A DNA stretch of 64,000 bases from Leucobacter aridicollis. GTDB lineage: Bacteria; Actinomycetota; Actinomycetes; Actinomycetales; Microbacteriaceae. Position numbers and translations under genes: made by a program. Positions 1 through 64,000 of this stretch are shown one piece after another; the first letter of the stretch is position 1; the number at the start of each line of letters is the position of its first letter. The DNA lies in assembly GCF_024399335.1 (NCBI RefSeq), contig NZ_CP075339.1, positions 2,666,001 through 2,730,000 on the forward strand, written 5' to 3'. The notes beneath the pieces were generated by a model. It worked only from the letters and a program-made list of their open reading frames with translations, did no database searches and was not told the DNA's origin.

Positions 1-231
1 CGGCAGTCGCGAGGCGCGGAGTTCAGCGAGGTCGCGCAGCCGGTCTCCCTCAGCCTCCGTCAGACGCTCACCCATGATCGCCAGCGCCTGTACCCTGCCG
101 CGGCTCACATCAAGCACATGAGCGACGAGCAGCTCGGCGTCGACCTCTGGGTCGACGATCCCCGCCTCCGAGAACCTGTCGCGCATCACGCGAAGAACTT
201 GGTCGACCTGGGGTCCGAATGCGTCAGTCAC
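1..231 (-). CDS. prmC: Partial peptide chain release factor glutamine methyltransferase (N-terminal 77 codons)
   Basis: The minus strand encodes 77 codons from a GTG at 231 and runs off the left edge. The residues read as the N-terminal helical domain of PrmC/HemK, with the typical stretch DAELLVAHVLDVSRGRVQAL. PrmC methylates the GGQ glutamine of release factors RF1 and RF2; the catalytic NPPY domain would lie outside the window. A GAGAG motif lies about 10 bases before the GTG; another in-frame GTG lies 18 bases upstream. PrmC normally follows prfA directly, but here prfA is 14 kb away. The identification rests on recognising the short N-terminal domain, so it is probable rather than certain. 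Confidence 0.68.
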   Translation of the reverse strand, partial: MTDAFGPQVDQVLRVMRDRFSEAGIVDPEVDAELLVAHVLDVSRGRVQALAIMGERLTEAEGDRLRDLAELRASRLP

Positions 232-410
232 TTGCTCATTCTCTCGCACGGGGCCTCACCGCCACGCAGACTTCGCGACTTCGGGAATACCCATTCGCGT
301 AAGGCGTTGTAACACAACGAGCATGAGCATAAGCATTCAGAAAGTTTCAGATAACCTGGTGGCATAACTCACCTACGCTGAACCACATCACGACACGGAG
401 GTCATTCCGC

Positions 411-1346
411 ATGGCTCGCATTCACGACAACATCACCCAGGCGTTTGGCAACACTCCCCTGGTCCGCCTCAACCGCGTGACCGACGGCGCTGAAGCCGAA
501 GTGCTTGCAAAGCTCGAGTTCTACAACCCCGCCGGGAGCGTGAAGGACCGCATTGGTGTCGCGATCATCGATGCCGCTGAGCAGTCGGGAGAGCTGAAGC
601 CTGGCGGCACAATCGTCGAGGGCACGAGCGGCAACACAGGCATCGCACTCGCATTCGTTGGCGCAGCGCGCGGCTACAAGGTCATTTTGACGATGCCCGA
701 GACCATGAGCGTTGAACGCCGCAAGCTGCTCGCAGCTTACGGCGCAGAAATCGTTCTCACCGAGGGCCCCCTCGGCATGAAGGGCGCGGTCGCAAAGGCT
801 GAAGAGATCGTCGCGAACACGCCTGGGGCGATCCTTGCGAAGCAGTTCGGCAACCCCGCGAACCCCGCAATTCACCGAGCAACCACCGGCCCCGAGATTT
901 GGAACGACACCGACGGCACGGTCGACATCTTTGTTGCAGGCATCGGCACGGGTGGAACGATTACCGGCGCGGGCGGCTACCTCAAGGAACAGAACCCCGG
1001 CGTTCAGGTGATCGCCGTCGAGCCGATCGATTCGCCCCTGCTGACTGAGGGCACAGCTGGCCCCCACAAGATTCAGGGCCTTGGCGCGAACTTCGTCCCC
1101 GACATCCTCGACCGTGACGTCTATGACGAGGTCATCGACGTAGCCCTGCCCGACGCGATTGCGAAGGCACGCGCACTCGGCACCGACGAGGGCGTGCTCG
1201 CCGGCATCTCTGGCGGCGCAGCAGTGTGGGCCGCTGTCGAGGTCGCGAAGCGTCCCGAGAACGCAGGCAAGAAGATCGTCGTCATCGTCCCTGACTTTGG
1301 CGAGCGCTACTTCTCGACGGTGCTCTACGAGGATCTCGCAGTTTGA
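411..1346 (+). CDS. cysK: Cysteine synthase A (O-acetylserine sulfhydrylase)
   Basis: This 311-residue PLP enzyme makes cysteine from O-acetylserine and sulfide in the cytoplasm. The PLP-binding lysine lies in [10 protein letters not shown] near residue 43. The substrate loop [12 protein letters not shown] and the phosphate-binding [10 protein letters not shown] loop are both present, and the length is typical of CysK. GGAGG stands about nine bases before the ATG. The stop codon overlaps the TTG start of cysE by four bases, so the two genes are translationally coupled and make the two-step serine-to-cysteine pathway. The function is essentially certain. Confidence 0.96.
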
Positions 1347-1912
1347 ACCTGATTTCACGTATTCGTGAGGACATCTCGTCGGCCCGCGCGCACGATCCAG
1401 CTGCGCGCGGGCCGGTTGAGGTGTTCTTTCTGTACTCGGGCCTGCACGCGGTGTGGTGGCACCGCGTCTCGCATGCCCTCTGGAAGAAGGGGATGCGATT
1501 CTTGCCACGCGCAATCTCGCAGATCACTCGCTTCTTCACAGGAATTGAGATCCATCCGGGCGCGACAATCGGCCGCCGCCTCTTTATCGACCACGGCATG
1601 GGCATTGTCATCGGCGAAACTGCAGAGGTCGGCGACGACGTGCTGATCTACCACGGCGTCACGCTCGGCGGCACGGGCCACCAAAGCGGCAAACGTCACC
1701 CGACTGTCGGAGACAGAGTCGTCCTTGGCGCCGGAGCAAAGCTTCTCGGTGACATCGTCATCGGTTCGGATTCCGCGGTTGGGGCGAACGCCGTGGTCGT
1801 TCGCTCGGCCGAGCCGTGGACGACACTCACCGGAATTCCCGCTTCGGGCAGGCCCCGCCGGGGCGCCCCTGTCGCGGAGCACCCAAACACTGCCGGGTTC
1901 TACGTCATCTAG
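1343..1912 (+). CDS. cysE: Serine O-acetyltransferase
   Basis: CysE transfers acetyl from acetyl-CoA to serine, the first step of cysteine synthesis. The 189 residues match the short actinobacterial/Bacillus form. A short N-terminal helical region ([15 protein letters not shown]) precedes a left-handed beta-helix of hexapeptide repeats that includes [10 protein letters not shown] and [16 protein letters not shown]; the DHG motif is the active-site signature. I take the TTG at 1343 as start because it overlaps the cysK stop (TTGA), giving coupling. The opposite long reading frames here are shadows. Confidence 0.94.
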
Positions 1913-2243
1913 CAACACGTCTCTGGGGGAACGGACCGAGCCCCCGACGCAATCGTCCATGTCCTTAACCCATAAAGGAACCTGAATCCTCAGTTCGCGT
2001 ACGTGAACGTACCGACATGGCTTACGCCGGTTACACGAACGGTGGCTTGGATAATGTCGCCCGTCCTTGATCTGTCGCTCACAGCGTCGACAGCATCTTC
2101 AGACCGATGAACTGGAAATGGATGCGCTCAACGATCCGCACGCTGAGCGCGAAGACGTAATCCAGTATCTCCGAGATGAGGTCGCCGCGGGGATGCCGCA
2201 CATCGCCGTCGCCACAGCCGAGCCGTTCGCACACCTCGCAAGA
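1913..2243. other. Stretch without a recognisable gene between cysE and a strong terminator
   Basis: About 330 bases separate the cysE stop from the terminator at 2244-2278. A plus-strand frame from an ATG at 2118 (beginning MDALNDPHAEREDVIQYL) has a plausible acidic composition, but it has no good ribosome binding site, resembles nothing I know, and would read through the terminator to 2309. The stretch could be a long cysE 3' untranslated region, an unrecognised small RNA or the decayed end of a lost gene. Confidence 0.35.
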
Positions 2244-2278
2244 GTGGGCAGTGCAGCGCGCACTGCCCACCCTTTTTT
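2244..2278 (+). terminator. Strong rho-independent terminator upstream of hyuA
   Basis: A perfect 11-base-pair stem (GTGGGCAGTGC with GCACTGCCCAC) closes a five-base loop at 2255-2259 and is followed by a run of six T at 2273-2278. It points along the plus strand, ending the transcript from cysE or from an unseen small transcript, and insulates hyuA. Confidence 0.9.
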
Positions 2279-2323
2279 GTTGCCCGTACGCTGCCACCAA
2301 CGGCAATGAAGCAGGAGGCACCA

Positions 2324-4357
2324 TTGAGTTATCGAGTTGCAATGGATATCGGCGGCACGTTTACAGACATCGTCGTACACAACACTGAAACGGGCACTCT
2401 GCGCGCCTCAAAGGCAGACACGACCCCGGCTGATCTGACAGAGGGCGTGCTCACCGCTATCGCGCAGCTAGAGGTGCCACCCGCAGAGATCCTCTCGTTT
2501 GTTCACGGCACGACCCAAGGGCTCAATGCGCTGCTTGAGCGACGGGGGTCACGGACACTTCTCGTGACGACGAGCGGCATGGGCGACGTCTATCGGATTG
2601 CACGCGGCAACCGCACCCGGATGTTTGACATTCACTACCGCAAGCCAGAACCCCTTGTGAGCCGCGAGGACACCGTCGAGGTTGGCGGCAGGCTCCGCTA
2701 CGACGGCAGCGAACTGCACCCGCTCGACGAGGAATCCGTCCGGGCGGCCGCAGCGGTGGCTCGAGCGGGCGGCTACGAGGCTGTCGCAGTCTGTCTGCTG
2801 TTCGCGTACGCAAACGAGGCGCACGAGCTAGCGGCCGAGGCGATTCTCCGCGAGGAGCTCGGCGACGAGGTCGCAGTCGTGCTCTCGCACCGCGTCGCCC
2901 GAGAGTGGCGCGAGTACGAGCGGACGTCATCGACGGTGCTCGAGGCGTACACGGGCCCCGTTGTTCGCCGCTACCTCGCGCGCATCGAGGACAGGTTCGC
3001 GGGCGAGGGGATCACGAGCGGCGTGCAGGTCATGCAGTCGTCTGGCGGCATCGTCGGGGCAGGTTTCGCAGCCGAGCACCCGTTGCAGACGCTGCTCTCG
3101 GGCCCTGTTGGCGGCACGGCGGGCGGAGTCGCACTCATGCAGCTCCTCGGACGCGAGAACGCGATCTGCGTCGACATGGGTGGCACCTCGTTTGACGCCT
3201 CGCTCGTGATCGATGGTCAGCCAGACATTTCGACCGACGGTGAGGCCGACGGGTTCCCCGTTCTCATGCCGCTCGTGAATCTGCACACGATCGGTGCAGG
3301 AGGCGGCTCAGTGGCATTTTCTGAGTCTGGCGCGCTGCGGGTTGGACCGCGCTCAGCCGGCGCCCAGCCGGGGCCAGCCTGCTATGGTCGTGGCGGCACC
3401 GAGCCGACTGTGACCGACGCGAACGCCGTGCTCGGCCGTGTTGATCCCGAGCATTTCGCTGGCGGCAGGTTCGCGCTCGATGTTGTCGCTTCGGAGCGCG
3501 CAATTTCGGGGCTCGCCGCTGAGTTCGAAATGACGACGCCCGATCTCGCCGAGGGAATCCTTGACATCGCGAACGCGAAGATGGCGCAGGCGATCCGCAC
3601 GCTGACAGTCGACCACGGGCGTGAGCCCGGCGACTTCTCACTCGTCGCCTTCGGCGGCGCGGGCCCGATGCACGCCGAAGCGATCGCGCGGGAGCTCGGC
3701 GTACACGAGGTACTCATTCCCGAGTTTCCGGGTGCGTTCTCGGCATGGGGCATGCTCGGCTCAGATGTGCGTCGCGACCTGAGCACGCAGTACTACGTGC
3801 ACGAGGATCAGCTTGACACCGTGCACCTCGGCGACGCGCTGCAGGGGCTCGTTGCCGCCGCCGATGCCGAGCTCGCCGAGCAGGGTGTGCGTGAGGAGCT
3901 CCGCCGGTTCGAGCGGGCGATCGATATGCGTTACGAAGGCCAGGACTACACGCTGACTGTGCCACTCGAAGACGGCGAAGAGCCGGGTCAGGCTGGGTTC
4001 ACGGCAGTGATTTCAGCACGCTACAGCGACCAGCACAGGCGGCGCTACGGGCACTCGACGCCCGAGGCAAAGGTCGAGTGCGTCAGCCTCCGAGTCACGG
4101 GCCTCGGCACCAACGAGTTCGGTCACCTCACGGGCGAGCGCTACCGCGAGGACGCCATCGGGGAGCGAAGCGCTCAGGTCAGATTCGATGGCGCGGTTTG
4201 GGAGACCCCGATCCGGCGCCGCGATGCACTCCCTGTCGGCGAGACAATACCGGGCCCCATGCTCATCGTCGAAGACACGACCACAACGGTCGTATCACCC
4301 CGCGCGTCAATCCGACGCGAAACTCTCGGACATCTCACCATGGAGGTGCAGGCATGA
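2324..4357 (+). CDS. hyuA: Hydantoinase/oxoprolinase A subunit (HyuA family)
   Basis: This ATP-dependent ring-opening subunit of the N-methylhydantoinase, 5-oxoprolinase and acetone carboxylase family has about 677 residues. The N-terminal ATPase signature DIGGTFTD is at residues 8-15. A second phosphate loop CVDMGGTSFDAS and the conserved segment AFGGAGPMHA follow. I prefer the TTG at 2324 because AGGAGG lies five bases before it; an in-frame ATG at 2306 lacks such a site. The stop overlaps the hyuB ATG (ATGA), so the two subunits are coupled. The substrate cannot be told from sequence; hydantoins, oxoproline and related cyclic amides are the candidates. Confidence 0.9.
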   Translation: MSYRVAMDIGGTFTDIVVHNTETGTLRASKADTTPADLTEGVLTAIAQLEVPPAEILSFVHGTTQGLNALLERRGSRTLLVTTSGMGDVYRIARGNRTRMFDIHYRKPEPLVSREDTVEVGGRLRYDGSELHPLDEESVRAAAAVARAGGYEAVAVCLLFAYANEAHELAAEAILREELGDEVAVVLSHRVAREWREYERTSSTVLEAYTGPVVRRYLARIEDRFAGEGITSGVQVMQSSGGIVGAGFAAEHPLQTLLSGPVGGTAGGVALMQLLGRENAICVDMGGTSFDASLVIDGQPDISTDGEADGFPVLMPLVNLHTIGAGGGSVAFSESGALRVGPRSAGAQPGPACYGRGGTEPTVTDANAVLGRVDPEHFAGGRFALDVVASERAISGLAAEFEMTTPDLAEGILDIANAKMAQAIRTLTVDHGREPGDFSLVAFGGAGPMHAEAIARELGVHEVLIPEFPGAFSAWGMLGSDVRRDLSTQYYVHEDQLDTVHLGDALQGLVAAADAELAEQGVREELRRFERAIDMRYEGQDYTLTVPLEDGEEPGQAGFTAVISARYSDQHRRRYGHSTPEAKVECVSLRVTGLGTNEFGHLTGERYREDAIGERSAQVRFDGAVWETPIRRRDALPVGETIPGPMLIVEDTTTTVVSPRASIRRETLGHLTMEVQA

Positions 4358-5943
4358 CACTCTCAATCGACCCCGTACGCACGGAGATCATTCGCAGCGC
4401 ACTGCTGCAGGCCGCCGAAGACATGAACACGACCCTCATTCGGTCGGCCTACACTCCTACGATCTACGAGGCAAAAGACTGCGCTGTCGCGATTATGGAC
4501 CGCAACCACCAGGTCCTCGGACAGTCGAGTGGCCTGCCGATCTTCCTTGGCAACCTCGAGGAGGTCACACGAGACACCGAGGAGCGCTTCGGCCGTAACG
4601 TGTGGGAGCCCGGCGACGTCTGGGTACTCAACGACGCATACATTGCCGGTGCTCACCTCAACGACGTCACGGTCTTCGGGCCCGTGTTCGAACGCGTCGA
4701 CGGCGGTGAGCTCATCGGCTTCGCGGCCAGCCGCGCGCACTGGATTGATCTCGGATCGAAGGATCCCGGTGGGTCGATGGATTCGACATCCATCTATCAG
4801 GAGGGCCTCCGGCTCGGCGCGACCCGGATTTACGCCGGCGGGGAGCCCGTCGAAGAGGTACTGCGGCTCATCGCCACGAACTCACGATTCCCCGAGCCGC
4901 TGCTCGGCGACTTGCGCGCACAAACAGCGTGCATTCGCACAGGGGCAGATCGCATGCGCGAGATCGTGTCGCGGTGGGGGCTCGACCTTGTACACGCCGC
5001 GCGCGACGCGTTCTTCGCGCAGACTGAGCGGCTCGAAGCCGCAGCACTCGCCGGGCTCCCCGATGGCGAGTACATGGCTGAGGGCACACTCGACAACGAC
5101 GGGATTGACTTCGAAACCCCGATCCTGATCCGCGTGCGCGTGCGCGTCTCGGCAGGTCGCATCGCCATCGACCTCACCGAATCTGCTGACCAGACACGCG
5201 GCCCGGTCAACTGCGGTGCCGCCCAGGCAGTCGCCGCGTGCCGTGTCGCCTACAAGGCCCTCCTCAGCCCCGACGTGGCGCTCAACGGCGGGTCGTTTCA
5301 GCATCTCGACGTCACCGTGCGCCAGGGGTCGGTGCTCGCCGCGGTCGAGCCGGCTCCCGTGCAGTACTACTACTCGCATTTGGGCTTGCTCATCGACCTC
5401 GTGACCCGTGCGCTCGCAGAGGCGATGCCTGACGCTGTCGCCGCCGCGAGCTACGGCGACTCCCTCATCGTGCAGATGATGGGCTTCGACCCCCGAACCG
5501 GCAGAGACTTCCTGTCCCAGGAAGCAACCGTTGGCGGGTGGGGTGCGTGGAGTGGAAGCGATGGCGAAACCGCGCTCATAAACAACGTCAACGGCTCGCT
5601 CCGAGATATGCCTGTAGAGGTACTCGAAACACTGTTCCCAGTGCGCGTCGATCGCTACGAGGTACGCGAGGGGTCTGGTGGCGCTGGCGAGTTCCGCGGC
5701 GGCGACGGCGTCATCCGCGAGTACACGTTCGAAGCTGACCAAGATCTGTCACTCTGGTGGGAGCGATCAGTAACGCCAGCCTGGGGGCTCTTCGGAGGTG
5801 AAGCAGGCGCCGCGCCACGCGTGACGCTCAACCCCGGCACGCCACAGGAACGCTCGCTCCTCAAAGCGAATGCCATGCGTGTTGCTGCTGGCGACGTGCT
5901 GCGCTGCGAGTCAGGCGGTGGCGGCGGCTTCGGAGCCGCCTAA
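4354..5943 (+). CDS. hyuB: Hydantoinase/oxoprolinase B subunit (HyuB family)
   Basis: The 529-residue protein begins MTLSIDPVRTEIIRSALLQA and carries the family stretches TLIRSAYTPTIYEAKDCAVA and NDAYIAGAHLNDV. It ends in a glycine-rich tail (ESGGGGGFGAA) typical of HyuB. It pairs with HyuA to open a cyclic amide ring using ATP. The true start is the ATG at 4354, overlapping the hyuA stop and preceded by GGAGG; a longer open frame to 4078 is only the hyuA shadow. No dihydropyrimidinase or N-carbamoylase gene accompanies the pair. Confidence 0.9.
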   Translation: MTLSIDPVRTEIIRSALLQAAEDMNTTLIRSAYTPTIYEAKDCAVAIMDRNHQVLGQSSGLPIFLGNLEEVTRDTEERFGRNVWEPGDVWVLNDAYIAGAHLNDVTVFGPVFERVDGGELIGFAASRAHWIDLGSKDPGGSMDSTSIYQEGLRLGATRIYAGGEPVEEVLRLIATNSRFPEPLLGDLRAQTACIRTGADRMREIVSRWGLDLVHAARDAFFAQTERLEAAALAGLPDGEYMAEGTLDNDGIDFETPILIRVRVRVSAGRIAIDLTESADQTRGPVNCGAAQAVAACRVAYKALLSPDVALNGGSFQHLDVTVRQGSVLAAVEPAPVQYYYSHLGLLIDLVTRALAEAMPDAVAAASYGDSLIVQMMGFDPRTGRDFLSQEATVGGWGAWSGSDGETALINNVNGSLRDMPVEVLETLFPVRVDRYEVREGSGGAGEFRGGDGVIREYTFEADQDLSLWWERSVTPAWGLFGGEAGAAPRVTLNPGTPQERSLLKANAMRVAAGDVLRCESGGGGGFGAA

Positions 5944-5949
5944 CCGCTA

Positions 5950-5990
5950 CTCGCGCCGCACCCGGCTACCACGGCTGAGTGCGGCGCGAG
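5950..5990. terminator. Hairpin between converging hyuB and pucR-like gene
   Basis: A perfect 12-base-pair inverted repeat (CTCGCGCCGCAC and GTGCGGCGCGAG) flanks a 17-base loop between two converging genes. There is no T run, so it may act as a weak bidirectional terminator. Confidence 0.6.
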
Positions 5991-6010
5991 CGGCGCGCCG
6001 CGTGGTTTCG

Positions 6011-7468
6011 CTACTCGTCGAGTACGCGCCGTGCCGCGATGTGGATCGCAAGCCTGTGGCCCGGGTTCGACGGGTCAATACCGAGACCGCGAACCCGTTC
6101 GAGTCGCGCCGTCACTGTATTTCTGTGAACTCCAAGCACCTGGGCTACCTGAGCGGGTCTGTCGTTGTGGTCGAGTGACACAACAAGGGTCTTCAGCAGT
6201 GCCCCGTCGCGATCGACCTCAAGAAGTGGCTTGAGCAACGCCCTCGCAGCGACCTCGGCGTCAGCGCCGAGCAGCGCTGGCAGCGCCGCCTCTGGGGTGA
6301 GGCCCTCTGAGAACATCACAAGGCTCGGCGTGCTCTGCGCGATATACGCGGCCCGGTCTGCCTCAGCTAGTGCGGGTTCGGGCGGCTCGGTCGATTCGCA
6401 GGCCGTCGAAACGCCGACGGCGATGCGAGCGACTCTCGGATCCGCTGCGACAAGCTGCGCGATAGTGGCCTGCGCGACTTTCTGTTCCCCCGTCAGGGGC
6501 ACGGCGAAGAAGACCGCCCAGCCGTCACCGTGCGGTGACGCAAACGCTTGGGTAGCAAGCTCAGATACCCGTGCAAGCACGAGCTCGTCAAGGGCGGCGC
6601 TCCTGCCGCCGGATGCGAGCAGTTTCGCAGCGCGATACCTTGAGCCGAGCGGCCAGCCGCCGGCAGCAAGCCCGCCACGCAGCTTCTCGCTTGGCGCACC
6701 GTCTGCCGCCATGACGGCTGCCAACAGAGTTTCTGCCCGCGAAACGTCACGCCCGAAGGCGATGTGTCTGAGCGCTGCCCACGATGTGAGCGGAGCGATT
6801 GCGAGGCGCGCCACTGTCGCGGCAGTAGCGTTGCTTGCATCGCGCTCCCCCGGGCCGCGCCGAGGTCTTCCGACGAGTCGCGCTTGAAACCGCGGGTCTG
6901 GAAACGGGACGCGAACGTGAAGTTCGTGCGACCCTGCCTCGCTGACGCGTTGCTCACCGGCGACATGTGCGCCTGCGTGATCGGTCAGCGCAAACTCGTG
7001 GTCGGGAAGCAGCCGGTGGAGCGTTGCGAGAGCGCGGCGCGGGCTCATCTTGGCGACGCCAAATGCACGAGCCGCTTCCGCGAGAGTTCCGGCTTCAGAG
7101 GCTTCATCGGTTGCGATGATCGCCGCGAACCTCACAGTCGCGTCGAGGACACCAGTGTCGAGCGTGATGAGGGCGACCCCGAGCCTGGCTGCGAGCTCGG
7201 CGGGCTCTGGCCCCGTCACGTCGGCTGCGCTGATAACGACGCACGAGACTGCGCGTTCCCACGCGAGCCTGATCCCCCGTTCCAGCCGCCACGCTTCGCG
7301 CGTCGCATCCCCGGTGAGTACGAGCGCGCAGCCGGCGGCTACCGAGAGGATGTCTGCGTGGTTGTCAACGACCCGCACGCTGTCGACCCGGGTATCGACT
7401 GGGCCGTTGAGCGTGACGGGAGTGCCCAGACGAACCGCGAGTTCTCTGACAGTGAGACTATGTGGCAT
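6011..7468 (-). CDS. PucR-family transcriptional regulator
   Basis: About 485 residues. The N-terminal PucR domain (LTVRELAVRLGTPVTLNG and following, roughly residues 5-120) is followed by a long middle part and a C-terminal PucR helix-turn-helix with the signature LGVHRNTVTARLERVRGLGI. Family members control purine, allantoin and related nitrogen-ring catabolism, so it probably controls the flanking hydantoinase-type genes. The ATG at 7468 is preferred, though a TTG at 7477 is possible. The start lies inside the end of the DUF917 gene, so the regulator is the last gene of the minus-strand operon. Confidence 0.86.
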   Translation of the reverse strand: MPHSLTVRELAVRLGTPVTLNGPVDTRVDSVRVVDNHADILSVAAGCALVLTGDATREAWRLERGIRLAWERAVSCVVISAADVTGPEPAELAARLGVALITLDTGVLDATVRFAAIIATDEASEAGTLAEAARAFGVAKMSPRRALATLHRLLPDHEFALTDHAGAHVAGEQRVSEAGSHELHVRVPFPDPRFQARLVGRPRRGPGERDASNATAATVARLAIAPLTSWAALRHIAFGRDVSRAETLLAAVMAADGAPSEKLRGGLAAGGWPLGSRYRAAKLLASGGRSAALDELVLARVSELATQAFASPHGDGWAVFFAVPLTGEQKVAQATIAQLVAADPRVARIAVGVSTACESTEPPEPALAEADRAAYIAQSTPSLVMFSEGLTPEAALPALLGADAEVAARALLKPLLEVDRDGALLKTLVVSLDHNDRPAQVAQVLGVHRNTVTARLERVRGLGIDPSNPGHRLAIHIAARRVLDE

Positions 7469-8456
7469 TTCCCTCAACTTTCATCGTGTCGTCGCTGAGC
7501 ACAGACCACGCAGCGGGCAGCTCGACGGCGACAAGGTCGACGCGCATGCCCGGCAGGCAGCGCTCGGGATCGAGGACCTCGCCGCTCTCTGAAATAACAA
7601 AGAGCTCTTGTGTTGGTGACTGTAGCGGCACCCCGTCAGCGAGCGCGCCCAGGTATGCCTCGTCTGCGTCGACCCTGATGCGCCGGGCAGAACCTGATAC
7701 GCGACGCTCAGTCATGAGAATGCTGATCCGCTCGCTGCCCGCGGGCCCGTGCTCGATGTTGGTGATCGTCGCCCGCAATAGCGTGCGGTGCGCGACCCCG
7801 GCAAGCTCATTGCCCGGTTCAGCGTCAAGGTAGCGCGCAATCGTGCCCGGGTTCGCGTGCTCGCGCAGCTCGCTACCCGTCACGGGGTAGCCTGCGAAGA
7901 ACACCCAGCCGCCACTCGCGCCGACAAGCCGAGGCACAATCTCCGAGACCCTGCCCGTCGTGCCCTCGAGCACAGTGGTTTCGCCGAACGGCGACGCGAC
8001 CGCGCACGGCCCCATCTCGACCCCGGCGAGGGTAAACAGCGTATCTTCGACTGTCGGGCGCACCCTGCCGCACCCGTCGGCATCCACGAGTTCGATCCCG
8101 AGGGCCGCCGCCGCAGCGAGGGCGAGTACGGCGTTCTCCCCCGCGGTATTGATAGGCAGCACACCCCGTACTCGGGTTCCGATGGTGCGCTCGAGTGCCC
8201 TGAGCGCCCGAACAGGCTCCGTTCCATTGGGGAGGTTCTCGGCGAGGGCCGTCGGCGAGCCGACAACCGTCACAACCGCATACATCGCGTCATCGGCGAC
8301 CGCTGCCGGGGCAGTGAGCGTAACAGCCCGGGTATCGAGTTCTGCCTCGGCCCAGTCTCCAAGTACCTGCAGAGCAGCACTGTTCACTCCGCTCGCAAAC
8401 GGCCGGGCACCGCGCACCAAGCGCGCAACATCGCCTCGCCGCAGCACCCCCGTCAC
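7458..8456 (-). CDS. DUF917 (S-Me-THD type) domain protein
   Basis: The 332 residues match the DUF917 family, whose Pfam name now refers to S-methyl-thiohydantoin desulfurase. The segments LPINTAGENAVLALAAAAALG and DADGCGRVRPTVEDTLF mark the metal-binding N-terminal half. Such proteins are usually encoded beside HyuA-like proteins, as here. The GTG start at 8456 overlaps the stop of the upstream HyuA-like gene (GTGA), and the 3' end overlaps the PucR gene. A role in breaking down a substituted hydantoin or thiohydantoin is inferred, not shown. Confidence 0.8.
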   Translation of the reverse strand: MTGVLRRGDVARLVRGARPFASGVNSAALQVLGDWAEAELDTRAVTLTAPAAVADDAMYAVVTVVGSPTALAENLPNGTEPVRALRALERTIGTRVRGVLPINTAGENAVLALAAAAALGIELVDADGCGRVRPTVEDTLFTLAGVEMGPCAVASPFGETTVLEGTTGRVSEIVPRLVGASGGWVFFAGYPVTGSELREHANPGTIARYLDAEPGNELAGVAHRTLLRATITNIEHGPAGSERISILMTERRVSGSARRIRVDADEAYLGALADGVPLQSPTQELFVISESGEVLDPERCLPGMRVDLVAVELPAAWSVLSDDTMKVEGNAT

Positions 8457-9742
8457 GCTGGTGCCCCGCTCACGCGAACCCGTACTGTGTCGACGGGGTC
8501 TGAGACGTACGCCAACGGGCGGACGTCTGCAGAGCTTCTCGGCTCTGGCGATGGTGCGGCGCCAGCAAGCGTTGCGCGGGTGACGGCTTCTTCGACAAGC
8601 GCGAGCGTCTGCTCAGCAGCGGCGTGGGTTCCTAGACCGCGCCGCAGCACGCGCTCAATCAGCACAGTCACCCTTCCCTGGGTCGCACCGAACGCTATCG
8701 CCCACTGCAGAAAGCCTGAGAGGCCTGCGGGCTCGGCTCCGCTTGCTGCCGCGTCACCGATGGCCACGACGGGGTAGCCTGGCCGGCGCGCAAGCATACG
8801 TCGCACCAAAGGTGAGGTCGCAGGATCGGCGCCGGCGCCCAGCGGCAATTCGACGCTGTCGAGAGCAAGGTGGTTGTGCGTTACGCCCCACAGCTGCTCG
8901 ACGTCGGCTCGATCGGGTTCGCCGCCTGTCACGCCGACAAGGGTTGTGCTGTCGTCGCGCGCACTCACCAGAATGAAGTCAGTGTGCCCGGTCACCCGGC
9001 TCACACCCAGCACCGCCGCACGAACAACCCCGTGAAACACGCCAAGCGGCTGTCGCACAAACTCTGCGGCTGAGCCGAAGCCTCCCATGCCGTGCGCGAA
9101 TCCAAGGTCGCTGTCTGGGAACGCACGCCGGGCATCGGCCACAACGGCCTCGGCCCAAGACGTGAGCCCCAGGTTCAGGGCCGCCGCATGCTCACGCTCA
9201 CGCACTCCCGTTCCCCCAAGCTCGTGTGCAACCTCAACGTGGAGCCCGAGCTCCGTGCGCAGCACGCCGGCTGCGGTGCGTTCAAGCCACGGCGCCGACG
9301 GCGCTCCCGCAGCACTGACGACGAGCCGTGACGCGCCAGCTGCCACGACCCCGGATGCAGCCTCGCAGAGCTGCGTCGGATCGGCTGGAAGCTTGTGGTT
9401 CCCGACGAAGTCGCTGCCTCCGGGCACCTCAGCGCTCCGCGCCCGCAGACTAGCGCCCGCTGTGCCGGGCCACGCGGCAAAGGGCCGAAGCGCGGCCATT
9501 GACCGCGGCGCGATCCTGAGCACGCCCACGTCTGTGAGCTGCAAATCGCGTTTGCCCGGAACGATTGCGATTCGAACCGCAGTGACTGCGCTGTCAAGCT
9601 CGGGCGGTAGGCAAGCCCGCGCGGCGGCGAGTGTCTCTACGAGGCCCACCTGAGGCTGCACCTCTGCAGTGAAGCGCAGCTGCTCGCCGTCAGCAACCGC
9701 CAGGCGGACAGTTGACGCTGTGAGATCGATACCGAGCTGCAT
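8453..9742 (-). CDS. Divergent HyuA-like hydantoinase/oxoprolinase family protein
   Basis: The 429 residues begin MQLGIDLTASTVRLAVADG, as in an ASKHA-fold HyuA protein. The family segment VEVAHELGGTGVREREHAA is near the middle. It is much shorter than the 677-residue HyuA of this window. The usual DxGGTxTD phosphate loop is replaced by DLTASTVR, so nucleotide binding may be altered or lost. It lies 31 bases after the MFS gene and is coupled to the DUF917 gene. Family membership is likely; the biochemical activity is unknown. Confidence 0.7.
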   Translation of the reverse strand: MQLGIDLTASTVRLAVADGEQLRFTAEVQPQVGLVETLAAARACLPPELDSAVTAVRIAIVPGKRDLQLTDVGVLRIAPRSMAALRPFAAWPGTAGASLRARSAEVPGGSDFVGNHKLPADPTQLCEAASGVVAAGASRLVVSAAGAPSAPWLERTAAGVLRTELGLHVEVAHELGGTGVREREHAAALNLGLTSWAEAVVADARRAFPDSDLGFAHGMGGFGSAAEFVRQPLGVFHGVVRAAVLGVSRVTGHTDFILVSARDDSTTLVGVTGGEPDRADVEQLWGVTHNHLALDSVELPLGAGADPATSPLVRRMLARRPGYPVVAIGDAAASGAEPAGLSGFLQWAIAFGATQGRVTVLIERVLRRGLGTHAAAEQTLALVEEAVTRATLAGAAPSPEPRSSADVRPLAYVSDPVDTVRVRVSGAPA

Positions 9743-9773
9743 ACATCTATTGTCTCGCCTAGAGGGGCTCTCG

Positions 9774-11108
9774 TCAGTCGAGCGGCTTCCCCTCAGTTTC
9801 AGGAAGCGTCACCGCTGCGAGCACTGCGATAACAAGGAAGACGAGAATGAAGAGCACCGTCATTGTGAACGACACCGACGCGGCAAGCAGCGCGCCAACG
9901 GCGACGGGGGCGATAGCGTTCGAGATCAACTGAGCCGCAGTGGCCCACGAGTAGCCCGCGGCGCGTACCCGGGTCGGGTAGAACTCCCCATTCCACGTGT
10001 TCCAGACGCCCCAGCCACCGAGGATGAAGAACGACATCACAAAGTTTGCGACATACAGCGACGGCAGGTCCCACGACACCGCGAAGAGCACACCGCCGAG
10101 AATCGCCCCGACGAGGAAGGCAACGAAGGTGAGCTTGCGGCCGAACCGCTTAGTGCACCAGGCCGCGGCAAGGTAGCCGGGAATCATGATCACGGCGCTG
10201 AGCGCGACAAAGCCGAGCGAGTCTGCAAGTGTGAGCCCCCGCTCCTGCAGCAGTGTGGGCAGCCACACCTGCAGCCCCCAGTAGCCCCAGTTGAACGCAA
10301 AGTTCACGATGAGCATCAGCAGTGTGCGACGCCGCATGTCGCGACGCAGCAGCTGCAGAGGGTTCCCCGCTTGGTCAGCCTGCGCTTCGCGTACGAACTC
10401 GGTGCCTGGAGCGACATCAACGCCGAGACCACGAAGTACCTTTGCGGCCTTACCGTGTTCACCGCGGCTGACGAGGAAATAGGGCGACTCGGGCACCCAG
10501 AATGCAACGACGATCACCCAGAGGCACGCGACCGCTGCTGCAAAGGCTACAACCTGCCAGCCCGCGTCGTGGAAGAGCGAGGTGACACCGATCGCAACGA
10601 GAGTGCCGATGGGCCATCCGATCGACAGCAGCACAGCCGCTCGTCCGCGCTGCCGTGAGGGCATCAGTTCAAGGAAGTACGGAAACACGACCGTGTATGC
10701 GCCCGCAAGCGCAAAGCCCGAGAGCACCCGCAGCCCGACGAGCATCTCAAAGTTCGGCGCGAGCGGCACGATGGCGGCAACGATGCCATACGCGATGAAA
10801 CTCACGATGGTGACGGGCCGCCGCCCGACACGGTCGGCAATCGGCCCCCAGATGAGTGCGCCGGGAATCATGCCGATTGCCACAGCTGAGAGCACGAGGC
10901 CGAGCTTTGTCTCGTCGAGGCCGAAGTGGTTCGAGACGTCGCCCGCGACGTAGACGAGCGCGAGTTGCTCCCACGATTCAATGACGAAGATCACAAACAT
11001 GGCGATCACGATCCGCACGTGTGCGGGTGTGAACCGCATGTGCTCGTAGACGTCTTGAAGCGCGACAGGTCCGGTGGTCCGGGCCGCAGCAGCTGAAGTG
11101 GTTTCCAA
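9774..11108 (-). CDS. MFS transporter, probably for the hydantoin-type substrate
   Basis: A 12-helix major facilitator of 444 residues. The loop motif GPIADRVGRRPVTIV between helices 2 and 3 is the MFS A motif, and the general plan resembles the sugar-porter and aromatic-acid porter groups. The start is a TTG at 11108 with GGGAG five bases upstream. It is the first gene of the operon that continues with the HyuA-like, DUF917 and PucR genes, so uptake of their substrate is a reasonable inference. Specificity cannot be read from sequence. Confidence 0.87.
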   Translation of the reverse strand: METTSAAAARTTGPVALQDVYEHMRFTPAHVRIVIAMFVIFVIESWEQLALVYVAGDVSNHFGLDETKLGLVLSAVAIGMIPGALIWGPIADRVGRRPVTIVSFIAYGIVAAIVPLAPNFEMLVGLRVLSGFALAGAYTVVFPYFLELMPSRQRGRAAVLLSIGWPIGTLVAIGVTSLFHDAGWQVVAFAAAVACLWVIVVAFWVPESPYFLVSRGEHGKAAKVLRGLGVDVAPGTEFVREAQADQAGNPLQLLRRDMRRRTLLMLIVNFAFNWGYWGLQVWLPTLLQERGLTLADSLGFVALSAVIMIPGYLAAAWCTKRFGRKLTFVAFLVGAILGGVLFAVSWDLPSLYVANFVMSFFILGGWGVWNTWNGEFYPTRVRAAGYSWATAAQLISNAIAPVAVGALLAASVSFTMTVLFILVFLVIAVLAAVTLPETEGKPLD

Positions 11109-11227
11109 CGAGACTCCCTTGTCGATCGATACGGTTCGGAGCCAACTTAGGTCACTGCTTCACCCGCAGACTGGGCGGCAGGCACACTCTGAACCCCTCC
11201 AGCCGGGCGACAAGCACTGGGGCTGAG

Positions 11228-12634
11228 TCAGCGCAGGGTACGACCGTGCCGCTCCATCCAGGTTCCGGTGCGGCGACGCTCCACAAAAATCATTGCGAGC
11301 CCAATAAGCCACAACGGGATCTGTGCGGCAAACGCTACCTTGAAGGCAGTGAGCGAGTAAGTCTCGGGTGAGCCTGCGCCCTGAAGATCCAAGATGATGC
11401 CGATGAGCATCACCAGGAGTAGCGCAGCGGTGAATCCCCCGGTGTTCACGAGCCCAGTGCCAAAACCTGCGAAGCTGCGTGGGGTGTGGGACCTAGCGAC
11501 CTCAAAGGCGATCATCGATGCAGGTCCGCCAAGCGGCAGGATGACGAGCAGCGCAATGATGAGCCAGCCCGGCGGCATGCCCGGCCACAGCAGCACCGCA
11601 AGCCACGTCACCATAATGAGCACGGTGATACCGATCACCAGCAAGACCCTACGCTCGATGAAGCGCGAACTGATCGGACCAAGTACCAGGCCCGCGACCA
11701 TCGATGAGATCACCGTGAGGCTCAGCAGGCCGCTCGCCGCGGGCGCGCTCATCCCGAGACCGCCAGTCAAGAACGGCGTGCCCCATAGCAGCAGGAATGC
11801 CTGAGCAGAGAACGGTGTCACGAAGTGAATCCAGTACGCGAGTCTGACTCCAGGAATCGACAGGAGTCGCCGCACCCGGGAGAGGATCCCCTCTTTCCCG
11901 CCCGTGTTCTTTCGGCCCGCGCGGCCGCGCCCAACAACGGGAATCATGTTCGTCGCAGGCGGAGCCATCGTCACGGTCGTGATCGGGGCCGCAGCCAACG
12001 CTTCTGAGTTCTTCGTGATCTTGCCAGTTCGCCTGGTGAGGCGTTCGAACGCTGTGCGGCGCCCAGGGGCATCTCGCAGCACGACGAATCCGAGCAAGAA
12101 CGAGAGCACGCCGACTGCAGCGATACCGAGGAAGCCTGTTGCCCACCCGAAGGTGTCGACGACGAAGGCGAGCGGCGCGACCGAAACGAGCTGTCCGACC
12201 TGACCGATCAGTCCGGTCACCTGGCCGAGCGTCGACAATTGGCGCGGCTTGAACCACTCGGGAAGGAGCCTCATAACTGCCGTGAATGTGCACGCGTCGC
12301 CCGCACCCACGAGGATGCGCGCGAGGATGGCGAACTCAACGTTTGCGACTGTCGCCATGACGATCTGTCCGGTGAGCATCAGCGCAGAACCCGCGAGGAT
12401 CAGGATCGTGGATCCGTAGCGGTCGAGCAGGATCCCGACTGGTATCTGGCACGCCGCGTACACGAGGAGCTGGATCACCGGGAAGGCCGCGAGCGTCGAC
12501 GCGTCGATCGAGAAGTGATCTTGTGTCGCGGGCCCGAGCGCCGAGAGGGATGAACGGTTCACGATCGCGATCGCGTAGAGCGTGACCGCCACTCCCCACA
12601 CCACCCAGGGAAGGAATGGTTTCGAGGCTCGCAT
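11228..12634 (-). CDS. MFS transporter
   Basis: About 468 residues with 12 predicted membrane segments and the A-loop GILLDRYGSTILILAG. A charged cytoplasmic loop in the middle (around FERLTRRTGKITKNSEA to GRAGRKNTGGKEG) links the two halves. The N-terminus MRASKPFLPWVVWGVAV fits the ATG at 12634; a TTG at 12664 would add ten residues. It is transcribed divergently from the GntR regulator at 12724 across 89 bases, so the two are probably functionally linked. The substrate is unknown. Confidence 0.86.
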   Translation of the reverse strand: MRASKPFLPWVVWGVAVTLYAIAIVNRSSLSALGPATQDHFSIDASTLAAFPVIQLLVYAACQIPVGILLDRYGSTILILAGSALMLTGQIVMATVANVEFAILARILVGAGDACTFTAVMRLLPEWFKPRQLSTLGQVTGLIGQVGQLVSVAPLAFVVDTFGWATGFLGIAAVGVLSFLLGFVVLRDAPGRRTAFERLTRRTGKITKNSEALAAAPITTVTMAPPATNMIPVVGRGRAGRKNTGGKEGILSRVRRLLSIPGVRLAYWIHFVTPFSAQAFLLLWGTPFLTGGLGMSAPAASGLLSLTVISSMVAGLVLGPISSRFIERRVLLVIGITVLIMVTWLAVLLWPGMPPGWLIIALLVILPLGGPASMIAFEVARSHTPRSFAGFGTGLVNTGGFTAALLLVMLIGIILDLQGAGSPETYSLTAFKVAFAAQIPLWLIGLAMIFVERRRTGTWMERHGRTLR

Positions 12635-12687
12635 GAATTCAATGCTAGTCCTGTGTGAGGCCAATCCAGCGTAGGCACGGCTCTCGA

Positions 12688-12699
12688 CCTCAGCTGAGG
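12688..12699. promoter_or_regulatory. 12-base perfect palindrome in the MFS/GntR divergent region
   Basis: CCTCAGCTGAGG is fully self-complementary and lies between the two divergent starts. It is followed by a possible -10 element TATTCT eight bases before the GntR ATG. A repressor site is possible but the palindrome is short and does not match a known GntR box. Confidence 0.3.
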
Positions 12700-12723
12700 A
12701 CTTCCCGACTATTCTAGGAATCT

Positions 12724-13401
12724 ATGAGCTCGACTATTCACACCGAGGGTAGCGCCGCCGAGAGCGGGACGCCGCAGCCGCACGAATTGGTGTCCATCCT
12801 GCGCGACAGGATCCTGCACGGCGAGCTCGCGCCGGGGCAGCGGCTCGTCGAGCGTACGCTCGCGAGCGAGCTCGGAGTGTCACGGATTCCGGTGCGCGAC
12901 GCCCTGAACATTCTTCGCGGCGAGGGATTCGTCTCCGCGCTCCCGAACCGTGGCATGACGGTGGCGGCGCTGTCGCCGCAGGACGTCGAGGAGCTGTTTG
13001 AGGTGCGCGAGTCGCTCGAGGTGCTCGCGGTACGCCGGGCTACGGAGCGCGCGACGCCCGACGAGATCGACAGGCTCGAGGAGTCAATCGCGGCCTCCGA
13101 AGTGGCTTGGGAACGCGCAGACACTGCTGCTGTCGGTCAATGCAATCAGGAATTCCACGACTTGCTCTGGAAGATGGCGCACAACTCCCTCCTGTCGTCG
13201 CTCATGGAGCCTCTGGAGGGCCGCATGCACTGGCTACTCAGGCAGAATGATGACCCGCGCCGTCTCCAGGCGGAGCACGTCGCTATTCTCGCCGCAATCC
13301 GAAGCGGCGACGCTGAGCTCGCCGCCCGGGCTGCTTTGGATCACGTGCAGACGAGCCGAGAGATCTGGCTTGATCTCTCGGCTCGCAGGCGCACCGCTTA
13401 G
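12724..13401 (+). CDS. GntR-family regulator with FCD domain
   Basis: The 225 residues consist of a winged helix-turn-helix (GQRLVERTLASELGVSRIPV, about residues 38-57) and a helical FCD ligand domain whose metal/ligand histidines appear in QEFHDLL, EHVAIL and ALDHV. FCD regulators usually repress catabolic or transport genes until a carboxylate ligand binds. The divergent MFS transporter is the likely target. The ATG follows a TATTCT hexamer by only eight bases, suggesting a very short leader or a leaderless transcript. The stop overlaps the end of the convergent GNAT gene by four bases. Confidence 0.9.
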   Translation: MSSTIHTEGSAAESGTPQPHELVSILRDRILHGELAPGQRLVERTLASELGVSRIPVRDALNILRGEGFVSALPNRGMTVAALSPQDVEELFEVRESLEVLAVRRATERATPDEIDRLEESIAASEVAWERADTAAVGQCNQEFHDLLWKMAHNSLLSSLMEPLEGRMHWLLRQNDDPRRLQAEHVAILAAIRSGDAELAARAALDHVQTSREIWLDLSARRRTA

Positions 13402-13946
13402 TCTCGCGGCGGCAGTGGCGGCCCGTCTGGGAAGTCGCTGCGGGTGAGATCGAGAAACATGGCGCCCTCGAGTGCGCCGTTCGGCCGCACCTGGTAGTCC
13501 CGCAAGACACCAATTCGTTTGAACCCGAGCCGCTCGTAGCTGCGGATTGCGCCATCATTGTTCTCGTTCGGGTCGAGTGTGATTCGAGTGATCCCGTTCG
13601 CGAACTCGTGCTTGATGGCGAGCGCGAGGGCCTCCTCGCCGACCCTGTTCCCTCTGAAGCGGGTGCCGATGAAGAGGTGCATCACCGTTGTCGGGTATTC
13701 GGGGTCTTCGCCGCGCAGCACGTAGAGCGCGCCTGCGCACTCCCCCGCGACCTCGATGATGCGCGTGGTCTCCGCGGCGTCGATGAACTCGGCCTGAACC
13801 CGCTCTCGCGTGTAACCAACCCACCAGAAGGCGACCTCGGGCTCGCACAGGATCTCGAACAGCGGTTCGAGATCTGCTTGCTTCGGCGCGCGGAGGGTGA
13901 CGAGCGGCCCAACGATGGGCCCTGCGGGGAGTACGGGTGTAGACAT
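13398..13946 (-). CDS. GNAT-family acetyltransferase (RimJ/RimL-like)
   Basis: About 182 residues of the acetyl-CoA-binding GNAT fold. The acetyl-CoA loop is GTRFRGNRVGEEALALAI, followed by the late motif SYERLGFKRIGVLRDYQ. I place the start at the ATG at 13946 (MSTPVLPAGP) because the longer frame to 14036 would run through the prfA terminator. The substrate is unknown. It lies just downstream of prfA, in the place normally held by prmC. Confidence 0.83.
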   Translation of the reverse strand: MSTPVLPAGPIVGPLVTLRAPKQADLEPLFEILCEPEVAFWWVGYTRERVQAEFIDAAETTRIIEVAGECAGALYVLRGEDPEYPTTVMHLFIGTRFRGNRVGEEALALAIKHEFANGITRITLDPNENNDGAIRSYERLGFKRIGVLRDYQVRPNGALEGAMFLDLTRSDFPDGPPLPPRD

Positions 13947-13985
13947 GGACACAGCGTACTGCGTACGCCACATTGTGCGCCACGC

Positions 13986-14031
13986 AAAAACCCTGGCGGC
14001 CGGCAGGAAGACTTCCCACCGACCGCCAGGG
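13986..14031 (-). terminator. Rho-independent terminator after prfA
   Basis: On the minus strand a stem of 12 to 13 base pairs (CCCTGGCGGTCGG with CCGGCCGCCAGGG, one mismatch) is followed by TTTTT, seen as AAAAA at 13986-13990 on the plus strand. It ends the prfA transcript before any downstream gene. Confidence 0.88.
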
Positions 14032-14046
14032 TCCATAGCCCGAAGA

Positions 14047-15120
14047 CTACTGTCCGAGCGCCTTCAGCCGCTCTTCCTCGTCCATGCGGATGCAGGACTC
14101 GATAAGCGGTTCCATCGAGCCGTTCATCACCTGGTCAAGGTTGTACGCCTTGTACCCTGTGCGGTGATCGGCGATGCGGTTCTCGGGGAAGTTGTACGTA
14201 CGAATCCGCTCCGAGCGATCCATCGTACGGATCTGGCTCGACCGGTGAGCGCTTGCTTCGGCGGCAGCTTCCTCGGCGAGGCGAGCGAGCAGGCGTGCGC
14301 GAAGCACGCGCATGCCAGCCTCACGGTTCTGCAGCTGCGACTTCTCGTTCTGCATCGCAACCACAATGCCCGTCGGAAGGTGGGTGATGCGCACCGCCGA
14401 GTCTGTCGTGTTCACGGACTGACCACCGGGGCCACTCGAGCGGTACACGTCAATCTTGAGATCGTTCTGACTGATCTCGACCTCTTCGGCTTCGTCGGGC
14501 TCAGGGTACACGAGTACGCCTGTCGTCGAAGTGTGGATGCGCCCCTGCGACTCGGTGACTGGCACGCGCTGCACGCGATGCACACCGCCTTCGTACTTGA
14601 GGTGCGCCCAGACGCCCTGGGACGGATCACTTGCGTTGGCCTTGATCGCGACCTGCACGTTCTTGTAGCCGCCGAGATCGCTCTCGTCCTTCTCAAGAAT
14701 CTCGGTCTTCCACCCCTTGGACTCCGCGTAGTGCATGTACATGCGCAGCAGGTCAGCGCCGAACAACGCCGACTCGGCTCCGCCCTCGCCGCCCTTAATC
14801 TCAAGAATGACGTCGCGAGCATCGTCGGGATCCCGCGGGATCAGCAGTCGGCGAACCTTCTCCTGAGCCTCGGCGAGCTGCGCCTCGAGGTCTGGGACCT
14901 CTTCGGCGAACGCCTCGTCTTCCTTCGCGAGCTCACGCGCGGCTTCGAGGTCGTCTGCCAGCTGCACCCAGTGCTCGTGGGCCGACTTGATCTTGCTGAG
15001 CTCAGCGTAGCGGCGGTTGACCTTCTTGGCCCGCGCTGCGTCAGCGTGCAGCGCGGGATCCGCGAGGTCCTCTTGCAGTGATGCATGCTCAGCGAGCAGC
15101 CCAGCAACCTGTTCAAACAC
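14047..15120 (-). CDS. prfA: Peptide chain release factor 1
   Basis: RF1 recognises UAA and UAG and hydrolyses peptidyl-tRNA on the ribosome. The 357 residues carry the GGQ motif in [17 protein letters not shown] and the stop-codon tripeptide PVT in [11 protein letters not shown], which separates RF1 from RF2. It starts 12 bases after the rho stop, as part of the thr-rho-prfA gene run. prmC, which methylates the GGQ glutamine, does not follow it here. Confidence 0.97.
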
Positions 15121-15132
15121 GTACGGTTCCCC

Positions 15133-16992
15133 TTAGAACGAGAGGGTGTACGACTTCTCCGCGTTGACCTCAGGAGCCTGCCGGCTGCCCGAGACCTTCA
15201 CGAAGCTGTTCACCGCTGGAACGAGCGCACGGAGCAGGTCCTTGTCGCTGTCGACACCCGTGTGCGTGCGCGCGGTGGCGAGGAGCGTGAGCGACCCACC
15301 GTTCTCAAGGTTCCGACCGGCGCCAAGCAGACGCTTCGCGTGAGCGATCGGCAGGGCCTGAGCTGCCTCAGGAGTCGTGCGGGTGCCCTGCAGGTTCTGC
15401 TGGGTCGCATGCACGAGGTCGGTGAGCGAATCGAGCAGCACAATGACGTCGTGCCCGAGCTCGACGAGTCGGCTCGCGCGATCAAGCGCAAGCTCAACGA
15501 TCGTGGTCTGGTCTTCAGACGCCCGATCGAACGTAGCCGCAATGACCTCGCCGCTGACGGTTCGCTGCAGGTGCGTGACTTCCTCGGGGCGCGCGTTCGT
15601 CAGCACGAGCAGAAGGTGCGCGTCGGGAGCGTTCGCGGTGACTGCCGCGGCAAGTTCGGCAAAGACGCGCGCGGCTGGAACCTCGGCGGGCAGCGCAAGG
15701 AGCGCGCGCTGTCCGAGCCCCATCGGAGCTGCGGCATCAATCGCGGCGCCCAGACCCTTCTCGCCGTTTGCGAAGCGGAGGGGCTGCTCGGGGAAGATCG
15801 CGGGCATCTCTGCGATGTCTGCGCGCTTCTCGGTCTCTTCAACGGGCTTTCCATTGACTGAGTCGATCTTGACGATCGCGTTGTACTTCTGGCGGCCGCC
15901 GCCGTCACCCTCGCGGGGCTGGCGGATAGCGCCGACAATGGCGTCGCCACGACGGAGGCTGTACTTCTTCACCTGACCGAGTGCGACGTACACGTCTGAC
16001 ACGCCGGGGAGGTAGCCGCTCGTGCGCACGAAAGCGTAGTTGTCGAGCACGTCGAGGATACCGGCGACGGGAAGCAGCACGTCGTCTTCCGCGATCTCTG
16101 GCTCGAGGTCATCGCCGCCACGACGCTTACGGTCGCGCTGACGGGTGCGGCTCGAGCGCGAACCGTTCTCCTGCTTGTTGTCTGAGCGGTCGCCCTGGCC
16201 CTGCTTCTCCTGGCCCTGCTTGTCCTGGGCCTGCTTCTCGTTCTGGCCCTGCTTGTCAGCATCGCCCTTCGCTGCATCGCCCTTCGCGGCGTCTGACTTC
16301 GAGCCGTCTGACTTCGAGCCGTCTGACTTTGCAGCGTCGCCCTTAGCGCCGTTCTGGTTGCCGCGACCGCGGCCCTTCGGCTCGTCAGTCTGCGCCGGGC
16401 TTTCGCCCTCGGCCTGGTCGGCAGTCTGGCTCGAGCGGCGGCGCGAACGCTTTGCAGGAGCCGCCTCGGCGTCTTCAGCCGGTGTCTCTGCGGCCTTCGC
16501 CTCGGAAGCTGCGGCGGGCTGCTCTGCTGCCTCGGCGTCAGCTGGAACCTCGACGGCAGGAGCCTTGCGCGAGCGAGTTGCGCGCTTCTTCGGCGCCTCA
16601 ACTGGCTTCTCGTCGGCGGTGTTCTCCGTGGCGACCTCTGCGGACACGGGCGCTTCGGCAGCCTCAGCCTTCGCCGAGGCGCGCGTCTTCTTCGGAGCGG
16701 CAACCGCATCGTCGGCCTCGGCAGCTGGAGCCTCGGGCTCCGCCTTCTTCCGAGCGCGGCTCGCACGCTTCGGCGCCGCCTTCTCGGCAGGAGTCTCGGC
16801 TGGCGCGTCAGCCTGCGCAGCTGCGGGTGCGGCCGCAGCTGCTGCGGGCTCTCCGGCTGCCACAGCTGCATCAGCTGCGACCTCGGGGGCCGCGCCAGCT
16901 GCTGCCGAGACGCGCCGCGATGCGCGGCGGCGAACTGGAGCGGCTTCAGCCGCCTCCGTGGCAGGCGTCTGGTCTTCAGTGTGTTGTTCCAC
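15133..16992 (-). CDS. rho: Rho-like protein with degenerate ATPase centre
   Basis: The 619 residues have a long Ala/Lys/Asp-rich disordered region (1 to about 300), then a well-kept Rho OB fold (LLPVAGILDVLDNYAFVRTS from residue 306), then a RecA-like domain recognisable by TFDRASEDQTT and VELGHDVIVLLDS. Canonical Rho has PPKAGKT as Walker A; here residues 434-441 read LPAEVPAA with no lysine. The IDERPEE segment with the catalytic Glu reads TNARPEE (N466, A467), DSITR reads DSLTD, the Q- and R-loop segments are replaced, and the protein stops at about the arginine-finger region, some 60 residues early. The frame is open and the gene lies at the normal rho locus, so it is either a rewired RNA-binding protein or a decaying Rho. 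ATP-driven termination is not expected. Confidence 0.85.
   Translation of the reverse strand: MEQHTEDQTPATEAAEAAPVRRRASRRVSAAAGAAPEVAADAAVAAGEPAAAAAAPAAAQADAPAETPAEKAAPKRASRARKKAEPEAPAAEADDAVAAPKKTRASAKAEAAEAPVSAEVATENTADEKPVEAPKKRATRSRKAPAVEVPADAEAAEQPAAASEAKAAETPAEDAEAAPAKRSRRRSSQTADQAEGESPAQTDEPKGRGRGNQNGAKGDAAKSDGSKSDGSKSDAAKGDAAKGDADKQGQNEKQAQDKQGQEKQGQGDRSDNKQENGSRSSRTRQRDRKRRGGDDLEPEIAEDDVLLPVAGILDVLDNYAFVRTSGYLPGVSDVYVALGQVKKYSLRRGDAIVGAIRQPREGDGGGRQKYNAIVKIDSVNGKPVEETEKRADIAEMPAIFPEQPLRFANGEKGLGAAIDAAAPMGLGQRALLALPAEVPAARVFAELAAAVTANAPDAHLLLVLTNARPEEVTHLQRTVSGEVIAATFDRASEDQTTIVELALDRASRLVELGHDVIVLLDSLTDLVHATQQNLQGTRTTPEAAQALPIAHAKRLLGAGRNLENGGSLTLLATARTHTGVDSDKDLLRALVPAVNSFVKVSGSRQAPEVNAEKSYTLSF
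16259..16345. repeat. 15-base tandem repeats in the linker of rho
   Basis: Units of 15 bases related to GTCTGACTTCGAGCC (16291, 16306, 16321) and to GCATCGCCCTTCGCT (16259, 16274) encode the repeated KSDGS and AKGDA pentapeptides in the disordered N-terminal region. Such repeats are prone to length change. Confidence 0.7.
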
Positions 16993-17115
16993 GTGTATTC
17001 CTTCCGGAACCTATCGAGTCTGAGCACTCAGGCCAGAAACAGGCACGAGAGTGCGGGAAGCTCGGGGACAAATACCCCGGCTGGGAATTCGATCCGGGAC
17101 ACAAACTAGGAAGTG

Positions 17116-18072
17116 TCACACTCGCGAAGAGAACGCAGAGTCGACCGGGATCTCCTCTACTGTAGCACCCTTGATATCAACAGCGAGGGTAAGAATTCGC
17201 CATTCGGGCGCGATCTGCGCGACAAGATCCGCCGCCGCGAGGCGTTCGCGCGGCCCGTTCGAGAGCACGAGCACCGAGGGCCCGGCACCCGACACGACCG
17301 CAGGATGCCCGGCCTCGCGGAGCGCGCCGATGAGATCCCGCGTCGCTGGCATTGCAGCCCCACGGTAGTTCTGGTGCAGCCGATCCTCCGTCGCCTCAAG
17401 CATGAGTTCGGGGCTCTGCGTGAGTGCCGCGATGAGGAGCGCCGAACGTGAGACGTTAAAGACTGCATCCTCGTGCGGCACCTGCTTCGGTTGCAGGCTG
17501 CGTGCGTGCTCGGTCGACATCGTGAACGTCGGCACGAGAACGAGTGGCGCGACGCCACGGTGGACGAGGAGGCGCTTGAATCGCGGCCCCTGTTCGTTCG
17601 TCCAGGCGATCGTCAGCCCCCCGAAAAGTGCTGGCGCGACGTTGTCAGGGTGCCCCTCCAGTTCAGTCGCAAAGGCGAAGATCTGGGCCTCGCTCAGCTC
17701 GAACGGGTTGACGGGGTCGCTCGCGAGGAGTCCGGCCGCAATCATGACGCCAGAGACGATCGCGGAGCCCGATGAGCCCATGCCGCGACCGTGCGGGATA
17801 CGGTTGTGCGCCTCGATGTTCAGCCCGGGCATGTCGCGCCCGAGTCGCTCGAACACAAATGCGGCCGACCGCACAACGAGGTTGCGCTCGTCGGTGTCAA
17901 CCTCGCCCTCGCCGACGCCGATCACCGTGACAGTCGCGCCAGGCTCGGGGCGGGTCACGACGACGAGCTCGTCACCGTACGCAAGCGCGATGCCGAGGGT
18001 GTCAAAGCCGGGCCCGAGGTTCGCGCTCGTCGCTGGAACGTGGACGCGAAGCGCTCGCTCGACGCGGCTCAT
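17116..18072 (-). CDS. thrB: Homoserine kinase
   Basis: ThrB phosphorylates homoserine for threonine synthesis. The 318 residues show the GHMP-kinase plan: N-terminal VPATSANLGPGFDTLGIAL, and the ATP loop IPHGRGMGSSGSAIVSG near residue 90. It overlaps hom by four bases (ATGA), so both are coupled. thrC, the next pathway step, is not between hom and thrB as it is in M. tuberculosis and must be elsewhere. Confidence 0.96.
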   Translation of the reverse strand: MSRVERALRVHVPATSANLGPGFDTLGIALAYGDELVVVTRPEPGATVTVIGVGEGEVDTDERNLVVRSAAFVFERLGRDMPGLNIEAHNRIPHGRGMGSSGSAIVSGVMIAAGLLASDPVNPFELSEAQIFAFATELEGHPDNVAPALFGGLTIAWTNEQGPRFKRLLVHRGVAPLVLVPTFTMSTEHARSLQPKQVPHEDAVFNVSRSALLIAALTQSPELMLEATEDRLHQNYRGAAMPATRDLIGALREAGHPAVVSGAGPSVLVLSNGPRERLAAADLVAQIAPEWRILTLAVDIKGATVEEIPVDSAFSSRV

Positions 18073-19373
18073 GCGCGGCCCTCCCGGCGGAGCACGCTCG
18101 CGACCTCGGCGACCGCGTCGTCAGCACGCAGCGCCTCGACTGTCGCTGCGAGGTCAGCTTCGCGCGCAGTGTGCGTGCCGATGACGAGCGTCGCGCGCCC
18201 TTCCTCCGAGGTGTTCTGCTCGACGCTCGCTGCCGAGACGCCGTGCGCGGCGAGAATTCCCGCTACCCGAGCGAGCACGCCCGGCTCGTCGCGTACTTCG
18301 AGCATGACCTGGTAGGCGGTGAGCACCTCGCCGACTGGCAGCACGGGGAACTCGGCGTGCGTTGATCCGGGGATGCCTGGGCCGCCGACGACGTGGCGTC
18401 GGGCCGCCGAGACGAGATCTCCGAGCACTGCTGAGGCGGTCTCGTTGCCGCCGGCGCCGGCGCCGTAGAACATGAGTTCGCCTGCGGCTTCAGCCTCAAC
18501 GAACACCGCGTTCTTGCCCTCGTGCACGGCTGCGAGCGGGTGTTCCCGCGGGATGAGCGCCGGGTAGACCCGAACCGATACCCCGTCGGTGCCGTCGGAC
18601 GCGGCAAGCCGCTCTGCGACAGCGAGGAGCTTGATAACGAACCCGGCGTGGCGAGCGGCAGTAATCTGCTCGAGCGTCACCGCGGTGATGCCCTCGCGGT
18701 ACACCGCGCTTTCGGGCACTTCGGTGTGGAACGCGATGCTCGCAAGGATTGTCGCCTTCTGCGCAGCGTCAAACCCCTCGACGTCGAGCGTCGGGTCCGC
18801 CTCGAGGAAGCCAAGGTCGCTCGCGAGCTTCATCGCGTCTTCGGCCGACTCGCCAAACCTGTCCATGCGGTCCAGGATGTAGTTTGTCGACCCATTCACG
18901 ATTCCCATCACGCGGGTGATGTGGTCGCCTGCGAGACTCTCGCGCAGCGGGCGAAGGATCGGGATCGCTGCGGCGACAGACGCCTCGTAGAGCAGCTGCG
19001 CGCCGACCTGGTCGGCGGCGTCGGAGAGCTCGCGGCCGTGCGCGGCGATGAGCGCCTTGTTCGCGGTGACGACGTCAGCGCCGCCGCCGAGGGCGAGCAG
19101 GATCAGTGAGCGCGCCGGCTCGATGCCACCCATGAGCTCGATGACGATGTCAGCGCCCTGTACGAGGCGCTCTGCGTCAGTCGTGAACAGTTCGCGTGGC
19201 AGTTCAACGTCGCGCTCAGCGTCGAGGGAGCGCACGGCAATGCCGTCGAGTACGAGATTCGCGCCAATACGGGCGGCGAGCTCGTCACCGTTCTCGAGAA
19301 TCAGGCGGGCCACCTGGGCGCCCACCGACCCGCAGCCAAGCAGTGCAACTCGAAGGTCTCGATACGCGTTCAA
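18069..19373 (-). CDS. hom: Homoserine dehydrogenase with ACT domain
   Basis: About 434 residues converting aspartate semialdehyde to homoserine. The N-terminal NAD(P) loop is LLGCGSVGAQVARLI. The catalytic domain has VNGSTNYILDRM and LGFLEADPTLDVEGFDAA. A C-terminal ACT domain (VMLEVRDEPGVLARVAGIL) is expected to give feedback control by threonine. I chose the TTG at 19373 because AGGAGA stands seven bases upstream; the longer frame to 19430 would overlap the lysA end. Confidence 0.95.
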   Translation of the reverse strand: MNAYRDLRVALLGCGSVGAQVARLILENGDELAARIGANLVLDGIAVRSLDAERDVELPRELFTTDAERLVQGADIVIELMGGIEPARSLILLALGGGADVVTANKALIAAHGRELSDAADQVGAQLLYEASVAAAIPILRPLRESLAGDHITRVMGIVNGSTNYILDRMDRFGESAEDAMKLASDLGFLEADPTLDVEGFDAAQKATILASIAFHTEVPESAVYREGITAVTLEQITAARHAGFVIKLLAVAERLAASDGTDGVSVRVYPALIPREHPLAAVHEGKNAVFVEAEAAGELMFYGAGAGGNETASAVLGDLVSAARRHVVGGPGIPGSTHAEFPVLPVGEVLTAYQVMLEVRDEPGVLARVAGILAAHGVSAASVEQNTSEEGRATLVIGTHTAREADLAATVEALRADDAVAEVASVLRREGRA

Positions 19374-19419
19374 CCGTTGTTCTCCTGTTTTCTGTGAAGT
19401 CACGTTTTGATTGTCGCGG

Positions 19420-20823
19420 TTAGGCGACAACGCTCTGAGCGAGCAAGTCTTCTTCGGTCTGGCCGCGCACGATGACGCGGCTCTCGCCGCCGCGAATTGC
19501 GACTACTGGCGGCCGTGGGACAAAGTTGTAGTTGCTTGACAGCGCCCAGCAGTACGCGCCTGTCACGGCGACGGCGAGCGTGTCGCCGGGCTGGACGTCT
19601 GCGGGGAGCTCGTCGCGGTACACGACGATGTCGCCGGATTCGCAGTGCTTGCCGACGACGCGCACGAGTGCCGGAGCTGCCTCGCTCGCTCGGTTCGCGA
19701 TCCGCACGTGGTAGTCCGAGCCGTACAGCGCTGGGCGCGCGTTGTCGCTCATACCTCCGTCGACGCTCACGTAGAGCCGCTCGGTGTAGCCGCGGTCGAT
19801 CGGGTCTGCGGCGCCCGTTCCAGTGAGATCGACGCGCTTGGTTGTGCCAACCGTGTACAGCGTCACACCTGACTGGCCGACGACGGCGCGACCGGGCTCG
19901 AACGCGAGGTGCGGGATCGCGATCCCTGCTTCGGCGGACGCCTCTGCGACGATGTCGGCGAGCTGCCTCGCAATGTCGGCCACGTTCGGCGCCTCGCCTG
20001 CCTGTTCGGGCGTGTAGGCGATGCCGAAGCCACCGCCGAGGTTGAGCTCAGGGATCTGTCGCCCGGCGATCTCTGCGAGCTCGACGTAGACGCCAAGGAG
20101 GCGGCGCGCCGACTCACGGAACCCTTCCGTCGCAAAGATCTGCGAACCGATGTGGCAATGCAGGCCGACGAAGTCGAGGCCGTCATGCGACACGATCTCG
20201 CGAACGAGCGCGGGCGCGTCTGTGAGTGGCATGCCGAACTTCTGGTCTTCGTGCGCCGTCGCGAGGTAGTCGTGAGTCGACGCGTGCACGCCGCTGTTCA
20301 CGCGGAGACGAACGCGCTGACGCTTCCCGGCGGCGGCAGTCGCGGCAGCGATGCGCGCGACCTCAATCTCACTATCGATGATGATTGTTCCGACGCCGGC
20401 CTCAACAGCGCGGGCGATCTCACCCTCAGACTTGTTGTTTCCGTGAAATCCGATCTTCGCGGGATCAACGCCTGCGGCGAGCGCGACCATGAGCTCCCCG
20501 CCGCTGGCGACGTCGATCGCGAGGCCCTCTTCGGCCATCCACTGCGCTGTCTGCACGCTCAAGAATGCCTTGCTTGCGTAGTACACGGTTGCGTCGGTGC
20601 CAACGCGCTGTGCCTCGCCGCGGAGCGCGTCACGGATCTCGCGCGCTGTCGCTCGCGTTGCGTCCTCGTCGATGACATAGAGCGGTGAACCAAACTGCTC
20701 GACGAGTTCCGTGGCTCGGACGCCACCAATCTTCAGTACGCCGCATTCGCTACCACGGCGGGCACCGCGGGGAAAGACACGGTCGTCGATCGCATTGACG
20801 TCGCGGGTTCGGTGATCGGTCAT
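19420..20823 (-). CDS. lysA: Diaminopimelate decarboxylase
   Basis: LysA makes lysine from meso-diaminopimelate. The roughly 467-residue PLP barrel enzyme has the PLP lysine in VYYASKAFLS, the HCHIGSQ motif and the LNLGGGFGIAY segment. The ATG at 20823 (MTDHRTRDVNA) follows GAGGAG by six bases, so the longer frame to 20892 is not used. It precedes hom by 46 bases in the same direction, as in other actinobacteria. Confidence 0.96.
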   Translation of the reverse strand: MTDHRTRDVNAIDDRVFPRGARRGSECGVLKIGGVRATELVEQFGSPLYVIDEDATRATAREIRDALRGEAQRVGTDATVYYASKAFLSVQTAQWMAEEGLAIDVASGGELMVALAAGVDPAKIGFHGNNKSEGEIARAVEAGVGTIIIDSEIEVARIAAATAAAGKRQRVRLRVNSGVHASTHDYLATAHEDQKFGMPLTDAPALVREIVSHDGLDFVGLHCHIGSQIFATEGFRESARRLLGVYVELAEIAGRQIPELNLGGGFGIAYTPEQAGEAPNVADIARQLADIVAEASAEAGIAIPHLAFEPGRAVVGQSGVTLYTVGTTKRVDLTGTGAADPIDRGYTERLYVSVDGGMSDNARPALYGSDYHVRIANRASEAAPALVRVVGKHCESGDIVVYRDELPADVQPGDTLAVAVTGAYCWALSSNYNFVPRPPVVAIRGGESRVIVRGQTEEDLLAQSVVA

Positions 20824-20997
20824 TTGACGCTCCTCGGCTCTGGGTGGGTGTCGCGTGGACGCTCGGACGCTCGGAGGGCTGCACACTTGCACCCCGTGGC
20901 GAGCGGACCCGGCTTGGCCCCTGAAGCCGCGCGAACGGATAACGAGTCCGAACGAACCTCTCTATCTTAATGGGCGTAGCGTTCCCGAACACGGATG

Positions 20998-22518
20998 TTA
21001 CGAAACAGGGCTCCACTCAGGTTCGACGGCCGCGAGCACCTGCAGTCCCGGCTCCCCCGCAAGCGGTTTCGTGCCAGTCTCGTCGGCGATGGCGACGGTC
21101 ATGCTCTGCACGAGCGGTGCACTCAGACCGATGAGGCGTATGTCACACACGAGCGCGCCCTGCGCGCAGTCGATCCGCCAGCGCAGATGGGCAGCATCGG
21201 AGGCACCGACGATCCGATTCGAGAACGCGGGCTGTGCCACGGGCGCCCCGACAGCCTGCGTCAGTTCCGCGATCCGGCTCGTGCGTACCGCGTCTGGTAC
21301 ATCGGCGAAGAAGTTACTTGAGGTGACGTGCGCCGCGCCGGCGAGCGGTTCTCCCTCGCGGATCAGTGTGTCGAGCAGGGCCCCGGCCTCGAAGGCGAGC
21401 CCCCATGGCCTCACCGTGCGGGGCGGGATCGCGTTCGCCTGCAGCACCCCCGCGTGCGCGGCCATCGCGAGGGTGTCGGCGCGAAACGCGTCTGAGTTAC
21501 CGAACACGACAACCCCGACGCCCGAGTCAATGTGCCAGCGCATGTTCGAGGAGAACCCCGGAAGGCCGCCCGAATGATCAACAGTCGCGCCGAGTCGCCT
21601 ATCGTGCGCAGGGAAGAGCCCAAGACCGTACCCGAGGCTCGTGAGGTCGCGAAACTCGGTGCTGTTGGGAACGGGGATGGGGGTATGCACGCGCTGCATC
21701 TCCACCCGCCCGCGGGCACTCAATAGCTCGGGCGCGACTGGCTCGTCGGTGTACCCGGAAGCAAGGAACCAAGACCACTTTGCAATGTCGTCGACTGTGC
21801 TGAATAGGCCACCAATACACGCGAGCGCCCCCTCGCCGATAAATGGCTCCTCGACAAACGTCGCGCCGGCGTCAAAAGATCGAAAGCCGGAGGCGACATC
21901 CGTGCCTGCGTCGTACTGATCGACCGCGAACCGCGTGCCCGTCAGCTTGAGCGGCTCAATGAACCGCTCTTTTACTTCTTCCTCGACGGGGCGGCCGACG
22001 ACGGCCTCAACGACGCGCCCCACGAGCGACATTCCAAGGTTTGAGTATTGGTATCCGACGCCGGGCGCAGCGGTGAGCTCGATTCCCTCGGCGAACAGGC
22101 TCGCAATGTAGTCGCGGCTCGACCCCAGCTGCCTGTCGGCCCAAGCGTTGTCCTCGGGCATGCCAGATCGGTTCGATAGCAGCTCACCGACGGTAACCGG
22201 GTAGTCGGTGTCCCTGTACATGAACCGCATCCCTGGGAGATAGTGCGCAACTGGCGCGGCAAGGTTTAGGAGGCCGGCCTCGTCGAGTGCGAGCGCCGTT
22301 GCGGCGAGGAAGCTCTTCGACATCGAGGCGATCCTGAACACTGTCTCTCGGCTCACGGCCGAACCATCGAGCCGCGGCTCCCCCACCCCGTGCCAGGCGA
22401 TGACGCCCGTCGCATCAAACGCCGCAATGGAGACAGCCGGCGCAAGCGTTCCAGCGTAGTCGACGACTGCGGCTTCGAGAACTGCGATGGTATTGGCGGT
22501 GTCGAGCGGGTGGTGCAT
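20998..22518 (-). CDS. Class C beta-lactamase-like serine hydrolase
   Basis: About 506 residues of the beta-lactamase/penicillin-binding-protein-like family (PF00144). The catalytic SxxK is SMSK at residues 65-68, the YxN motif is YSN in VGYQYSNLGMSLVG, and the third motif is HSGG in VDHSGGLPGF. There is no clear signal peptide from the ATG at 22518, which has GAAGGAA seven bases upstream. Such proteins include esterases and D-aminopeptidases; the C-terminal 150 residues are unfamiliar. It splits the usual argS-lysA neighbourhood. Confidence 0.83.
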   Translation of the reverse strand: MHHPLDTANTIAVLEAAVVDYAGTLAPAVSIAAFDATGVIAWHGVGEPRLDGSAVSRETVFRIASMSKSFLAATALALDEAGLLNLAAPVAHYLPGMRFMYRDTDYPVTVGELLSNRSGMPEDNAWADRQLGSSRDYIASLFAEGIELTAAPGVGYQYSNLGMSLVGRVVEAVVGRPVEEEVKERFIEPLKLTGTRFAVDQYDAGTDVASGFRSFDAGATFVEEPFIGEGALACIGGLFSTVDDIAKWSWFLASGYTDEPVAPELLSARGRVEMQRVHTPIPVPNSTEFRDLTSLGYGLGLFPAHDRRLGATVDHSGGLPGFSSNMRWHIDSGVGVVVFGNSDAFRADTLAMAAHAGVLQANAIPPRTVRPWGLAFEAGALLDTLIREGEPLAGAAHVTSSNFFADVPDAVRTSRIAELTQAVGAPVAQPAFSNRIVGASDAAHLRWRIDCAQGALVCDIRLIGLSAPLVQSMTVAIADETGTKPLAGEPGLQVLAAVEPEWSPVS

Positions 22519-22740
22519 GCGGGTTCCTTCGGTACATCGTTGAACAGGGTGCGCCTTGCCACCATATGCCCACGTTGCGGTTGCTGCCCAACCCCTCGCT
22601 GGTGGTAACTCCGCGGACACACCCGGGAAATGCATGCAAGCGAATACAAATCGACTCTAATTGGTTACACACGGTACACCCACGCAACCGCCAGTAGCAC
22701 GCATGGTGCTCCATCGGTTGCCCATCGAAAGGACCCCATC

Positions 22741-23487
22741 ATGGGAAGCTTCATCGAAGATTTCTTCAAAGGCCGAGATACCGGACTCGTCATCGACTGG
22801 ACGCAGATGCCGACGTACAACACGATCATGGCAGTCGCCGCCGGTGCCGGCCTCATCTTCGTGTACATGCTCGGCCGCGCCCTCGTTCGTGACCGCGACT
22901 TCAAGGCCGAAGGGTGGGCACTCACAGCCGGCGTACTCGGCCTGATCCTCACCACAACCGGCCTGCACATGACGCTCGAGTGGCCGTTCGCGATGTACTT
23001 CCCGTTCGACAACATCGTCTTCGGCGAACCGAGCCTCGCGTTCGGTGTGCTGCTGCTCGCCGCATCACTGTACCTCTGGAAGCGCGGCGACCAAATCGTT
23101 GCAGCGGAGGACCGTGCAGCCGAAGCCGCCGCAGTGGCCCGCCCGATGAGCATCTTCGTGCTCGGCATGGGCCTCGCGCTCTTCGGCATCGCACTTGCCG
23201 GTCTCGTCTTCCAGCTGTTCGCGGCACCCGCGGAGGAGCCAATCTCGGGCATCGTCGCCGACTACCCGATGATCGAGGCGACCTTCATGTCGCTGCTGTT
23301 CGCGTTCGTCGGACTCGGCGCAGCACTGTTCCCCATCGCGCTACGCGGGTTCTCGTCGAAGCAGCCGCTGTCAGGCGTCGCGAAGCTCGTCGGCGTGTCA
23401 TGGCTCGTCACCGGCATCATCTTCTTGCTCTTCGGCGCGATGAACTTCTTCACCCACATCGGGCTCATCGTCAACACGATGCAGTAA
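22741..23487 (+). CDS. DUF981-like polytopic membrane protein
   Basis: The 248 residues contain about six hydrophobic segments, starting with TIMAVAAGAGLIFVYMLGRA after a conserved-looking start with DWTQMPTYN. I recall this pattern from DUF981 family membrane proteins, which have no known function. The ATG at 22741 follows AAAGGA; the frame is open further upstream but without a better site. It is alone on its strand here, with its own 220-base upstream region. Confidence 0.75.
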   Translation: MGSFIEDFFKGRDTGLVIDWTQMPTYNTIMAVAAGAGLIFVYMLGRALVRDRDFKAEGWALTAGVLGLILTTTGLHMTLEWPFAMYFPFDNIVFGEPSLAFGVLLLAASLYLWKRGDQIVAAEDRAAEAAAVARPMSIFVLGMGLALFGIALAGLVFQLFAAPAEEPISGIVADYPMIEATFMSLLFAFVGLGAALFPIALRGFSSKQPLSGVAKLVGVSWLVTGIIFLLFGAMNFFTHIGLIVNTMQ

Positions 23488-23502
23488 CGCGCGGGCGCGG
23501 TG

Positions 23503-23531
23503 CCTGCGGCGGCTTTCGCGCTAGCCGCAGG
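23503..23531. terminator. Possible bidirectional terminator between DUF981 and lmeA-like genes
   Basis: An eight-base inverted repeat (CCTGCGGC and GCCGCAGG) flanks a 13-base loop between two converging genes and covers the stop codon of the LmeA-like gene. There is no T run. Confidence 0.4.
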
Positions 23532-24267
23532 TGCCGAGCTCCTGCTGCTGCGGGTTCGACAGGAAGTCAGGTGAGAGCGCGAACTCGACCCTGGCGCCGT
23601 TCTTCGTGATCCTAATATCGCTGAGCGTCGCGCCCGCCGGCAGCCACTCCTTCACGCAGAGCTGACGCTCCGACAGCAGCGGGTCGAGGAGGCCACCTGT
23701 CGCCGAGGCAAGCTGCTCAACAGACAGATCAAAACCCACAGCCGACAGGCCGCGCGGCTCGACGAGCACCTCACCGTCGACTGCCGTAAGGCCAAGCGTC
23801 GCCTCGATCGGCACGGTGAACCCGAGCGCGTCGAGCTGCCTGCCAACGACGAGCTCGCCGCTGCTTGTCTTGCCAGAATCAACGACGCCGTTCGTAAGCA
23901 GCGAAATCATCGGGCCGAGGTCGGCCGTCGGCACATAGATCGCCGCCGTCGCACCCGTCATGTCACCCTTCGACGGGTCGAACGGCGACCGGTCAGCCGA
24001 GAAAATGAGCGTCGCGCGCACTCCGTCAGCGACGGGTGCGTCGGGAATCTCCACGGTGATATCGCCGACGCCACCACCGATCGCGTGCAGCAGTGCCGAA
24101 CCACCCATGTCGACCTCGACAGGATGGCTGCTCGGAATGCCGAGCTGCTCCTGCGCAATCGTCTTCACCACGCCGGGAATCGCGAGCCGGAGCCCCCACT
24201 CCCCGAGCCCAGCGAGCACTCCCAACGTCACGACGAGGGCGATGACAATCTTGAGCGCGCGCCGCAT
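23521..24267 (-). CDS. LmeA/DUF2993 family phospholipid-binding protein
   Basis: The 248 residues begin with an uncleaved or cleaved hydrophobic segment (LKIVIALVVTLGVLAGLGEWG) followed by an extracytoplasmic DUF2993 domain. In mycobacteria the family member LmeA binds phospholipid and supports lipomannan maturation. The start lies four bases after the argS stop, so it is probably co-transcribed with argS. The function in this organism is inferred from the family only. Confidence 0.8.
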   Translation of the reverse strand: MRRALKIVIALVVTLGVLAGLGEWGLRLAIPGVVKTIAQEQLGIPSSHPVEVDMGGSALLHAIGGGVGDITVEIPDAPVADGVRATLIFSADRSPFDPSKGDMTGATAAIYVPTADLGPMISLLTNGVVDSGKTSSGELVVGRQLDALGFTVPIEATLGLTAVDGEVLVEPRGLSAVGFDLSVEQLASATGGLLDPLLSERQLCVKEWLPAGATLSDIRITKNGARVEFALSPDFLSNPQQQELGTCG

Positions 24268-24270
24268 ACG

Positions 24271-25959
24271 CTAGAGCCGCTCTGGCGCCGACACACCCAG
24301 CAGGTCGAGGCCGTTTCGGAGCACCTGTCCCGCGGCGTCGTTCAGCCACAGGCGCGTACGGTGCACGTCTTCGACTGGCTCCTCGCCGAGCGGAATCACG
24401 CGGCAGTTGTCGTACCAGCGGTGGTACACGGCGGCGAGCTCCTCAAGGAAACGGGCGATCCGGTGTGGCTCACGCAGCTCGGCAGCGCCAGCAACAATAC
24501 CCGGGTACTGCTGCAGCTTACCGAGCAGATCGGTCTCGGTCTCGTGCGTGAGCAGCTCGGGCGCGAACACCTCGCGGGTGATCCCAGCTGCGGCCGCATT
24601 TCGATCAACTGCACATGTACGCGCGTGCGCATACTGCACGTAGAAGACAGGATTGTCGTTCGTGCGGCTGCGCACCTTCTCGCCGTCGAGCGAGAGCGGC
24701 GAATCAGCCGGGTAGCGTGCGAGCCAGTAGCGCAGCGCGTCTGAGCCGAGCCACTCAAGCAAATCGTCGAGCTCAATAATGTTGCCCGCGCGCTTCGACA
24801 GCTTCGCACCGTTAAGGTTCACGAGCTGACCGATGAGCACGGTGATGCTCTTCTCAACGTCGTCACCAGCTGCGCCCGCGATCGCGGTCAGACGACCGAT
24901 GTAGCCGTGGTGATCCGCGCCGAGCAGGTAGATCTTCTCGGTGAAGCCCCGATCCATCTTGTCGAGGTAGTAGGCCGCGTCGGCGGCGAAGTAGGTGTAG
25001 ATGCCGTTGCCGCGCGTGAACACGCGATCCTTATCGTCGCCGAATGCGGTCGTGCGCACCCAGATCGCGTCGTCCTCCTCGAAGACGTGGCCCTGCTCGC
25101 GCAGCCGATCCACAGCGAGCTCGATGGGGCTCGGCTCGCCGTTCTCGCCCTTCGCGTGCAGCGTGCGCTCCGAGAAGAACACGTCGAAGTGCACGTTGAA
25201 GCGCTCGAGCGAATCCTTGATCTCGGCGAGCTGCAGCTGGTACGCGAGCTCCTGCACCTGCTCGAGGGCAGCGTCGCGGTCGTTCGCCGCGAGCTCACCA
25301 ACGGTAGGCAGCTGCTCGCGCACCTTCGCGCCGAGCGCCTGAATGTACTCGCCCGGGTACGCGTCCTCCGGAGCTTCCTCGCCGAGCACGGCCGCGAGCA
25401 CCGAGCGCCCGAACTTGTTCATCTGCGAGCCGGCATCGTTGATGTAGTACTCGTTCGTCACCTCTGCGCCCGCGGCACGAAGCACGCGCGCGGTCGAGTC
25501 GCCCAGGGCAGCCCATCGGGTGTGGCCCATGTGCAGCGGACCCGTGGGGTTCGCGCTCACAAACTCGAGGTTGATGCGCTGTCCAGCGAGCGAATCATTG
25601 CGGCCGTACGCGGCGCCCTGCTCGACGACGCGCCGCGCGGTCTCGCCCGCGCTCGCGGCGTCGAGGGTGATGTTCATGAACCCGGGGCCCGCGATCTCAA
25701 CCTTCGCGACGCCATCGATCTTCTCGATCTCGGCGGCGAGCTCCTGCGCGAGCTCGCGCGGATTCGTGCCAATCCGCTTTGCGAACTTCATCGCGACGTT
25801 CGACGCCCAGTCACCATGCTCTCGGCTCTTGGGTCGCTCCAGTTGCGTGTCCTGCTCGGACACGACAATCTCAGCTGCGTCCCCGCCGCGGGCGGCGAAG
25901 TTGGCTGCGAGGATCTGGGCAAGGGCCTGTGCAAGTTCTAGAGGCGTCACGAGGGTCAA
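24271..25959 (-). CDS. argS: Arginyl-tRNA synthetase
   Basis: ArgS charges tRNA-Arg. The 562 residues have the N-terminal Arg-tRNA additional domain, the HIGH-type motif HMGHTR in NPTGPLHMGHTRWAALGD, the KMSKS-like LSKRAGN, and a C-terminal DALR anticodon-binding domain. The start is uncertain: TTG at 25959 or GTG at 25950, neither with a strong ribosome site. A tRNA-Arg gene lies 85 bases away on the other strand. Confidence 0.96.
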   Translation of the reverse strand: MTLVTPLELAQALAQILAANFAARGGDAAEIVVSEQDTQLERPKSREHGDWASNVAMKFAKRIGTNPRELAQELAAEIEKIDGVAKVEIAGPGFMNITLDAASAGETARRVVEQGAAYGRNDSLAGQRINLEFVSANPTGPLHMGHTRWAALGDSTARVLRAAGAEVTNEYYINDAGSQMNKFGRSVLAAVLGEEAPEDAYPGEYIQALGAKVREQLPTVGELAANDRDAALEQVQELAYQLQLAEIKDSLERFNVHFDVFFSERTLHAKGENGEPSPIELAVDRLREQGHVFEEDDAIWVRTTAFGDDKDRVFTRGNGIYTYFAADAAYYLDKMDRGFTEKIYLLGADHHGYIGRLTAIAGAAGDDVEKSITVLIGQLVNLNGAKLSKRAGNIIELDDLLEWLGSDALRYWLARYPADSPLSLDGEKVRSRTNDNPVFYVQYAHARTCAVDRNAAAAGITREVFAPELLTHETETDLLGKLQQYPGIVAGAAELREPHRIARFLEELAAVYHRWYDNCRVIPLGEEPVEDVHRTRLWLNDAAGQVLRNGLDLLGVSAPERL

Positions 25960-26043
25960 GTCTACCGCCAGCCCAGCTCGCGCCCGACCCTGTGCAAAAA
26001 ACGCCGCTGGAGGTGCGCTAGGCTTGGGGAGTTACATCTGCTC

Positions 26044-26116
26044 GCCTCCGTAGCTCAGGGGATAGAGCGCCGGTTTCCGGTACCGTAGGTCGGGGGTTCG
26101 AATCCCTCCGGGGGCA
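26044..26116 (+). tRNA. tRNA-Arg (anticodon CCG)
   Basis: A 73-base cloverleaf. The acceptor arms GCCTCCG and CGGGGGC pair with one G-U. The D arm is GCTC...GAGC. The anticodon loop TTCCGGT holds CCG at 26077-26079. The T arm GGGGG-TTCGAAT-CCCTC follows, with discriminator A and no encoded CCA. It reads CGG arginine codons. Confidence 0.95.
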
Positions 26117-26125
26117 CTTGTGACA

Positions 26126-26162
26126 CGGCTTCAGCGCCCAGCGCTGGAGCCGTTTCTGTTTT
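26126..26162 (+). terminator. Terminator of the tRNA-Arg transcript
   Basis: A 12-pair stem (CGGCTTCAGCGC with GCGCTGGAGCCG, one T-G pair) with a three-base loop is followed by TTTCTGTTTT, ten bases after the tRNA end. Confidence 0.85.
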
Positions 26163-26358
26163 ACGGAGGTGGTTGTGGCGGCGGTCGTCGTTGGCTCGAT
26201 CACGACGACCATAATCGCCTTCACGCTCCAAAACTCAAGATGACTACCTCAGAGCACGCTCAAAGCAGAACGGGAAACACCACCCCAGGGCCCACCCAGC
26301 AAGGCGATGTCGCGGCAATGCACGAGTTCTCGATCCAGGTACTGACAGCGGAACTAAA

Positions 26359-26946
26359 ATGCTGGGCGTGGCCAGGCTCCTCACCCCTATGCTGCCGGAT
26401 CGTCTTGACGGCGGCCGCCTCGGTGGCACTCCCCCGATGGCCCTTGATGGGCACCCGCTGCTCGACACTCATCGCTATCTGATGACGCTGCCCGCCGAAA
26501 TCTCTCCCTGGACCGGAGGAGCCGAGGTGTCATTGCTCCTCCGCACGGGGTTCTCTGTTGGGGATGACGACCGCGAGTATCCGAACCTACCGGTGCGCGC
26601 GATTATGCATGCACCGTCGCCTCGCGGAAACAGGGAAGATGCGACCTGGCCTGGGCTGCGTGCCGCCGCGTTGGGGAATATGCCTGACTCCACTGCTACG
26701 CCAGCATTGGTCCGCGTTGGTGACGCGCCGGAGGTGGCACGGCGGGAGAACGCGCACGCTGACGCCGTTCGGGCAGACGGGCATTCTTTCCTGTTCCAGA
26801 TCGACGAGGACGGCTGGCCAGTCGACGGAGACCTGGGGGACGTTATCGAGGAGTACCTGTGGGGGTACGGGGTCGCGTACTTTTTCGGTACGCCGGGCGC
26901 TGACGGAGTGGTCCGCGACATCCTCGCGGGCTTCATCGACCTCTGA
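26359..26946 (+). CDS. Hypothetical protein, possibly DUF1963-like
   Basis: An open frame of 195 residues downstream of the tRNA. I do not firmly recognise it. The segments FLFQIDEDGWPVDGDLGD and LWGYGVAYFFGTPGADG recall the DUF1963 style of cytoplasmic proteins that read 'QID...G..YFF'. The ATG at 26359 has only AGCGGA upstream, and the ATGs at 26389 or 26482 are alternatives. It is isolated between the tRNA and a 350-base gap, and its real status is moderately likely. Confidence 0.5.
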   Translation: MLGVARLLTPMLPDRLDGGRLGGTPPMALDGHPLLDTHRYLMTLPAEISPWTGGAEVSLLLRTGFSVGDDDREYPNLPVRAIMHAPSPRGNREDATWPGLRAAALGNMPDSTATPALVRVGDAPEVARRENAHADAVRADGHSFLFQIDEDGWPVDGDLGDVIEEYLWGYGVAYFFGTPGADGVVRDILAGFIDL

Positions 26947-27295
26947 CCCACGCACACTCCGACTCTTGAGATTCCGCAAGGTCTGTCGGCAACAAGGTAC
27001 AGCTGCAGTCGCTCGCATCAGTTTTCGAACCTGGCGACGTGGGTGCCGAAGCTCTTAGAGATCTGCGTGGGTGTCACGCTTGGGGCGCCGCCCAACAGGA
27101 TGTTTACGTTGTCGTCGCAGAACTCTTTCTGGCAGCGAGCGGGATGGGTTCATCCTTCAAGACAAGCAGAATCTATCCATGTCGCATGCCAGCAAAAGTA
27201 ACGCATCACACCTTTGCGATCGGACACTCACGACAGACCCAACCACCACAACAATTAGCTAGCTTGTCTAGTAATATTCCTGTATTGTCTATTCC
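26947..27295. other. 350-base gap with lower GC upstream of the acyl-CoA ligase
   Basis: No frame in this stretch looks like a real gene. The last 120 bases are clearly richer in A and T than the surroundings, as expected for a promoter of the gene that begins at 27296. I see no convincing -35/-10 pair at the normal distance. The first part could be a decayed gene. Confidence 0.4.
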
Positions 27296-29257
27296 GTGAT
27301 CAATCGAGAGATTCCCCACACCCAGGCCGCAGACCATGCAGAGTCAATGGCGCCGACTGCCAATGAGCCGCACGCATTCACCCCACAAACTGTCGATATC
27401 GAGCAGACACGCAACGTCACTGAACTCCTCATGCAGCGCGTTCGCACGGCGCCAGCGCACATCGCTTTCGAGACCCGGCCGGCCGGAGAACCGCTCACGG
27501 CACCGTGGACACAGGTCAGCACCCAGGCCTTTGCCGACGCTGTCTCCGAGCTCGCGAAAGGACTCGTTGCCGCTGGCGTGAAGCCGGGCGACACGATAAT
27601 GATCATGGCCCAGACGCAGTACCTCTGGGCTGTCGTCGACCACGCCGCGCTGTTCGCTGGGGCGGTTGTCGTTCCTGTCTACGACACGGCCTCAGCCACG
27701 CAACTGGAAGCGATCCTCGTCGATTCGCGGCCCGTACACGCGTTCGTGGGAACCGCCGCCGACGGCGAGCGCCTCGCGCAGGCGGCCTCAAACGCATCGA
27801 GCAGTTCTGAAGCACGCGCTCCGTGGATCTCAGTCATGTCATCTGAGCCGCTTTCTGCATCGGCAGAGCAAAGCGCGGTGGCACCCGCGACAGGTACCCT
27901 CTCAGATCTCGTGGCCCTCGGCGCCGACGTTGCCGACGCCGATCTCGAGGCCCGACGCCTCAGCGCCTCGCTCGATGACGTCGCCACTATCGTCTACACA
28001 TCTGGCACCACCGGCGATCCGAAGGGCGCTCAAATCACGCATCGGAACCTCGTGGGCCAGGTGCTGAACACCGCAGCCGCCTACTCCGAGGTTGTGCAGG
28101 AGACCGGCAACACTGTGCTCTTCCTCCCGCTCACTCACGTGCTTGGCCGCGCGCTGCAGCTGATCTGCATCGCAAACGGCATGCGGGTCGCGCACCTGTC
28201 AGACCCTAAGGAGGTTGTGCAGTCGCTCGCGGTTCTGCGGCCCACGTTTCTCGTCGTGGTGCCCCGCGTACTCGAGAAGATTGAAGCGGCCGCTGCGGCC
28301 TCTGCTGCCGAGAAGAAGCTCCTCCCAATCTGGCGGTCTGCCCATCGCACCGCGATCGAGTGGGGAGCCTACCTGGAGGCCGCGGATCAACGGCCGACGC
28401 TGCGCGCACCAATCGGGTTGCGGCTGCGCCGAGCGCTGCACGACCGAGTCTTCTACAGCCGCCTTCGCGCGGTGATGGGCGGGCGGCTCGCCTATCTCCT
28501 CTCGGGCGCGGCCACTCTGCGCCCCTCGCTCGCGACGTTCTTCCGCGGTATCGGCGTTCCCGTGATCGAGGGGTACGGCCTGACTGAGACCACCGCGCCA
28601 CTCACCGGGGGGCGCCCTGGGTCGCTGCGCGCGGGAAGAGTCGGCACGCCGCTGCCTGGCAACGAGGTCAGGATCGCGGACAACGGCGAGATCCTTGCGA
28701 AGGGCGTGGGCGTTTTCGCCGGCTACCGGAACGAGGCACACAACGCAGATGCGTTCGTCGACGGGTACTTTCGCACCGGCGACCTTGGCGCGCTCGCACC
28801 CGACGGTTCGCTCACATTGAGAGGCAGGCTCAAGCACGTGATCGTCACGTCGACAGGCAGAACTGTCTCCCCGGAACACTGGGAACACACTGTCGAGCAG
28901 CACCCGCTCGTGGCGCACGCCGCGCTCGTTGGCACGGATCGGCCCTACCTCACTGCGCTGGTGGTCATCGATACCGAGGGGGCCACCGCGTGGTTCAAGG
29001 ATCGCGGCGATGCGCCGGCAAGCGCGCTCAGCGCGTCCGGGTTCGTGGTGTGCTCGGACGGCCGGATCCTCGAAGAGATCACCGCGGCAATCGACCGCGC
29101 GAACGACGCCGTATCGCCGGCGGAGCGCGTGCAGTCCTGGCGCGGGCTCGTCATCGGCGGTGATCGCCTCGACGAGTTCGTGACACCCACGATGAAACTG
29201 AAACGACAGGTACTCCTCACAGAGGCAGAGCCGATCATTTCCGAACTGTACCGCTAG
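27296..29257 (+). CDS. Long-chain fatty acyl-CoA ligase (AMP-forming)
   Basis: The 653 residues match the FadD15-like branch of adenylate-forming enzymes. The AMP-binding motif TIVYTSGTTGDPKGAQITHRN and the later segments VIEGYGLTETTAPLTGG and GYFRTGDLGALAPDG are complete. It would activate fatty acids with CoA on the cytoplasmic membrane face. The GTG at 27296 has no good ribosome site; an in-frame ATG at 27347 is an alternative. The next genes (DUF1295 protein, small membrane protein, thioesterase-like protein) suggest a lipid-related set. Confidence 0.9.
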   Translation: MINREIPHTQAADHAESMAPTANEPHAFTPQTVDIEQTRNVTELLMQRVRTAPAHIAFETRPAGEPLTAPWTQVSTQAFADAVSELAKGLVAAGVKPGDTIMIMAQTQYLWAVVDHAALFAGAVVVPVYDTASATQLEAILVDSRPVHAFVGTAADGERLAQAASNASSSSEARAPWISVMSSEPLSASAEQSAVAPATGTLSDLVALGADVADADLEARRLSASLDDVATIVYTSGTTGDPKGAQITHRNLVGQVLNTAAAYSEVVQETGNTVLFLPLTHVLGRALQLICIANGMRVAHLSDPKEVVQSLAVLRPTFLVVVPRVLEKIEAAAAASAAEKKLLPIWRSAHRTAIEWGAYLEAADQRPTLRAPIGLRLRRALHDRVFYSRLRAVMGGRLAYLLSGAATLRPSLATFFRGIGVPVIEGYGLTETTAPLTGGRPGSLRAGRVGTPLPGNEVRIADNGEILAKGVGVFAGYRNEAHNADAFVDGYFRTGDLGALAPDGSLTLRGRLKHVIVTSTGRTVSPEHWEHTVEQHPLVAHAALVGTDRPYLTALVVIDTEGATAWFKDRGDAPASALSASGFVVCSDGRILEEITAAIDRANDAVSPAERVQSWRGLVIGGDRLDEFVTPTMKLKRQVLLTEAEPIISELYR

Positions 29258-29330
29258 CTCAGCCCCAAGCGAACCGCCGCATCACAGGTCCGCCCATTTT
29301 CCACGATTCGACTCCCTCGAAGGATTCACA

Positions 29331-30254
29331 ATGTCTCAGGCGAACAGTCGCTCACTCATACTCACTGTCGCGGCCATCGTGCTCGGCGGATTGCTCGCCC
29401 TTGCCGGGAGCAACAACAGCTGGACCATCGGAGGCGGTGCCGATGGCGGCGGCTTCCCCGGGTTCGCGCTCGCGGTCATCGTCGCTTTCGCGGTGCAGTG
29501 GATCGCATACATCCCCGCGGCCATCGCACAGACCGATAGGTACTTCGATTTGACGGGCAGCCTCACCTACATCTCGGTGACGATCCTCCTCCTCGCAAGC
29601 TCGCCCGGGCTCGATCCGCGCAGCGTGATCCTGACCGCCCTCGTCGTAATTTGGGCAGCCCGCCTGGGTTCCTTTCTATTCGCAAGAAACCGGCGTTCAG
29701 GCACGGACGACCGCTTCGACGAGATCAAGACATCGAAGCTGCGGTTCCTCTCCGTCTGGACTGTGCAGGGCCTGTGGGTGAGCCTGACCGCGGCGGCCGC
29801 ATGGATCGCGATCACCTCGGCAAACGACGCTCCCCTCGGCTGGACTACCTGGGCTGGTCTCGCGATTTGGCTCTTCGGTTTCGCCTTCGAGGTCGTCGCC
29901 GACAACCAGAAGCGGCTGTTCAAGGCCGACCAGGCCAACGCCGGGAAGTTCATTCAAACCGGGCTGTGGTCGGTGTCTCGCCACCCCAACTATTTCGGCG
30001 AGATCGTGCTCTGGATTGGCGTGCTCGTCATCGCGGCCCCCGCATTCCAAGGGTGGCAGTGGGTCGCGCTGCTTTCACCCGCGTTCGTCATCGTCTTGCT
30101 GACTCGAGTAAGCGGAATCCCACTGCTCGAAGCAAAGGCCGAGCGCAAGTGGGGCGACGATCCGGCATACCTTGCGTACAGGGCCCGCACCCCGCGGCTC
30201 ATCCCCCGCTTTGGTGCTCGAAGCGCCGAACCCACACCAGACGCACGGGAGTGA
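29331..30254 (+). CDS. DUF1295 membrane protein (steroid 5-alpha-reductase/ICMT-like)
   Basis: The 307 residues have about seven hydrophobic segments. The C-terminal signature SVSRHPNYFGEIVLWIGVLV, with the LEAKAERKWGDDPAYLAY end, is typical of DUF1295 proteins related to 5-alpha reductases and isoprenylcysteine methyltransferases. A double-bond reduction or methyl transfer on a lipid is the family expectation; the substrate is unknown. The stop overlaps the GTG start of the next gene (GTGA). Confidence 0.85.
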   Translation: MSQANSRSLILTVAAIVLGGLLALAGSNNSWTIGGGADGGGFPGFALAVIVAFAVQWIAYIPAAIAQTDRYFDLTGSLTYISVTILLLASSPGLDPRSVILTALVVIWAARLGSFLFARNRRSGTDDRFDEIKTSKLRFLSVWTVQGLWVSLTAAAAWIAITSANDAPLGWTTWAGLAIWLFGFAFEVVADNQKRLFKADQANAGKFIQTGLWSVSRHPNYFGEIVLWIGVLVIAAPAFQGWQWVALLSPAFVIVLLTRVSGIPLLEAKAERKWGDDPAYLAYRARTPRLIPRFGARSAEPTPDARE

Positions 30255-30817
30255 GTCTGGCCGCGGCCACACGGGACGACGCCAACGGCGATGGCGGAGC
30301 TAGGCTGAACGCTGTGGCCAGCCCCAGACGCATTTCATCGCTCAAGTTCGTCGTCGTCACGCGCGCGCTCGCGGTCACCCTATTCGTTGCCGCTGTAGCC
30401 CTCGGGGCGAGCCAGCTCGTTCTCGAGTCGCCGCGCGTCGACCGCGCGCTCTACACGGTTGGTGGCGGACTCGTTGCGGCGAGCGCGCTGTGGTTTCTCG
30501 GCGTTGGGTACACGCCGCTCGTGCTCGATGCAGGCGACGCCCTGCTAGTCGGCAGAAAGCGGAGGCGCATCCCACTCGACCGGGTGACGAGCGTCGTCCA
30601 CAAGGTGCCCGCGATGCGCGGCGGCAGGGTGTACACCGAGATCATCACGCCTGCCTACCCAGGCGGTTCCTTCGGCTATGTCCCTCGTGACGTTGTCACA
30701 GGCCTCACGTCGGTCCCCGAACCGAAGTCGACGACCGACCTCCGGGCCCGCGTCGAGCGTGCCCGCGCCAGCCGGCCGATCACCCCTGGAAGTGGGGAGC
30801 GTCACGACGCTCGCTGA
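30251..30817 (+). CDS. Small membrane protein of unknown function
   Basis: About 188 residues from the overlapping GTG at 30251; a GTG at 30314 would give 167. Two hydrophobic segments (VVTRALAVTLFVAAVALGAS and ALYTVGGGLVAASALWFLGV) precede a hydrophilic part with VLDAGDALLVGRKRRRIPLD, which recalls PH-like bacterial membrane proteins. The frame is open upstream inside the DUF1295 gene but only this part is non-overlapping. Coupling to the DUF1295 gene suggests a shared role. Confidence 0.62.
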   Translation: MSLAAATRDDANGDGGARLNAVASPRRISSLKFVVVTRALAVTLFVAAVALGASQLVLESPRVDRALYTVGGGLVAASALWFLGVGYTPLVLDAGDALLVGRKRRRIPLDRVTSVVHKVPAMRGGRVYTEIITPAYPGGSFGYVPRDVVTGLTSVPEPKSTTDLRARVERARASRPITPGSGERHDAR

Positions 30818-30955
30818 CGATAGAGTCGAATACGTCCCCTCGTCCAACCCGGCTCACCATGCGCAGCGATGCGCCCGCCCTCGGCCACTGCTTGAGCGCG
30901 CCCGTCGCCCCGTGACCGCAGCGCATCGTGTCCCGTCGAAAGGTAGTTTCCTGGC

Positions 30956-31735
30956 ATGACAGCCTCGCACACAGCGTACTTCCGGCAGCACTCACCGACC
31001 CGGTTCGAGGCAACCCAGGCGACAGCCGGTGCTTGGAATACGGCTGAGCAGCACATCGCCCCGGTGATCGGCCTGCTCGCCCACCTCATCGAACAGGATC
31101 ACGGAGGCCGCGGCGGCCGCCTGCGGCTGGCCTCTCTGTCGTGCGACATTCTTGGCGTGCTCCCAATTGGGGAGTTTGACGTGGAGGTCACTGTGCTTCG
31201 CCCCGGGCGCACGATCGAGCTCGTTGAAGCGGTGCTCACGAGCAACGGGCGCACGGGCGTGAGAGCGCGTGCGTGGATGCTACAGACCGCTGACACTTCG
31301 GCGATCGAAGGTACGTCGTTCCCCGAGATGCCAGACATCGAGGCGACACCGGCCTTCCCGTTTGGTGAGACGTGGAACGGCGCATGTGTCAAGACCATCG
31401 AAGCCCGACGCGAGTACGTTTGCCCGGGACGCGCGCGCAGCTGGATCCGCACCTCCACTCCGCTGATCGACGGCGTCGAGACGAGCACCCAGGCACGCAT
31501 GATCGGCATGCTCGACTTCGCGAACGGGATGGTGCCCCGCGCGGATCCGTCAGAGGTCGGCTTCCCGAATGTCGACCTCAACGTATCGCTGTTTCGCGCG
31601 CCCTCAGGGAGCTGGCTCGGGCTCGACAGCACCGTCTCGTTCGGCTCCGACGCGATCGGCCAGACGGAGTCAGTCGTGCACGACGAGCACGGGCCCGTGG
31701 GAACACTCACTCAGACGCTCACCATTCGGTTGTAG
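30956..31735 (+). CDS. Thioesterase-family (hotdog-fold) protein
   Basis: The 259 residues look like two hotdog domains in tandem, as in acyl-CoA thioesterase II-like actinobacterial proteins. The first domain starts at AYFRQHSPTRFEATQATAGAW. A segment LDFANGMVPRADPSEVGFPN and the final part with FGSDAIGQTESVVHDEHG belong to the second domain. It probably hydrolyses or binds an acyl-CoA and follows the acyl-CoA ligase cluster in the same direction. Confidence 0.78.
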   Translation: MTASHTAYFRQHSPTRFEATQATAGAWNTAEQHIAPVIGLLAHLIEQDHGGRGGRLRLASLSCDILGVLPIGEFDVEVTVLRPGRTIELVEAVLTSNGRTGVRARAWMLQTADTSAIEGTSFPEMPDIEATPAFPFGETWNGACVKTIEARREYVCPGRARSWIRTSTPLIDGVETSTQARMIGMLDFANGMVPRADPSEVGFPNVDLNVSLFRAPSGSWLGLDSTVSFGSDAIGQTESVVHDEHGPVGTLTQTLTIRL

Positions 31736-31747
31736 GCGCCTACGAGC

Positions 31748-31770
31748 AGGGCGAGCTTCGGCTCAGCCCT
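31748..31770. terminator. Short hairpin between converging genes
   Basis: AGGGC-G-AGC, a TTCG tetraloop, and GCT-CA-GCCCT form a compact hairpin between the thioesterase and PrsW genes. No T run follows, so termination is plausible but weakly supported. Confidence 0.45.
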
Positions 31771-31809
31771 TGTGGGGACCTGGGTTTGGCCTGAGTCGAT
31801 GTCCGTCGG

Positions 31810-33033
31810 TCATTCCGCGCCGGCGCTGGGCAGCTCACTGCCCGCCGCCTCACGGAGCCTAACAACTTCGGCCCGAGCCCGCTCTACGGAGTCGGTGTGT
31901 GCGCCGTGCGCGCTCGCGAGCTCATGTGCAAGCCCCAGCACCGCGTGCCGAAGGTGTCTGTGCGCTCGCCGCTGCGCATGCCCGTGCGCCGATCGAATGA
32001 AGCGTCGTCGCGCGCGGCGATCTGCAACACTCGCTACCTCGGGAGCGGTCACGACCCCCGATTCGACCTCTGGCGCGAGAATATCCCGCAGAACTTGCGC
32101 TTCGACAGGGAGCGCAAGCCGGAAGGCGATCGAGAGCACGATCAGGGCCACAACAGTCGCGCCAAACAATACGAGCAACATGCTGAGCCCGTTTCCGCCC
32201 GCCAAACCAGCGGCATCGTCCCAGACGAAGTGAAGCGCCATGCCCGCGAGAACGAAGACGACGCCCCGAACGACTCGTCGGGGCTGCGCGACCGTGCCAA
32301 TGAGGTAGATGACCCCGCTGCAGACAAGTGCGCTAAAGAGTGGGTGAGAGACGGCGCTCGTTGCAATACGGAGCACCGACACGTTGACTACGCTGGCATC
32401 CGGGTTCACCCCGAATGCATCGAAGGTTGCGTTCACTGCGTAGAGAAAGTCCTCGAAGACGGCGAACCCGAGCCCGATGAACGCGCCGATCAACAGACCA
32501 TCGTTTGCCGTCCGTACGAGCTTGGGCGCGAGCCCCATGATGAGGAGGAACCCGCAGAGTTTCGCGGTCTCCTCAGTAAACGGCGCGATGAGACCAGCTG
32601 CCCAGCTAGCCGCCCATTCTTGCCCGAACAGTTTTGGATAGATGCTGAGAAGAGCAGAGTTTGCGGTCAGCGCAAAGCCGAAACTTGCGGGGACGGCGCC
32701 CCAGACAAGCGCGGTAGCCACAACGCCAAGCGGCTGCCGCTCCCACCTGTCGATGTGATGAAACCACAGCGCCCAGGCGATGCCGGCCAGCCCCACAACC
32801 ACAGCGCCAAGAGTGAGACTCTCCGCGAAGAAGCCGGCTTTCGGCGCGACGTACTTCCAGAGGTTCACTGCCCCGACACCGGTGAGGATGAGGTACAACC
32901 AGAAGCACAGATTTCGAGGCTGCACGAACTCGAACGTAGCGCCCCACCCAGACCGGGAGATCGCTGCAGCCTGAATATCAAGAGCGTCGCGTGGCAGGGT
33001 ATCGGTTGATGTGCCCGGTGTCTGTAGGTTCAT
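31810..33033 (-). CDS. PrsW-family intramembrane metalloprotease
   Basis: The 407 residues have about eight membrane segments and the PrsW signatures EETAK (in FTEETAKLCGFLL), FEDFLYA and late histidines in VSHPLFSA and LHFVWDDAAG. PrsW in Bacillus cuts the anti-sigma factor RsiW; here the substrate is unknown. The ATG overlaps the stop of the upstream anchored protein (ATGA), so the two are coupled and may be partners. Confidence 0.87.
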   Translation of the reverse strand: MNLQTPGTSTDTLPRDALDIQAAAISRSGWGATFEFVQPRNLCFWLYLILTGVGAVNLWKYVAPKAGFFAESLTLGAVVVGLAGIAWALWFHHIDRWERQPLGVVATALVWGAVPASFGFALTANSALLSIYPKLFGQEWAASWAAGLIAPFTEETAKLCGFLLIMGLAPKLVRTANDGLLIGAFIGLGFAVFEDFLYAVNATFDAFGVNPDASVVNVSVLRIATSAVSHPLFSALVCSGVIYLIGTVAQPRRVVRGVVFVLAGMALHFVWDDAAGLAGGNGLSMLLVLFGATVVALIVLSIAFRLALPVEAQVLRDILAPEVESGVVTAPEVASVADRRARRRFIRSAHGHAQRRAHRHLRHAVLGLAHELASAHGAHTDSVERARAEVVRLREAAGSELPSAGAE

Positions 33034-33659
33034 TCTGCGCCTCCTGCAGGCATCGCGCGGACACTCGAGATCATCTTGTCGATCGTGGAACCCGACTGGT
33101 GAAGTTGCTGCGCTGCTCCGCGCACGGTGACTGTCACTCCTGTGTCCCCGAGCACCAACGCGACAACTTGACCGTCCCCGGATGAGCTCACAAACGACTG
33201 CCGAACACCCGCAACTCCGGCACTCGTGGACACGGTGTCGACCGTTCCACGTGCATGGAAGGTGTGGTCCTCGGCGCCCTGTGCGACGCGTGCCGACTGC
33301 GCGAGGAGCTCAGCAGGCGTGCCCGAGAAAGCGTCTGCGACGAACTCGATCGTGATGCCTGCAGATGCGAGGGTCGCCGGCCCGTTGGGCTCCCGAGTGT
33401 CGTCGGTGACGCGATACCCGGATTCCAGGTTCCATCCCGGTGCTGGCGTCACGATGACGTCGGAGGAAAGCGCAAGTTGATCCCCTGCCGCTATTGGGTC
33501 GTCCCACTCGATGCTCCGGTCGATTGCCGGAAGCGCGAACGTCATCACGAGAAAGAGCGCAAGCACAACGCTGGCGATCGGAATTGAGCGCTTATCGAAC
33601 CCTGCAATGCGCCGGTCGACCGGAACCTGTGGTTCCAGGAGTCTGTGCGTCTGATCCAT
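33030..33659 (-). CDS. Membrane-anchored protein of unknown function
   Basis: About 209 residues from the ATG at 33659, which follows GAGGGG. A single hydrophobic segment (IASVVLALFLVMTFALPAI, about residues 30-48) is followed by an extracytoplasmic domain of about 150 residues. I do not recognise the domain. The coupling to PrsW makes it a possible substrate or partner of that protease; this is inference. Confidence 0.7.
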   Translation of the reverse strand: MDQTHRLLEPQVPVDRRIAGFDKRSIPIASVVLALFLVMTFALPAIDRSIEWDDPIAAGDQLALSSDVIVTPAPGWNLESGYRVTDDTREPNGPATLASAGITIEFVADAFSGTPAELLAQSARVAQGAEDHTFHARGTVDTVSTSAGVAGVRQSFVSSSGDGQVVALVLGDTGVTVTVRGAAQQLHQSGSTIDKMISSVRAMPAGGAE

Positions 33660-33801
33660 CGCTTTCCCCTCAGCGTTGAGATTCAAAGGACTACGTTGCT
33701 CTGGCAAAATACTTCACGATGTGCCCACGGGACAACTGTTTCGTGCGCGTGCGGAGCAGCCCTTCGAGCCGCGGCGAGACAGCCAAACCTGTGCTGGGCT
33801 C

Positions 33802-36192
33802 TCATCCCCGTACTGTCTGCTCCTCTGGCTTCGCTTCGGCGTAGTCTTCCTCCTCACCAGGGATCGCAGGACCCGTCGCTTCGTCTTCAACGGTCTCCGA
33901 ACCTGCAGTATCTGGTTCGGTGTCGGTGGGGATTTCTTCACTGCCGGGCTCTGACGACGACTCAGTTTCCTCCTGAGCAGCCGGACGGTCATCTGTCGCC
34001 CCCGCAGCGCGCGGGGCCACGAGCTTGATGACAATTGGCGACCGCTGCTCAAGGTAGTTGGTGTTCCCTAAGCGTCCGCCCTGGCCACTTCCCCAGCCAT
34101 ACAGGCGACCGCTGGCGCTCAGCGCGAACGCGTGCGCGTCTCCAGCCGCGATGTCAACGATCCGCTCCCCCGATGGGATAAGAACGAGCACCGGAACCTC
34201 GCTCGTGCCACCGCGTCCGTTGCCCAGGGCTCGCCCGCCCCACGAGTACACCTGACCTGACTCTGCGAGACCGAGGCTGAACTGATCGCCGGCGGCGAGC
34301 TTCGTAAACCGGACGTTCTCGGGCTGCTGCAGCTCAGTTGGCTCGAAGTACACCCACGATGATTCGCCGTCCACCGGCACACCACTTTCCCCAGACGCGT
34401 TGACTCCCCACCCGATCATTTTCCCAGAGTCGGTGAGCGCGAGCACGTGGGTGTTGTTTGTCGTGCTTGCTGCGGAGACCTGAATCACAGGATCTGTCGT
34501 CGGCATGGGAATCTGGCGTGGCCGTGTAATCCCAGAGACGCTCTCGCCGAGACCGAGGAAGCCATACTCGTTCGAGCCGGTGCCCCACACTTCACCGTCT
34601 TCCGTCACGGCGAAAGTGATGTCGAACCCGGCCTCGACCGCAGCGAATGGCTTGTTCGGAAGCCCGGGCATGAGCATTGGGCGCTCGCTATACCCAGCGG
34701 AAGAGCCGTTACCGAGCACTCCCCGGTTGCCATCACCCCACACGTACACCTGCCCTGTGGTTGACAGCGCGACCGTGTGCCTCCAGCCCGCAGAAACCGA
34801 CTGAAACTGCGTGTTCCCGTCAAGGGCAGTGACCTGCTTCGGTGTCGTCACAGGCACGAGGAACGACTCGCCTGTCCCGGTCTGGGCGAAAGAGTTGTCG
34901 CCCCACCCCCACAGCGTGCCGTCGTCTGCGATCGCCATCGAATGGTCCCAGCCAGCTACGACCTGGACAAACTGACGTCCGTCTGGAGACTTCGTGACGA
35001 CAGGAACGTCAGAGCTCTTCTCAGTTCCCGAGCCGAGCTGCCCGACCTGGCCCGCACCCCACGCGAAAGTTGCGCCATCGGTGGTTGTGGCCATCGAATA
35101 GCCGTGTCCCGCCGCCACCTTGGAGGCCGGTGGTGGCCCAATCTTGCCTGTGACCGACAGCTCGGCTGTTGGTTGGGCACTCACGAACCTACCAGGCAGC
35201 TCCGCCGCTGCAGATACTGTGAATCCGTCGCTCAACGCCTGCTCGGCGACGACCACATCGAATGCTGAACGCGTGCTCGGGATCTGCTGGGTGTCACGCG
35301 AGATCGTCTCGGTGCGAGTAACGATTGTCGCTGCGTCTCGCGCGTGCGACTCCCATTCGATCGTCCGTCCTTGCACTGTCGACTTCGCAGGGAGGGCGCC
35401 TGCAGTCACCCCCGCGGGGAGGGTGATCGACGTGACAAGCGAATCGCCAGGCCTGAGGTGGAGGTTCTCCCCTGCCTCGGTGGGGAGGCTTGCGAACGAG
35501 ATCTCCCCGCCGCCATTCTTTCCTCGCGTGAAAGCGAGGTCGTAGACTCCACTGCGAACCTCCCACTCGACAGGCACGCGCGTTGTGTCGCTTGCGTGCG
35601 TGCTTGTGAGTCGCTCAGGCAGGCCGATTTCGGCCCGCAGCTCGAGGTCCTCAGGCCCCACAATCTTGGGAAACGCGGCGGTGACGGCGAACTCGCTCGA
35701 TGGCAGTTGCACCTTGGCTGCCGTCTCAGCGGCTAGCGTTGAGGTCACCGTCCAGATGCCGTGCTGCTCAGCCGCAGCCCACGTCCGCAGGTAGGTGGTG
35801 GTGCGCTCGGGTGCCGGCAGCTCTCCCGGCGCCATCCCAGCGGGGAGCACGACGGATGAGGTCACGAGGTCGCCTGGCTCGAGCGAGAGTGGGTCTGCAC
35901 CGGCGGGGTGCATCTCGAACGAGACAGATCCAGCGGTCGGAGTGGACCCGAACTTTGCGCCATCGGTTGCGGTCACGCCAAGGTCGTATACACCGGCATC
36001 GACTCGAAGCGACTTTGCGAATTCGTTCGATCGGATTGTCGAGTTGCTCGTGGAGATGGCTCCGACGGCGCCAGCGCTCACTCCGACTGCAACCGCCAGC
36101 GCTGCAGCGATGGCTGCAACCACCTTCAGGCGCTTTCGCTGGGGGGCGATGTCGTTCGGTGTGTCCGTGCGGCGCTGTGTGCTCTGCTCCAT
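33802..36192 (-). CDS. Secreted seven-repeat RCC1 protein with duplicated N-terminal domain
   Basis: The 796 residues start with a charged tail and a hydrophobic segment (residues 22-46), suggesting export. Two similar domains follow: residues 64-197 and 213-338 share GVYDL, a LxPGDxxTS and LPAG line, and end in LPERLTS or LPGRFVS. Residues 358-735 hold seven RCC1 repeats, each of the form AAG-H-AL-DG-WG-G-LG, so a seven-bladed propeller is expected. An acidic Glu-rich tail ends the protein without a sorting motif. The function is unknown; it is probably a surface or secreted binding protein. Confidence 0.85.
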   Translation of the reverse strand: MEQSTQRRTDTPNDIAPQRKRLKVVAAIAAALAVAVGVSAGAVGAISTSNSTIRSNEFAKSLRVDAGVYDLGVTATDGAKFGSTPTAGSVSFEMHPAGADPLSLEPGDLVTSSVVLPAGMAPGELPAPERTTTYLRTWAAAEQHGIWTVTSTLAAETAAKVQLPSSEFAVTAAFPKIVGPEDLELRAEIGLPERLTSTHASDTTRVPVEWEVRSGVYDLAFTRGKNGGGEISFASLPTEAGENLHLRPGDSLVTSITLPAGVTAGALPAKSTVQGRTIEWESHARDAATIVTRTETISRDTQQIPSTRSAFDVVVAEQALSDGFTVSAAAELPGRFVSAQPTAELSVTGKIGPPPASKVAAGHGYSMATTTDGATFAWGAGQVGQLGSGTEKSSDVPVVTKSPDGRQFVQVVAGWDHSMAIADDGTLWGWGDNSFAQTGTGESFLVPVTTPKQVTALDGNTQFQSVSAGWRHTVALSTTGQVYVWGDGNRGVLGNGSSAGYSERPMLMPGLPNKPFAAVEAGFDITFAVTEDGEVWGTGSNEYGFLGLGESVSGITRPRQIPMPTTDPVIQVSAASTTNNTHVLALTDSGKMIGWGVNASGESGVPVDGESSWVYFEPTELQQPENVRFTKLAAGDQFSLGLAESGQVYSWGGRALGNGRGGTSEVPVLVLIPSGERIVDIAAGDAHAFALSASGRLYGWGSGQGGRLGNTNYLEQRSPIVIKLVAPRAAGATDDRPAAQEETESSSEPGSEEIPTDTEPDTAGSETVEDEATGPAIPGEEEDYAEAKPEEQTVRG

Positions 36193-36389
36193 AGTGAAGT
36201 CCCTCCGTCTCCACTAGCGAAGCAAACGTCCGCCGATTGCGCAGGAGTCCAGGCGGGAACTACGGGGGCCTAAGCGTCGATCTACGCGCGTATCTCACTA
36301 CGTACGTAGTGGCGTGGACGCGCACCGACAGTCGGCAAGATGATGCGGGTGAATCGAGAGGCCCGCTCCACCAGGCTGGCCCGTTCCGC

Positions 36390-37055
36390 TCAGCTGGCTT
36401 TGACTGCCGCTGACTCCACCGTGTTCGGTTGCGGCCCCAGCAGCTCGGCCTGCTCCCGCCACGAGAGACCTGCGATGCTGAGTACAACCTTGATTGCGGT
36501 CTCTGCCGTGTGCCCGGCGGTGATCCGCTGATCGCGGAGCGTCGCCTTTGCCGCCTCCTCGATAAGCAGCGCGAGCACCTCCGCGCTCATGTCTCCACGA
36601 AGCGCTCCCGATTCGATGCCCTTGCGCGTGATCTCAGCCAGCCGTGTTCGCAACGGCTCGAATGCCTGAGCCGCCGCGTCGCGGTACGACTCAGTGGCGG
36701 CGACGTTCGCAGAGGCGCGCACACTTGTTGAGGCGCGCCAGAGTTCAGTTGCGAGGAAGACGAGGGCGAGCCGCGGATCCTTGGCTGTCGCGCGTGCGGC
36801 GATCTCACCGAACTCGCGTGCGCCGTCGGCGATCACCTCGCGGACGAGCGCGTCGCGATCCGGAAAGTGGCCGTAGACCGCGCGCCTTGTGAGGCCGGCT
36901 GCCTGCGCAATGGTGTCAAGCGAGGCGTTCGCCTGGTCAGCGATCGCCTCCCGCGCCGCCCCAACCAGCAGTTCACGGTTCTTCGTCGCATCTTTCCGGC
37001 GCACGTCAGGGCCTGGCTCAGTCGCGGGCATGGATGCTGTGTGGTCTAGAGACAT
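36390..37055 (-). CDS. TetR-family repressor of the yhgE operon
   Basis: The 221 residues have a TetR helix-turn-helix near residues 44-65 (SLDTIAQAAGLTRRAVYGHF). TGAGGAT lies before the ATG, which starts nine bases after the upstream YhgE stop, so it is the last gene of the yhgE-yhgE-tetR operon. The perfect palindrome at 42044-42065 at the operon head is its most likely operator, making control autogenous. The effector is not known. Confidence 0.9.
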   Translation of the reverse strand: MSLDHTASMPATEPGPDVRRKDATKNRELLVGAAREAIADQANASLDTIAQAAGLTRRAVYGHFPDRDALVREVIADGAREFGEIAARATAKDPRLALVFLATELWRASTSVRASANVAATESYRDAAAQAFEPLRTRLAEITRKGIESGALRGDMSAEVLALLIEEAAKATLRDQRITAGHTAETAIKVVLSIAGLSWREQAELLGPQPNTVESAAVKAS

Positions 37056-37064
37056 GTTCGATCC

Positions 37065-39251
37065 TCACATCAGTTTCGTAGATTCGAGCGCGGCCATGAG
37101 CTTCCGATTGAACGGGATCATCGGGCGGCGCAGCACAAGTCCGAGCAGTAGCGCGGGGATCGCGAACAGCAGCAGCATCCCGAGCGCGATCCAGAAGTCG
37201 CCGCCGTAGACGCCCGCAACCGCGGCGCGCAGTGCCTGGATCGCGTAGGTCGCCGGCAGGAACGGACTGATGTTCTGGAACCACTGTGGCAGCAGCTCGA
37301 GCGGGTACGCGCCCCCCGAACCCGAGATTTGGATCACGAGCAGCAGCACGGCGAGCGCTTTGCCAGCGTTTCCGAAGGCAACAACGAACGTGTACACGAT
37401 GAGTGTGAAGACGAGCGAGATCACCCACCCGGCGAGGATGAGCAGCAGCGGGTGGGCTGGTTCGATCTGCACGAAGAGCACGAGCCCCAGCGTCAGCAGG
37501 GTGCTCTGGGCGAGGCCAACGAGCGCGAAGACTCCGTAGCGGCCGAGGTACTTCTGGGTCGTGGTGAGCTCAGGCCTATCTGGCAGGGTCTCCTGATTCA
37601 CGTCGACGCGAATCGTGACTGTCATGAGCAACGCACCGACCCAGAGGGCGAGCACGCTGTAGAGCGGCGCCATACCCGCGCCGAACCCGACGATCGGAAA
37701 CACGGCAGTGCGGTCGACGCGTACGGGCTCAGCGAGTGACGTCGCGAGCACGGCAGGCCCGGCACCGATAATCTCGGAGATCTCGCTGAGGTCCCCAGTG
37801 TCGGCGGCCTTCGCGATCGCGCGCTGCAGCTCCCCGAATTTGTCGGCGGTTTCATTCAGCGAGGTTGCGAGCTTCGTGGTGGCCTCACCAGATTCAGTGA
37901 GCACCGTGCGCACGGAGCCGGCAGCGCCAGCGAGCCTCGAAGAGGATCCGGCGAGGCTATCCCGGATGCCCGCTATATCTCCGCTGATCGTGTCGAGCGT
38001 GCCCGCGAGCGCGTCGAGCTGCGGCTTCAGGCCCGAGGCGTACGCGTCTTTCGCGTCGGTCACCGCTTTCTTCGCTTCGGCCACCGCCGCGGCGATCGCG
38101 TCGTGCGATTCCCCCGCGGATCCCGCCCCGTTCGCAATGTCAGTCGCCGACTGGCGCATGCGATCGCGCACGCCCTCCTGCCTGGCGATCGACTCGTCGA
38201 GACTCGTCAGCACCCGGGCGAACGCGGCCTGGCCAGACTCGGGCACGAGCGGCTGCACCTCGTCGACAAGCTTTTGCTTGAGCGCGGTCGTCTGGTCTAC
38301 CTGCACCTGGACGGCATCGGCGAGCGCGTTCAACGCTGCGGCCTGGCTACCGCCAACCTTGCCCGCTTCAGCGTAGAGATCGTCAATCCGCGCCGCGACA
38401 GCATCGTAGCTCCCAGCCGTCGCGCCAAGCGCGTCGACGAGTGACTGGGTCGCACCCGTGAGCGCCCCCTTCAGGTCGCCAACCGCGGCAGATCCGTTGC
38501 CGAGAGCCGTCGATGAGTCGTCAAACGCGGCTCCTGCGGCAGTCACGAGCGACTCAGCACTGTCGACGAGCGGCACGCTCGATTCAATGAGCGCGCCGAG
38601 GGTCTCGGCGGTGCGCGCCCCGCCGCGCAGCTGCGTCGCGATGTTCCCGATCCGAGACTCGACCCGGTTGAGCGCCGCCTGAGTGTTTTCGTCGGTGAGG
38701 TAGTCGGACACTGACGAGACGAGGCCGAGCGCGACCTCGCTCAGCGTCACGGTGAAGGCCTCGCTGATCTGGGACGAGACGCCCTCTGCCCCCTGCTCGG
38801 TGATCTTCGGCGCTAGCGCGTTCTTTTTCTCGTTCGTGTAGAACTTGATGCTCGTGCGCTCCGCGCCGTCGGCGTAGAACGTCAGCATGTCTGAGCTGAA
38901 CGACGGCGGCAGCACGATCGCGGCGTAGTATGCGCCCGACTTTGTGCCGTCGATCGCGTCGTCTTTCGTCGTGATGACCCAGTCAAGCCCGTCGTTCGCG
39001 CGCAGCTCCGAGAGCACCTGCTCCCCCACGTTGATCGGGATGGGCATGAGGTCGCTCTGGAACCCGGCGTCTGTGCTCGCGACGGCGACCTTCAGATTGC
39101 TCGTGTTCGCGAACGGGTCCCAGCTCGCGATCACGTTGAACCAGGTGAAGAGCGACGGAATGATGATGAGACCGAAGAGCACGATCGACGCCATCACGTT
39201 GCGGGTGGCGTGGCGCAGGTCGCGCTTCACGAGACTCAGTACGTTGTTCAT
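37065..39251 (-). CDS. YhgE/Pip family membrane protein (second copy)
   Basis: The 728 residues show the YhgE/Pip plan: one N-terminal membrane helix (IVLFGLIIIPSLFTWFNVIA), a long extracytoplasmic alpha-helical/coiled part of about 480 residues, and a C-terminal group of about five helices related to ABC-2 transport membrane proteins. Family members include phage-infection protein Pip and ESAT-6-like secretion accessory proteins. It overlaps the 3' end of the first copy by four bases (ATGA). The two may form a heteromer. Function is not established. Confidence 0.86.
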   Translation of the reverse strand: MNNVLSLVKRDLRHATRNVMASIVLFGLIIIPSLFTWFNVIASWDPFANTSNLKVAVASTDAGFQSDLMPIPINVGEQVLSELRANDGLDWVITTKDDAIDGTKSGAYYAAIVLPPSFSSDMLTFYADGAERTSIKFYTNEKKNALAPKITEQGAEGVSSQISEAFTVTLSEVALGLVSSVSDYLTDENTQAALNRVESRIGNIATQLRGGARTAETLGALIESSVPLVDSAESLVTAAGAAFDDSSTALGNGSAAVGDLKGALTGATQSLVDALGATAGSYDAVAARIDDLYAEAGKVGGSQAAALNALADAVQVQVDQTTALKQKLVDEVQPLVPESGQAAFARVLTSLDESIARQEGVRDRMRQSATDIANGAGSAGESHDAIAAAVAEAKKAVTDAKDAYASGLKPQLDALAGTLDTISGDIAGIRDSLAGSSSRLAGAAGSVRTVLTESGEATTKLATSLNETADKFGELQRAIAKAADTGDLSEISEIIGAGPAVLATSLAEPVRVDRTAVFPIVGFGAGMAPLYSVLALWVGALLMTVTIRVDVNQETLPDRPELTTTQKYLGRYGVFALVGLAQSTLLTLGLVLFVQIEPAHPLLLILAGWVISLVFTLIVYTFVVAFGNAGKALAVLLLVIQISGSGGAYPLELLPQWFQNISPFLPATYAIQALRAAVAGVYGGDFWIALGMLLLFAIPALLLGLVLRRPMIPFNRKLMAALESTKLM

Positions 39252-42025
39252 GCGCGCTGCCCTCCCTCGTTCGTGTCGGGTGTGTCGGTTGGGCCGGTTG
39301 GGCCGGTTGGGCCAGTTGGATCGGCCTTGTGCCCGGGCGGATCGCCGAAGAGTTCGGCAATCACGTCATCGATGTCGGCCACGTCGGCCGGTGGCTGCGC
39401 GCCGCCGCCAGGATCTGTCGTCCCGCTCGCGGAGAGCGGCACCGTCTCTGGCTGCGCGGTGGCCAGCGCCATTTCAGGATCGGTGTGCAGGCCTGTACGG
39501 TCAGTGAGTACCGCGTCGCGCAGCTCGTCGTCGTCAAGCGTGGCGACCTCTCGGGCGTGCAGGAAGCTCTGCTTGATGTACTCGATGACGACGAGGAACC
39601 CCATGATGATGAGGCACCAGAGCACCCACACCCCAAGCAGCGGAGCCTTCCCACCGGGCAACGCCCACGCGATAACGCCGATCACCACCATCCCGACGGC
39701 TCCAACGATGAGCGTGCCGCGCAGCATCGCCGGATAGTGCTGGGTGAACGGTTTCGCCCGCCGCTCAAGGTCTTCGCGGTACTCGCCCCGGTTCTGCAGC
39801 GCGTGGATCACGTCGCTCAGACGGTAGCCAGACCCGACGACCTGCACCTTTTCACCGATGAGGAGGTCGGTCGACGCAATCTGGCGATTGAACAGCAGGT
39901 TGAAGTTTGCGAGCCGCCGACGCAGCACGAGACCGAGCACGATCGCGAGCAGACCCATGAGTGCGAGCACCCCAATGAACCGCCAGTAGTGGCCACCGTA
40001 GAACCCGGCGATCGTCTCGCGCATCGCGTCAATTCCATACGAGAACGGCAGGAAGGGGTATATCGCACGGAAGAAGCCGGGCATCAGCTCGATCGGGTAG
40101 AGCCCCGAGGCACCGGGAATCTGCATAATGACGAGCAGCACACACAGTCCTCTGCCAACGTGGCCGAACGCAACCGACAGCGCGTAGATGATGCTCACGT
40201 AGACGAGTGCGGTGAACACACCAGTCGCGACGTAGGCGATGACACTCGCAGTCTGGATCCCGATCACGAGGTTGCCTATACACACGATGAGAGCCTGGAG
40301 CGCAGCGAGCGCCGCCAACAGGAAGAACCTGCCGAAGTAGGCCTGCCGCACGGTCACGTCGCGCAGCCCCTCCGTGTCGACCTCGATCTTGAAGATCACC
40401 ATGAGCACGAACGCGCCGATCCACAGCGACAGGTTCGTAAACAGCGCAGCCATAGCCGAACCGTAGGCGTTAATCGGGAAGACGACGTGCTCGTCGACAG
40501 TCACTGGTGACGCAACGAACTCGGCGATCTGCGCAGGCTCGAGCCCAGTGAGCGTGTTGAGGGTGCCCCATTCAGACGCTGCACCCAGCGCGAGCACGTC
40601 GGCGCGCGCAGTCGTGATGCCTCCCCGGATACCGTTGAGGTCGGCCTTGAAACTGTCGAATGCATCCCCCGTCGAGCCGAGCTGGGTATCGATGCCACCA
40701 AGCAGCGAGTCAGCCTGTTCGAGCACAGCCTGCTGCGCGGTGAGGGCAGATGCGAACGCGCCCGCGCTTGCCGACAGCTGCGACATGGCCGCATTGAGCG
40801 TGGGCACCGTGCTGCTGAGCACCTGTCGCATCCCCGCGGCAGCGGCGCGCGTATCTTTCAGCGCCTGGCTCAGCGCGCTCGACGCGTCTGAGACTGCCTG
40901 CACCGCGCCAGACGCATCGGTGTTCGCCTGCTGGAGCGTCTTGAGCACCTCCCCATGAGCCGCATTCTGGGCCTCGAGCGAGTCAATGGCGCCCTTGAGC
41001 TGGCTCCCGACGGGCGAGCTCGGGTCGGCCTCGTCAAGGAGATCCTGCAACTGCGCGATCGCCCGCTTGTTCGCGTCGACCACGGCGGTGACCTCAGTGA
41101 TCGACGCGTCGATGCGCACGTTTGCCTGCTTCAGCTGCTGCGTCAGCTCGGCTACCGACGCGTTCGCCGAGCCGGCCGCGTCTGCGAGCGCCGTGGTCCC
41201 CGTGAGGTAGGCGGAAGACGCGGCGTCTCCGAAGGCGACGACCTGCTGCTGGGTCTCGGCGACGATCGCCTGCGCCTGGCGTACGCCGACCTGCACGTCA
41301 CCGAGCGTCGTTCCGACGTCGACAAGGGTAGCCCGCGTCGACGCGAGCGAGTCGCGCGAGGAGTCGAGGCCCGCGCGCATTCTGTCGATGTTCTTCTCAG
41401 CCTCATCGAGGGTCTTCGTCGTACGGTCGAAGGCGTTGAGCGTGTCGCCGCGTGCGTTGAGCAGCTTCAGCTCGACCGAGTCACCCGCATCTTTCACTGC
41501 CTCGGTCGCAGCCTTGGCGACTTGCTCCTTGAACGCGCTCGTGATCTGCTTGTCGAGCGTTGACGCACCGACGTCGGTAATCTTCGGTGCGATTGCGCTC
41601 GCCTTCTCGTTCACGAAGTACTGGAGTGCGGGCTGAGTAAAGTCGCCCGAGGTCATACTGAGAAGATCGCTGCTGAAGTCTTCAGGGATAACGATTGTGG
41701 CGTACACGTCGCCGCGTTTCACGGCGTCTTTGGCGTTCGCTTCGCTCATGAACTGCCAACCCAGCTGATCGTTTGCTTTGAGCTGGTCGACAACCTCGTC
41801 GCCGATGTTCACCTCACCCGTGAGCTCAGATTCGGCGCCGGAGTCGAGGTTCGCAACGGCGATGTTCACGTTTGCAGTGTTTGCGTACGGGTCCCAGAAC
41901 GCGTTGATGTTGAACCACGCGTAGAGGGCAGGCGTGATGAGGATACCGATGACGATAACCCAGCTTTTTCGCTGTCGGGCGAGCCGCCCGACGTCTCTCC
42001 GAAAGATGTTCCAACTTTGCCGCAC
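39248..42025 (-). CDS. YhgE/Pip family membrane protein (first copy)
   Basis: The 925 residues repeat the plan of its neighbour: an N-terminal helix with ILITPALYAWFNINAFWDPY, a long helical region (about residues 190-490), then the C-terminal helices. An extra cytoplasmic tail of about 150 residues ends in GPTGPTGPT, encoded by a 9-base repeat. The start is a GTG at 42025. A TACACT hexamer six bases upstream suggests a leaderless or near-leaderless transcript. It begins the operon with the second copy and tetR. Confidence 0.86.
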   Translation of the reverse strand: MRQSWNIFRRDVGRLARQRKSWVIVIGILITPALYAWFNINAFWDPYANTANVNIAVANLDSGAESELTGEVNIGDEVVDQLKANDQLGWQFMSEANAKDAVKRGDVYATIVIPEDFSSDLLSMTSGDFTQPALQYFVNEKASAIAPKITDVGASTLDKQITSAFKEQVAKAATEAVKDAGDSVELKLLNARGDTLNAFDRTTKTLDEAEKNIDRMRAGLDSSRDSLASTRATLVDVGTTLGDVQVGVRQAQAIVAETQQQVVAFGDAASSAYLTGTTALADAAGSANASVAELTQQLKQANVRIDASITEVTAVVDANKRAIAQLQDLLDEADPSSPVGSQLKGAIDSLEAQNAAHGEVLKTLQQANTDASGAVQAVSDASSALSQALKDTRAAAAGMRQVLSSTVPTLNAAMSQLSASAGAFASALTAQQAVLEQADSLLGGIDTQLGSTGDAFDSFKADLNGIRGGITTARADVLALGAASEWGTLNTLTGLEPAQIAEFVASPVTVDEHVVFPINAYGSAMAALFTNLSLWIGAFVLMVIFKIEVDTEGLRDVTVRQAYFGRFFLLAALAALQALIVCIGNLVIGIQTASVIAYVATGVFTALVYVSIIYALSVAFGHVGRGLCVLLVIMQIPGASGLYPIELMPGFFRAIYPFLPFSYGIDAMRETIAGFYGGHYWRFIGVLALMGLLAIVLGLVLRRRLANFNLLFNRQIASTDLLIGEKVQVVGSGYRLSDVIHALQNRGEYREDLERRAKPFTQHYPAMLRGTLIVGAVGMVVIGVIAWALPGGKAPLLGVWVLWCLIIMGFLVVIEYIKQSFLHAREVATLDDDELRDAVLTDRTGLHTDPEMALATAQPETVPLSASGTTDPGGGAQPPADVADIDDVIAELFGDPPGHKADPTGPTGPTGPTDTPDTNEGGQRA
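39287..39319. repeat. 9-base tandem repeat at the 3' end of the first yhgE gene
   Basis: The unit GGTTGGGCC is repeated three times exactly (39287, 39296, 39305) with a partial fourth. On the minus strand it encodes GPT tripeptides in the C-terminal tail. Confidence 0.85.
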
Positions 42026-42043
42026 CGAAATAGTGTACCCGAT

Positions 42044-42065
42044 ACTTGCACATTGGTGTGCAAGT
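42044..42065. promoter_or_regulatory. Palindromic operator at the yhgE operon promoter
   Basis: ACTTGCACA and TGTGCAAGT form perfect nine-base arms around TTGG. It lies 19 bases upstream of the GTG of the first yhgE gene and 50 bases upstream of the divergent GNAT gene. A TACACT -10-like element follows toward the yhgE gene. The size and symmetry fit a TetR-family operator, most likely for the TetR of the operon. Confidence 0.75.
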
Positions 42066-42114
42066 TATTTTGGCGGTGGGCGAACGCTCCCGTCTCAGTA
42101 GAATTCGACAGAGT

Positions 42115-42873
42115 ATGAACATCACCGAACCCCGTCAGCCAGACCCGCTGTCGCTCTACGTCGACACGCACCTTGCCCGCGCGCGCGACTCGTTTCGCGC
42201 CGAGGAACTCGCTTGGTTCACCACGGGGGCGCCCCACGAAGAGCTCAACGGGGTGCTCTACGCGACCGCTGCGACCGTGGACGACGCGCTTCAGAGGCTG
42301 GCTGGCGTTCAGGCGCTCTGGCATTCCTGGCCCGAACGCCCTGAATTCGACGTCGAGGCGCAGCTTCGCGACCGTGGGTTTCGGTTCGTCGAAGAAGAGC
42401 CAGTGCTGACACAGCAACTCGACCCGCAACGTGAAGTAGCCGCTGCCCCGTACCAGGGCGCAGCCACTATCCGCCTAGTTGACACCGAACACGATCTCGC
42501 CACTTGGGAGGAGATCTGGACGGGAGGGGCATCACAGCCAGCGACGCATCGCGCGCTTGCATTGGCTGGGCTCGGCGCGAGCCGCTCGGCACACCACCTC
42601 CTTGCGGAGGTCGACGGAGTCGCCGTCGGGTGCGGCGCGGCCGTCGTCGCCGGCAGCACTCTGGCCGTCGAACACATCGTCACCGCAGCATCGCACCGCA
42701 GGCGCGGCATCGGCAGCCAGCTCACCGAGGCGGCTCTCACGCTCGGCCGCGAGTACGGAGCCAAGAACGCAATCCTCACTGCCTCACCCGACGGCGCAGG
42801 AATCTACGAACGTCTCGGATTCGAGCGGCGCGAACCCGTTCGCAGATTTATCACCCCTGCAGCGCACGAGTAG
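42115..42873 (+). CDS. GNAT-family acetyltransferase
   Basis: About 252 residues. The C-terminal half is a GNAT domain with acetyl-CoA loop TAASHRRRGIGSQLTEAALT and end motif AGIYERLGFERREPV. The N-terminal half is a degenerate or family-specific region. The ATG at 42115 follows TAGAAT by 10 bases, a possible -10. It is divergent from the yhgE operon across the palindrome and may share its control. The substrate is unknown. Confidence 0.85.
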   Translation: MNITEPRQPDPLSLYVDTHLARARDSFRAEELAWFTTGAPHEELNGVLYATAATVDDALQRLAGVQALWHSWPERPEFDVEAQLRDRGFRFVEEEPVLTQQLDPQREVAAAPYQGAATIRLVDTEHDLATWEEIWTGGASQPATHRALALAGLGASRSAHHLLAEVDGVAVGCGAAVVAGSTLAVEHIVTAASHRRRGIGSQLTEAALTLGREYGAKNAILTASPDGAGIYERLGFERREPVRRFITPAAHE

Positions 42874-42891
42874 GCCGCCAGCGCCACGTCG

Positions 42892-43104
42892 TCACTGCTT
42901 GAACGTCAACCCGATCTCGGCGAGTGCCACCTCGAGGATTCGCACTGCTTTCGGCCCCACACCGTGCAACGACAGCACCTCCGCTCGCGACAGCTTGGCG
43001 ACCTCCGCAAGCGACGCTATTCCCGCCAGCAGCAATGCCGATGTCGCCGGCCGACCAATCCGTGGCAGGTCCCCAATCTGCTCGGGCACATCGCGTGTAG
43101 ACAT
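42892..43104 (-). CDS. Small helix-hairpin-helix protein
   Basis: The 70 residues form two helix-hairpin-helix turns: IGRPATSALLLAGIASLAEV and LSRAEVLSLHGVGPKAVRI. Proteins of this size with this pattern bind DNA non-specifically; the same fold is found in the end of DNA polymerase and ligase proteins. It is convergent with the GNAT gene (18 bases apart) and lies before csoR. A cellular role is not known. Confidence 0.82.
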   Translation of the reverse strand: MSTRDVPEQIGDLPRIGRPATSALLLAGIASLAEVAKLSRAEVLSLHGVGPKAVRILEVALAEIGLTFKQ

Positions 43105-43148
43105 TCGTGCAGTCTACGGTGCGGCCCACCGCCTCTGCCGCAGCCCGC

Positions 43149-43460
43149 TTACGACTTCACCAGGCGGGCGATCGCGTCGCTCGCCTCCTTGAGCTTTTCC
43201 TGCGCCTCTGGGCCATCCTTGCGTGCCGCGTCGACGACGCAGTGCGACAAATGGTCGTCAAGCAACCCAAGACCCACAGCCTGCAATGCGCTCGTGAGGG
43301 CGCTGATCTGGGTGAGGATATCGATGCAGTACTTCTCCTCATCAACCATGCGCGAGATGCCCCGCGCCTGACCCTCGATGCGCTTCAGGCGCTGCAGGTA
43401 CTTCTCCTTGTCGGTGATGTACCCGTGCGGGCTCTCATGCGTGTCCGGTGTCGCCTCCAC
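43149..43460 (-). CDS. csoR: CsoR-type copper-sensing repressor
   Basis: About 103 residues from a GTG at 43460 that follows GAGGAGGGG. The Cu(I) ligands are exactly spaced: C45, H70, C74 (25 and 4 apart, as in M. tuberculosis C36, H61, C65). CsoR represses copper-export genes and leaves DNA when Cu(I) binds. A box of the ATACCC-N5-GGGTAT type at 43502 lies 42 bases upstream, so it probably controls itself; two more boxes precede copZ. The frame open to 43649 covers the box and is not used. Confidence 0.92.
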   Translation of the reverse strand: MEATPDTHESPHGYITDKEKYLQRLKRIEGQARGISRMVDEEKYCIDILTQISALTSALQAVGLGLLDDHLSHCVVDAARKDGPEAQEKLKEASDAIARLVKS

Positions 43461-43501
43461 GATTCCCCTCCTCAACTGCGATAGCTCACATCCCCCACAT
43501 G

Positions 43502-43518
43502 ATACCCCCTCCGGGTAT
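43502..43518. promoter_or_regulatory. CsoR box upstream of csoR
   Basis: ATACCC-CCTCC-GGGTAT, a 17-base inverted repeat with a five-base spacer, identical in its arms to the two boxes upstream of copZ. It fits the G-rich palindrome bound by CsoR proteins. Confidence 0.8.
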
Positions 43519-43567
43519 TCCGTAGGGGATGTTTCGCTCTGGGCTTCACGTTGCCGCGGATCGGCGA

Positions 43568-44986
43568 CTACCCTCCCTTTCCACGGTCGGCCTCGAGCAG
43601 TCGCAGCCACACCTCGCTGATCGTCGGGTACGCAGGAACTGCGTGCCACAGACGGTCCATCGAAACCTCCCCGACGATCGCGATTGTCGCCGCGTGCACA
43701 AGATCGGCCACGTCTTGCCCCACGAATGTCGCGCCAACGACCACATCACGCGCCGCGTCGATCACGAGCTTTGCCCTGCCAACATAGCCGTCAGCGTGAA
43801 GCGCGGCGCCGGCTACCTTCCCCATGTCGTACTCGACAGTTCTGAGCTCGAGTCCAGCCCCGCGCGCCTCAGCCTCGGTGAGCCCAACTGCGGCGACCTC
43901 CGGGTCCGAGAACACCACCCGCGGCACCGCGACGTGGTCGGCCGTCGCAGCGTGGGCTCCCCACTGCCCGCCGTCCACCTCAGCGCCCGCAAGCCGCGCG
44001 GCGATCGCCGCACCGGCCGCGCGCGCCTGGTACTTGCCCTGATGCGTGAGCAGCGCGCGACCGTTCACGTCGCCGACGGCGTACAGCCAGTCGGTACCCG
44101 CAACCAGCATGGTGTCGTCGACAGGAAGTTCCGAGTCCACTCCAACAGTTTCGAGGCCGAGGCCCGAGGTCGCGGGGCGGCGTCCGGTCGCAACAAGAAG
44201 CTCGGCGGCCCGCACGGTCGCGCCACCAGCGAGCTCAACTGACACGTTGCCGTCTGCCCCGCGGTCGACGCGCACGGGCTCGTCGCCAATCCGAACGTCG
44301 ACACCCTCGGCGGCGAGCGCGGCCGCAAGCATGGCGCCGACGAACGGCTCTTCGCGCCCGAGCAGCGCCCCGCGCGAGAGCAGCGTCACGCTGGCCCCGA
44401 GCGCGGCGAACGCGAACGCCATCTCGGTCCCGGCGACGCCGCCTCCGAGGATGATGAGACTCTGCGGCACCTCTTCGGTGGAGGTCACCTCACGCGTGCC
44501 CCAGGCGCGCGACTCCGGGAGGCCCGCGATCTTCGGCAACGACGGCACCGACCCTGTCGCGAGCACGACCGCCCGGGCCGTCAACGTGCGCTCCCCCACT
44601 CGCACGCGGCCCCTGCCGACGAGCTCGCCGAAGCCCCGAATGAGGTCGATTCCTGCTGCGGCAACCCACTCGACCTGGCCGGAATCGTCCCAGTTGCTTG
44701 TGAATGCGTCACGCCGCTGAAACACCTCCGTGGCCTGAAGGCTACCGGTGACCGCCTCGCGTGCCCCGGGGAGCCGCCCCGCCGCGCGGATGGCGTGGCC
44801 GCTCCGGAGTAGCGCTTTCGAGGGCATGCACGCCCAGTACGAGCACTCGCCGCCCACGAGTTCAGCCTCGACGATCGCGACGCGAACGTTCGGGCCGACG
44901 GCGTAGTCGGCGACGTTTTCGCCAACCGGCCCGGCGCCGATAACGATCAGGTCGTAGTCGGTTGAGGTGTGTGCTGCAGTTTCCAT
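43568..44986 (-). CDS. FAD-dependent pyridine nucleotide-disulfide oxidoreductase
   Basis: About 472 residues from the ATG at 44986. FAD loop IVIGAGPVGENVADYA; redox centre GGECSYWACMPSKALL with two cysteines four residues apart; NAD loop ILGGGVAGTEMAFAFAAL; second FAD segment LYAVGDVNGRALLTHQG. It is of the mercuric reductase/dihydrolipoamide dehydrogenase class but lacks an N-terminal metal domain. The C-terminal dimerization half ends without the Cys-Cys pair of MerA, so a metal-ion reductase is unlikely. Location next to copper genes suggests a redox role in that response; no CsoR box precedes it. Confidence 0.85.
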   Translation of the reverse strand: METAAHTSTDYDLIVIGAGPVGENVADYAVGPNVRVAIVEAELVGGECSYWACMPSKALLRSGHAIRAAGRLPGAREAVTGSLQATEVFQRRDAFTSNWDDSGQVEWVAAAGIDLIRGFGELVGRGRVRVGERTLTARAVVLATGSVPSLPKIAGLPESRAWGTREVTSTEEVPQSLIILGGGVAGTEMAFAFAALGASVTLLSRGALLGREEPFVGAMLAAALAAEGVDVRIGDEPVRVDRGADGNVSVELAGGATVRAAELLVATGRRPATSGLGLETVGVDSELPVDDTMLVAGTDWLYAVGDVNGRALLTHQGKYQARAAGAAIAARLAGAEVDGGQWGAHAATADHVAVPRVVFSDPEVAAVGLTEAEARGAGLELRTVEYDMGKVAGAALHADGYVGRAKLVIDAARDVVVGATFVGQDVADLVHAATIAIVGEVSMDRLWHAVPAYPTISEVWLRLLEADRGKGG

Positions 44987-45058
44987 GCGGGTCCCCTTTC
45001 CCGTCGTCGCGGACCGGCTGCCAGCCGGGAATTGGGGCAAGTCTTCCGCACGACACGC

Positions 45059-45088
45059 AAAGGGGCCTGTGTGTCCACAGGCCCCTTT
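45059..45088. terminator. Strong hairpin between the YHS gene and the oxidoreductase gene
   Basis: A perfect 13-base-pair stem (AAAGGGGCCTGTG with CACAGGCCCCTTT) closes the loop TGTC. It lies downstream of the YHS gene on the minus strand. The A and T ends of the stem could serve as a weak U tract in either direction. Confidence 0.75.
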
Positions 45089-45108
45089 GGGGTGACTATC
45101 GAGGCTAT

Positions 45109-45162
45109 CGGCTGTCGGCTGTCGGCTGTCGGCTGTCGGCTGTCGGCTGTCGGCTGTCGGCT
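45109..45162. repeat. 7-base tandem repeat (CGGCTGT) downstream of the YHS gene
   Basis: Seven full CGGCTGT units run without change from 45109 to 45157 and end in a partial unit that merges with the stop codon (TAG, minus strand) of the YHS gene. It lies between that stop and the terminator. There are no spacers, so it is not a CRISPR. Copy number is likely variable. Confidence 0.92.
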
Positions 45163-45436
45163 ACGCCATGTTCGCCGCGTACTTCGCGGGGTCAGCATCG
45201 AACGCGGGGCCACAACCGGCGCAGCAGAAGTAGTACCGCTCGCCCTCAAAGTCACGGTAGAGCCCAGCCTGAACAGCCTTCGCCTTGTTCACCGGGCTCC
45301 CGACCATCACAGGGCAGGTTGTCGTCTCTGCGTCGGAGCCCGCACCGCCAAGCATGTCGGTTCGGCCATCGGCGGAGACGGCGGGGGCCTTCGCGCCACC
45401 GCAGCAGCTCGCAGTCGGAATCGTTTGTTCGGTCAT
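45161..45436 (-). CDS. Small YHS-domain metal-binding protein
   Basis: The 91 residues have a Cys pair at 11-12 and a YHS/TRASH-type domain with C41 in TTTCPVMVGSPVNKAKA and C71, C72, C75 in RYYFCCAGCGPAF. YHS domains are linked with soft-metal binding, often in copper and mercury resistance loci, and this gene lies next to copA. A copper-binding role is the most likely. The stop codon is the edge of the tandem repeat. Confidence 0.82.
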   Translation of the reverse strand: MTEQTIPTASCCGGAKAPAVSADGRTDMLGGAGSDAETTTCPVMVGSPVNKAKAVQAGLYRDFEGERYYFCCAGCGPAFDADPAKYAANMA

Positions 45437-45477
45437 CGGGGTGTCCTTTCGAAGTGTTTCTCTGTGCGGTGCGGCCG

Positions 45478-47745
45478 CTACACAGCCGTGCTCTTGAAGC
45501 CGCGAAGCCGCAGGCTGTTGCCGACAACGAAGACGCTCGAGAGCGCCATCGCCGCACCGGCGAGCATCGGGTTGAGCATGCCGAGGGCCGCGACGGGAAT
45601 CGCCGCGACGTTGTAGGCGAACGCCCAGAAGAGGTTCGTCTTGATGGTGCCGAGCGTCTTTCGGGAGAGCCTGATCGCGTCTGCCGCGCTGCGCAGGTCT
45701 CCCCGCACGAGGGTGATGTCTGAGGCCTCGATCGCAACGTCGGCTCCCGTCCCCATTGCGAGGCCGAGGTCAGCCTGAGCGAGGGCGGGGGCGTCGTTCA
45801 CGCCGTCTCCGACCATCGCGACGACTTTGCCGTCTGCCTGCAACCGCTGAACGACATCAACTTTCTCTGCGGGCAGCACCTCGGCGATGACCTCATCTAT
45901 GCCGACCTCGGCGGCGATGTGGCGCGCGACCGCGGCGTTGTCGCCGGTGAGGAGCACTGGTGAGAGGCCGAGCGCCTTCAGCTGACGAATCGCCTCGACG
46001 CTTGTGTCTTTCACGGTGTCGGCAACGATCAGGATCCCTCGCGCTTCGCCGTTCCAGCCGACGGCGACAACTGTCTTGCCTTCGCCCTCCGCGCGCGCCT
46101 TCGTCGTTGCGAGCTCGTCGCTCAGTGTGAGAGACCACTCAGCGAGCAGTGAGTCGCGCCCGACGAGCACCGCGTGGCCGTCGACGACGCCCTGGACGCC
46201 CTTGCCCTCGATGTTCGCGAAGCCCTCGACTGCGGGCAGCGTTCCGACCTCCTGCGTCGCACCCTTTGCGATGGCTTGCGCGATCGGGTGCTCCGACGCG
46301 TCTTCGAGCGCTCCAGCGAGCCGCAGCAGCTCTGCGCGGTCGGTGCCAGGCTCGGTCACCACGTCGACAAGGGTCATCTTGCCGGTCGTCACAGTGCCTG
46401 TCTTGTCGAGAACGACAGTGTCGACCTTGCGGGTGGATTCGAGCACCTCGGGCCCCTTGATGAGTACCCCCATTTGGGCGCCACGGCCAGTGCCAACGAG
46501 CAGCGCGGTGGGAGTCGCAAGCCCAAGCGCGCACGGGCATGCGATGACGAGCACCGCGACTGCCGCGGTGAAAGCTGCCGAGACTGGGAAGCCAGCGCCG
46601 AGCCAGCCGCCAAGCGTGACCGCTGCGACGACGATCACGATCGGAACGAAGACGCCCGAGATCCTGTCGGCGAGCCGCTGCACCTCGGCCTTGCCAGTCT
46701 GCGCGTCTTCGACGAGCTGCGCCATCTGCGCAAGCTGCGTGTCTGCCCCGATCCTTGTCGCGCGCACGACGAGTCGCCCGCCTACGTTGGTGGTGGCGCC
46801 GGTGACTGCATCGCCCTCGGCAACCTCGACTGGGACTGCTTCGCCGGTGAGCATGGAGGCGTCTACGGCCGAGGTACCGGAAACGACGACGCCGTCCGTC
46901 GCGATCTTCTCGCCAGGGCGTACGACGAATTCGTCGCCCACGACAAGGTTGTCGACAGGGATCTTGGTCTCGACGCCGCCACGGAGCACCGCGACCTCTT
47001 TCGCGCCGAGCTCGAGCAGAGCGCGAAGGGCTGCGCCTGCCTGCTTCTTGGATCGCTTCTCGAAGTAGCGGCCCGCGAGGATGAACATGGTGACGCCCGC
47101 GCCGACCTCAAGATAGATGTTCGCCGCGCCGTCAGAGGGAGCGAGCGTGAACTCGAAAGGATGTGTCATCCCGGGAACCCCTGCCGTGCCGAAGAACAGC
47201 GCGTACAGCGACCAGAGGAAAGCAGCCGAGGTGCCCATCGAGATGAGCGTGTCCATCGTCGCGGCGCCGTGCTTGAGGTTCACCCAGGCTGCCTTGTGGA
47301 ACGGCCAGGCCCCCCACACGATTACGGGAGCTGCGAGCGTGAGCGAGGCCCACTGCCAATACGTGAACTGCAGCGCCGGGATCATCGCCATCGCGATCAC
47401 CGGCACGGTGAGCACGATCGAGCCGATCAGGCGGTGGCGGAGCGAGGTCAGTTCGGCGTCCTCCTCGCCGACCCCGTCTTTCTTCCGGTCGTCACCCTTT
47501 ACGCCCTGTGGCGCAGGCATCACCGCGGTATAGCCAGTCTTCTCGACTTCCGCGATGAGCAGCTCCGGGTCGTAGCCGTCGGGCACAGTGACTTTCGCCT
47601 TCTCTGTCGCGTAGTTGACTGTCGCGACGACACCGTCGAGTTTGTTGAGTTTCTTCTCGATGCGGTTCGCGCACGATGCGCACGTCATACCGCCGATCTC
47701 GAGTTCGACTCCGGAGTGTGCGCCGGGGAGCGCGGATGTACTCAT
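45478..47745 (-). CDS. copA: Copper-exporting P1B-type ATPase
   Basis: About 755 residues from the ATG at 47745, which follows AAGGA. N-terminal heavy-metal domain with C22 and C25 in [15 protein letters not shown]; actuator TGEAVPVEV; ion-binding CPC in [17 protein letters not shown]; phosphorylation loop DKTGTVTTG; nucleotide-domain histidine in SEHPIAQAI; and hinge [16 protein letters not shown]. The CPC together with late N and M residues fits Cu(I) export across the membrane. It is downstream of copZ and a small membrane protein and is expected to be under CsoR. Confidence 0.95.
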
Positions 47746-47801
47746 TTCGAATTCCTTCATTCTCACCTGTGCCCACTGTGTGGATGAGCGGGAAGCATTG
47801 G

Positions 47802-47963
47802 TTAGTTCTGGTGCGCCTGCTGATCGGGCTCGTGCGCGTTACCGCTCGCGATCCAGTCGGCAACGAAATCTGCCGGGACAATCAGGCCCGCGAGCCCGTA
47901 CGCAGCGCCGAACGCCACGACGAGGCCGGCACCGTAGATGGCGAGGCGTGCTGCGGGCTTCAC
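47802..47963 (-). CDS. 53-residue membrane protein between copZ and copA
   Basis: A small frame from the GTG at 47963 overlaps the copZ stop (GTGA) and ends with TAA at 47802. It starts [18 protein letters not shown] and continues with one hydrophobic helix containing [12 protein letters not shown]. The hydrophilic end carries HEPDQQAHQ, a few residues that could bind metal. The position, overlap and amino acid pattern match single-helix proteins that I recall from actinobacterial copper operons. The function is unknown. Confidence 0.75.
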
Positions 47964-48172
47964 GAGGAGCGCACCGCAGTGTAGCCAGCTTCTTCCACAG
48001 CGGCGAGCACCGCCGCATCGTCGAGCGTGCCGTCGGCGGACACTGCGAGTGTGCCGCTCGCGGCACTCACATCGATGTCAGAGACGCCGGCGATCTGCTC
48101 GACTTCCTCGCGGATCGACAGCTCGCAGTGGGAGCACGTCATTCCGGTGACCTGATACTCGGTTGTAGCCAT
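47960..48172 (-). CDS. copZ: Copper chaperone
   Basis: The 70 residues form a single heavy-metal-associated domain with C13 and C16 in VTGMTCSHCELSIREEV. It carries Cu(I) to CopA. The ATG at 48172 has GGAGG eight bases upstream. Two CsoR boxes at 48195 and 48230 lie within 75 bases upstream, so this is the first gene of the copZ, small protein, copA operon. The longer frame to 48217 runs through a box and is not used. Confidence 0.93.
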   Translation of the reverse strand: MATTEYQVTGMTCSHCELSIREEVEQIAGVSDIDVSAASGTLAVSADGTLDDAAVLAAVEEAGYTAVRSS

Positions 48173-48194
48173 AGCTTGTTCCTCCTTCATCAGG

Positions 48195-48211
48195 ATACCC
48201 CATCCGGGTAT
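48195..48211. promoter_or_regulatory. CsoR box proximal to copZ
   Basis: ATACCC-CATCC-GGGTAT, 17 bases, with arms identical to the csoR box. It is 23 bases upstream of the copZ ATG, where bound repressor would block transcription. Confidence 0.8.
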
Positions 48212-48229
48212 CTCCACACCCAGAACAAT

Positions 48230-48246
48230 ATACCCCCCTAGGGTAT
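48230..48246. promoter_or_regulatory. CsoR box distal to copZ
   Basis: ATACCC-CCCTA-GGGTAT, 17 bases, with the same arms. Its centre is 35 bases from the proximal box, suggesting two-site binding. Confidence 0.78.
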
Positions 48247-48437
48247 CTTTGCAAGCCCGAGTTTTCCGCTGTAGCCGCCCGAAAGTTACGGCCCGTCATC
48301 GCGGAGGCGAACGCCACCTTGCCACAACTTGAAGGTTGTCAATACAACTGGCGATCCGCTTGTATGGACAACTTTCCCGCGGAAAACTCAGTCTCCGGGA
48401 CGCGAGCCAGCGCCCATCCGACTTCCAGGAGACTGAC

Positions 48438-50519
48438 TTGAAACACACTCACATCACCGCGGCGGCGGCCGCGCTCCTCCTCGGGGCGACAGGTATCGCG
48501 ACGGCGGCGGCCCCGGCACTCGCCGAGGACACCGTTCAAGCGACGGCACAGACCCCCAAGACGCTCGTCATTGGCGTCGATGGCGCCTCCTTCGACGTCA
48601 TGGCCGAGGGCATCACCCCGACAGTGAGCGCACTGCGCGCTGGCGGCCTCAGCGCGACGAGCAATCTCGCTGGCGCTCCCATGTCGCCGACAGTGTCGGG
48701 TCCCGGGTGGTCGACGATCGCGACGGGTGTCTGGGCACCCAAGCACGGCGTCACCGACAACAACTTCACGAGCCCGAACTACGGCGCGTTCCCCGACTAT
48801 CTCACGCGCATCGAACAGCACCTTCCAGACAGAAACACGACCGTTGTCGGCACCTGGGGTCCCATCTCGACGACGATCTTCGGGGCGGCAGTCGACAGTC
48901 GCAGCAAGTTCGGCAACGACACGCTCACCACGCAGGCTGCTGTTTCGTCGCTCTCGGCGCCAGCCACCGACGACGTCTTCGTACACCTCGACGAGGTCGA
49001 CGGCGCGGGCCACAGCTCCGGTTCAAGCTCGGAGGCGTACCGGAAGGCGCTGCAGAAGGCGGACGGTCAGATCGGCGAGATGGTGAACGCGATCACGCAG
49101 CGCCCGACCTACGGGTCCGAGGACTGGCTTGTCGTTGTCACCTCCGATCACGGCCACACGCCGACCGGCGGCCACGGCGGCTCGACGAAGCTCGAACGCA
49201 AGACGTTTGTCGCCGCAAACGGCTCGCCGTTCGCCCCCGGCACCGTCCGCCACGACGTCAAGGTCACCGACATCGCCCCGACAGTACTCGCTCACGTCGG
49301 CCTCGCGACCGATCCGGCCTGGGACCTCGACGGCTCAGTCGTGAACGAGCTCGTTCCCGACGACTTCGATACGCTGCGCCCGCAGCTGCAGCCTGCAGTG
49401 CAGGAGAAGGCGCCGGCCGACCTTCTCGGCTGGACCGCCGCGACGCCCGAGGGATGGAGCGTCGACAACTCGAAGATGCCCTCCGGCGGGGCCCCGGAGT
49501 TCAGCGGCTGGACGTTCATGACCGACGAGTTCTTCTCGAACGTCGAGCTTGGCCAGCTGCGCGAGAACAACGTCTACTCGCGCGACGTGTTCGCCGTCGC
49601 GGACTCCGACGAGTGGGCCGATGTGAGCCCCCGCGGCGGCAACATGTTCGACTCGACGCTGCAAAGCCCCGCCTACGAGCTGAACGGCGCGGCGGAGCTC
49701 GACATCTCGTTCGTGTCTGACTACGCTGTCGACGGCCCGCAAAAGGCAATCGTCAGGGTCGTGTTCGATGAGGCCTCAGGCATCGCCCCGCACACCCTCG
49801 TCACATACCCAGGCGACGGCACCCGCCTCAACCCTGTCAACCAGGTGGAACGCTTCACACTGGAACTGCCGCGGTCTGAGGCCGGCGATCTTCCGAGAAC
49901 CGCGAGCCTGCACTTTGAATACGGCGGCAACAACTCTGCGTTCTGGGCCATCGATCAGGTCAGCGTCAGCCAGGACGAGGCGCCCGCGATGCCAGCGGAG
50001 CTGAGCATCTCAGCCGCTACAGTCGAGGCGGGCAAGACCGTCACGGCGTCGGGCACCGGGTTCGCGCCAGAGGAAGTCGTCGCGTTCGAGCTGCGCTCCG
50101 CGCCACAGGGCCTCGGCACTGCGACGGCCGACGCCACCGGCGCGCTCTCGCAGGAGCTCACGATCCCCGCCGCGACCCCCGCCGGCGAGCACACAGTCGT
50201 CGGGATCCGCGCGGACGGCACCGAGCTCAGCCAACCGGTCACAGTGACCGCGGCGTCAACCGAGGAAAAGCCGGACCCGGAGAATCCCGGGACGAAGCCA
50301 GACACCGACACGGAGTCCCCCGACACCAAGCCCGGCGCAGGCGCTGGCACCGGTACTGGTACCGGCCGCACGGGTGGCGTTCCCGGTAGCGGCGACGGTC
50401 AGGGCGAGGACCTCGCCGCGACCGGCGGCACGGTCGCAGGACTCGCGCTTGGCGCGGCCGCAATCGCCGGCGCAGGCGCGTACCTCGTCGTCCGCAGCCG
50501 CAGGCGTCTCGCCGAGTAA
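48438..50519 (+). CDS. Cell-wall-anchored alkaline phosphatase/nucleotide pyrophosphatase-like protein
   Basis: About 693 residues. Signal peptide at 1-31 (ends APALAED). The phosphodiesterase domain opens with LVIGVDGASFDVMAEGITPT, where the usual active-site Thr/Ser neighbourhood is GVDGASFDVM, and includes VVVTSDHGHTPTGGHGG with metal-binding Asp and His. The C-terminus has LAATGG, a hydrophobic segment and RSRRRLAE, as in class E sortase substrates. A TTG at 48438 follows AGGAGA by five bases. The enzyme is expected on the cell wall and acts on phosphodiesters; the substrate is unknown. Confidence 0.87.
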   Translation: MKHTHITAAAAALLLGATGIATAAAPALAEDTVQATAQTPKTLVIGVDGASFDVMAEGITPTVSALRAGGLSATSNLAGAPMSPTVSGPGWSTIATGVWAPKHGVTDNNFTSPNYGAFPDYLTRIEQHLPDRNTTVVGTWGPISTTIFGAAVDSRSKFGNDTLTTQAAVSSLSAPATDDVFVHLDEVDGAGHSSGSSSEAYRKALQKADGQIGEMVNAITQRPTYGSEDWLVVVTSDHGHTPTGGHGGSTKLERKTFVAANGSPFAPGTVRHDVKVTDIAPTVLAHVGLATDPAWDLDGSVVNELVPDDFDTLRPQLQPAVQEKAPADLLGWTAATPEGWSVDNSKMPSGGAPEFSGWTFMTDEFFSNVELGQLRENNVYSRDVFAVADSDEWADVSPRGGNMFDSTLQSPAYELNGAAELDISFVSDYAVDGPQKAIVRVVFDEASGIAPHTLVTYPGDGTRLNPVNQVERFTLELPRSEAGDLPRTASLHFEYGGNNSAFWAIDQVSVSQDEAPAMPAELSISAATVEAGKTVTASGTGFAPEEVVAFELRSAPQGLGTATADATGALSQELTIPAATPAGEHTVVGIRADGTELSQPVTVTAASTEEKPDPENPGTKPDTDTESPDTKPGAGAGTGTGTGRTGGVPGSGDGQGEDLAATGGTVAGLALGAAAIAGAGAYLVVRSRRRLAE

Positions 50520-50540
50520 GCCACGGAATACCGCACTCGT

Positions 50541-50578
50541 GGGCCGGCCTTCGATCCTTCGGGATCGCGGGCCGGCCC
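50541..50578. terminator. Hairpin after the phosphatase-like gene
   Basis: GGGCCGGC and GCCGGCCC enclose a second hairpin CGATCC-TTCG-GGATCG. The nested stem lies just after the stop codon; a T run is absent. Confidence 0.6.
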
Positions 50579-50743
50579 GCGTCTGTCGCGCGGACCAGGC
50601 CGGAACAGCAGGGCCGTGCGGCCAGCGCCTCGCCCCGCCGCCCGCGACACCCACCCAGCTCTCAGTCGCCCAGGCTCCCTGAGCAGTAGCATGGTGGCGA
50701 ACACCGGTTCGACCCAAAGGCGGGTCCGACAGAGGAGAGATAG

Positions 50744-51382
50744 TTGGAGATTCGTACCCTTGAGCCGAAAAGAGTGCGCGAAGCAGCGAAGGTCCTCGCC
50801 GAGGCGTTTACGGACGAACCGCTTGTCACCCAGCTCCTCCCCCTCGGAACTCTCCACCGCCAACGGAAGATAGCTGACTACTTCGTCTGGAGCATGCGCC
50901 GCACAGGGCTGCGCACTGTCGACGTCGCCATCGAAGCCGACAAGATCGTTGGTGTCGCGTTGTGGCGCGCCCCCGGGCACGTGTCGCGCTGGCTCCCCGT
51001 ACTGCCCGCAAAGACTGGCGTGTTGCTTCGCGGTGTCGGCCGTCGAGGCTTACGTGTGCTCGGCGCGCATGACGCAGCATGCGCAGACAAGCACCCGAGC
51101 GAGCCCTACTGGCACCTCGTCGGTGTCGGTACTGCCCAGGCGCACGCACGCGGCACCAGGCCCGCCACGGTACCCGACATCGAGGCGGCACTCGTGTCCC
51201 ACAGGCTCCGAGAAATCGACGAGGCCGGTTCGCTCGCATCCCTTGAGGCACGCACTCCGCAGCACGTGAGCCAGTACGAGGCCCTCGGCTTTTCGCACCA
51301 GTGCGAACTTGCGAGCCCGGCAGTGAGCACTGTCGTGATGTGGCGATCGCCCGGCGCGGGCCGATCCAGAATCGCCGCTTAG
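50744..51382 (+). CDS. GNAT-family acetyltransferase
   Basis: The 212 residues begin MEIRTLEPKRVREAAKVLAE. The C-terminal half has HLVGVGTAQAHARGT in the acetyl-CoA loop position and a late ETRTPQ-like region with YEALGFSHQCELASP. The TTG at 50744 follows AGGAGA. The loop departs from the standard RGxGxG/A pattern, so the assignment is family level only. The substrate is unknown. Confidence 0.8.
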   Translation: MEIRTLEPKRVREAAKVLAEAFTDEPLVTQLLPLGTLHRQRKIADYFVWSMRRTGLRTVDVAIEADKIVGVALWRAPGHVSRWLPVLPAKTGVLLRGVGRRGLRVLGAHDAACADKHPSEPYWHLVGVGTAQAHARGTRPATVPDIEAALVSHRLREIDEAGSLASLEARTPQHVSQYEALGFSHQCELASPAVSTVVMWRSPGAGRSRIAA

Positions 51383-51491
51383 AACTGCGGCCCACCTCCC
51401 CACGCCCTCAGCTCCGACGGATGCGCTGCGCACAGGTTAGCATCGGCGCGCCCGCACAGTCTTCACACCCCTCACACGAAGGAATGCGCTC

Positions 51492-53108
51492 ATGACGCTC
51501 ACCCCATCGACAGGCTTCGCTCTCACTGGCGCGCGCCTCATCACGAACACGCCTGACCACGCTGGCGCGACAGCCCTGCTTGTCGAGCACGGCCGGATCA
51601 CATCACTCGGTGACGACACAGAGATTGAGGCGCTCGCGATCGCCGCCGGGTACCCAGTTCGCGACGCGAACGGCGCGACAGTCACGGCCGGCCTCTTCGA
51701 CTCGCACACCCATCCGCACTGGGCAGCCGACGTGACACGCGGCGTCGACCTCGGAGGGCTCGGAACCATCACGGAGATCCAGGCCGCCGTCGCATCCTAC
51801 GCCGCGACACTTCCTGCCGATGCTTGGGTGCTCGGCTGGAACCTTGAATTCGAACCGTTCGAGGCGACTGGTGTGCGGGGCGACCTGTTCGACGCCGCCG
51901 TCACTGGCCGCCCGTTCGCCGCGATGTTCTACGACCTGCATTCGGGACTCGCGAACGCCGCCGCCCTTGCAGCAGCGGGGGTCACCGAGGCGCCGGTGTT
52001 CGAGGACATGTCTGAGGTTGTTGTCGACGAGGCGGGGACGCTCACTGGCGAGCTTCGTGAGCCGAGCGCGTACAAGCTCGTCTTCGACGCAGTGCCGGCG
52101 CTCTCACACGACGACGAGCGTGACTCGCTCCGCGACATGTTCCGCACACTCGCTGCGGCGGGCCTCACCGGCGGGGCGATCATGGACGGCAAGCCGCGCA
52201 CAGTCGATCTCATCGAGGAACTCGATGAGCGCGGGGAACTCGACCATCGCCTCGTCGTACACCACTGGCACGCTGTCACCGACGACGACGAGGCGGTCGC
52301 GCGCGTGATCGCCTCAAAAGATCGCCGCGGCAATCTCTGGGAGTCAGACGGCATCAAGCTGTTCAGTGACGGCGTCATCGACACCGGCACTGCCTGGCTG
52401 CATCAGCCCGACGCCTGCGGCGACGGCACACACGCGTTCTGGCCAGACTGGGACCGCTACAGAAGTGTTGTACGGGCGTATCACGACGCGGGCATGATCA
52501 TCGCGACGCACGCTGTCGGCGACTTCGCCGTGAATCGCGTGCTCGACGCCTACGCTGAGCTCCCCGCTCGCGGCGACGCGCGGCCGCACTCAATCGAGCA
52601 CCTCGAGGTGCTCGCGGATGAGGACCTCGAGAAGCTCACGGGCTCGGGCGTCACGGCGTCAATGCAGCCGCTGCACATGCAGTGGCGAGAGGGCGACGAC
52701 AGCGACAACTGGGCGGTACGGCTTGGCGAGCGCGCGGCGACAGGCTACCGGGTTCGCGACGTTCTCGAGACAGGCACACGCGTGACGCTCGGTTCAGACT
52801 GGCCCGTTGCTCACTACGACCCCCGCATTGGGATGGCATGGGCTCGCGGGCGCAGCACTCCAGGTGTCGCTGATGCACACGTGTTCGAGCCCGAGCAGCG
52901 ACTGACCGGGGAGGAGGCGCTTCTCGCGTACACGCTGTGGCCAGCCCTGGCTCGCGGGTACGATGACCGCGGTGTGCTCGCCCCCGGCGCGCTCGCAGAC
53001 CTCACGATCTGGGACGGCGACCCCGTTGCCGCGACTCCCGACGAACTCGTGTCACTCGCGATCGCTGCGACAGTCGTCGATGGTCGGTTCGTGCACGACG
53101 CGCTCTAG
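51492..53108 (+). CDS. Amidohydrolase-family protein (YtcJ-like)
   Basis: The 538 residues belong to the metal-dependent amidohydrolase family 3. The metal HxH motif is DSHTHPHW at about residue 71. Later metal and catalytic residues appear in VHHWHAVTD, ATHAVGDFAVN, SIEHLEV and LGSDWPV. The family acts on N-substituted amides and formamides. The ATG at 51492 has AAGGA upstream. No partner gene is obvious. Confidence 0.85.
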   Translation: MTLTPSTGFALTGARLITNTPDHAGATALLVEHGRITSLGDDTEIEALAIAAGYPVRDANGATVTAGLFDSHTHPHWAADVTRGVDLGGLGTITEIQAAVASYAATLPADAWVLGWNLEFEPFEATGVRGDLFDAAVTGRPFAAMFYDLHSGLANAAALAAAGVTEAPVFEDMSEVVVDEAGTLTGELREPSAYKLVFDAVPALSHDDERDSLRDMFRTLAAAGLTGGAIMDGKPRTVDLIEELDERGELDHRLVVHHWHAVTDDDEAVARVIASKDRRGNLWESDGIKLFSDGVIDTGTAWLHQPDACGDGTHAFWPDWDRYRSVVRAYHDAGMIIATHAVGDFAVNRVLDAYAELPARGDARPHSIEHLEVLADEDLEKLTGSGVTASMQPLHMQWREGDDSDNWAVRLGERAATGYRVRDVLETGTRVTLGSDWPVAHYDPRIGMAWARGRSTPGVADAHVFEPEQRLTGEEALLAYTLWPALARGYDDRGVLAPGALADLTIWDGDPVAATPDELVSLAIAATVVDGRFVHDAL

Positions 53109-53119
53109 CATCGCGATCC

Positions 53120-53138
53120 GGTGCCGCCGAACGGCACC
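53120..53138. terminator. Short hairpin between converging amidohydrolase and response regulator genes
   Basis: GGTGCCG and CGGCACC form a perfect seven-pair stem with a five-base loop. No T run follows. Confidence 0.5.
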
Positions 53139-53147
53139 TCTGCGGGC

Positions 53148-53795
53148 CTACCTCGCCTGCAAATACGTCAAGATCGCGCGCACTCGCCGATTCTCGTCGC
53201 TCGGCTGCAGGCCTAAGCGCGCGAAGATGTTGCCGATGTGTTTCCGCACGGCAGCATCGCTCACGTACAGTTGCGCCGCGATTTCGGCGTTTGACTCGCC
53301 CTTCGCCATGAGCTCGAGCACCTCGCGTTCGCGCGCCGTGAGAACGGCGAGCGGCCCGGGCTGGTCCTGCCGCAAGAGGTGTCGCGTGACCTCCGGATCA
53401 ATCACCGTGCCGCCAGCGGCGACAGCTGCGAGCGCTTGGTCGAAGTCGGCGACCCTGTTGACGCGCTCCTTGAGCAGGTAGCCGACGCCGCCCTCGGGCA
53501 GCGTCAGAAGAACTCGAGCGTACCTGTCGGCGACGTACTGCGAGAGGGCGAGCACTGGCTGTGCGGGGGCGAGTTCGCGGATCTGAAGCGCTGCACGTAA
53601 CCCGTCATCGGTGCGGGTAGGTGGCATACGCACGTCGGTCACGACGAGGTCGGGCGCGACTGTCAGGCTCCCGTAGACGGCGACGAGCTCCGTGGCGTCA
53701 CTGGCGGAGGCAACGACCTCGTGCCCGAGCCGTTCGAGCAGGGCCTGGAGCGCCTCTCGGAGTAAGGCCGCGTCATCGGCGAGCAGAATCCGCAC
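53148..53795 (-). CDS. NarL/LuxR-type response regulator
   Basis: About 215 residues. A receiver domain opens with VRILLADDAALLREALQALL; the phosphorylation Asp is in DLVVTDVRMPP. A C-terminal LuxR helix-turn-helix is in LTAREREVLELMAKGESNAE. The GTG at 53795 follows GGGAGGGG, so the start lies 23 bases inside the kinase gene. It is the partner of that kinase. Confidence 0.92.
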   Translation of the reverse strand: MRILLADDAALLREALQALLERLGHEVVASASDATELVAVYGSLTVAPDLVVTDVRMPPTRTDDGLRAALQIRELAPAQPVLALSQYVADRYARVLLTLPEGGVGYLLKERVNRVADFDQALAAVAAGGTVIDPEVTRHLLRQDQPGPLAVLTAREREVLELMAKGESNAEIAAQLYVSDAAVRKHIGNIFARLGLQPSDENRRVRAILTYLQAR

Positions 53796-55098
53796 GGATG
53801 CCCCTCCCGTCTTTAGGCGCCGGGCTGACGACCGCACGCACGCGTCCCGGCAGCGAGTGCTGAGCCTCGACAAGTGGGAATGACAGCGTCAACCGAGTGG
53901 GCCCGCCAACCGGGCTCTCAATCGTGAGGGTACCGTCGAGCGCGTCCGCACGCTCACGCAGCCCTCTGAGCCCCGTCCCGCCGTCTATGTCTACGCCACC
54001 GTGGCCGGAATCACTCGCCACGACGTACGCGCGTTCTTCGTCTGCGGCGAGCGCAACCCGAACGACGGAGGCGGACGTGTGCTTTGCGGCGTTCGTGAGC
54101 GCCTCGGCGACGACGAAGTAGGCGGCTGCCTCTCGCTCGGGGCTCAGCCTGGGAAACCCGCGATCCTCAAGGCGCAGCGGCATCGCGCTTCGCGAACCGA
54201 GTTCAGTGAGCGCGGCGGCGAGGCCATGGTCCGAGAGCACAGCTGGGTGAATGCCCCGCACGGTGTTTCGCAGCGATTCGAGCGCGCGCTCGGTCTGCCG
54301 CTGGGCTGCTTCGAGCGCTGTTCTGCGTGCGGCATCATCCCCGTGGTTCAGCTCGAGTTCGAGAATGCCGAGCCGTGCTGCAATAGCGACGAGTTCCTGT
54401 TGAACGCCGTCGTGCAGATCACGCTCGAGGCGGCGGCGCTCGGCTTCGTTCGCTGCGACGATCGTGGCCCGGGACCTCGTGAGCCGGGCAACACGCTCGT
54501 CAATCTCCGCAATCCGAGGCGCAAGCAGCCACCGGAGGCAACCGCCCTGCAGCGCCGCGAGAAGCCCGGTCACGTAGCCGAACACCGGCAACGAAAGCAG
54601 CACGACGACGATCGGTTGCCACCAGTTTTCGGGCCCGAGCTCGATGACGATGTCGCTGAACAGGTTCGCCGACACGGCGCCCTGCAGCGCCATGACGACA
54701 AGAGCAACGCCCGCACCGATAACAAGTCCTTGCAGACAGACAACAGCAACCGACACCGCCCCGAACCCGATACCTGTCAGAAGCGACAGCATCTCGCGCC
54801 AGGTCGCGGGCTCGGTGAGGCGCACACCGAGCCAGTTCTGGCGCTCGCCGCGCGGCACTGGCACGTGCCCGCTCGGCGGGCGCGGCAGTCCGAGGAGTGT
54901 GAGCCTCCGACGGTCGAGCCACCCGAGCGCGATCCCCCACAGAGGCAACAGCAGAATCGTCGGCACGAAGACCGCGATGAGGATCGGGGTGAGTACCGCG
55001 CTCGACACGACAAACGCGAACGATCGCCACGGCCAGCCTGACGAGAGATAGCTCCATGGCGACAGCATGAGCGCCTGCCACACTGTCTGAGCTTTCAT
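53773..55098 (-). CDS. NarX/DesK-type sensor histidine kinase
   Basis: The 441 residues have N-terminal hydrophobic segments (about 30-55 and 105-150, then 165-200), a HisKA_3 dimerization helix with the phospho-His in ERRRLERDLHDGVQQELVAI, and a C-terminal HATPase with DIDGGTGLRGLRERADALDG. No recognised periplasmic sensor domain is present; it probably senses the membrane or envelope. It overlaps its response regulator and lies next to the LuxR ATPase and the SipW-type set. Confidence 0.9.
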   Translation of the reverse strand: MKAQTVWQALMLSPWSYLSSGWPWRSFAFVVSSAVLTPILIAVFVPTILLLPLWGIALGWLDRRRLTLLGLPRPPSGHVPVPRGERQNWLGVRLTEPATWREMLSLLTGIGFGAVSVAVVCLQGLVIGAGVALVVMALQGAVSANLFSDIVIELGPENWWQPIVVVLLSLPVFGYVTGLLAALQGGCLRWLLAPRIAEIDERVARLTRSRATIVAANEAERRRLERDLHDGVQQELVAIAARLGILELELNHGDDAARRTALEAAQRQTERALESLRNTVRGIHPAVLSDHGLAAALTELGSRSAMPLRLEDRGFPRLSPEREAAAYFVVAEALTNAAKHTSASVVRVALAADEERAYVVASDSGHGGVDIDGGTGLRGLRERADALDGTLTIESPVGGPTRLTLSFPLVEAQHSLPGRVRAVVSPAPKDGRGIRADSARR

Positions 55099-55206
55099 GC
55101 TCCTAGGCTACGTGCACGGTTGCTGCCGCGTAGCCCTCGCCCGAGCTTCCGGCAAAAAGGTATCGCCAGGTCTACCGTCTGCGGGTGGCGGACACGGCCT
55201 GAAGCC

Positions 55207-57855
55207 TTACCTGTGCATCGAATACTCGCCGATCTCCTCGCGCTCGAGCGCGCCAGACTTGCGGCGGATGTTTCGCAGGTGTGTCTCGACAGTTCGCACC
55301 GACAGGTTCAATGCGGCGGCGATGCCAGGATTGTTCATACCTTCCGCGACGAGGTCAATGATCTCGCGCTCGCGTTGGGTGAAACCGAGGCTCGACTCAA
55401 CCTGGGTGAGGGCAACCTCGGTCGCCGGGTCCTCCGACGTCATGAGCGCAGCGACCTCTTCCCGCACTTCAGCGGCGCGGTCCTCATCCCCCGCCTCGCG
55501 GTACAGCCGAGCTGCAGCAAGGAAGTACTTCAGCGCCGAATCGTTCGCGTGCTCGCGTCGTAGCCATCTCGCGGCTTCCACGAGACCGGGCGCATCGCGC
55601 TTGTGGTGCGCGATACGCGCGTCGAGGTACGCGAGGAATACTGTCCCGCCGAGATACTCAAGTCGGGCCCGCTCGGCGATGGCGGCGTCGACGTCGAAGT
55701 CGAGCAGCATTGCGAGCATCGATGACCCCGCAGCGGAGAACTCGTAGCCCCGCTCACGCAGCTCGCCCGCGAGCGCCTGATAGCTCGCACTTGTCTCTTC
55801 GGGGGTCCCATCGATCTCAGTGACGAGCGCCGCCGGGAATCCGACCGCGCCCATGGGTACGGCCTCGCTCCGCCCCGCATACGATGCGCCTCGCTCGATG
55901 AGCGTACCGACCGAGCTAATCCGCCCGCTTCGGCGGGCGGCGATCGCGAGCGCATTCATGAGCGCGCGATCGGGCCCGAAGAGCAAGTTCGCCGCCTGGA
56001 ACTGGCCGCTCGCAGCGATGCTGCCTGCCGCGGTCGCGTCGGCATAGCGGCTCATCGTGAGCAGCGCCATGACCGCGACGTACGCCTGAGCGACGATCGC
56101 CGAACGATCGAAACGCTCGCGGGCGACTGTCAACTGCGATGAGGCCCACTCGAGTGCTTCCTGGGGTCGCCCGGCGGTCACGAGCGCGAGGCCACGCAAC
56201 GGCGCGGCAAAGCGTGGCACCCAGCCGGTGTTCGGGAGCTTCGCGAATTGCTCGAGCGCAGTCGCTGGGCGCCCGCCAAGGGCGTGCATGGCGATCAGGA
56301 TCAGCCCGCCAACGTCGCCCTCCACTCCCGGCAGCTCCGAGATCTCCTCGATACGTGCAAGCATCGGCTCGGTGATCTCCGTCTTTTCAGCGTGGAAGCC
56401 GATCGTCAGCGCTTCGATTGCCGCAGGGTAGCCAAGGTCACCCGTCCCGGTGAGTGCCTCCTCAACGACCTCACGCGGCTGCAGCTGCGTGACGAGCCAC
56501 CTCGCGTGGAGGTACCTGAAGTAGAGCGCTTCGACCGGCGCGGCATCATCGAGTTGCGTCTCCGAGACGATCGCCTCGATCTGGCCGGCTGGTGCGTCAC
56601 CAGTCAGGCGAAGCTCAAGCGCAGCGATGCCGTTGCCGACTGTCGGCCGTTCAGACCAGTTGTTCCAGGTGCGGCTGAGGTCCGCGTCAAAGGCGTCTCG
56701 AAACGCACGGGCGAGCAGCGGGATGTCTGGTTGCGGGATGACGTCTGCAAACTGCCGCGGAACCTGCGGCTGCTCAGCGATCTCGATGCCGAACTCCGCC
56801 CCTAGCACTTCCTCGATCTGCTGCCTGAGCCGGATCCCCCGCACCGAAGGGGCCCGATGCCTGAAGTAGTCGCTGACGCCCGGCGGGTTCACGGTGACCC
56901 GTGGGCCAGCGCCCGCGGTGAAGAGTCGCACAAGCCCGCGGCCCTCGAGGCGCTCAAGCTCCTCCTGACCCACGAGCGTCGTCGCTTGGTCGACCGCGAG
57001 CGGGCCGGTCACGACGAGCATCTCGAGCGCCTCGCGAATCTCCTCCGGGTAGCGGTACAAGAGCGACTCGAAGGCGCCCTCGAGCTCGTCAGACCAGAGG
57101 TCTGCGCCGTCGTGCCACACGCCCCCCTGCTTGCGAATCTTGGCGCGTCGTTTCGCACTGTCTGCGAATGCGATAGCGTAACCGGGCAGCCCACCGGACT
57201 TCATGTGAACCCTGCCGCTCAGCGACGGGGCGACCTGGTCGCCGAGGCGTTCTTCAAGCAGGTCATGGATCGCGTCGAGCCGCAGTTCCTCGAGCGTCAG
57301 CTTCACCACCGGCTGTGCCATTCTGATGAGCAGTCGCTCGTCAGGGTCGATATCGCCGCGCGACTCCGCAGTCGCGACGATTGGCACGCCAGTTGCCTTA
57401 TGGATCTGTTCGAGCAGCACCCACGACGCATCGTCGAGCAGGTCGATGTCGTCGACGAGCACGACTGCCGGCCCCTCCGTGAGCAGCTCGGTGACGGCGC
57501 GCGGCAGTTCGACCGATAGGTCAGCGTCAGGGCGGCGGCTCGCTGGCAGATTCGGCAGCGCGGTTTTGAAGGCCTCGAGCGGTCTGGCGTGCTCGATGCC
57601 GCGCAACTGCACGAGCGCGAGCCCGATCCCGCGGAGAGCATCGCCGACCCGCCCCAGCAACTCAGTTCTCCCAGACCAGTGCTGTCCGATCACAGACACT
57701 GAAGTGCCGTCGATCACGTAGCGCACGATCCGCTGAACGTCTGTGTTGCGAGCGTACACAGGCTCCCCCTCCTGCTGCCAGGGAGGCAGCCCGCGCTGCA
57801 GTAGCGACATGGGCCGTCCGTCCCGTTCATTCAGTACAGGCAGGATACCGCGCAT
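55207..57855 (-). CDS. Large LuxR-family ATPase regulator (LAL/MalT-like)
   Basis: The 882 residues begin with an AAA-type ATPase: Walker A-like GQHWSGRT at 57-64, with Arg63 in place of the usual lysine, and Walker B in AVVLVDDIDLLDDASWVLLE. A long helical repeat region follows, then a LuxR helix-turn-helix in the last 65 residues (FTQREREIIDLVAEGMNNPG). The ATG at 57855 follows AAGGAG and overlaps the stop of the LSGTG protein gene by one base. It probably controls the neighbouring surface genes. Confidence 0.85.
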   Translation of the reverse strand: MRGILPVLNERDGRPMSLLQRGLPPWQQEGEPVYARNTDVQRIVRYVIDGTSVSVIGQHWSGRTELLGRVGDALRGIGLALVQLRGIEHARPLEAFKTALPNLPASRRPDADLSVELPRAVTELLTEGPAVVLVDDIDLLDDASWVLLEQIHKATGVPIVATAESRGDIDPDERLLIRMAQPVVKLTLEELRLDAIHDLLEERLGDQVAPSLSGRVHMKSGGLPGYAIAFADSAKRRAKIRKQGGVWHDGADLWSDELEGAFESLLYRYPEEIREALEMLVVTGPLAVDQATTLVGQEELERLEGRGLVRLFTAGAGPRVTVNPPGVSDYFRHRAPSVRGIRLRQQIEEVLGAEFGIEIAEQPQVPRQFADVIPQPDIPLLARAFRDAFDADLSRTWNNWSERPTVGNGIAALELRLTGDAPAGQIEAIVSETQLDDAAPVEALYFRYLHARWLVTQLQPREVVEEALTGTGDLGYPAAIEALTIGFHAEKTEITEPMLARIEEISELPGVEGDVGGLILIAMHALGGRPATALEQFAKLPNTGWVPRFAAPLRGLALVTAGRPQEALEWASSQLTVARERFDRSAIVAQAYVAVMALLTMSRYADATAAGSIAASGQFQAANLLFGPDRALMNALAIAARRSGRISSVGTLIERGASYAGRSEAVPMGAVGFPAALVTEIDGTPEETSASYQALAGELRERGYEFSAAGSSMLAMLLDFDVDAAIAERARLEYLGGTVFLAYLDARIAHHKRDAPGLVEAARWLRREHANDSALKYFLAAARLYREAGDEDRAAEVREEVAALMTSEDPATEVALTQVESSLGFTQREREIIDLVAEGMNNPGIAAALNLSVRTVETHLRNIRRKSGALEREEIGEYSMHR

Positions 57856-58481
57856 CAGTTCTCCTTCGCAGGGTTGGGGCGCCGGGTGTGACGCATGAGC
57901 GAGGCCGCTCCCGCTGTCACCAGACCCGCAGCCCCAAACAGCAGTGCGCTCTGTGGCGTGCCGCCAGTTCCAGAGAGGCCCCCGTCGGGAGAAGTGGCAC
58001 GCTCGACGCCGGTGAAGGCGAGGTCGACGATTGAGACGGCGGCGCCGGCGGCACCTTGGGCTTCCGGGTAGCGCACCTGTACGCAGAGATCAATCGTTTC
58101 CCCGGAGGCGATCGTGCCCTGCGGTAACGGCATGGCCGCAGCCAGCGTGACTTCGTCGGCACCGGCCATGGCAGCCGCGGAGCACTCCACCGTACGCTCC
58201 GACGCGAGCACGAGCGCGTCGGCGCCCGCTCCGTCTCCGGATTCGCGGGTGAGGATCGGGGTGAGCGCGAGTTCGAGATCCTGAGCCGCGTCGTTTCGCA
58301 CGGTGGCAACTGCGCGCGCGTCTTCGCCTGGATGCAGGGTCACGTTGAAGAGCTGCCTGGCGGGTGACACTGTGAGTGACGCCGACCGGGCCGCGGCCTG
58401 CGCAGGAGCGGCAATCAGCACCGTGGCGGCTGCAACACCGAAGCCCGCGGTGAGGAGCGCCGCGAGTGCCCGCTGTCTCAT
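57855..58481 (-). CDS. Secreted wall-anchor-type protein with LSGTG tail
   Basis: About 208 residues with a signal peptide (ALAALLTAGFGVAAATVLIA, cleaved near AQAA), a beta-rich domain of about 110 residues starting at SLTVSPARQLFNVTLHPGED, and a C-terminal tail of GGLSGTGGTPQ, a hydrophobic segment and MRHTRRPNPAK. LSGTG is a candidate sortase motif. The ATG overlaps the stop of the upstream signal peptidase (ATGA), so the two are coupled. Confidence 0.82.
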   Translation of the reverse strand: MRQRALAALLTAGFGVAAATVLIAAPAQAAARSASLTVSPARQLFNVTLHPGEDARAVATVRNDAAQDLELALTPILTRESGDGAGADALVLASERTVECSAAAMAGADEVTLAAAMPLPQGTIASGETIDLCVQVRYPEAQGAAGAAVSIVDLAFTGVERATSPDGGLSGTGGTPQSALLFGAAGLVTAGAASLMRHTRRPNPAKEN

Positions 58482-59113
58482 CACCGGGCGTGGCCCGTCA
58501 TGGAAAGCTCGGCACGTGTTCCGCCCGAGGAGCCGCCTCGCTGCGCGGCGCTGTCTCGGGGCGCAACAGTGTCTCGGTGCCCGGCGCTGTCTCGCTGCGC
58601 GGCATGGGTCACTGAATCGTCGCCTGCGGAGAGTGCCTCGCGGTCGCGTCGCCTGCTCGGCACGAACAGCGCGATCAGAAAGACAGCGCCGACGATCAGC
58701 CGCACCGCCCACAGCTCGGACACGCGAAACAGCGTTGCCCAGGCTCCCTGGAGCGCAAACCGTGGCGTGCCGAGCACCTGCTCCGCCGTAACCGGCAGTG
58801 GGTCGCTGATGTCGTTGCCGTCGCCTTTCAAGATTGCGCCGCCGTCGATCACGGTCTCCACCCGATGCACGTACTGGTCCGACGTATCGCCGGCAGCAAA
58901 CGAGACAACCACGGGCTGGCCAGGGGTCTCGAGCTCGTCACCAGTCGGCTTCTGCACAACGAGGACATCGCCGACCTCATAGGTGGGCTGCATAGAGACC
59001 CCGGTGACAGTCATGTAGTAGTCGCCACTCACTGTCGACCAGAGAAACGGAACCGCAAGGGCCACGAGCGCGATGCTCGAGAGCGTTCGCAGGGTCAAGA
59101 TGATGCTTCGCAT
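58481..59113 (-). CDS. sipW: SipW-type signal peptidase I
   Basis: About 210 residues. The catalytic serine is in TVTGVSMQPTYEVGDVLVV; the second active-site residue is the histidine of SDQYVHRVETV, as in the SipW/eukaryotic (ER-type) class and not the lysine of the LepB class. Two membrane segments flank the domain. GGAGG lies five bases before the ATG. It probably cleaves the adjacent TasA-like protein and the secreted LSGTG protein. The Ser-rich tail is made of 6-residue repeats. Confidence 0.88.
   Translation of the reverse strand: MRSIILTLRTLSSIALVALAVPFLWSTVSGDYYMTVTGVSMQPTYEVGDVLVVQKPTGDELETPGQPVVVSFAAGDTSDQYVHRVETVIDGGAILKGDGNDISDPLPVTAEQVLGTPRFALQGAWATLFRVSELWAVRLIVGAVFLIALFVPSRRRDREALSAGDDSVTHAAQRDSAGHRDTVAPRDSAAQRGGSSGGTRAELSMTGHAR
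58541..58606. repeat. 18-base repeats in the sipW-like 3' end
   Basis: TGTCTCG recurs at 58552, 58570 and 58588 in units of 18 bases. The minus strand encodes repeated RDSAGH, RDTVAP and RDSAAQ hexapeptides at the cytoplasmic or terminal tail of the peptidase. Confidence 0.65.
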
Positions 59114-59246
59114 GTCGTCCTCCAGGGTGGGTGGTGATCTTGTCGGTGTCGGTACGTTTCGTTTGGTGTGCGCTACGGGCGATACGCGTCGGCGCCGAGC
59201 AGAATCGGGGGGCTGCTCGGCGCCGCCTCTAGTCACTTATCCGTTG

Positions 59247-59804
59247 CTAGTTGCTCTTTGCGATGCTGTTGAAGAGGTAGTCAGCAGTCACCTTCGACTC
59301 GTCGAGGTTTGCGGCATTGAACGCCGCTGCATCCTCAACGAACACGTCGACGCGTACCTTTGCGCTCTGGCCCGGGGCGAGCTCGAACGAGTCGGCGCCG
59401 TCGAGTCGCATGTCGGCGAGCTTTCCGGTGCTGACGACCGCTCCACCGTCGATTGCGACGCGGGTGTCAAGGGCACCGGCGAGTTGAGCGCCGTTCACAC
59501 CGCCCGGCTGCAGCTGCGAGGCGAGGGTCACGGTGAGGGTGGCGTTCGTCGAGGTGTTCGTAGCCGTGTAGTAGCCGGTCACGGCTTCGCCGTCCATCCC
59601 GCCAGTGAATGTGTTCGTCATCGGGGCACCGGTAACCTTGAGCTCGCCGTCGGCGGAGGTGTCCGAGATCTTGGTGTCAAACACGTTGTCGAAAATCGTG
59701 CTGTTTGCGGTGACAAGCGCGCCGCCGACCGTGACGCCGGCAATCAGCAGGAGCGAGCCGCCAGCGATCGCGAGCTTCTTCTTGGTGGATGTCTGCGTAG
59801 CCAT
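59247..59804 (-). CDS. TasA/camelysin-like SipW-dependent secreted protein
   Basis: About 185 residues with a signal peptide (KKKLAIAGGSLLLIAGVTVG) and a beta-rich domain beginning after ALVTANSTIFDNVFDT. The N-terminus and the pairing with a SipW-type peptidase are typical of TasA and camelysin relatives, which make extracellular fibres in Bacillus biofilms. AAAGG lies before the ATG at 59804. It is the first gene of the SipW-LSGTG-LuxR set. Confidence 0.8.
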   Translation of the reverse strand: MATQTSTKKKLAIAGGSLLLIAGVTVGGALVTANSTIFDNVFDTKISDTSADGELKVTGAPMTNTFTGGMDGEAVTGYYTATNTSTNATLTVTLASQLQPGGVNGAQLAGALDTRVAIDGGAVVSTGKLADMRLDGADSFELAPGQSAKVRVDVFVEDAAAFNAANLDESKVTADYLFNSIAKSN

Positions 59805-60000
59805 GGGGATACCTTTCTCAGGGGGTGTGTGAGCGGGCCGTGCGAGTGACTGTGCGATTCGCGCTGGCCTCGAATACGAGTCAACAGGCCGCGCAGGATG
59901 CCCCCACGGGTTACGTGTCAATCTGCGGGGTCTCTCGCCGAGATCTACGCGTGATCGAATTCCATCTACGTCCAGCGCGCCTGGGTGCATACTTGAGCCC

Positions 60001-60453
60001 ATGAGTCTCACTGTCACCCTCACCCTCGAACCTGTCGGCCCGGCAACGGCGATCACACTCACTGAGGAGCAGGTCGTGCTACTCGGCGCGGGCAAGCGCG
60101 CCCCAGTCGTCGTCGACATCGGAGGCCGAACCGCCCGCATGCGAATCGCGAGCATGGGTGGCGATTACGTCATCGGTATCTCGAAAGCGAACCGGGTCGC
60201 TCTCGGCGTTGAGATCGGCGACACAGTGACAGCGACGATCTCTGTCGACGCTGTCGAGCGCACTGTCGAGGTGCCTCCCGAGTTGGCCTCAGCCCTCGCC
60301 GACCGCGTCGGGGCGCGTGACGCGTTCGACGCGCTGTCGTACACGCAACGCAAGGAGCACGTGGCAGCGGTCAACGGCGCCAAGCGATCCGACACCCGGG
60401 AACGCAGAATCGCCGGGATCCTTCACTCCCTGGCTTCCGCCCCCGAGAGTTAG
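60001..60453 (+). CDS. DUF1905/YdeI-type protein
   Basis: The 150 residues carry a DUF1905 domain in the first 90 positions (VVDIGGRTARMRIASMGGDY) and a C-terminal YdeI/OmpD-associated motif with SYTQRKEHVAAVNGAKRSDT, common in bacteriocin-protection-like proteins. The first ATG at 60001 follows a CATACT hexamer by seven bases, so the transcript may be leaderless. The biochemical role is unknown. It is convergent with the MFS gene. Confidence 0.83.
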   Translation: MSLTVTLTLEPVGPATAITLTEEQVVLLGAGKRAPVVVDIGGRTARMRIASMGGDYVIGISKANRVALGVEIGDTVTATISVDAVERTVEVPPELASALADRVGARDAFDALSYTQRKEHVAAVNGAKRSDTRERRIAGILHSLASAPES

Positions 60454-61862
60454 GCTTCGTCGAGTGACTTGCCCCTGAATTCAACGAGCGCCCACGCTGC
60501 GGCCGCCGCGACAAGGAAGAACACAGCGAAGACTGTAAACGTCAGGCCTGCACCGCCGGCCGCGAGTATCACGGGTACGAGAAGTGGCGCCGCGATCGAG
60601 GCGATTCGCCCGAACCCCGCGGCCCAGCCAGCGCCCGTGCCGCGGAGCGACGTTGGATAGATCTCGGGGGTGACCGCGTACAGCGCACCCCAGGCACCCA
60701 GGTTGAAGAACGAGAGCGCCATGCCCGCGGCGACGATCGCTGTCTCGGTCTCCGCCGTGCCGAACGCAATCGCAGACCCCGCTGAGCCGACGAGGAACAC
60801 CGACAGGGTGAGTCGGCGCCCCCACTTCTCGATGAGCCAAGCTGCCACGGCGTAGCCCGGGAGCTGCGCAAGGGTGATGAGCAGCGTGAAGCCGAACGAG
60901 CGCACCAGGCCAAACCCAGCGTCGACAAGGATCGACGGAATCCAGATGAACGCACCGTAGTACGCGAAGTTCACACAGAACCACACAGCCCAGATCGCGG
61001 CCGTGCGGGTGCGATACGCGGGCGCCCAGATCGCCGCGAGTCTGTTGCGCGCAGGCTGAACTACCGCTGCATCGGCTCGGACAGATGCGGCAGGCTCAGC
61101 GAGCTCCTCGCGGCGCGACGCAGTTGCAGTCTCAGCGCCGACCGCGCCACCGTGCGCGGCGGTGGCGCGGAGAGGCGCTGAGGCTTCAAACTCGGCGACG
61201 ACACTCTCGGCTTCGGCAGTGCGGCCCCGAGAGGCGAGCCAGCGCGGGGACTCGGGGAGGCCAAGACGTACGACGAGCGCATAGACCGCCGGCACCGCAC
61301 CGATTGCGAAGGCCCACCGCCAGCCGTTCTCCGAGGCCGGTACCACGAAGTAGCCGATGACCGCCGACGCTGTCCAACCGACAGCCCAGAACGCCTCGAG
61401 GATGACGATGATGCGGCCGCGGATACGGGCAGGTGCGAACTCCGAGACATACGTGGAGGCGACAGGAAGCTCAGCGCCGAGGCCAAGACCAACGAGGAAG
61501 CGGAAGATGAGCAGGAGCGCAAGCCCGCCCACGAGCGCGCTCGCGCCGGTCGCGAGGCCGTAGACGAGTAGCGTGAGCGCAAAGACCTGCCTGCGCCCGA
61601 TTCGGTCGGCGAGAAGACCACCGAGGCTCGCGCCGATAGCCATTCCGAGAAAGCCGACCGAGGCGATGAGCCCGCCCTCACCCTTCGTCAACCCCCAGTG
61701 CTGGGTGAGCGCGGCGATGATGAATGAGATCAGCCCGACGTCCATGGCGTCGAGCGCCCAGCCGAGCCCCGAGCCCGAGAGCACGCGAAGGTGCTTCCGG
61801 GTAAATGACAGCGCATCAAGGCGCTCTGAAACGGTTCGGGTTGTCTCACTCACAGGGTTCAT
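60450..61862 (-). CDS. MFS transporter (sugar-porter-like)
   Basis: About 470 residues of 12 membrane segments. The A-loop GGLLADRIGRRQVFALTLLV, the R-rich loop PARIRGRIIVIL after helix 5, and PESPRWLASRGRTAEA after helix 6 are of the sugar-porter subfamily. A 45-residue charged loop splits the halves. The ATG at 61862 is taken as start. The substrate is unknown; the neighbouring polysaccharide genes are on the same strand but 17 bases upstream. Confidence 0.87.
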   Translation of the reverse strand: MNPVSETTRTVSERLDALSFTRKHLRVLSGSGLGWALDAMDVGLISFIIAALTQHWGLTKGEGGLIASVGFLGMAIGASLGGLLADRIGRRQVFALTLLVYGLATGASALVGGLALLLIFRFLVGLGLGAELPVASTYVSEFAPARIRGRIIVILEAFWAVGWTASAVIGYFVVPASENGWRWAFAIGAVPAVYALVVRLGLPESPRWLASRGRTAEAESVVAEFEASAPLRATAAHGGAVGAETATASRREELAEPAASVRADAAVVQPARNRLAAIWAPAYRTRTAAIWAVWFCVNFAYYGAFIWIPSILVDAGFGLVRSFGFTLLITLAQLPGYAVAAWLIEKWGRRLTLSVFLVGSAGSAIAFGTAETETAIVAAGMALSFFNLGAWGALYAVTPEIYPTSLRGTGAGWAAGFGRIASIAAPLLVPVILAAGGAGLTFTVFAVFFLVAAAAAWALVEFRGKSLDEA

Positions 61863-61879
61863 CCTATGAGTCAGCTGGA

Positions 61880-62944
61880 CTATGCGGGAAACTTGTTCGC
61901 GAGTAGCCGCGGCATGAGCTGGTACGCCACAACGAGCGCGAGCCCGAGCGCGAGCAGCACGAGCCACCAGATCGGCTCCACGAAGAACGAGGCAAGTCCG
62001 AGAGCCGAAGCCGCGAGGGTGAACCCGGCGTTGATGCCGGAAGCCGCTAGGTGCGGCATGCCAAGCTGCTGCAGGCGTTGGTACGCGTGCTCCTTGTGCG
62101 GCTCGTCCCACTTGTGGCCGGCGCGCACTCGCTTCACGAGCGTCGTACCGACATCACCGAAGTAGATGACCATCGGGCCGATCGTCGCGAGAACGGGAAC
62201 ACCGGTGAGGAGGGCCGCAAAGCTCGTCACAGCGACTGCGCCGCCGAGCATGTAGCTGCCGACATCACCAGGAAACGCTCCCGGCTTTGTGAGGTTCCAC
62301 GGAAGAAAGCCCGCCCAGCCGGCGGCAAGTACGAGCCCAGCGATAACGAGCCAGTGCTGGCCGCTCAGCCATCCAGCGGCAGCAAACGCGAGGCCAGCGA
62401 TGAGCCCGTGGAGCCCGCTGATCCCGTTCAGCCCATCCATGAAGTTCGCGACGTTGATGTAGCTCGAGATGAACAGCACGGCGTAGACGAAGAGAGCTGC
62501 GAGCGCCCACACGGGGAGGGTCGCCGCGTCGATCCCCTGTACGGCTCCGCGATCCGTCGCTCGGGCGAGCACGAGCAGCGCGAGCGCTGAGCCAGCTGCA
62601 ATCGCGAGCAGCACAGCGCTTCGAATCGGCACGCTCAGCCCCCGGATATCCTCGCTCAGGCCGAGCAGCCCCGCGGCGAGCGTCGCAAGCGTGACTGTGA
62701 GCAGAAAGCGCCAGTCGGCACCAGCTGGCTCAAGCGAAAACGCGAGCCAGGTGAAGCAGGCTTCAACGGCCACAACCGCGATGAGCACTGCGAGTCCGAG
62801 ACCGCGGAGCACAGGCCGCTCGTGCGACGACCGGTGATTCGGCACGTCGACGATTCCAAGCTTCACGAGCAGCGGCCTGACCGCGAACGGCAACAGGACG
62901 CTCAACGTGAATGCGGCGCCGAAAGCGAGACCCGAGATGTTCAC
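61880..62944 (-). CDS. MraY/WecA-family glycosyl-1-phosphate transferase
   Basis: The 354 residues have about 10 membrane segments and the family motifs NVANFMDGLNGISG and AFPGDVGSYMLGG, plus HxxxHxxQ-like EPHKEHAYQRL. The usual first DD pair is ED in LGLSEDIRGLSV. It would attach a sugar-1-phosphate to undecaprenyl phosphate at the membrane as the first step of an exopolysaccharide or wall polymer. The GTG start overlaps the stop of the upstream dehydratase gene (GTGA). Confidence 0.87.
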   Translation of the reverse strand: MNISGLAFGAAFTLSVLLPFAVRPLLVKLGIVDVPNHRSSHERPVLRGLGLAVLIAVVAVEACFTWLAFSLEPAGADWRFLLTVTLATLAAGLLGLSEDIRGLSVPIRSAVLLAIAAGSALALLVLARATDRGAVQGIDAATLPVWALAALFVYAVLFISSYINVANFMDGLNGISGLHGLIAGLAFAAAGWLSGQHWLVIAGLVLAAGWAGFLPWNLTKPGAFPGDVGSYMLGGAVAVTSFAALLTGVPVLATIGPMVIYFGDVGTTLVKRVRAGHKWDEPHKEHAYQRLQQLGMPHLAASGINAGFTLAASALGLASFFVEPIWWLVLLALGLALVVAYQLMPRLLANKFPA

Positions 62945-64000
62945 TGGACCCGCCCCTCTGCTTCGTCGGTGAGGTCGAGGCGCGCAACCCAGCCATCGTG
63001 GTCAAGAATGTCGGGGCTAATCACACCGATGTGCGCGTGCGAGATCTTCGGGTGGAATGGCCGCTCGTTGCCCTCGCCGTCGCCGGTGAGCACTTCGTGC
63101 AACTTCTCGCCGTGGCGGAGACCGGTGTAGACGATGTCAATCTCCTTACCCGACTGCGCGATCATGCGCTTCGCGACATCCAGAATGCGCACGGGCTCCC
63201 CCATGTCGAGAATGAGCACTTCCCCCGGGCGGCCGATGCCGCCTGCCTGGATCACGAGCTGGGATGCTTCCGGGATCGTCATGAAGAAGCGTGTCGCCTC
63301 GGGGTGTGTTACCGTCACCGGCCCACCCTTCTCAATGAGATTGCGGAACGTGGGGAGCATAGACCCCCGGCTGCCAATGACATTGCCGAACCGTACCGAG
63401 AGGTAGCGGCCGCCGGTCTGCTCCGCCATCCATCCCGTGAGCTTCTCTGCGACCCGCTTCGAGTGGCCGAGCACACTCGTCGGGTTCGCAGCCTTGTCCG
63501 TAGAAATGTTCACGAACGTGCCGACGTTCACCGAGCGGGCGGCGTTCAGCACATTGAGCGTGCCGACGACGTTCGTCTTCCACGCCTCATCCGGGTACTG
63601 TTCAAGCATCGGGAGGTGCTTGAGCGCAGCAGCGTGGAACACGACCTCGGGCTGGCGCTCCTGGAAGATCTCACGGACTGCCTCGGCGTCACGGATGTCG
63701 GCGAGCACAACATCGTTCGTGTCGAGCAGGCCGTGCCCAGCGATCGAAATCTGCACCTCTTGCAGCGCAGTCTCGTCGCGGTCGAGCATGATGAGCTCTT
63801 TCGGCGCAAAGTTGATGAGCTGCCTGCACAGCTCCGATCCGATCGAGCCGCCTGCGCCAGTCACGAGTACACGCTTGCCCTGCAGGTAGTCCGCGATCGA
63901 CTCGGTGCTGAGTCGAACCGGATGGCGTCCGATAATGTCTTCAATCGATAGCTCACGCACGTTCGAGATAGACGCAGAATTGTCAAGCAGCTGGTTGAGT
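62941..64000 (-). CDS. Partial CapD/PglF-type UDP-GlcNAc 4,6-dehydratase
   Basis: The gene runs off the right edge. The 353 codons in the window carry the NAD loop VTGAGGSIGSELCRQLI, the STDKA active-site segment in FVNISTDKAANPTSVLGHSK, and end at GRVQ. The frame stays open through 64000 with family-like residues (LLDNSASISNVRELSIEDII), so the N-terminal part, probably four membrane helices, is outside the window. It makes the 4-keto-6-deoxy precursor for the sugar used by the neighbouring transferase. Confidence 0.9.
   Translation of the reverse strand, partial: LNQLLDNSASISNVRELSIEDIIGRHPVRLSTESIADYLQGKRVLVTGAGGSIGSELCRQLINFAPKELIMLDRDETALQEVQISIAGHGLLDTNDVVLADIRDAEAVREIFQERQPEVVFHAAALKHLPMLEQYPDEAWKTNVVGTLNVLNAARSVNVGTFVNISTDKAANPTSVLGHSKRVAEKLTGWMAEQTGGRYLSVRFGNVIGSRGSMLPTFRNLIEKGGPVTVTHPEATRFFMTIPEASQLVIQAGGIGRPGEVLILDMGEPVRILDVAKRMIAQSGKEIDIVYTGLRHGEKLHEVLTGDGEGNERPFHPKISHAHIGVISPDILDHDGWVARLDLTDEAEGRVQ

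Follow-up and report, generated by a model that had tools for sequence, protein, structure and literature searches.

The only Rho of Leucobacter aridicollis has lost its motor centre and is probably retained as an RNA-binding pseudoenzyme

In this study, we characterized the rho gene in a window of 64,000 nucleotides (positions 2,666,001 to 2,730,000 of contig NZ_CP075339.1) from the complete chromosome of Leucobacter aridicollis, which comprises 3,604,182 bases in one contig. The protein encoded at this locus is the only Rho homologue of the genome, and the centre that drives the Rho motor has been lost from it (Table 1). At the level of sequence, we could show its orthology and position, the loss of the centre, an intact primary RNA-binding site with its basic tail, purifying selection, the single copy and the recurrence of this state in relatives. 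We propose that this protein is probably a pseudoenzyme, that is, an orthologous and sole Rho that has lost ATP hydrolysis and translocation and has been kept as an RNA-binding protein. As is characteristic of pseudoenzymes, its catalytic residues are lost while the fold is under selection together with another function, which in this case we infer.

The gene lies between thrB and prfA, the conserved place of Rho, and the full-length open frame that the first-pass annotation of the window had described at this position was confirmed. A profile search of the complete genome returned one rho-grade match; the next-best match reached 36 bits and lay in a 489-codon frame that was taken for an ATP synthase subunit. 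When the protein was compared with the sequences of solved structures, all the matches listed were Rho chains and Mycobacterium tuberculosis Rho was the best of them (1.1e-89), and the same protein (7oqh) was the best match in both sequence and fold. The curated Rho model TIGR00767, however, gave only 265 bits against its cut-off of 509. The closest named proteins come from L. aridicollis (95% identity) and are annotated as a hypothetical protein in one case and as Rho in another. No Rfam match was found near the rho gene. On the minus strand at 13990-14032, just 3' of prfA, a hairpin of 20 pairs with TTTT behind it resembles an intrinsic terminator and would close the rho-prfA stretch; a scan for hairpins with T-tracts found three sites of this kind, compared with 2.1 in shuffled sequences.

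Table 1. Coordinates of the rho gene, its parts and its neighbours in the window
Feature	Position	Strand	Description
thrB	17116-18072	-	Upstream neighbour of rho; yardstick and tree marker
Shine-Dalgarno-like GGAAGGA	16999-17005	-	6 nt upstream of the rho GTG start; read from sequence
rho	15133-16992	-	Open reading frame, 619 aa, GTG start; only Rho homologue in the genome, without its motor centre
N-terminal extension	16090-16992	-	Residues 1-301; rich in Ala, Glu, Lys and Arg
Basic patch RSSRTRQRDRKRR	16120-16158	-	Residues 279-291, immediately before the OB fold; conserved
OB fold, primary RNA-binding site	15838-16068	-	Pfam Rho_RNA_bind, residues 309-385
RecA-like domain without motor centre	15136-15837	-	Residues 386-619
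Former Walker A	15670-15693	-	Residues 434-441, LPAEVPAA; P-loop in intact Rho
Former Asp and catalytic Glu	15592-15597	-	Residues 466-467, Asn-Ala; Asp-Glu in intact Rho
Walker B strand VIVLLDSLTD	15418-15447	-	Residues 516-525; Asp (D521) kept
prfA (RF1)	14047-15120	-	Downstream neighbour of rho; yardstick and tree marker

Alignment with intact actinobacterial Rho revealed neither an intact P-loop nor a catalytic Glu in the window protein. APPKAGKT of intact Rho is replaced by LPAEVPAA, in which no GK[TS] can be read, and VDERPEEV by TNARPEEV, which puts Ala467 in the place of the catalytic Glu. The Q-loop stretch (TRTTPEAAQA versus SGRILSGGVDA in intact Rho) and the R-loop stretch (HTGVDSDKD versus ETGSKMDEV, with the R-loop Lys lost) are unrelated to their counterparts, so that the secondary site of an active motor is not recognizable, and DSLTR of intact Rho has become DSLTD. 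These readings agree with those made from the window alone for the Walker A segment, the Asn-Ala pair before RPEE, both loops and the Walker B region. The additional claim that every catalytic part is changed proved too broad: it holds for Walker A, the catalytic Glu, the Q- and R-loops and the arginine finger, but the Walker B Asp521 is kept as in an active motor, and Arg468 is kept at the Arg-valve position. Similarly, the protein does end early near the arginine finger, with SYTLSF, but the shortfall is about 50 residues rather than the 60 first estimated (the model aligns to E. coli residue 368, and full chains have up to 419 residues). The complete C-terminus is thus missing and no Arg occupies the arginine-finger column, where the alignment is loose; the early end is common to six species, the window species and five relatives. 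The RecA-like fold itself is retained, as indicated by a profile match of 33 bits and by an AF2 model with its PDB match to Rho, for which 13 of the 38 rows of the input alignment were intact Rho.

The OB fold had been described as nearly intact, and this is borne out by a PF07497 (Rho_RNA_bind) score of 81 bits, the cut-off being 27, and by letters that read as in intact Rho. The N-terminal helix bundle, which would occupy the profile up to about position 43, was not detected, as the match begins at profile position 43-44; this absence is not diagnostic, because some Rho proteins over the cut-off (G128 and G104) also begin near 43-46. The long N-terminal extension, a feature shared with other actinobacterial Rho, is probably disordered, with I, L, M, F, W, Y or V making up 11 of the 295 residues counted. 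Of 40 Leucobacter Rho, 39 carry the basic patch at the end of the extension as RTRQR[DE]RKRR, and the gene of the remaining one (G006) is interrupted by the edge of a contig; similar patches are present in genera with intact Rho.

Comparison of the same locus in related genera showed that loss of the centre extends through the genus and recurs outside it. A Rho-profile search of 60 relatives, 36 of them congeners, gave one rho-grade match in each of 35 congeners; the matchless one is a 72%-complete assembly. We aligned these 35 with four more Leucobacter Rho from a family survey and with the window protein, the N-terminal parts of two genes (G017 and G006) being cut by contig ends. The Walker A Lys is kept in nine of these 40 proteins and the catalytic Glu likewise in nine, with Ala in its place in the other 31; according to the motif tables, both residues are absent from the same 31. 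The Walker B residue is Asp in 38 and Glu in two, the Arg valve is kept in 17, and the two OB residues checked are kept in all 40. The nine P-loop keepers form a graded set of states: G017 and G020 retain the P-loop and DERPEEV with His at the arginine-finger column, and G010 and G347 retain GKST with SERPEEV. The former P-loop letters vary among species, with no new common motif. Among Leucobacter-type protein clusters (the best 120 of 7,966 matches), Lys is kept in 32, Glu in 31 and both in 30, and all 120 agree at six positions of the primary RNA-binding site. The matched Rho region is free of stops throughout Leucobacter apart from G004, whose matched extended frame has a stop ahead of the open 733-codon part that was used. 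A genome assigned to another genus code (G109, g72) and a Microbacteriaceae metagenome-assembled genome (L088) fall inside the Leucobacter tree, among the P-loop keepers.

In the family survey, 343 of 398 sampled genomes pass the Rho cut-off, and a Rho-family match is present in 349 of 350 high-quality genomes, so that the gene is almost never absent. We fetched Rho from 30 of the survey genomes, 24 of them below the cut-off and three represented by contig-end fragments. The P-loop Lys is lost in all five Canibacter genomes (g27 in the survey; the genus name rests on the identity of one protein with that of C. zhoujuaniae) and in the three genomes examined of the nine surveyed from the freshwater genus g88; in g48 the Lys is lost and the Glu kept, and in g34 (two genomes) and g39 (one) the Glu is lost and GK[TS] is readable. 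A genome of 0.9 Mb (G073), which we take to be probably Tropheryma, encodes a Rho in which Arg replaces the Walker A Lys and the catalytic Glu is lacking, at a locus with a GC content of 0.483. In Rho of the freshwater Microbacteriaceae type, Lys is replaced by Arg, Glu by Gly and the C-terminal region is missing in 88 of 88 clusters, none of which keeps Lys or Glu, and the same six primary-site positions are again invariant in all 88. This freshwater group, with its uniform short Rho, represents a second clean pseudo-Rho lineage.

On a quick tree of prfA and thrB (87 rows, two contig-end-cut Rho genes left out), the Lys state changed at least four times and the Glu state at least six times, and the two OB residues did not change. 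A single clade of all 41 Lys-less rows was rejected (p-AU 0.000134, with long branches present). Independent loss in Leucobacter and Canibacter was not supported, as a clade uniting the two was not rejected (p-AU 0.405). In a wider sample of Actinomycetota, taken outside the family and limited to genomes with a completeness of at least 95%, the Rho cut-off is passed by 330 of 398. Among 16 low-scoring Rho fetched from this sample, those of f24, f47, f50, f59 and f79 lack Lys, Glu or both, and two of f73 keep both. In the distant f59 and f79, AGVRPEE replaces DERPEE and the P-loop is kept in some and altered in others; these Rho-like proteins are possibly other motor-dead types. In the same survey, 27 of the 398 genomes gave no Rho match at E 1e-25; among the 20 of these that were listed, f38 accounts for 11 and f62 for four.

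We estimated dN/dS by the pairwise Nei-Gojobori method with sums over pairs, and the values serve for comparison only, because pairs are non-independent and dS is high in some groups. In the window clade (six species, 15 pairs), dN/dS is 0.214 for the N-terminal extension, 0.013 for the OB fold and 0.104 for the RecA-like domain, compared with 0.038 for prfA and 0.067 for thrB. Both domains are far below the value near 1 that is expected of a gene free of constraint. The corresponding values for a further 19 motor-less Leucobacter, out of 25 outside this clade (171 pairs), are 0.417, 0.081 and 0.295, with 0.104 for prfA and 0.149 for thrB. For the OB fold, the RecA-like domain and prfA, respectively, we obtained 0.111, 0.258 and 0.072 in seven of the nine P-loop-keeping Leucobacter, 0.095, 0.268 and 0.051 in Canibacter (n=5) and 0.052, 0.144 and 0.090 in g88 (n=3). 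In groups with intact Rho, the same three values are 0.029, 0.037 and 0.071 in Cryobacterium (n=17), 0.000, 0.010 and 0.017 in Agreia (n=6), 0.043, 0.052 and 0.175 in Clavibacter (n=4), 0.013, 0.060 and 0.041 in Subtercola (n=2) and 0.026, 0.022 and 0.084 in Labedella (n=2). Relative to these five intact groups, in which the OB fold ranges from 0.000 to 0.043, RecA values are about 2-10 times higher in the window clade and about 5-30 times higher in the 19 other motor-less Leucobacter. Therefore, the OB fold of the window clade is as tightly constrained as that of working Rho, whereas the RecA-like domain is relaxed yet far from neutral. This region-specific purifying selection and the invariant primary-site positions support the earlier suggestion of a non-catalytic Rho kept for RNA binding, with binding predicted.

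The main alternative is slow decay, in which Rho would be dispensable in the clade, the gene a relic and the OB fold merely the last part to go. The relaxed constraint on the RecA-like domain in every motor-less or intermediate group is in line with such decay and counts against a pseudoenzyme, as does the relaxation of the OB fold outside the window clade. Outside that clade, the OB fold is under mildly weaker constraint than in intact Rho and, for P-loop-keeping Leucobacter and Canibacter, under weaker constraint than prfA; among the 19 other motor-less Leucobacter, values per 20 codons of 0.02, 0.01, 0.11 and 0.28 place the relaxation mainly in its later part. This mild relaxation speaks somewhat for decay, as do truncations of differing length in the window clade and the freshwater group and the drift of former P-loop letters between species. 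However, in the window clade the OB fold is more constrained than both neighbouring genes, and residues 422-481, which cover former catalytic stretches, are constrained again (20-codon pN/pS 0.16, 0.14 and 0.02). The invariance of the primary site in both the Leucobacter-type clusters (the best 120 matches) and the freshwater clusters, the scarcity of stops in Leucobacter and the near-universal presence of the gene in the family likewise argue against a relic. We regard decay as unlikely, and the earlier preference for a retained protein over a plain pseudogene is supported.

Far less probable is an ATP-dependent Rho with an unorthodox nucleotide site. The Walker B Asp and, in part, the Arg valve persist in Leucobacter, the RecA fold is kept and nine of the 40 proteins still carry Lys and Glu, all of which speaks for such a site. 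Against this stand a former P-loop that varies by species without any new motif, Ala in place of Glu in 31 of the 40, a window clade devoid of the arginine-finger region and the uniform Lys-to-Arg and Glu-to-Gly replacements of the freshwater forms. The earlier suggestion of a non-catalytic partner of a second, catalytic Rho is refuted for the assemblies searched, as a search for a second rho with an intact P-loop found none in the complete genome and the congeners with a match have one each. An assembly error or frameshift, which had been raised as a possible objection, is likewise refuted, because the same centre loss occurs in separate assemblies of 30 congeners besides the window, the C-terminal end is common to six species and codon-level constraint is kept in frame.

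How would a pseudoenzyme Rho act? The OB fold and basic tail would bind pyrimidine-rich nascent RNA, and the retained RecA fold would still hold subunits or partners together, but translocation would be impossible. The most likely mode is a passive one, in one of two forms: RNA polymerase might be held or trapped through the RNA and through contacts of the N-terminal domain, giving motor-free pausing or termination, or untranslated RNA might be coated by a chaperone or in a condensate. E. coli Rho is described in PMC8828861 as contacting RNA polymerase via its N-terminal domain. As this is the part retained here, the kept parts would be those that grip RNA and contact RNA polymerase, and the lost parts those that burn ATP and pull RNA. 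We can only tentatively suggest that, by binding RNA polymerase and nascent RNA, a motor-free Rho ends or restrains transcription with no hydrolysis of ATP, and a role in RNA chaperoning, coating or condensate formation seems about equally possible. Motor-free termination is disfavoured by a report (PMC4499133) that an ATP-hydrolysis-competent site is required for M. tuberculosis Rho to disrupt elongation complexes, although an earlier and contrary report of termination with non-hydrolysable analogues is cited there.

If the Rho motor is lost, intrinsic terminators might be enriched in compensation. Using a home-made gene finder on 400 kb per genome, we compared two motor-less genomes, the window genome (G000) and G016, with two genomes called intact by Rho score (G142 and G327). 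Convergent gene ends had a hairpin with a U-tract behind them in 4 of 88 and 4 of 120 cases in the motor-less genomes versus 9 of 118 and 8 of 102 in the intact ones, and in same-strand gaps of more than 100 bases the counts were 4 of 87 and 2 of 77 versus 7 of 69 and 10 of 82; the rates in shuffled sequences were 1.6-2.4% and 1.2-3.2%, respectively. Thus, no enrichment was found in the two motor-less genomes relative to the two intact ones and, if anything, such hairpins were fewer. Counting every type of strong hairpin (z < -2) at convergent gene ends revealed no pattern (20.5% and 9.2% motor-less versus 5.1% and 20.6% intact). A lower purine share of genes, described for rho-less Bacilli in PMC13323073, was not seen in these four genomes (0.497 and 0.497 motor-less versus 0.487 and 0.488 intact), a sample too small to settle the matter. 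NusG is present in all 14 genomes examined, and in an alignment covering 11 of them (six Leucobacter versus five intact relatives; the motor-less g88, g39 and Canibacter were left out) its KOW part is nearly unchanged, which decides nothing, since NusG has other roles. Owing to the ATP-site requirement in M. tuberculosis and the lack of terminator enrichment, confidence in any one mechanism is limited, and how transcripts end is a puzzle.

The window protein resembles Rho of the TIGR00767 family (M. tuberculosis 7oqh, E. coli 1pv4 and 3ice) in locus, OB primary site and RecA-like fold, and differs in lacking Walker A, the catalytic Glu and recognizable Q- and R-loops, in being about 50 residues short and in scoring below the cut-off; we class it as a Rho pseudoenzyme variant outside the active-motor family. 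Its model also matches the fold of F1-ATPase alpha. In F1-ATPase alpha and in pseudoenzymes, hydrolysis is not needed for the retained role, and this offers an analogy; however, F1 alpha works beside catalytic beta subunits, whereas no catalytic partner Rho was found in this genome. A long disordered N-terminal region is also found in Bacteroides thetaiotaomicron Rho, whose phase separation is said to raise Rho activity (PMC10284900), whereas the motor of the window Rho is lost. Bacilli without rho are alike in living without a Rho motor, but their gene is described as lost (PMC13323073), whereas Leucobacter keeps the gene with its RNA-binding half under selection. In PMC8828861, Rho is described as an ATP-driven ring whose catalytic residues are highly conserved even in divergent Rho, and as a protein that high-GC actinobacteria, among them M. 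tuberculosis and Micrococcus luteus, cannot do without. Among open-licence full-text literature, in which top-ranked papers were judged by title and the start of the abstract, we found no report of a motor-dead natural Rho. The 2013 study by D'Heygere and colleagues, which surveyed the phyletic distribution of Rho, may hold a hint of such forms. A sole, motor-dead and selected Rho that has arisen more than once was not found in the literature searched and appears to be a new combination of familiar parts.

In summary, most Leucobacter examined carry a sole Rho without its motor centre, and their relatives stand at several stages of loss; together they constitute a natural experiment that sets RNA binding apart from the motor. 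This makes testable whether translocation is needed for the cellular job of Rho and how transcripts are ended in a high-GC genome without a Rho motor, and it indicates that annotation of a gene as Rho does not imply Rho-dependent termination. If motor-free action by this Rho is true, trapping of elongation complexes would be separable from translocation and would have evolved more than once, in cells that have no Rho motor and show no enrichment of intrinsic terminators.
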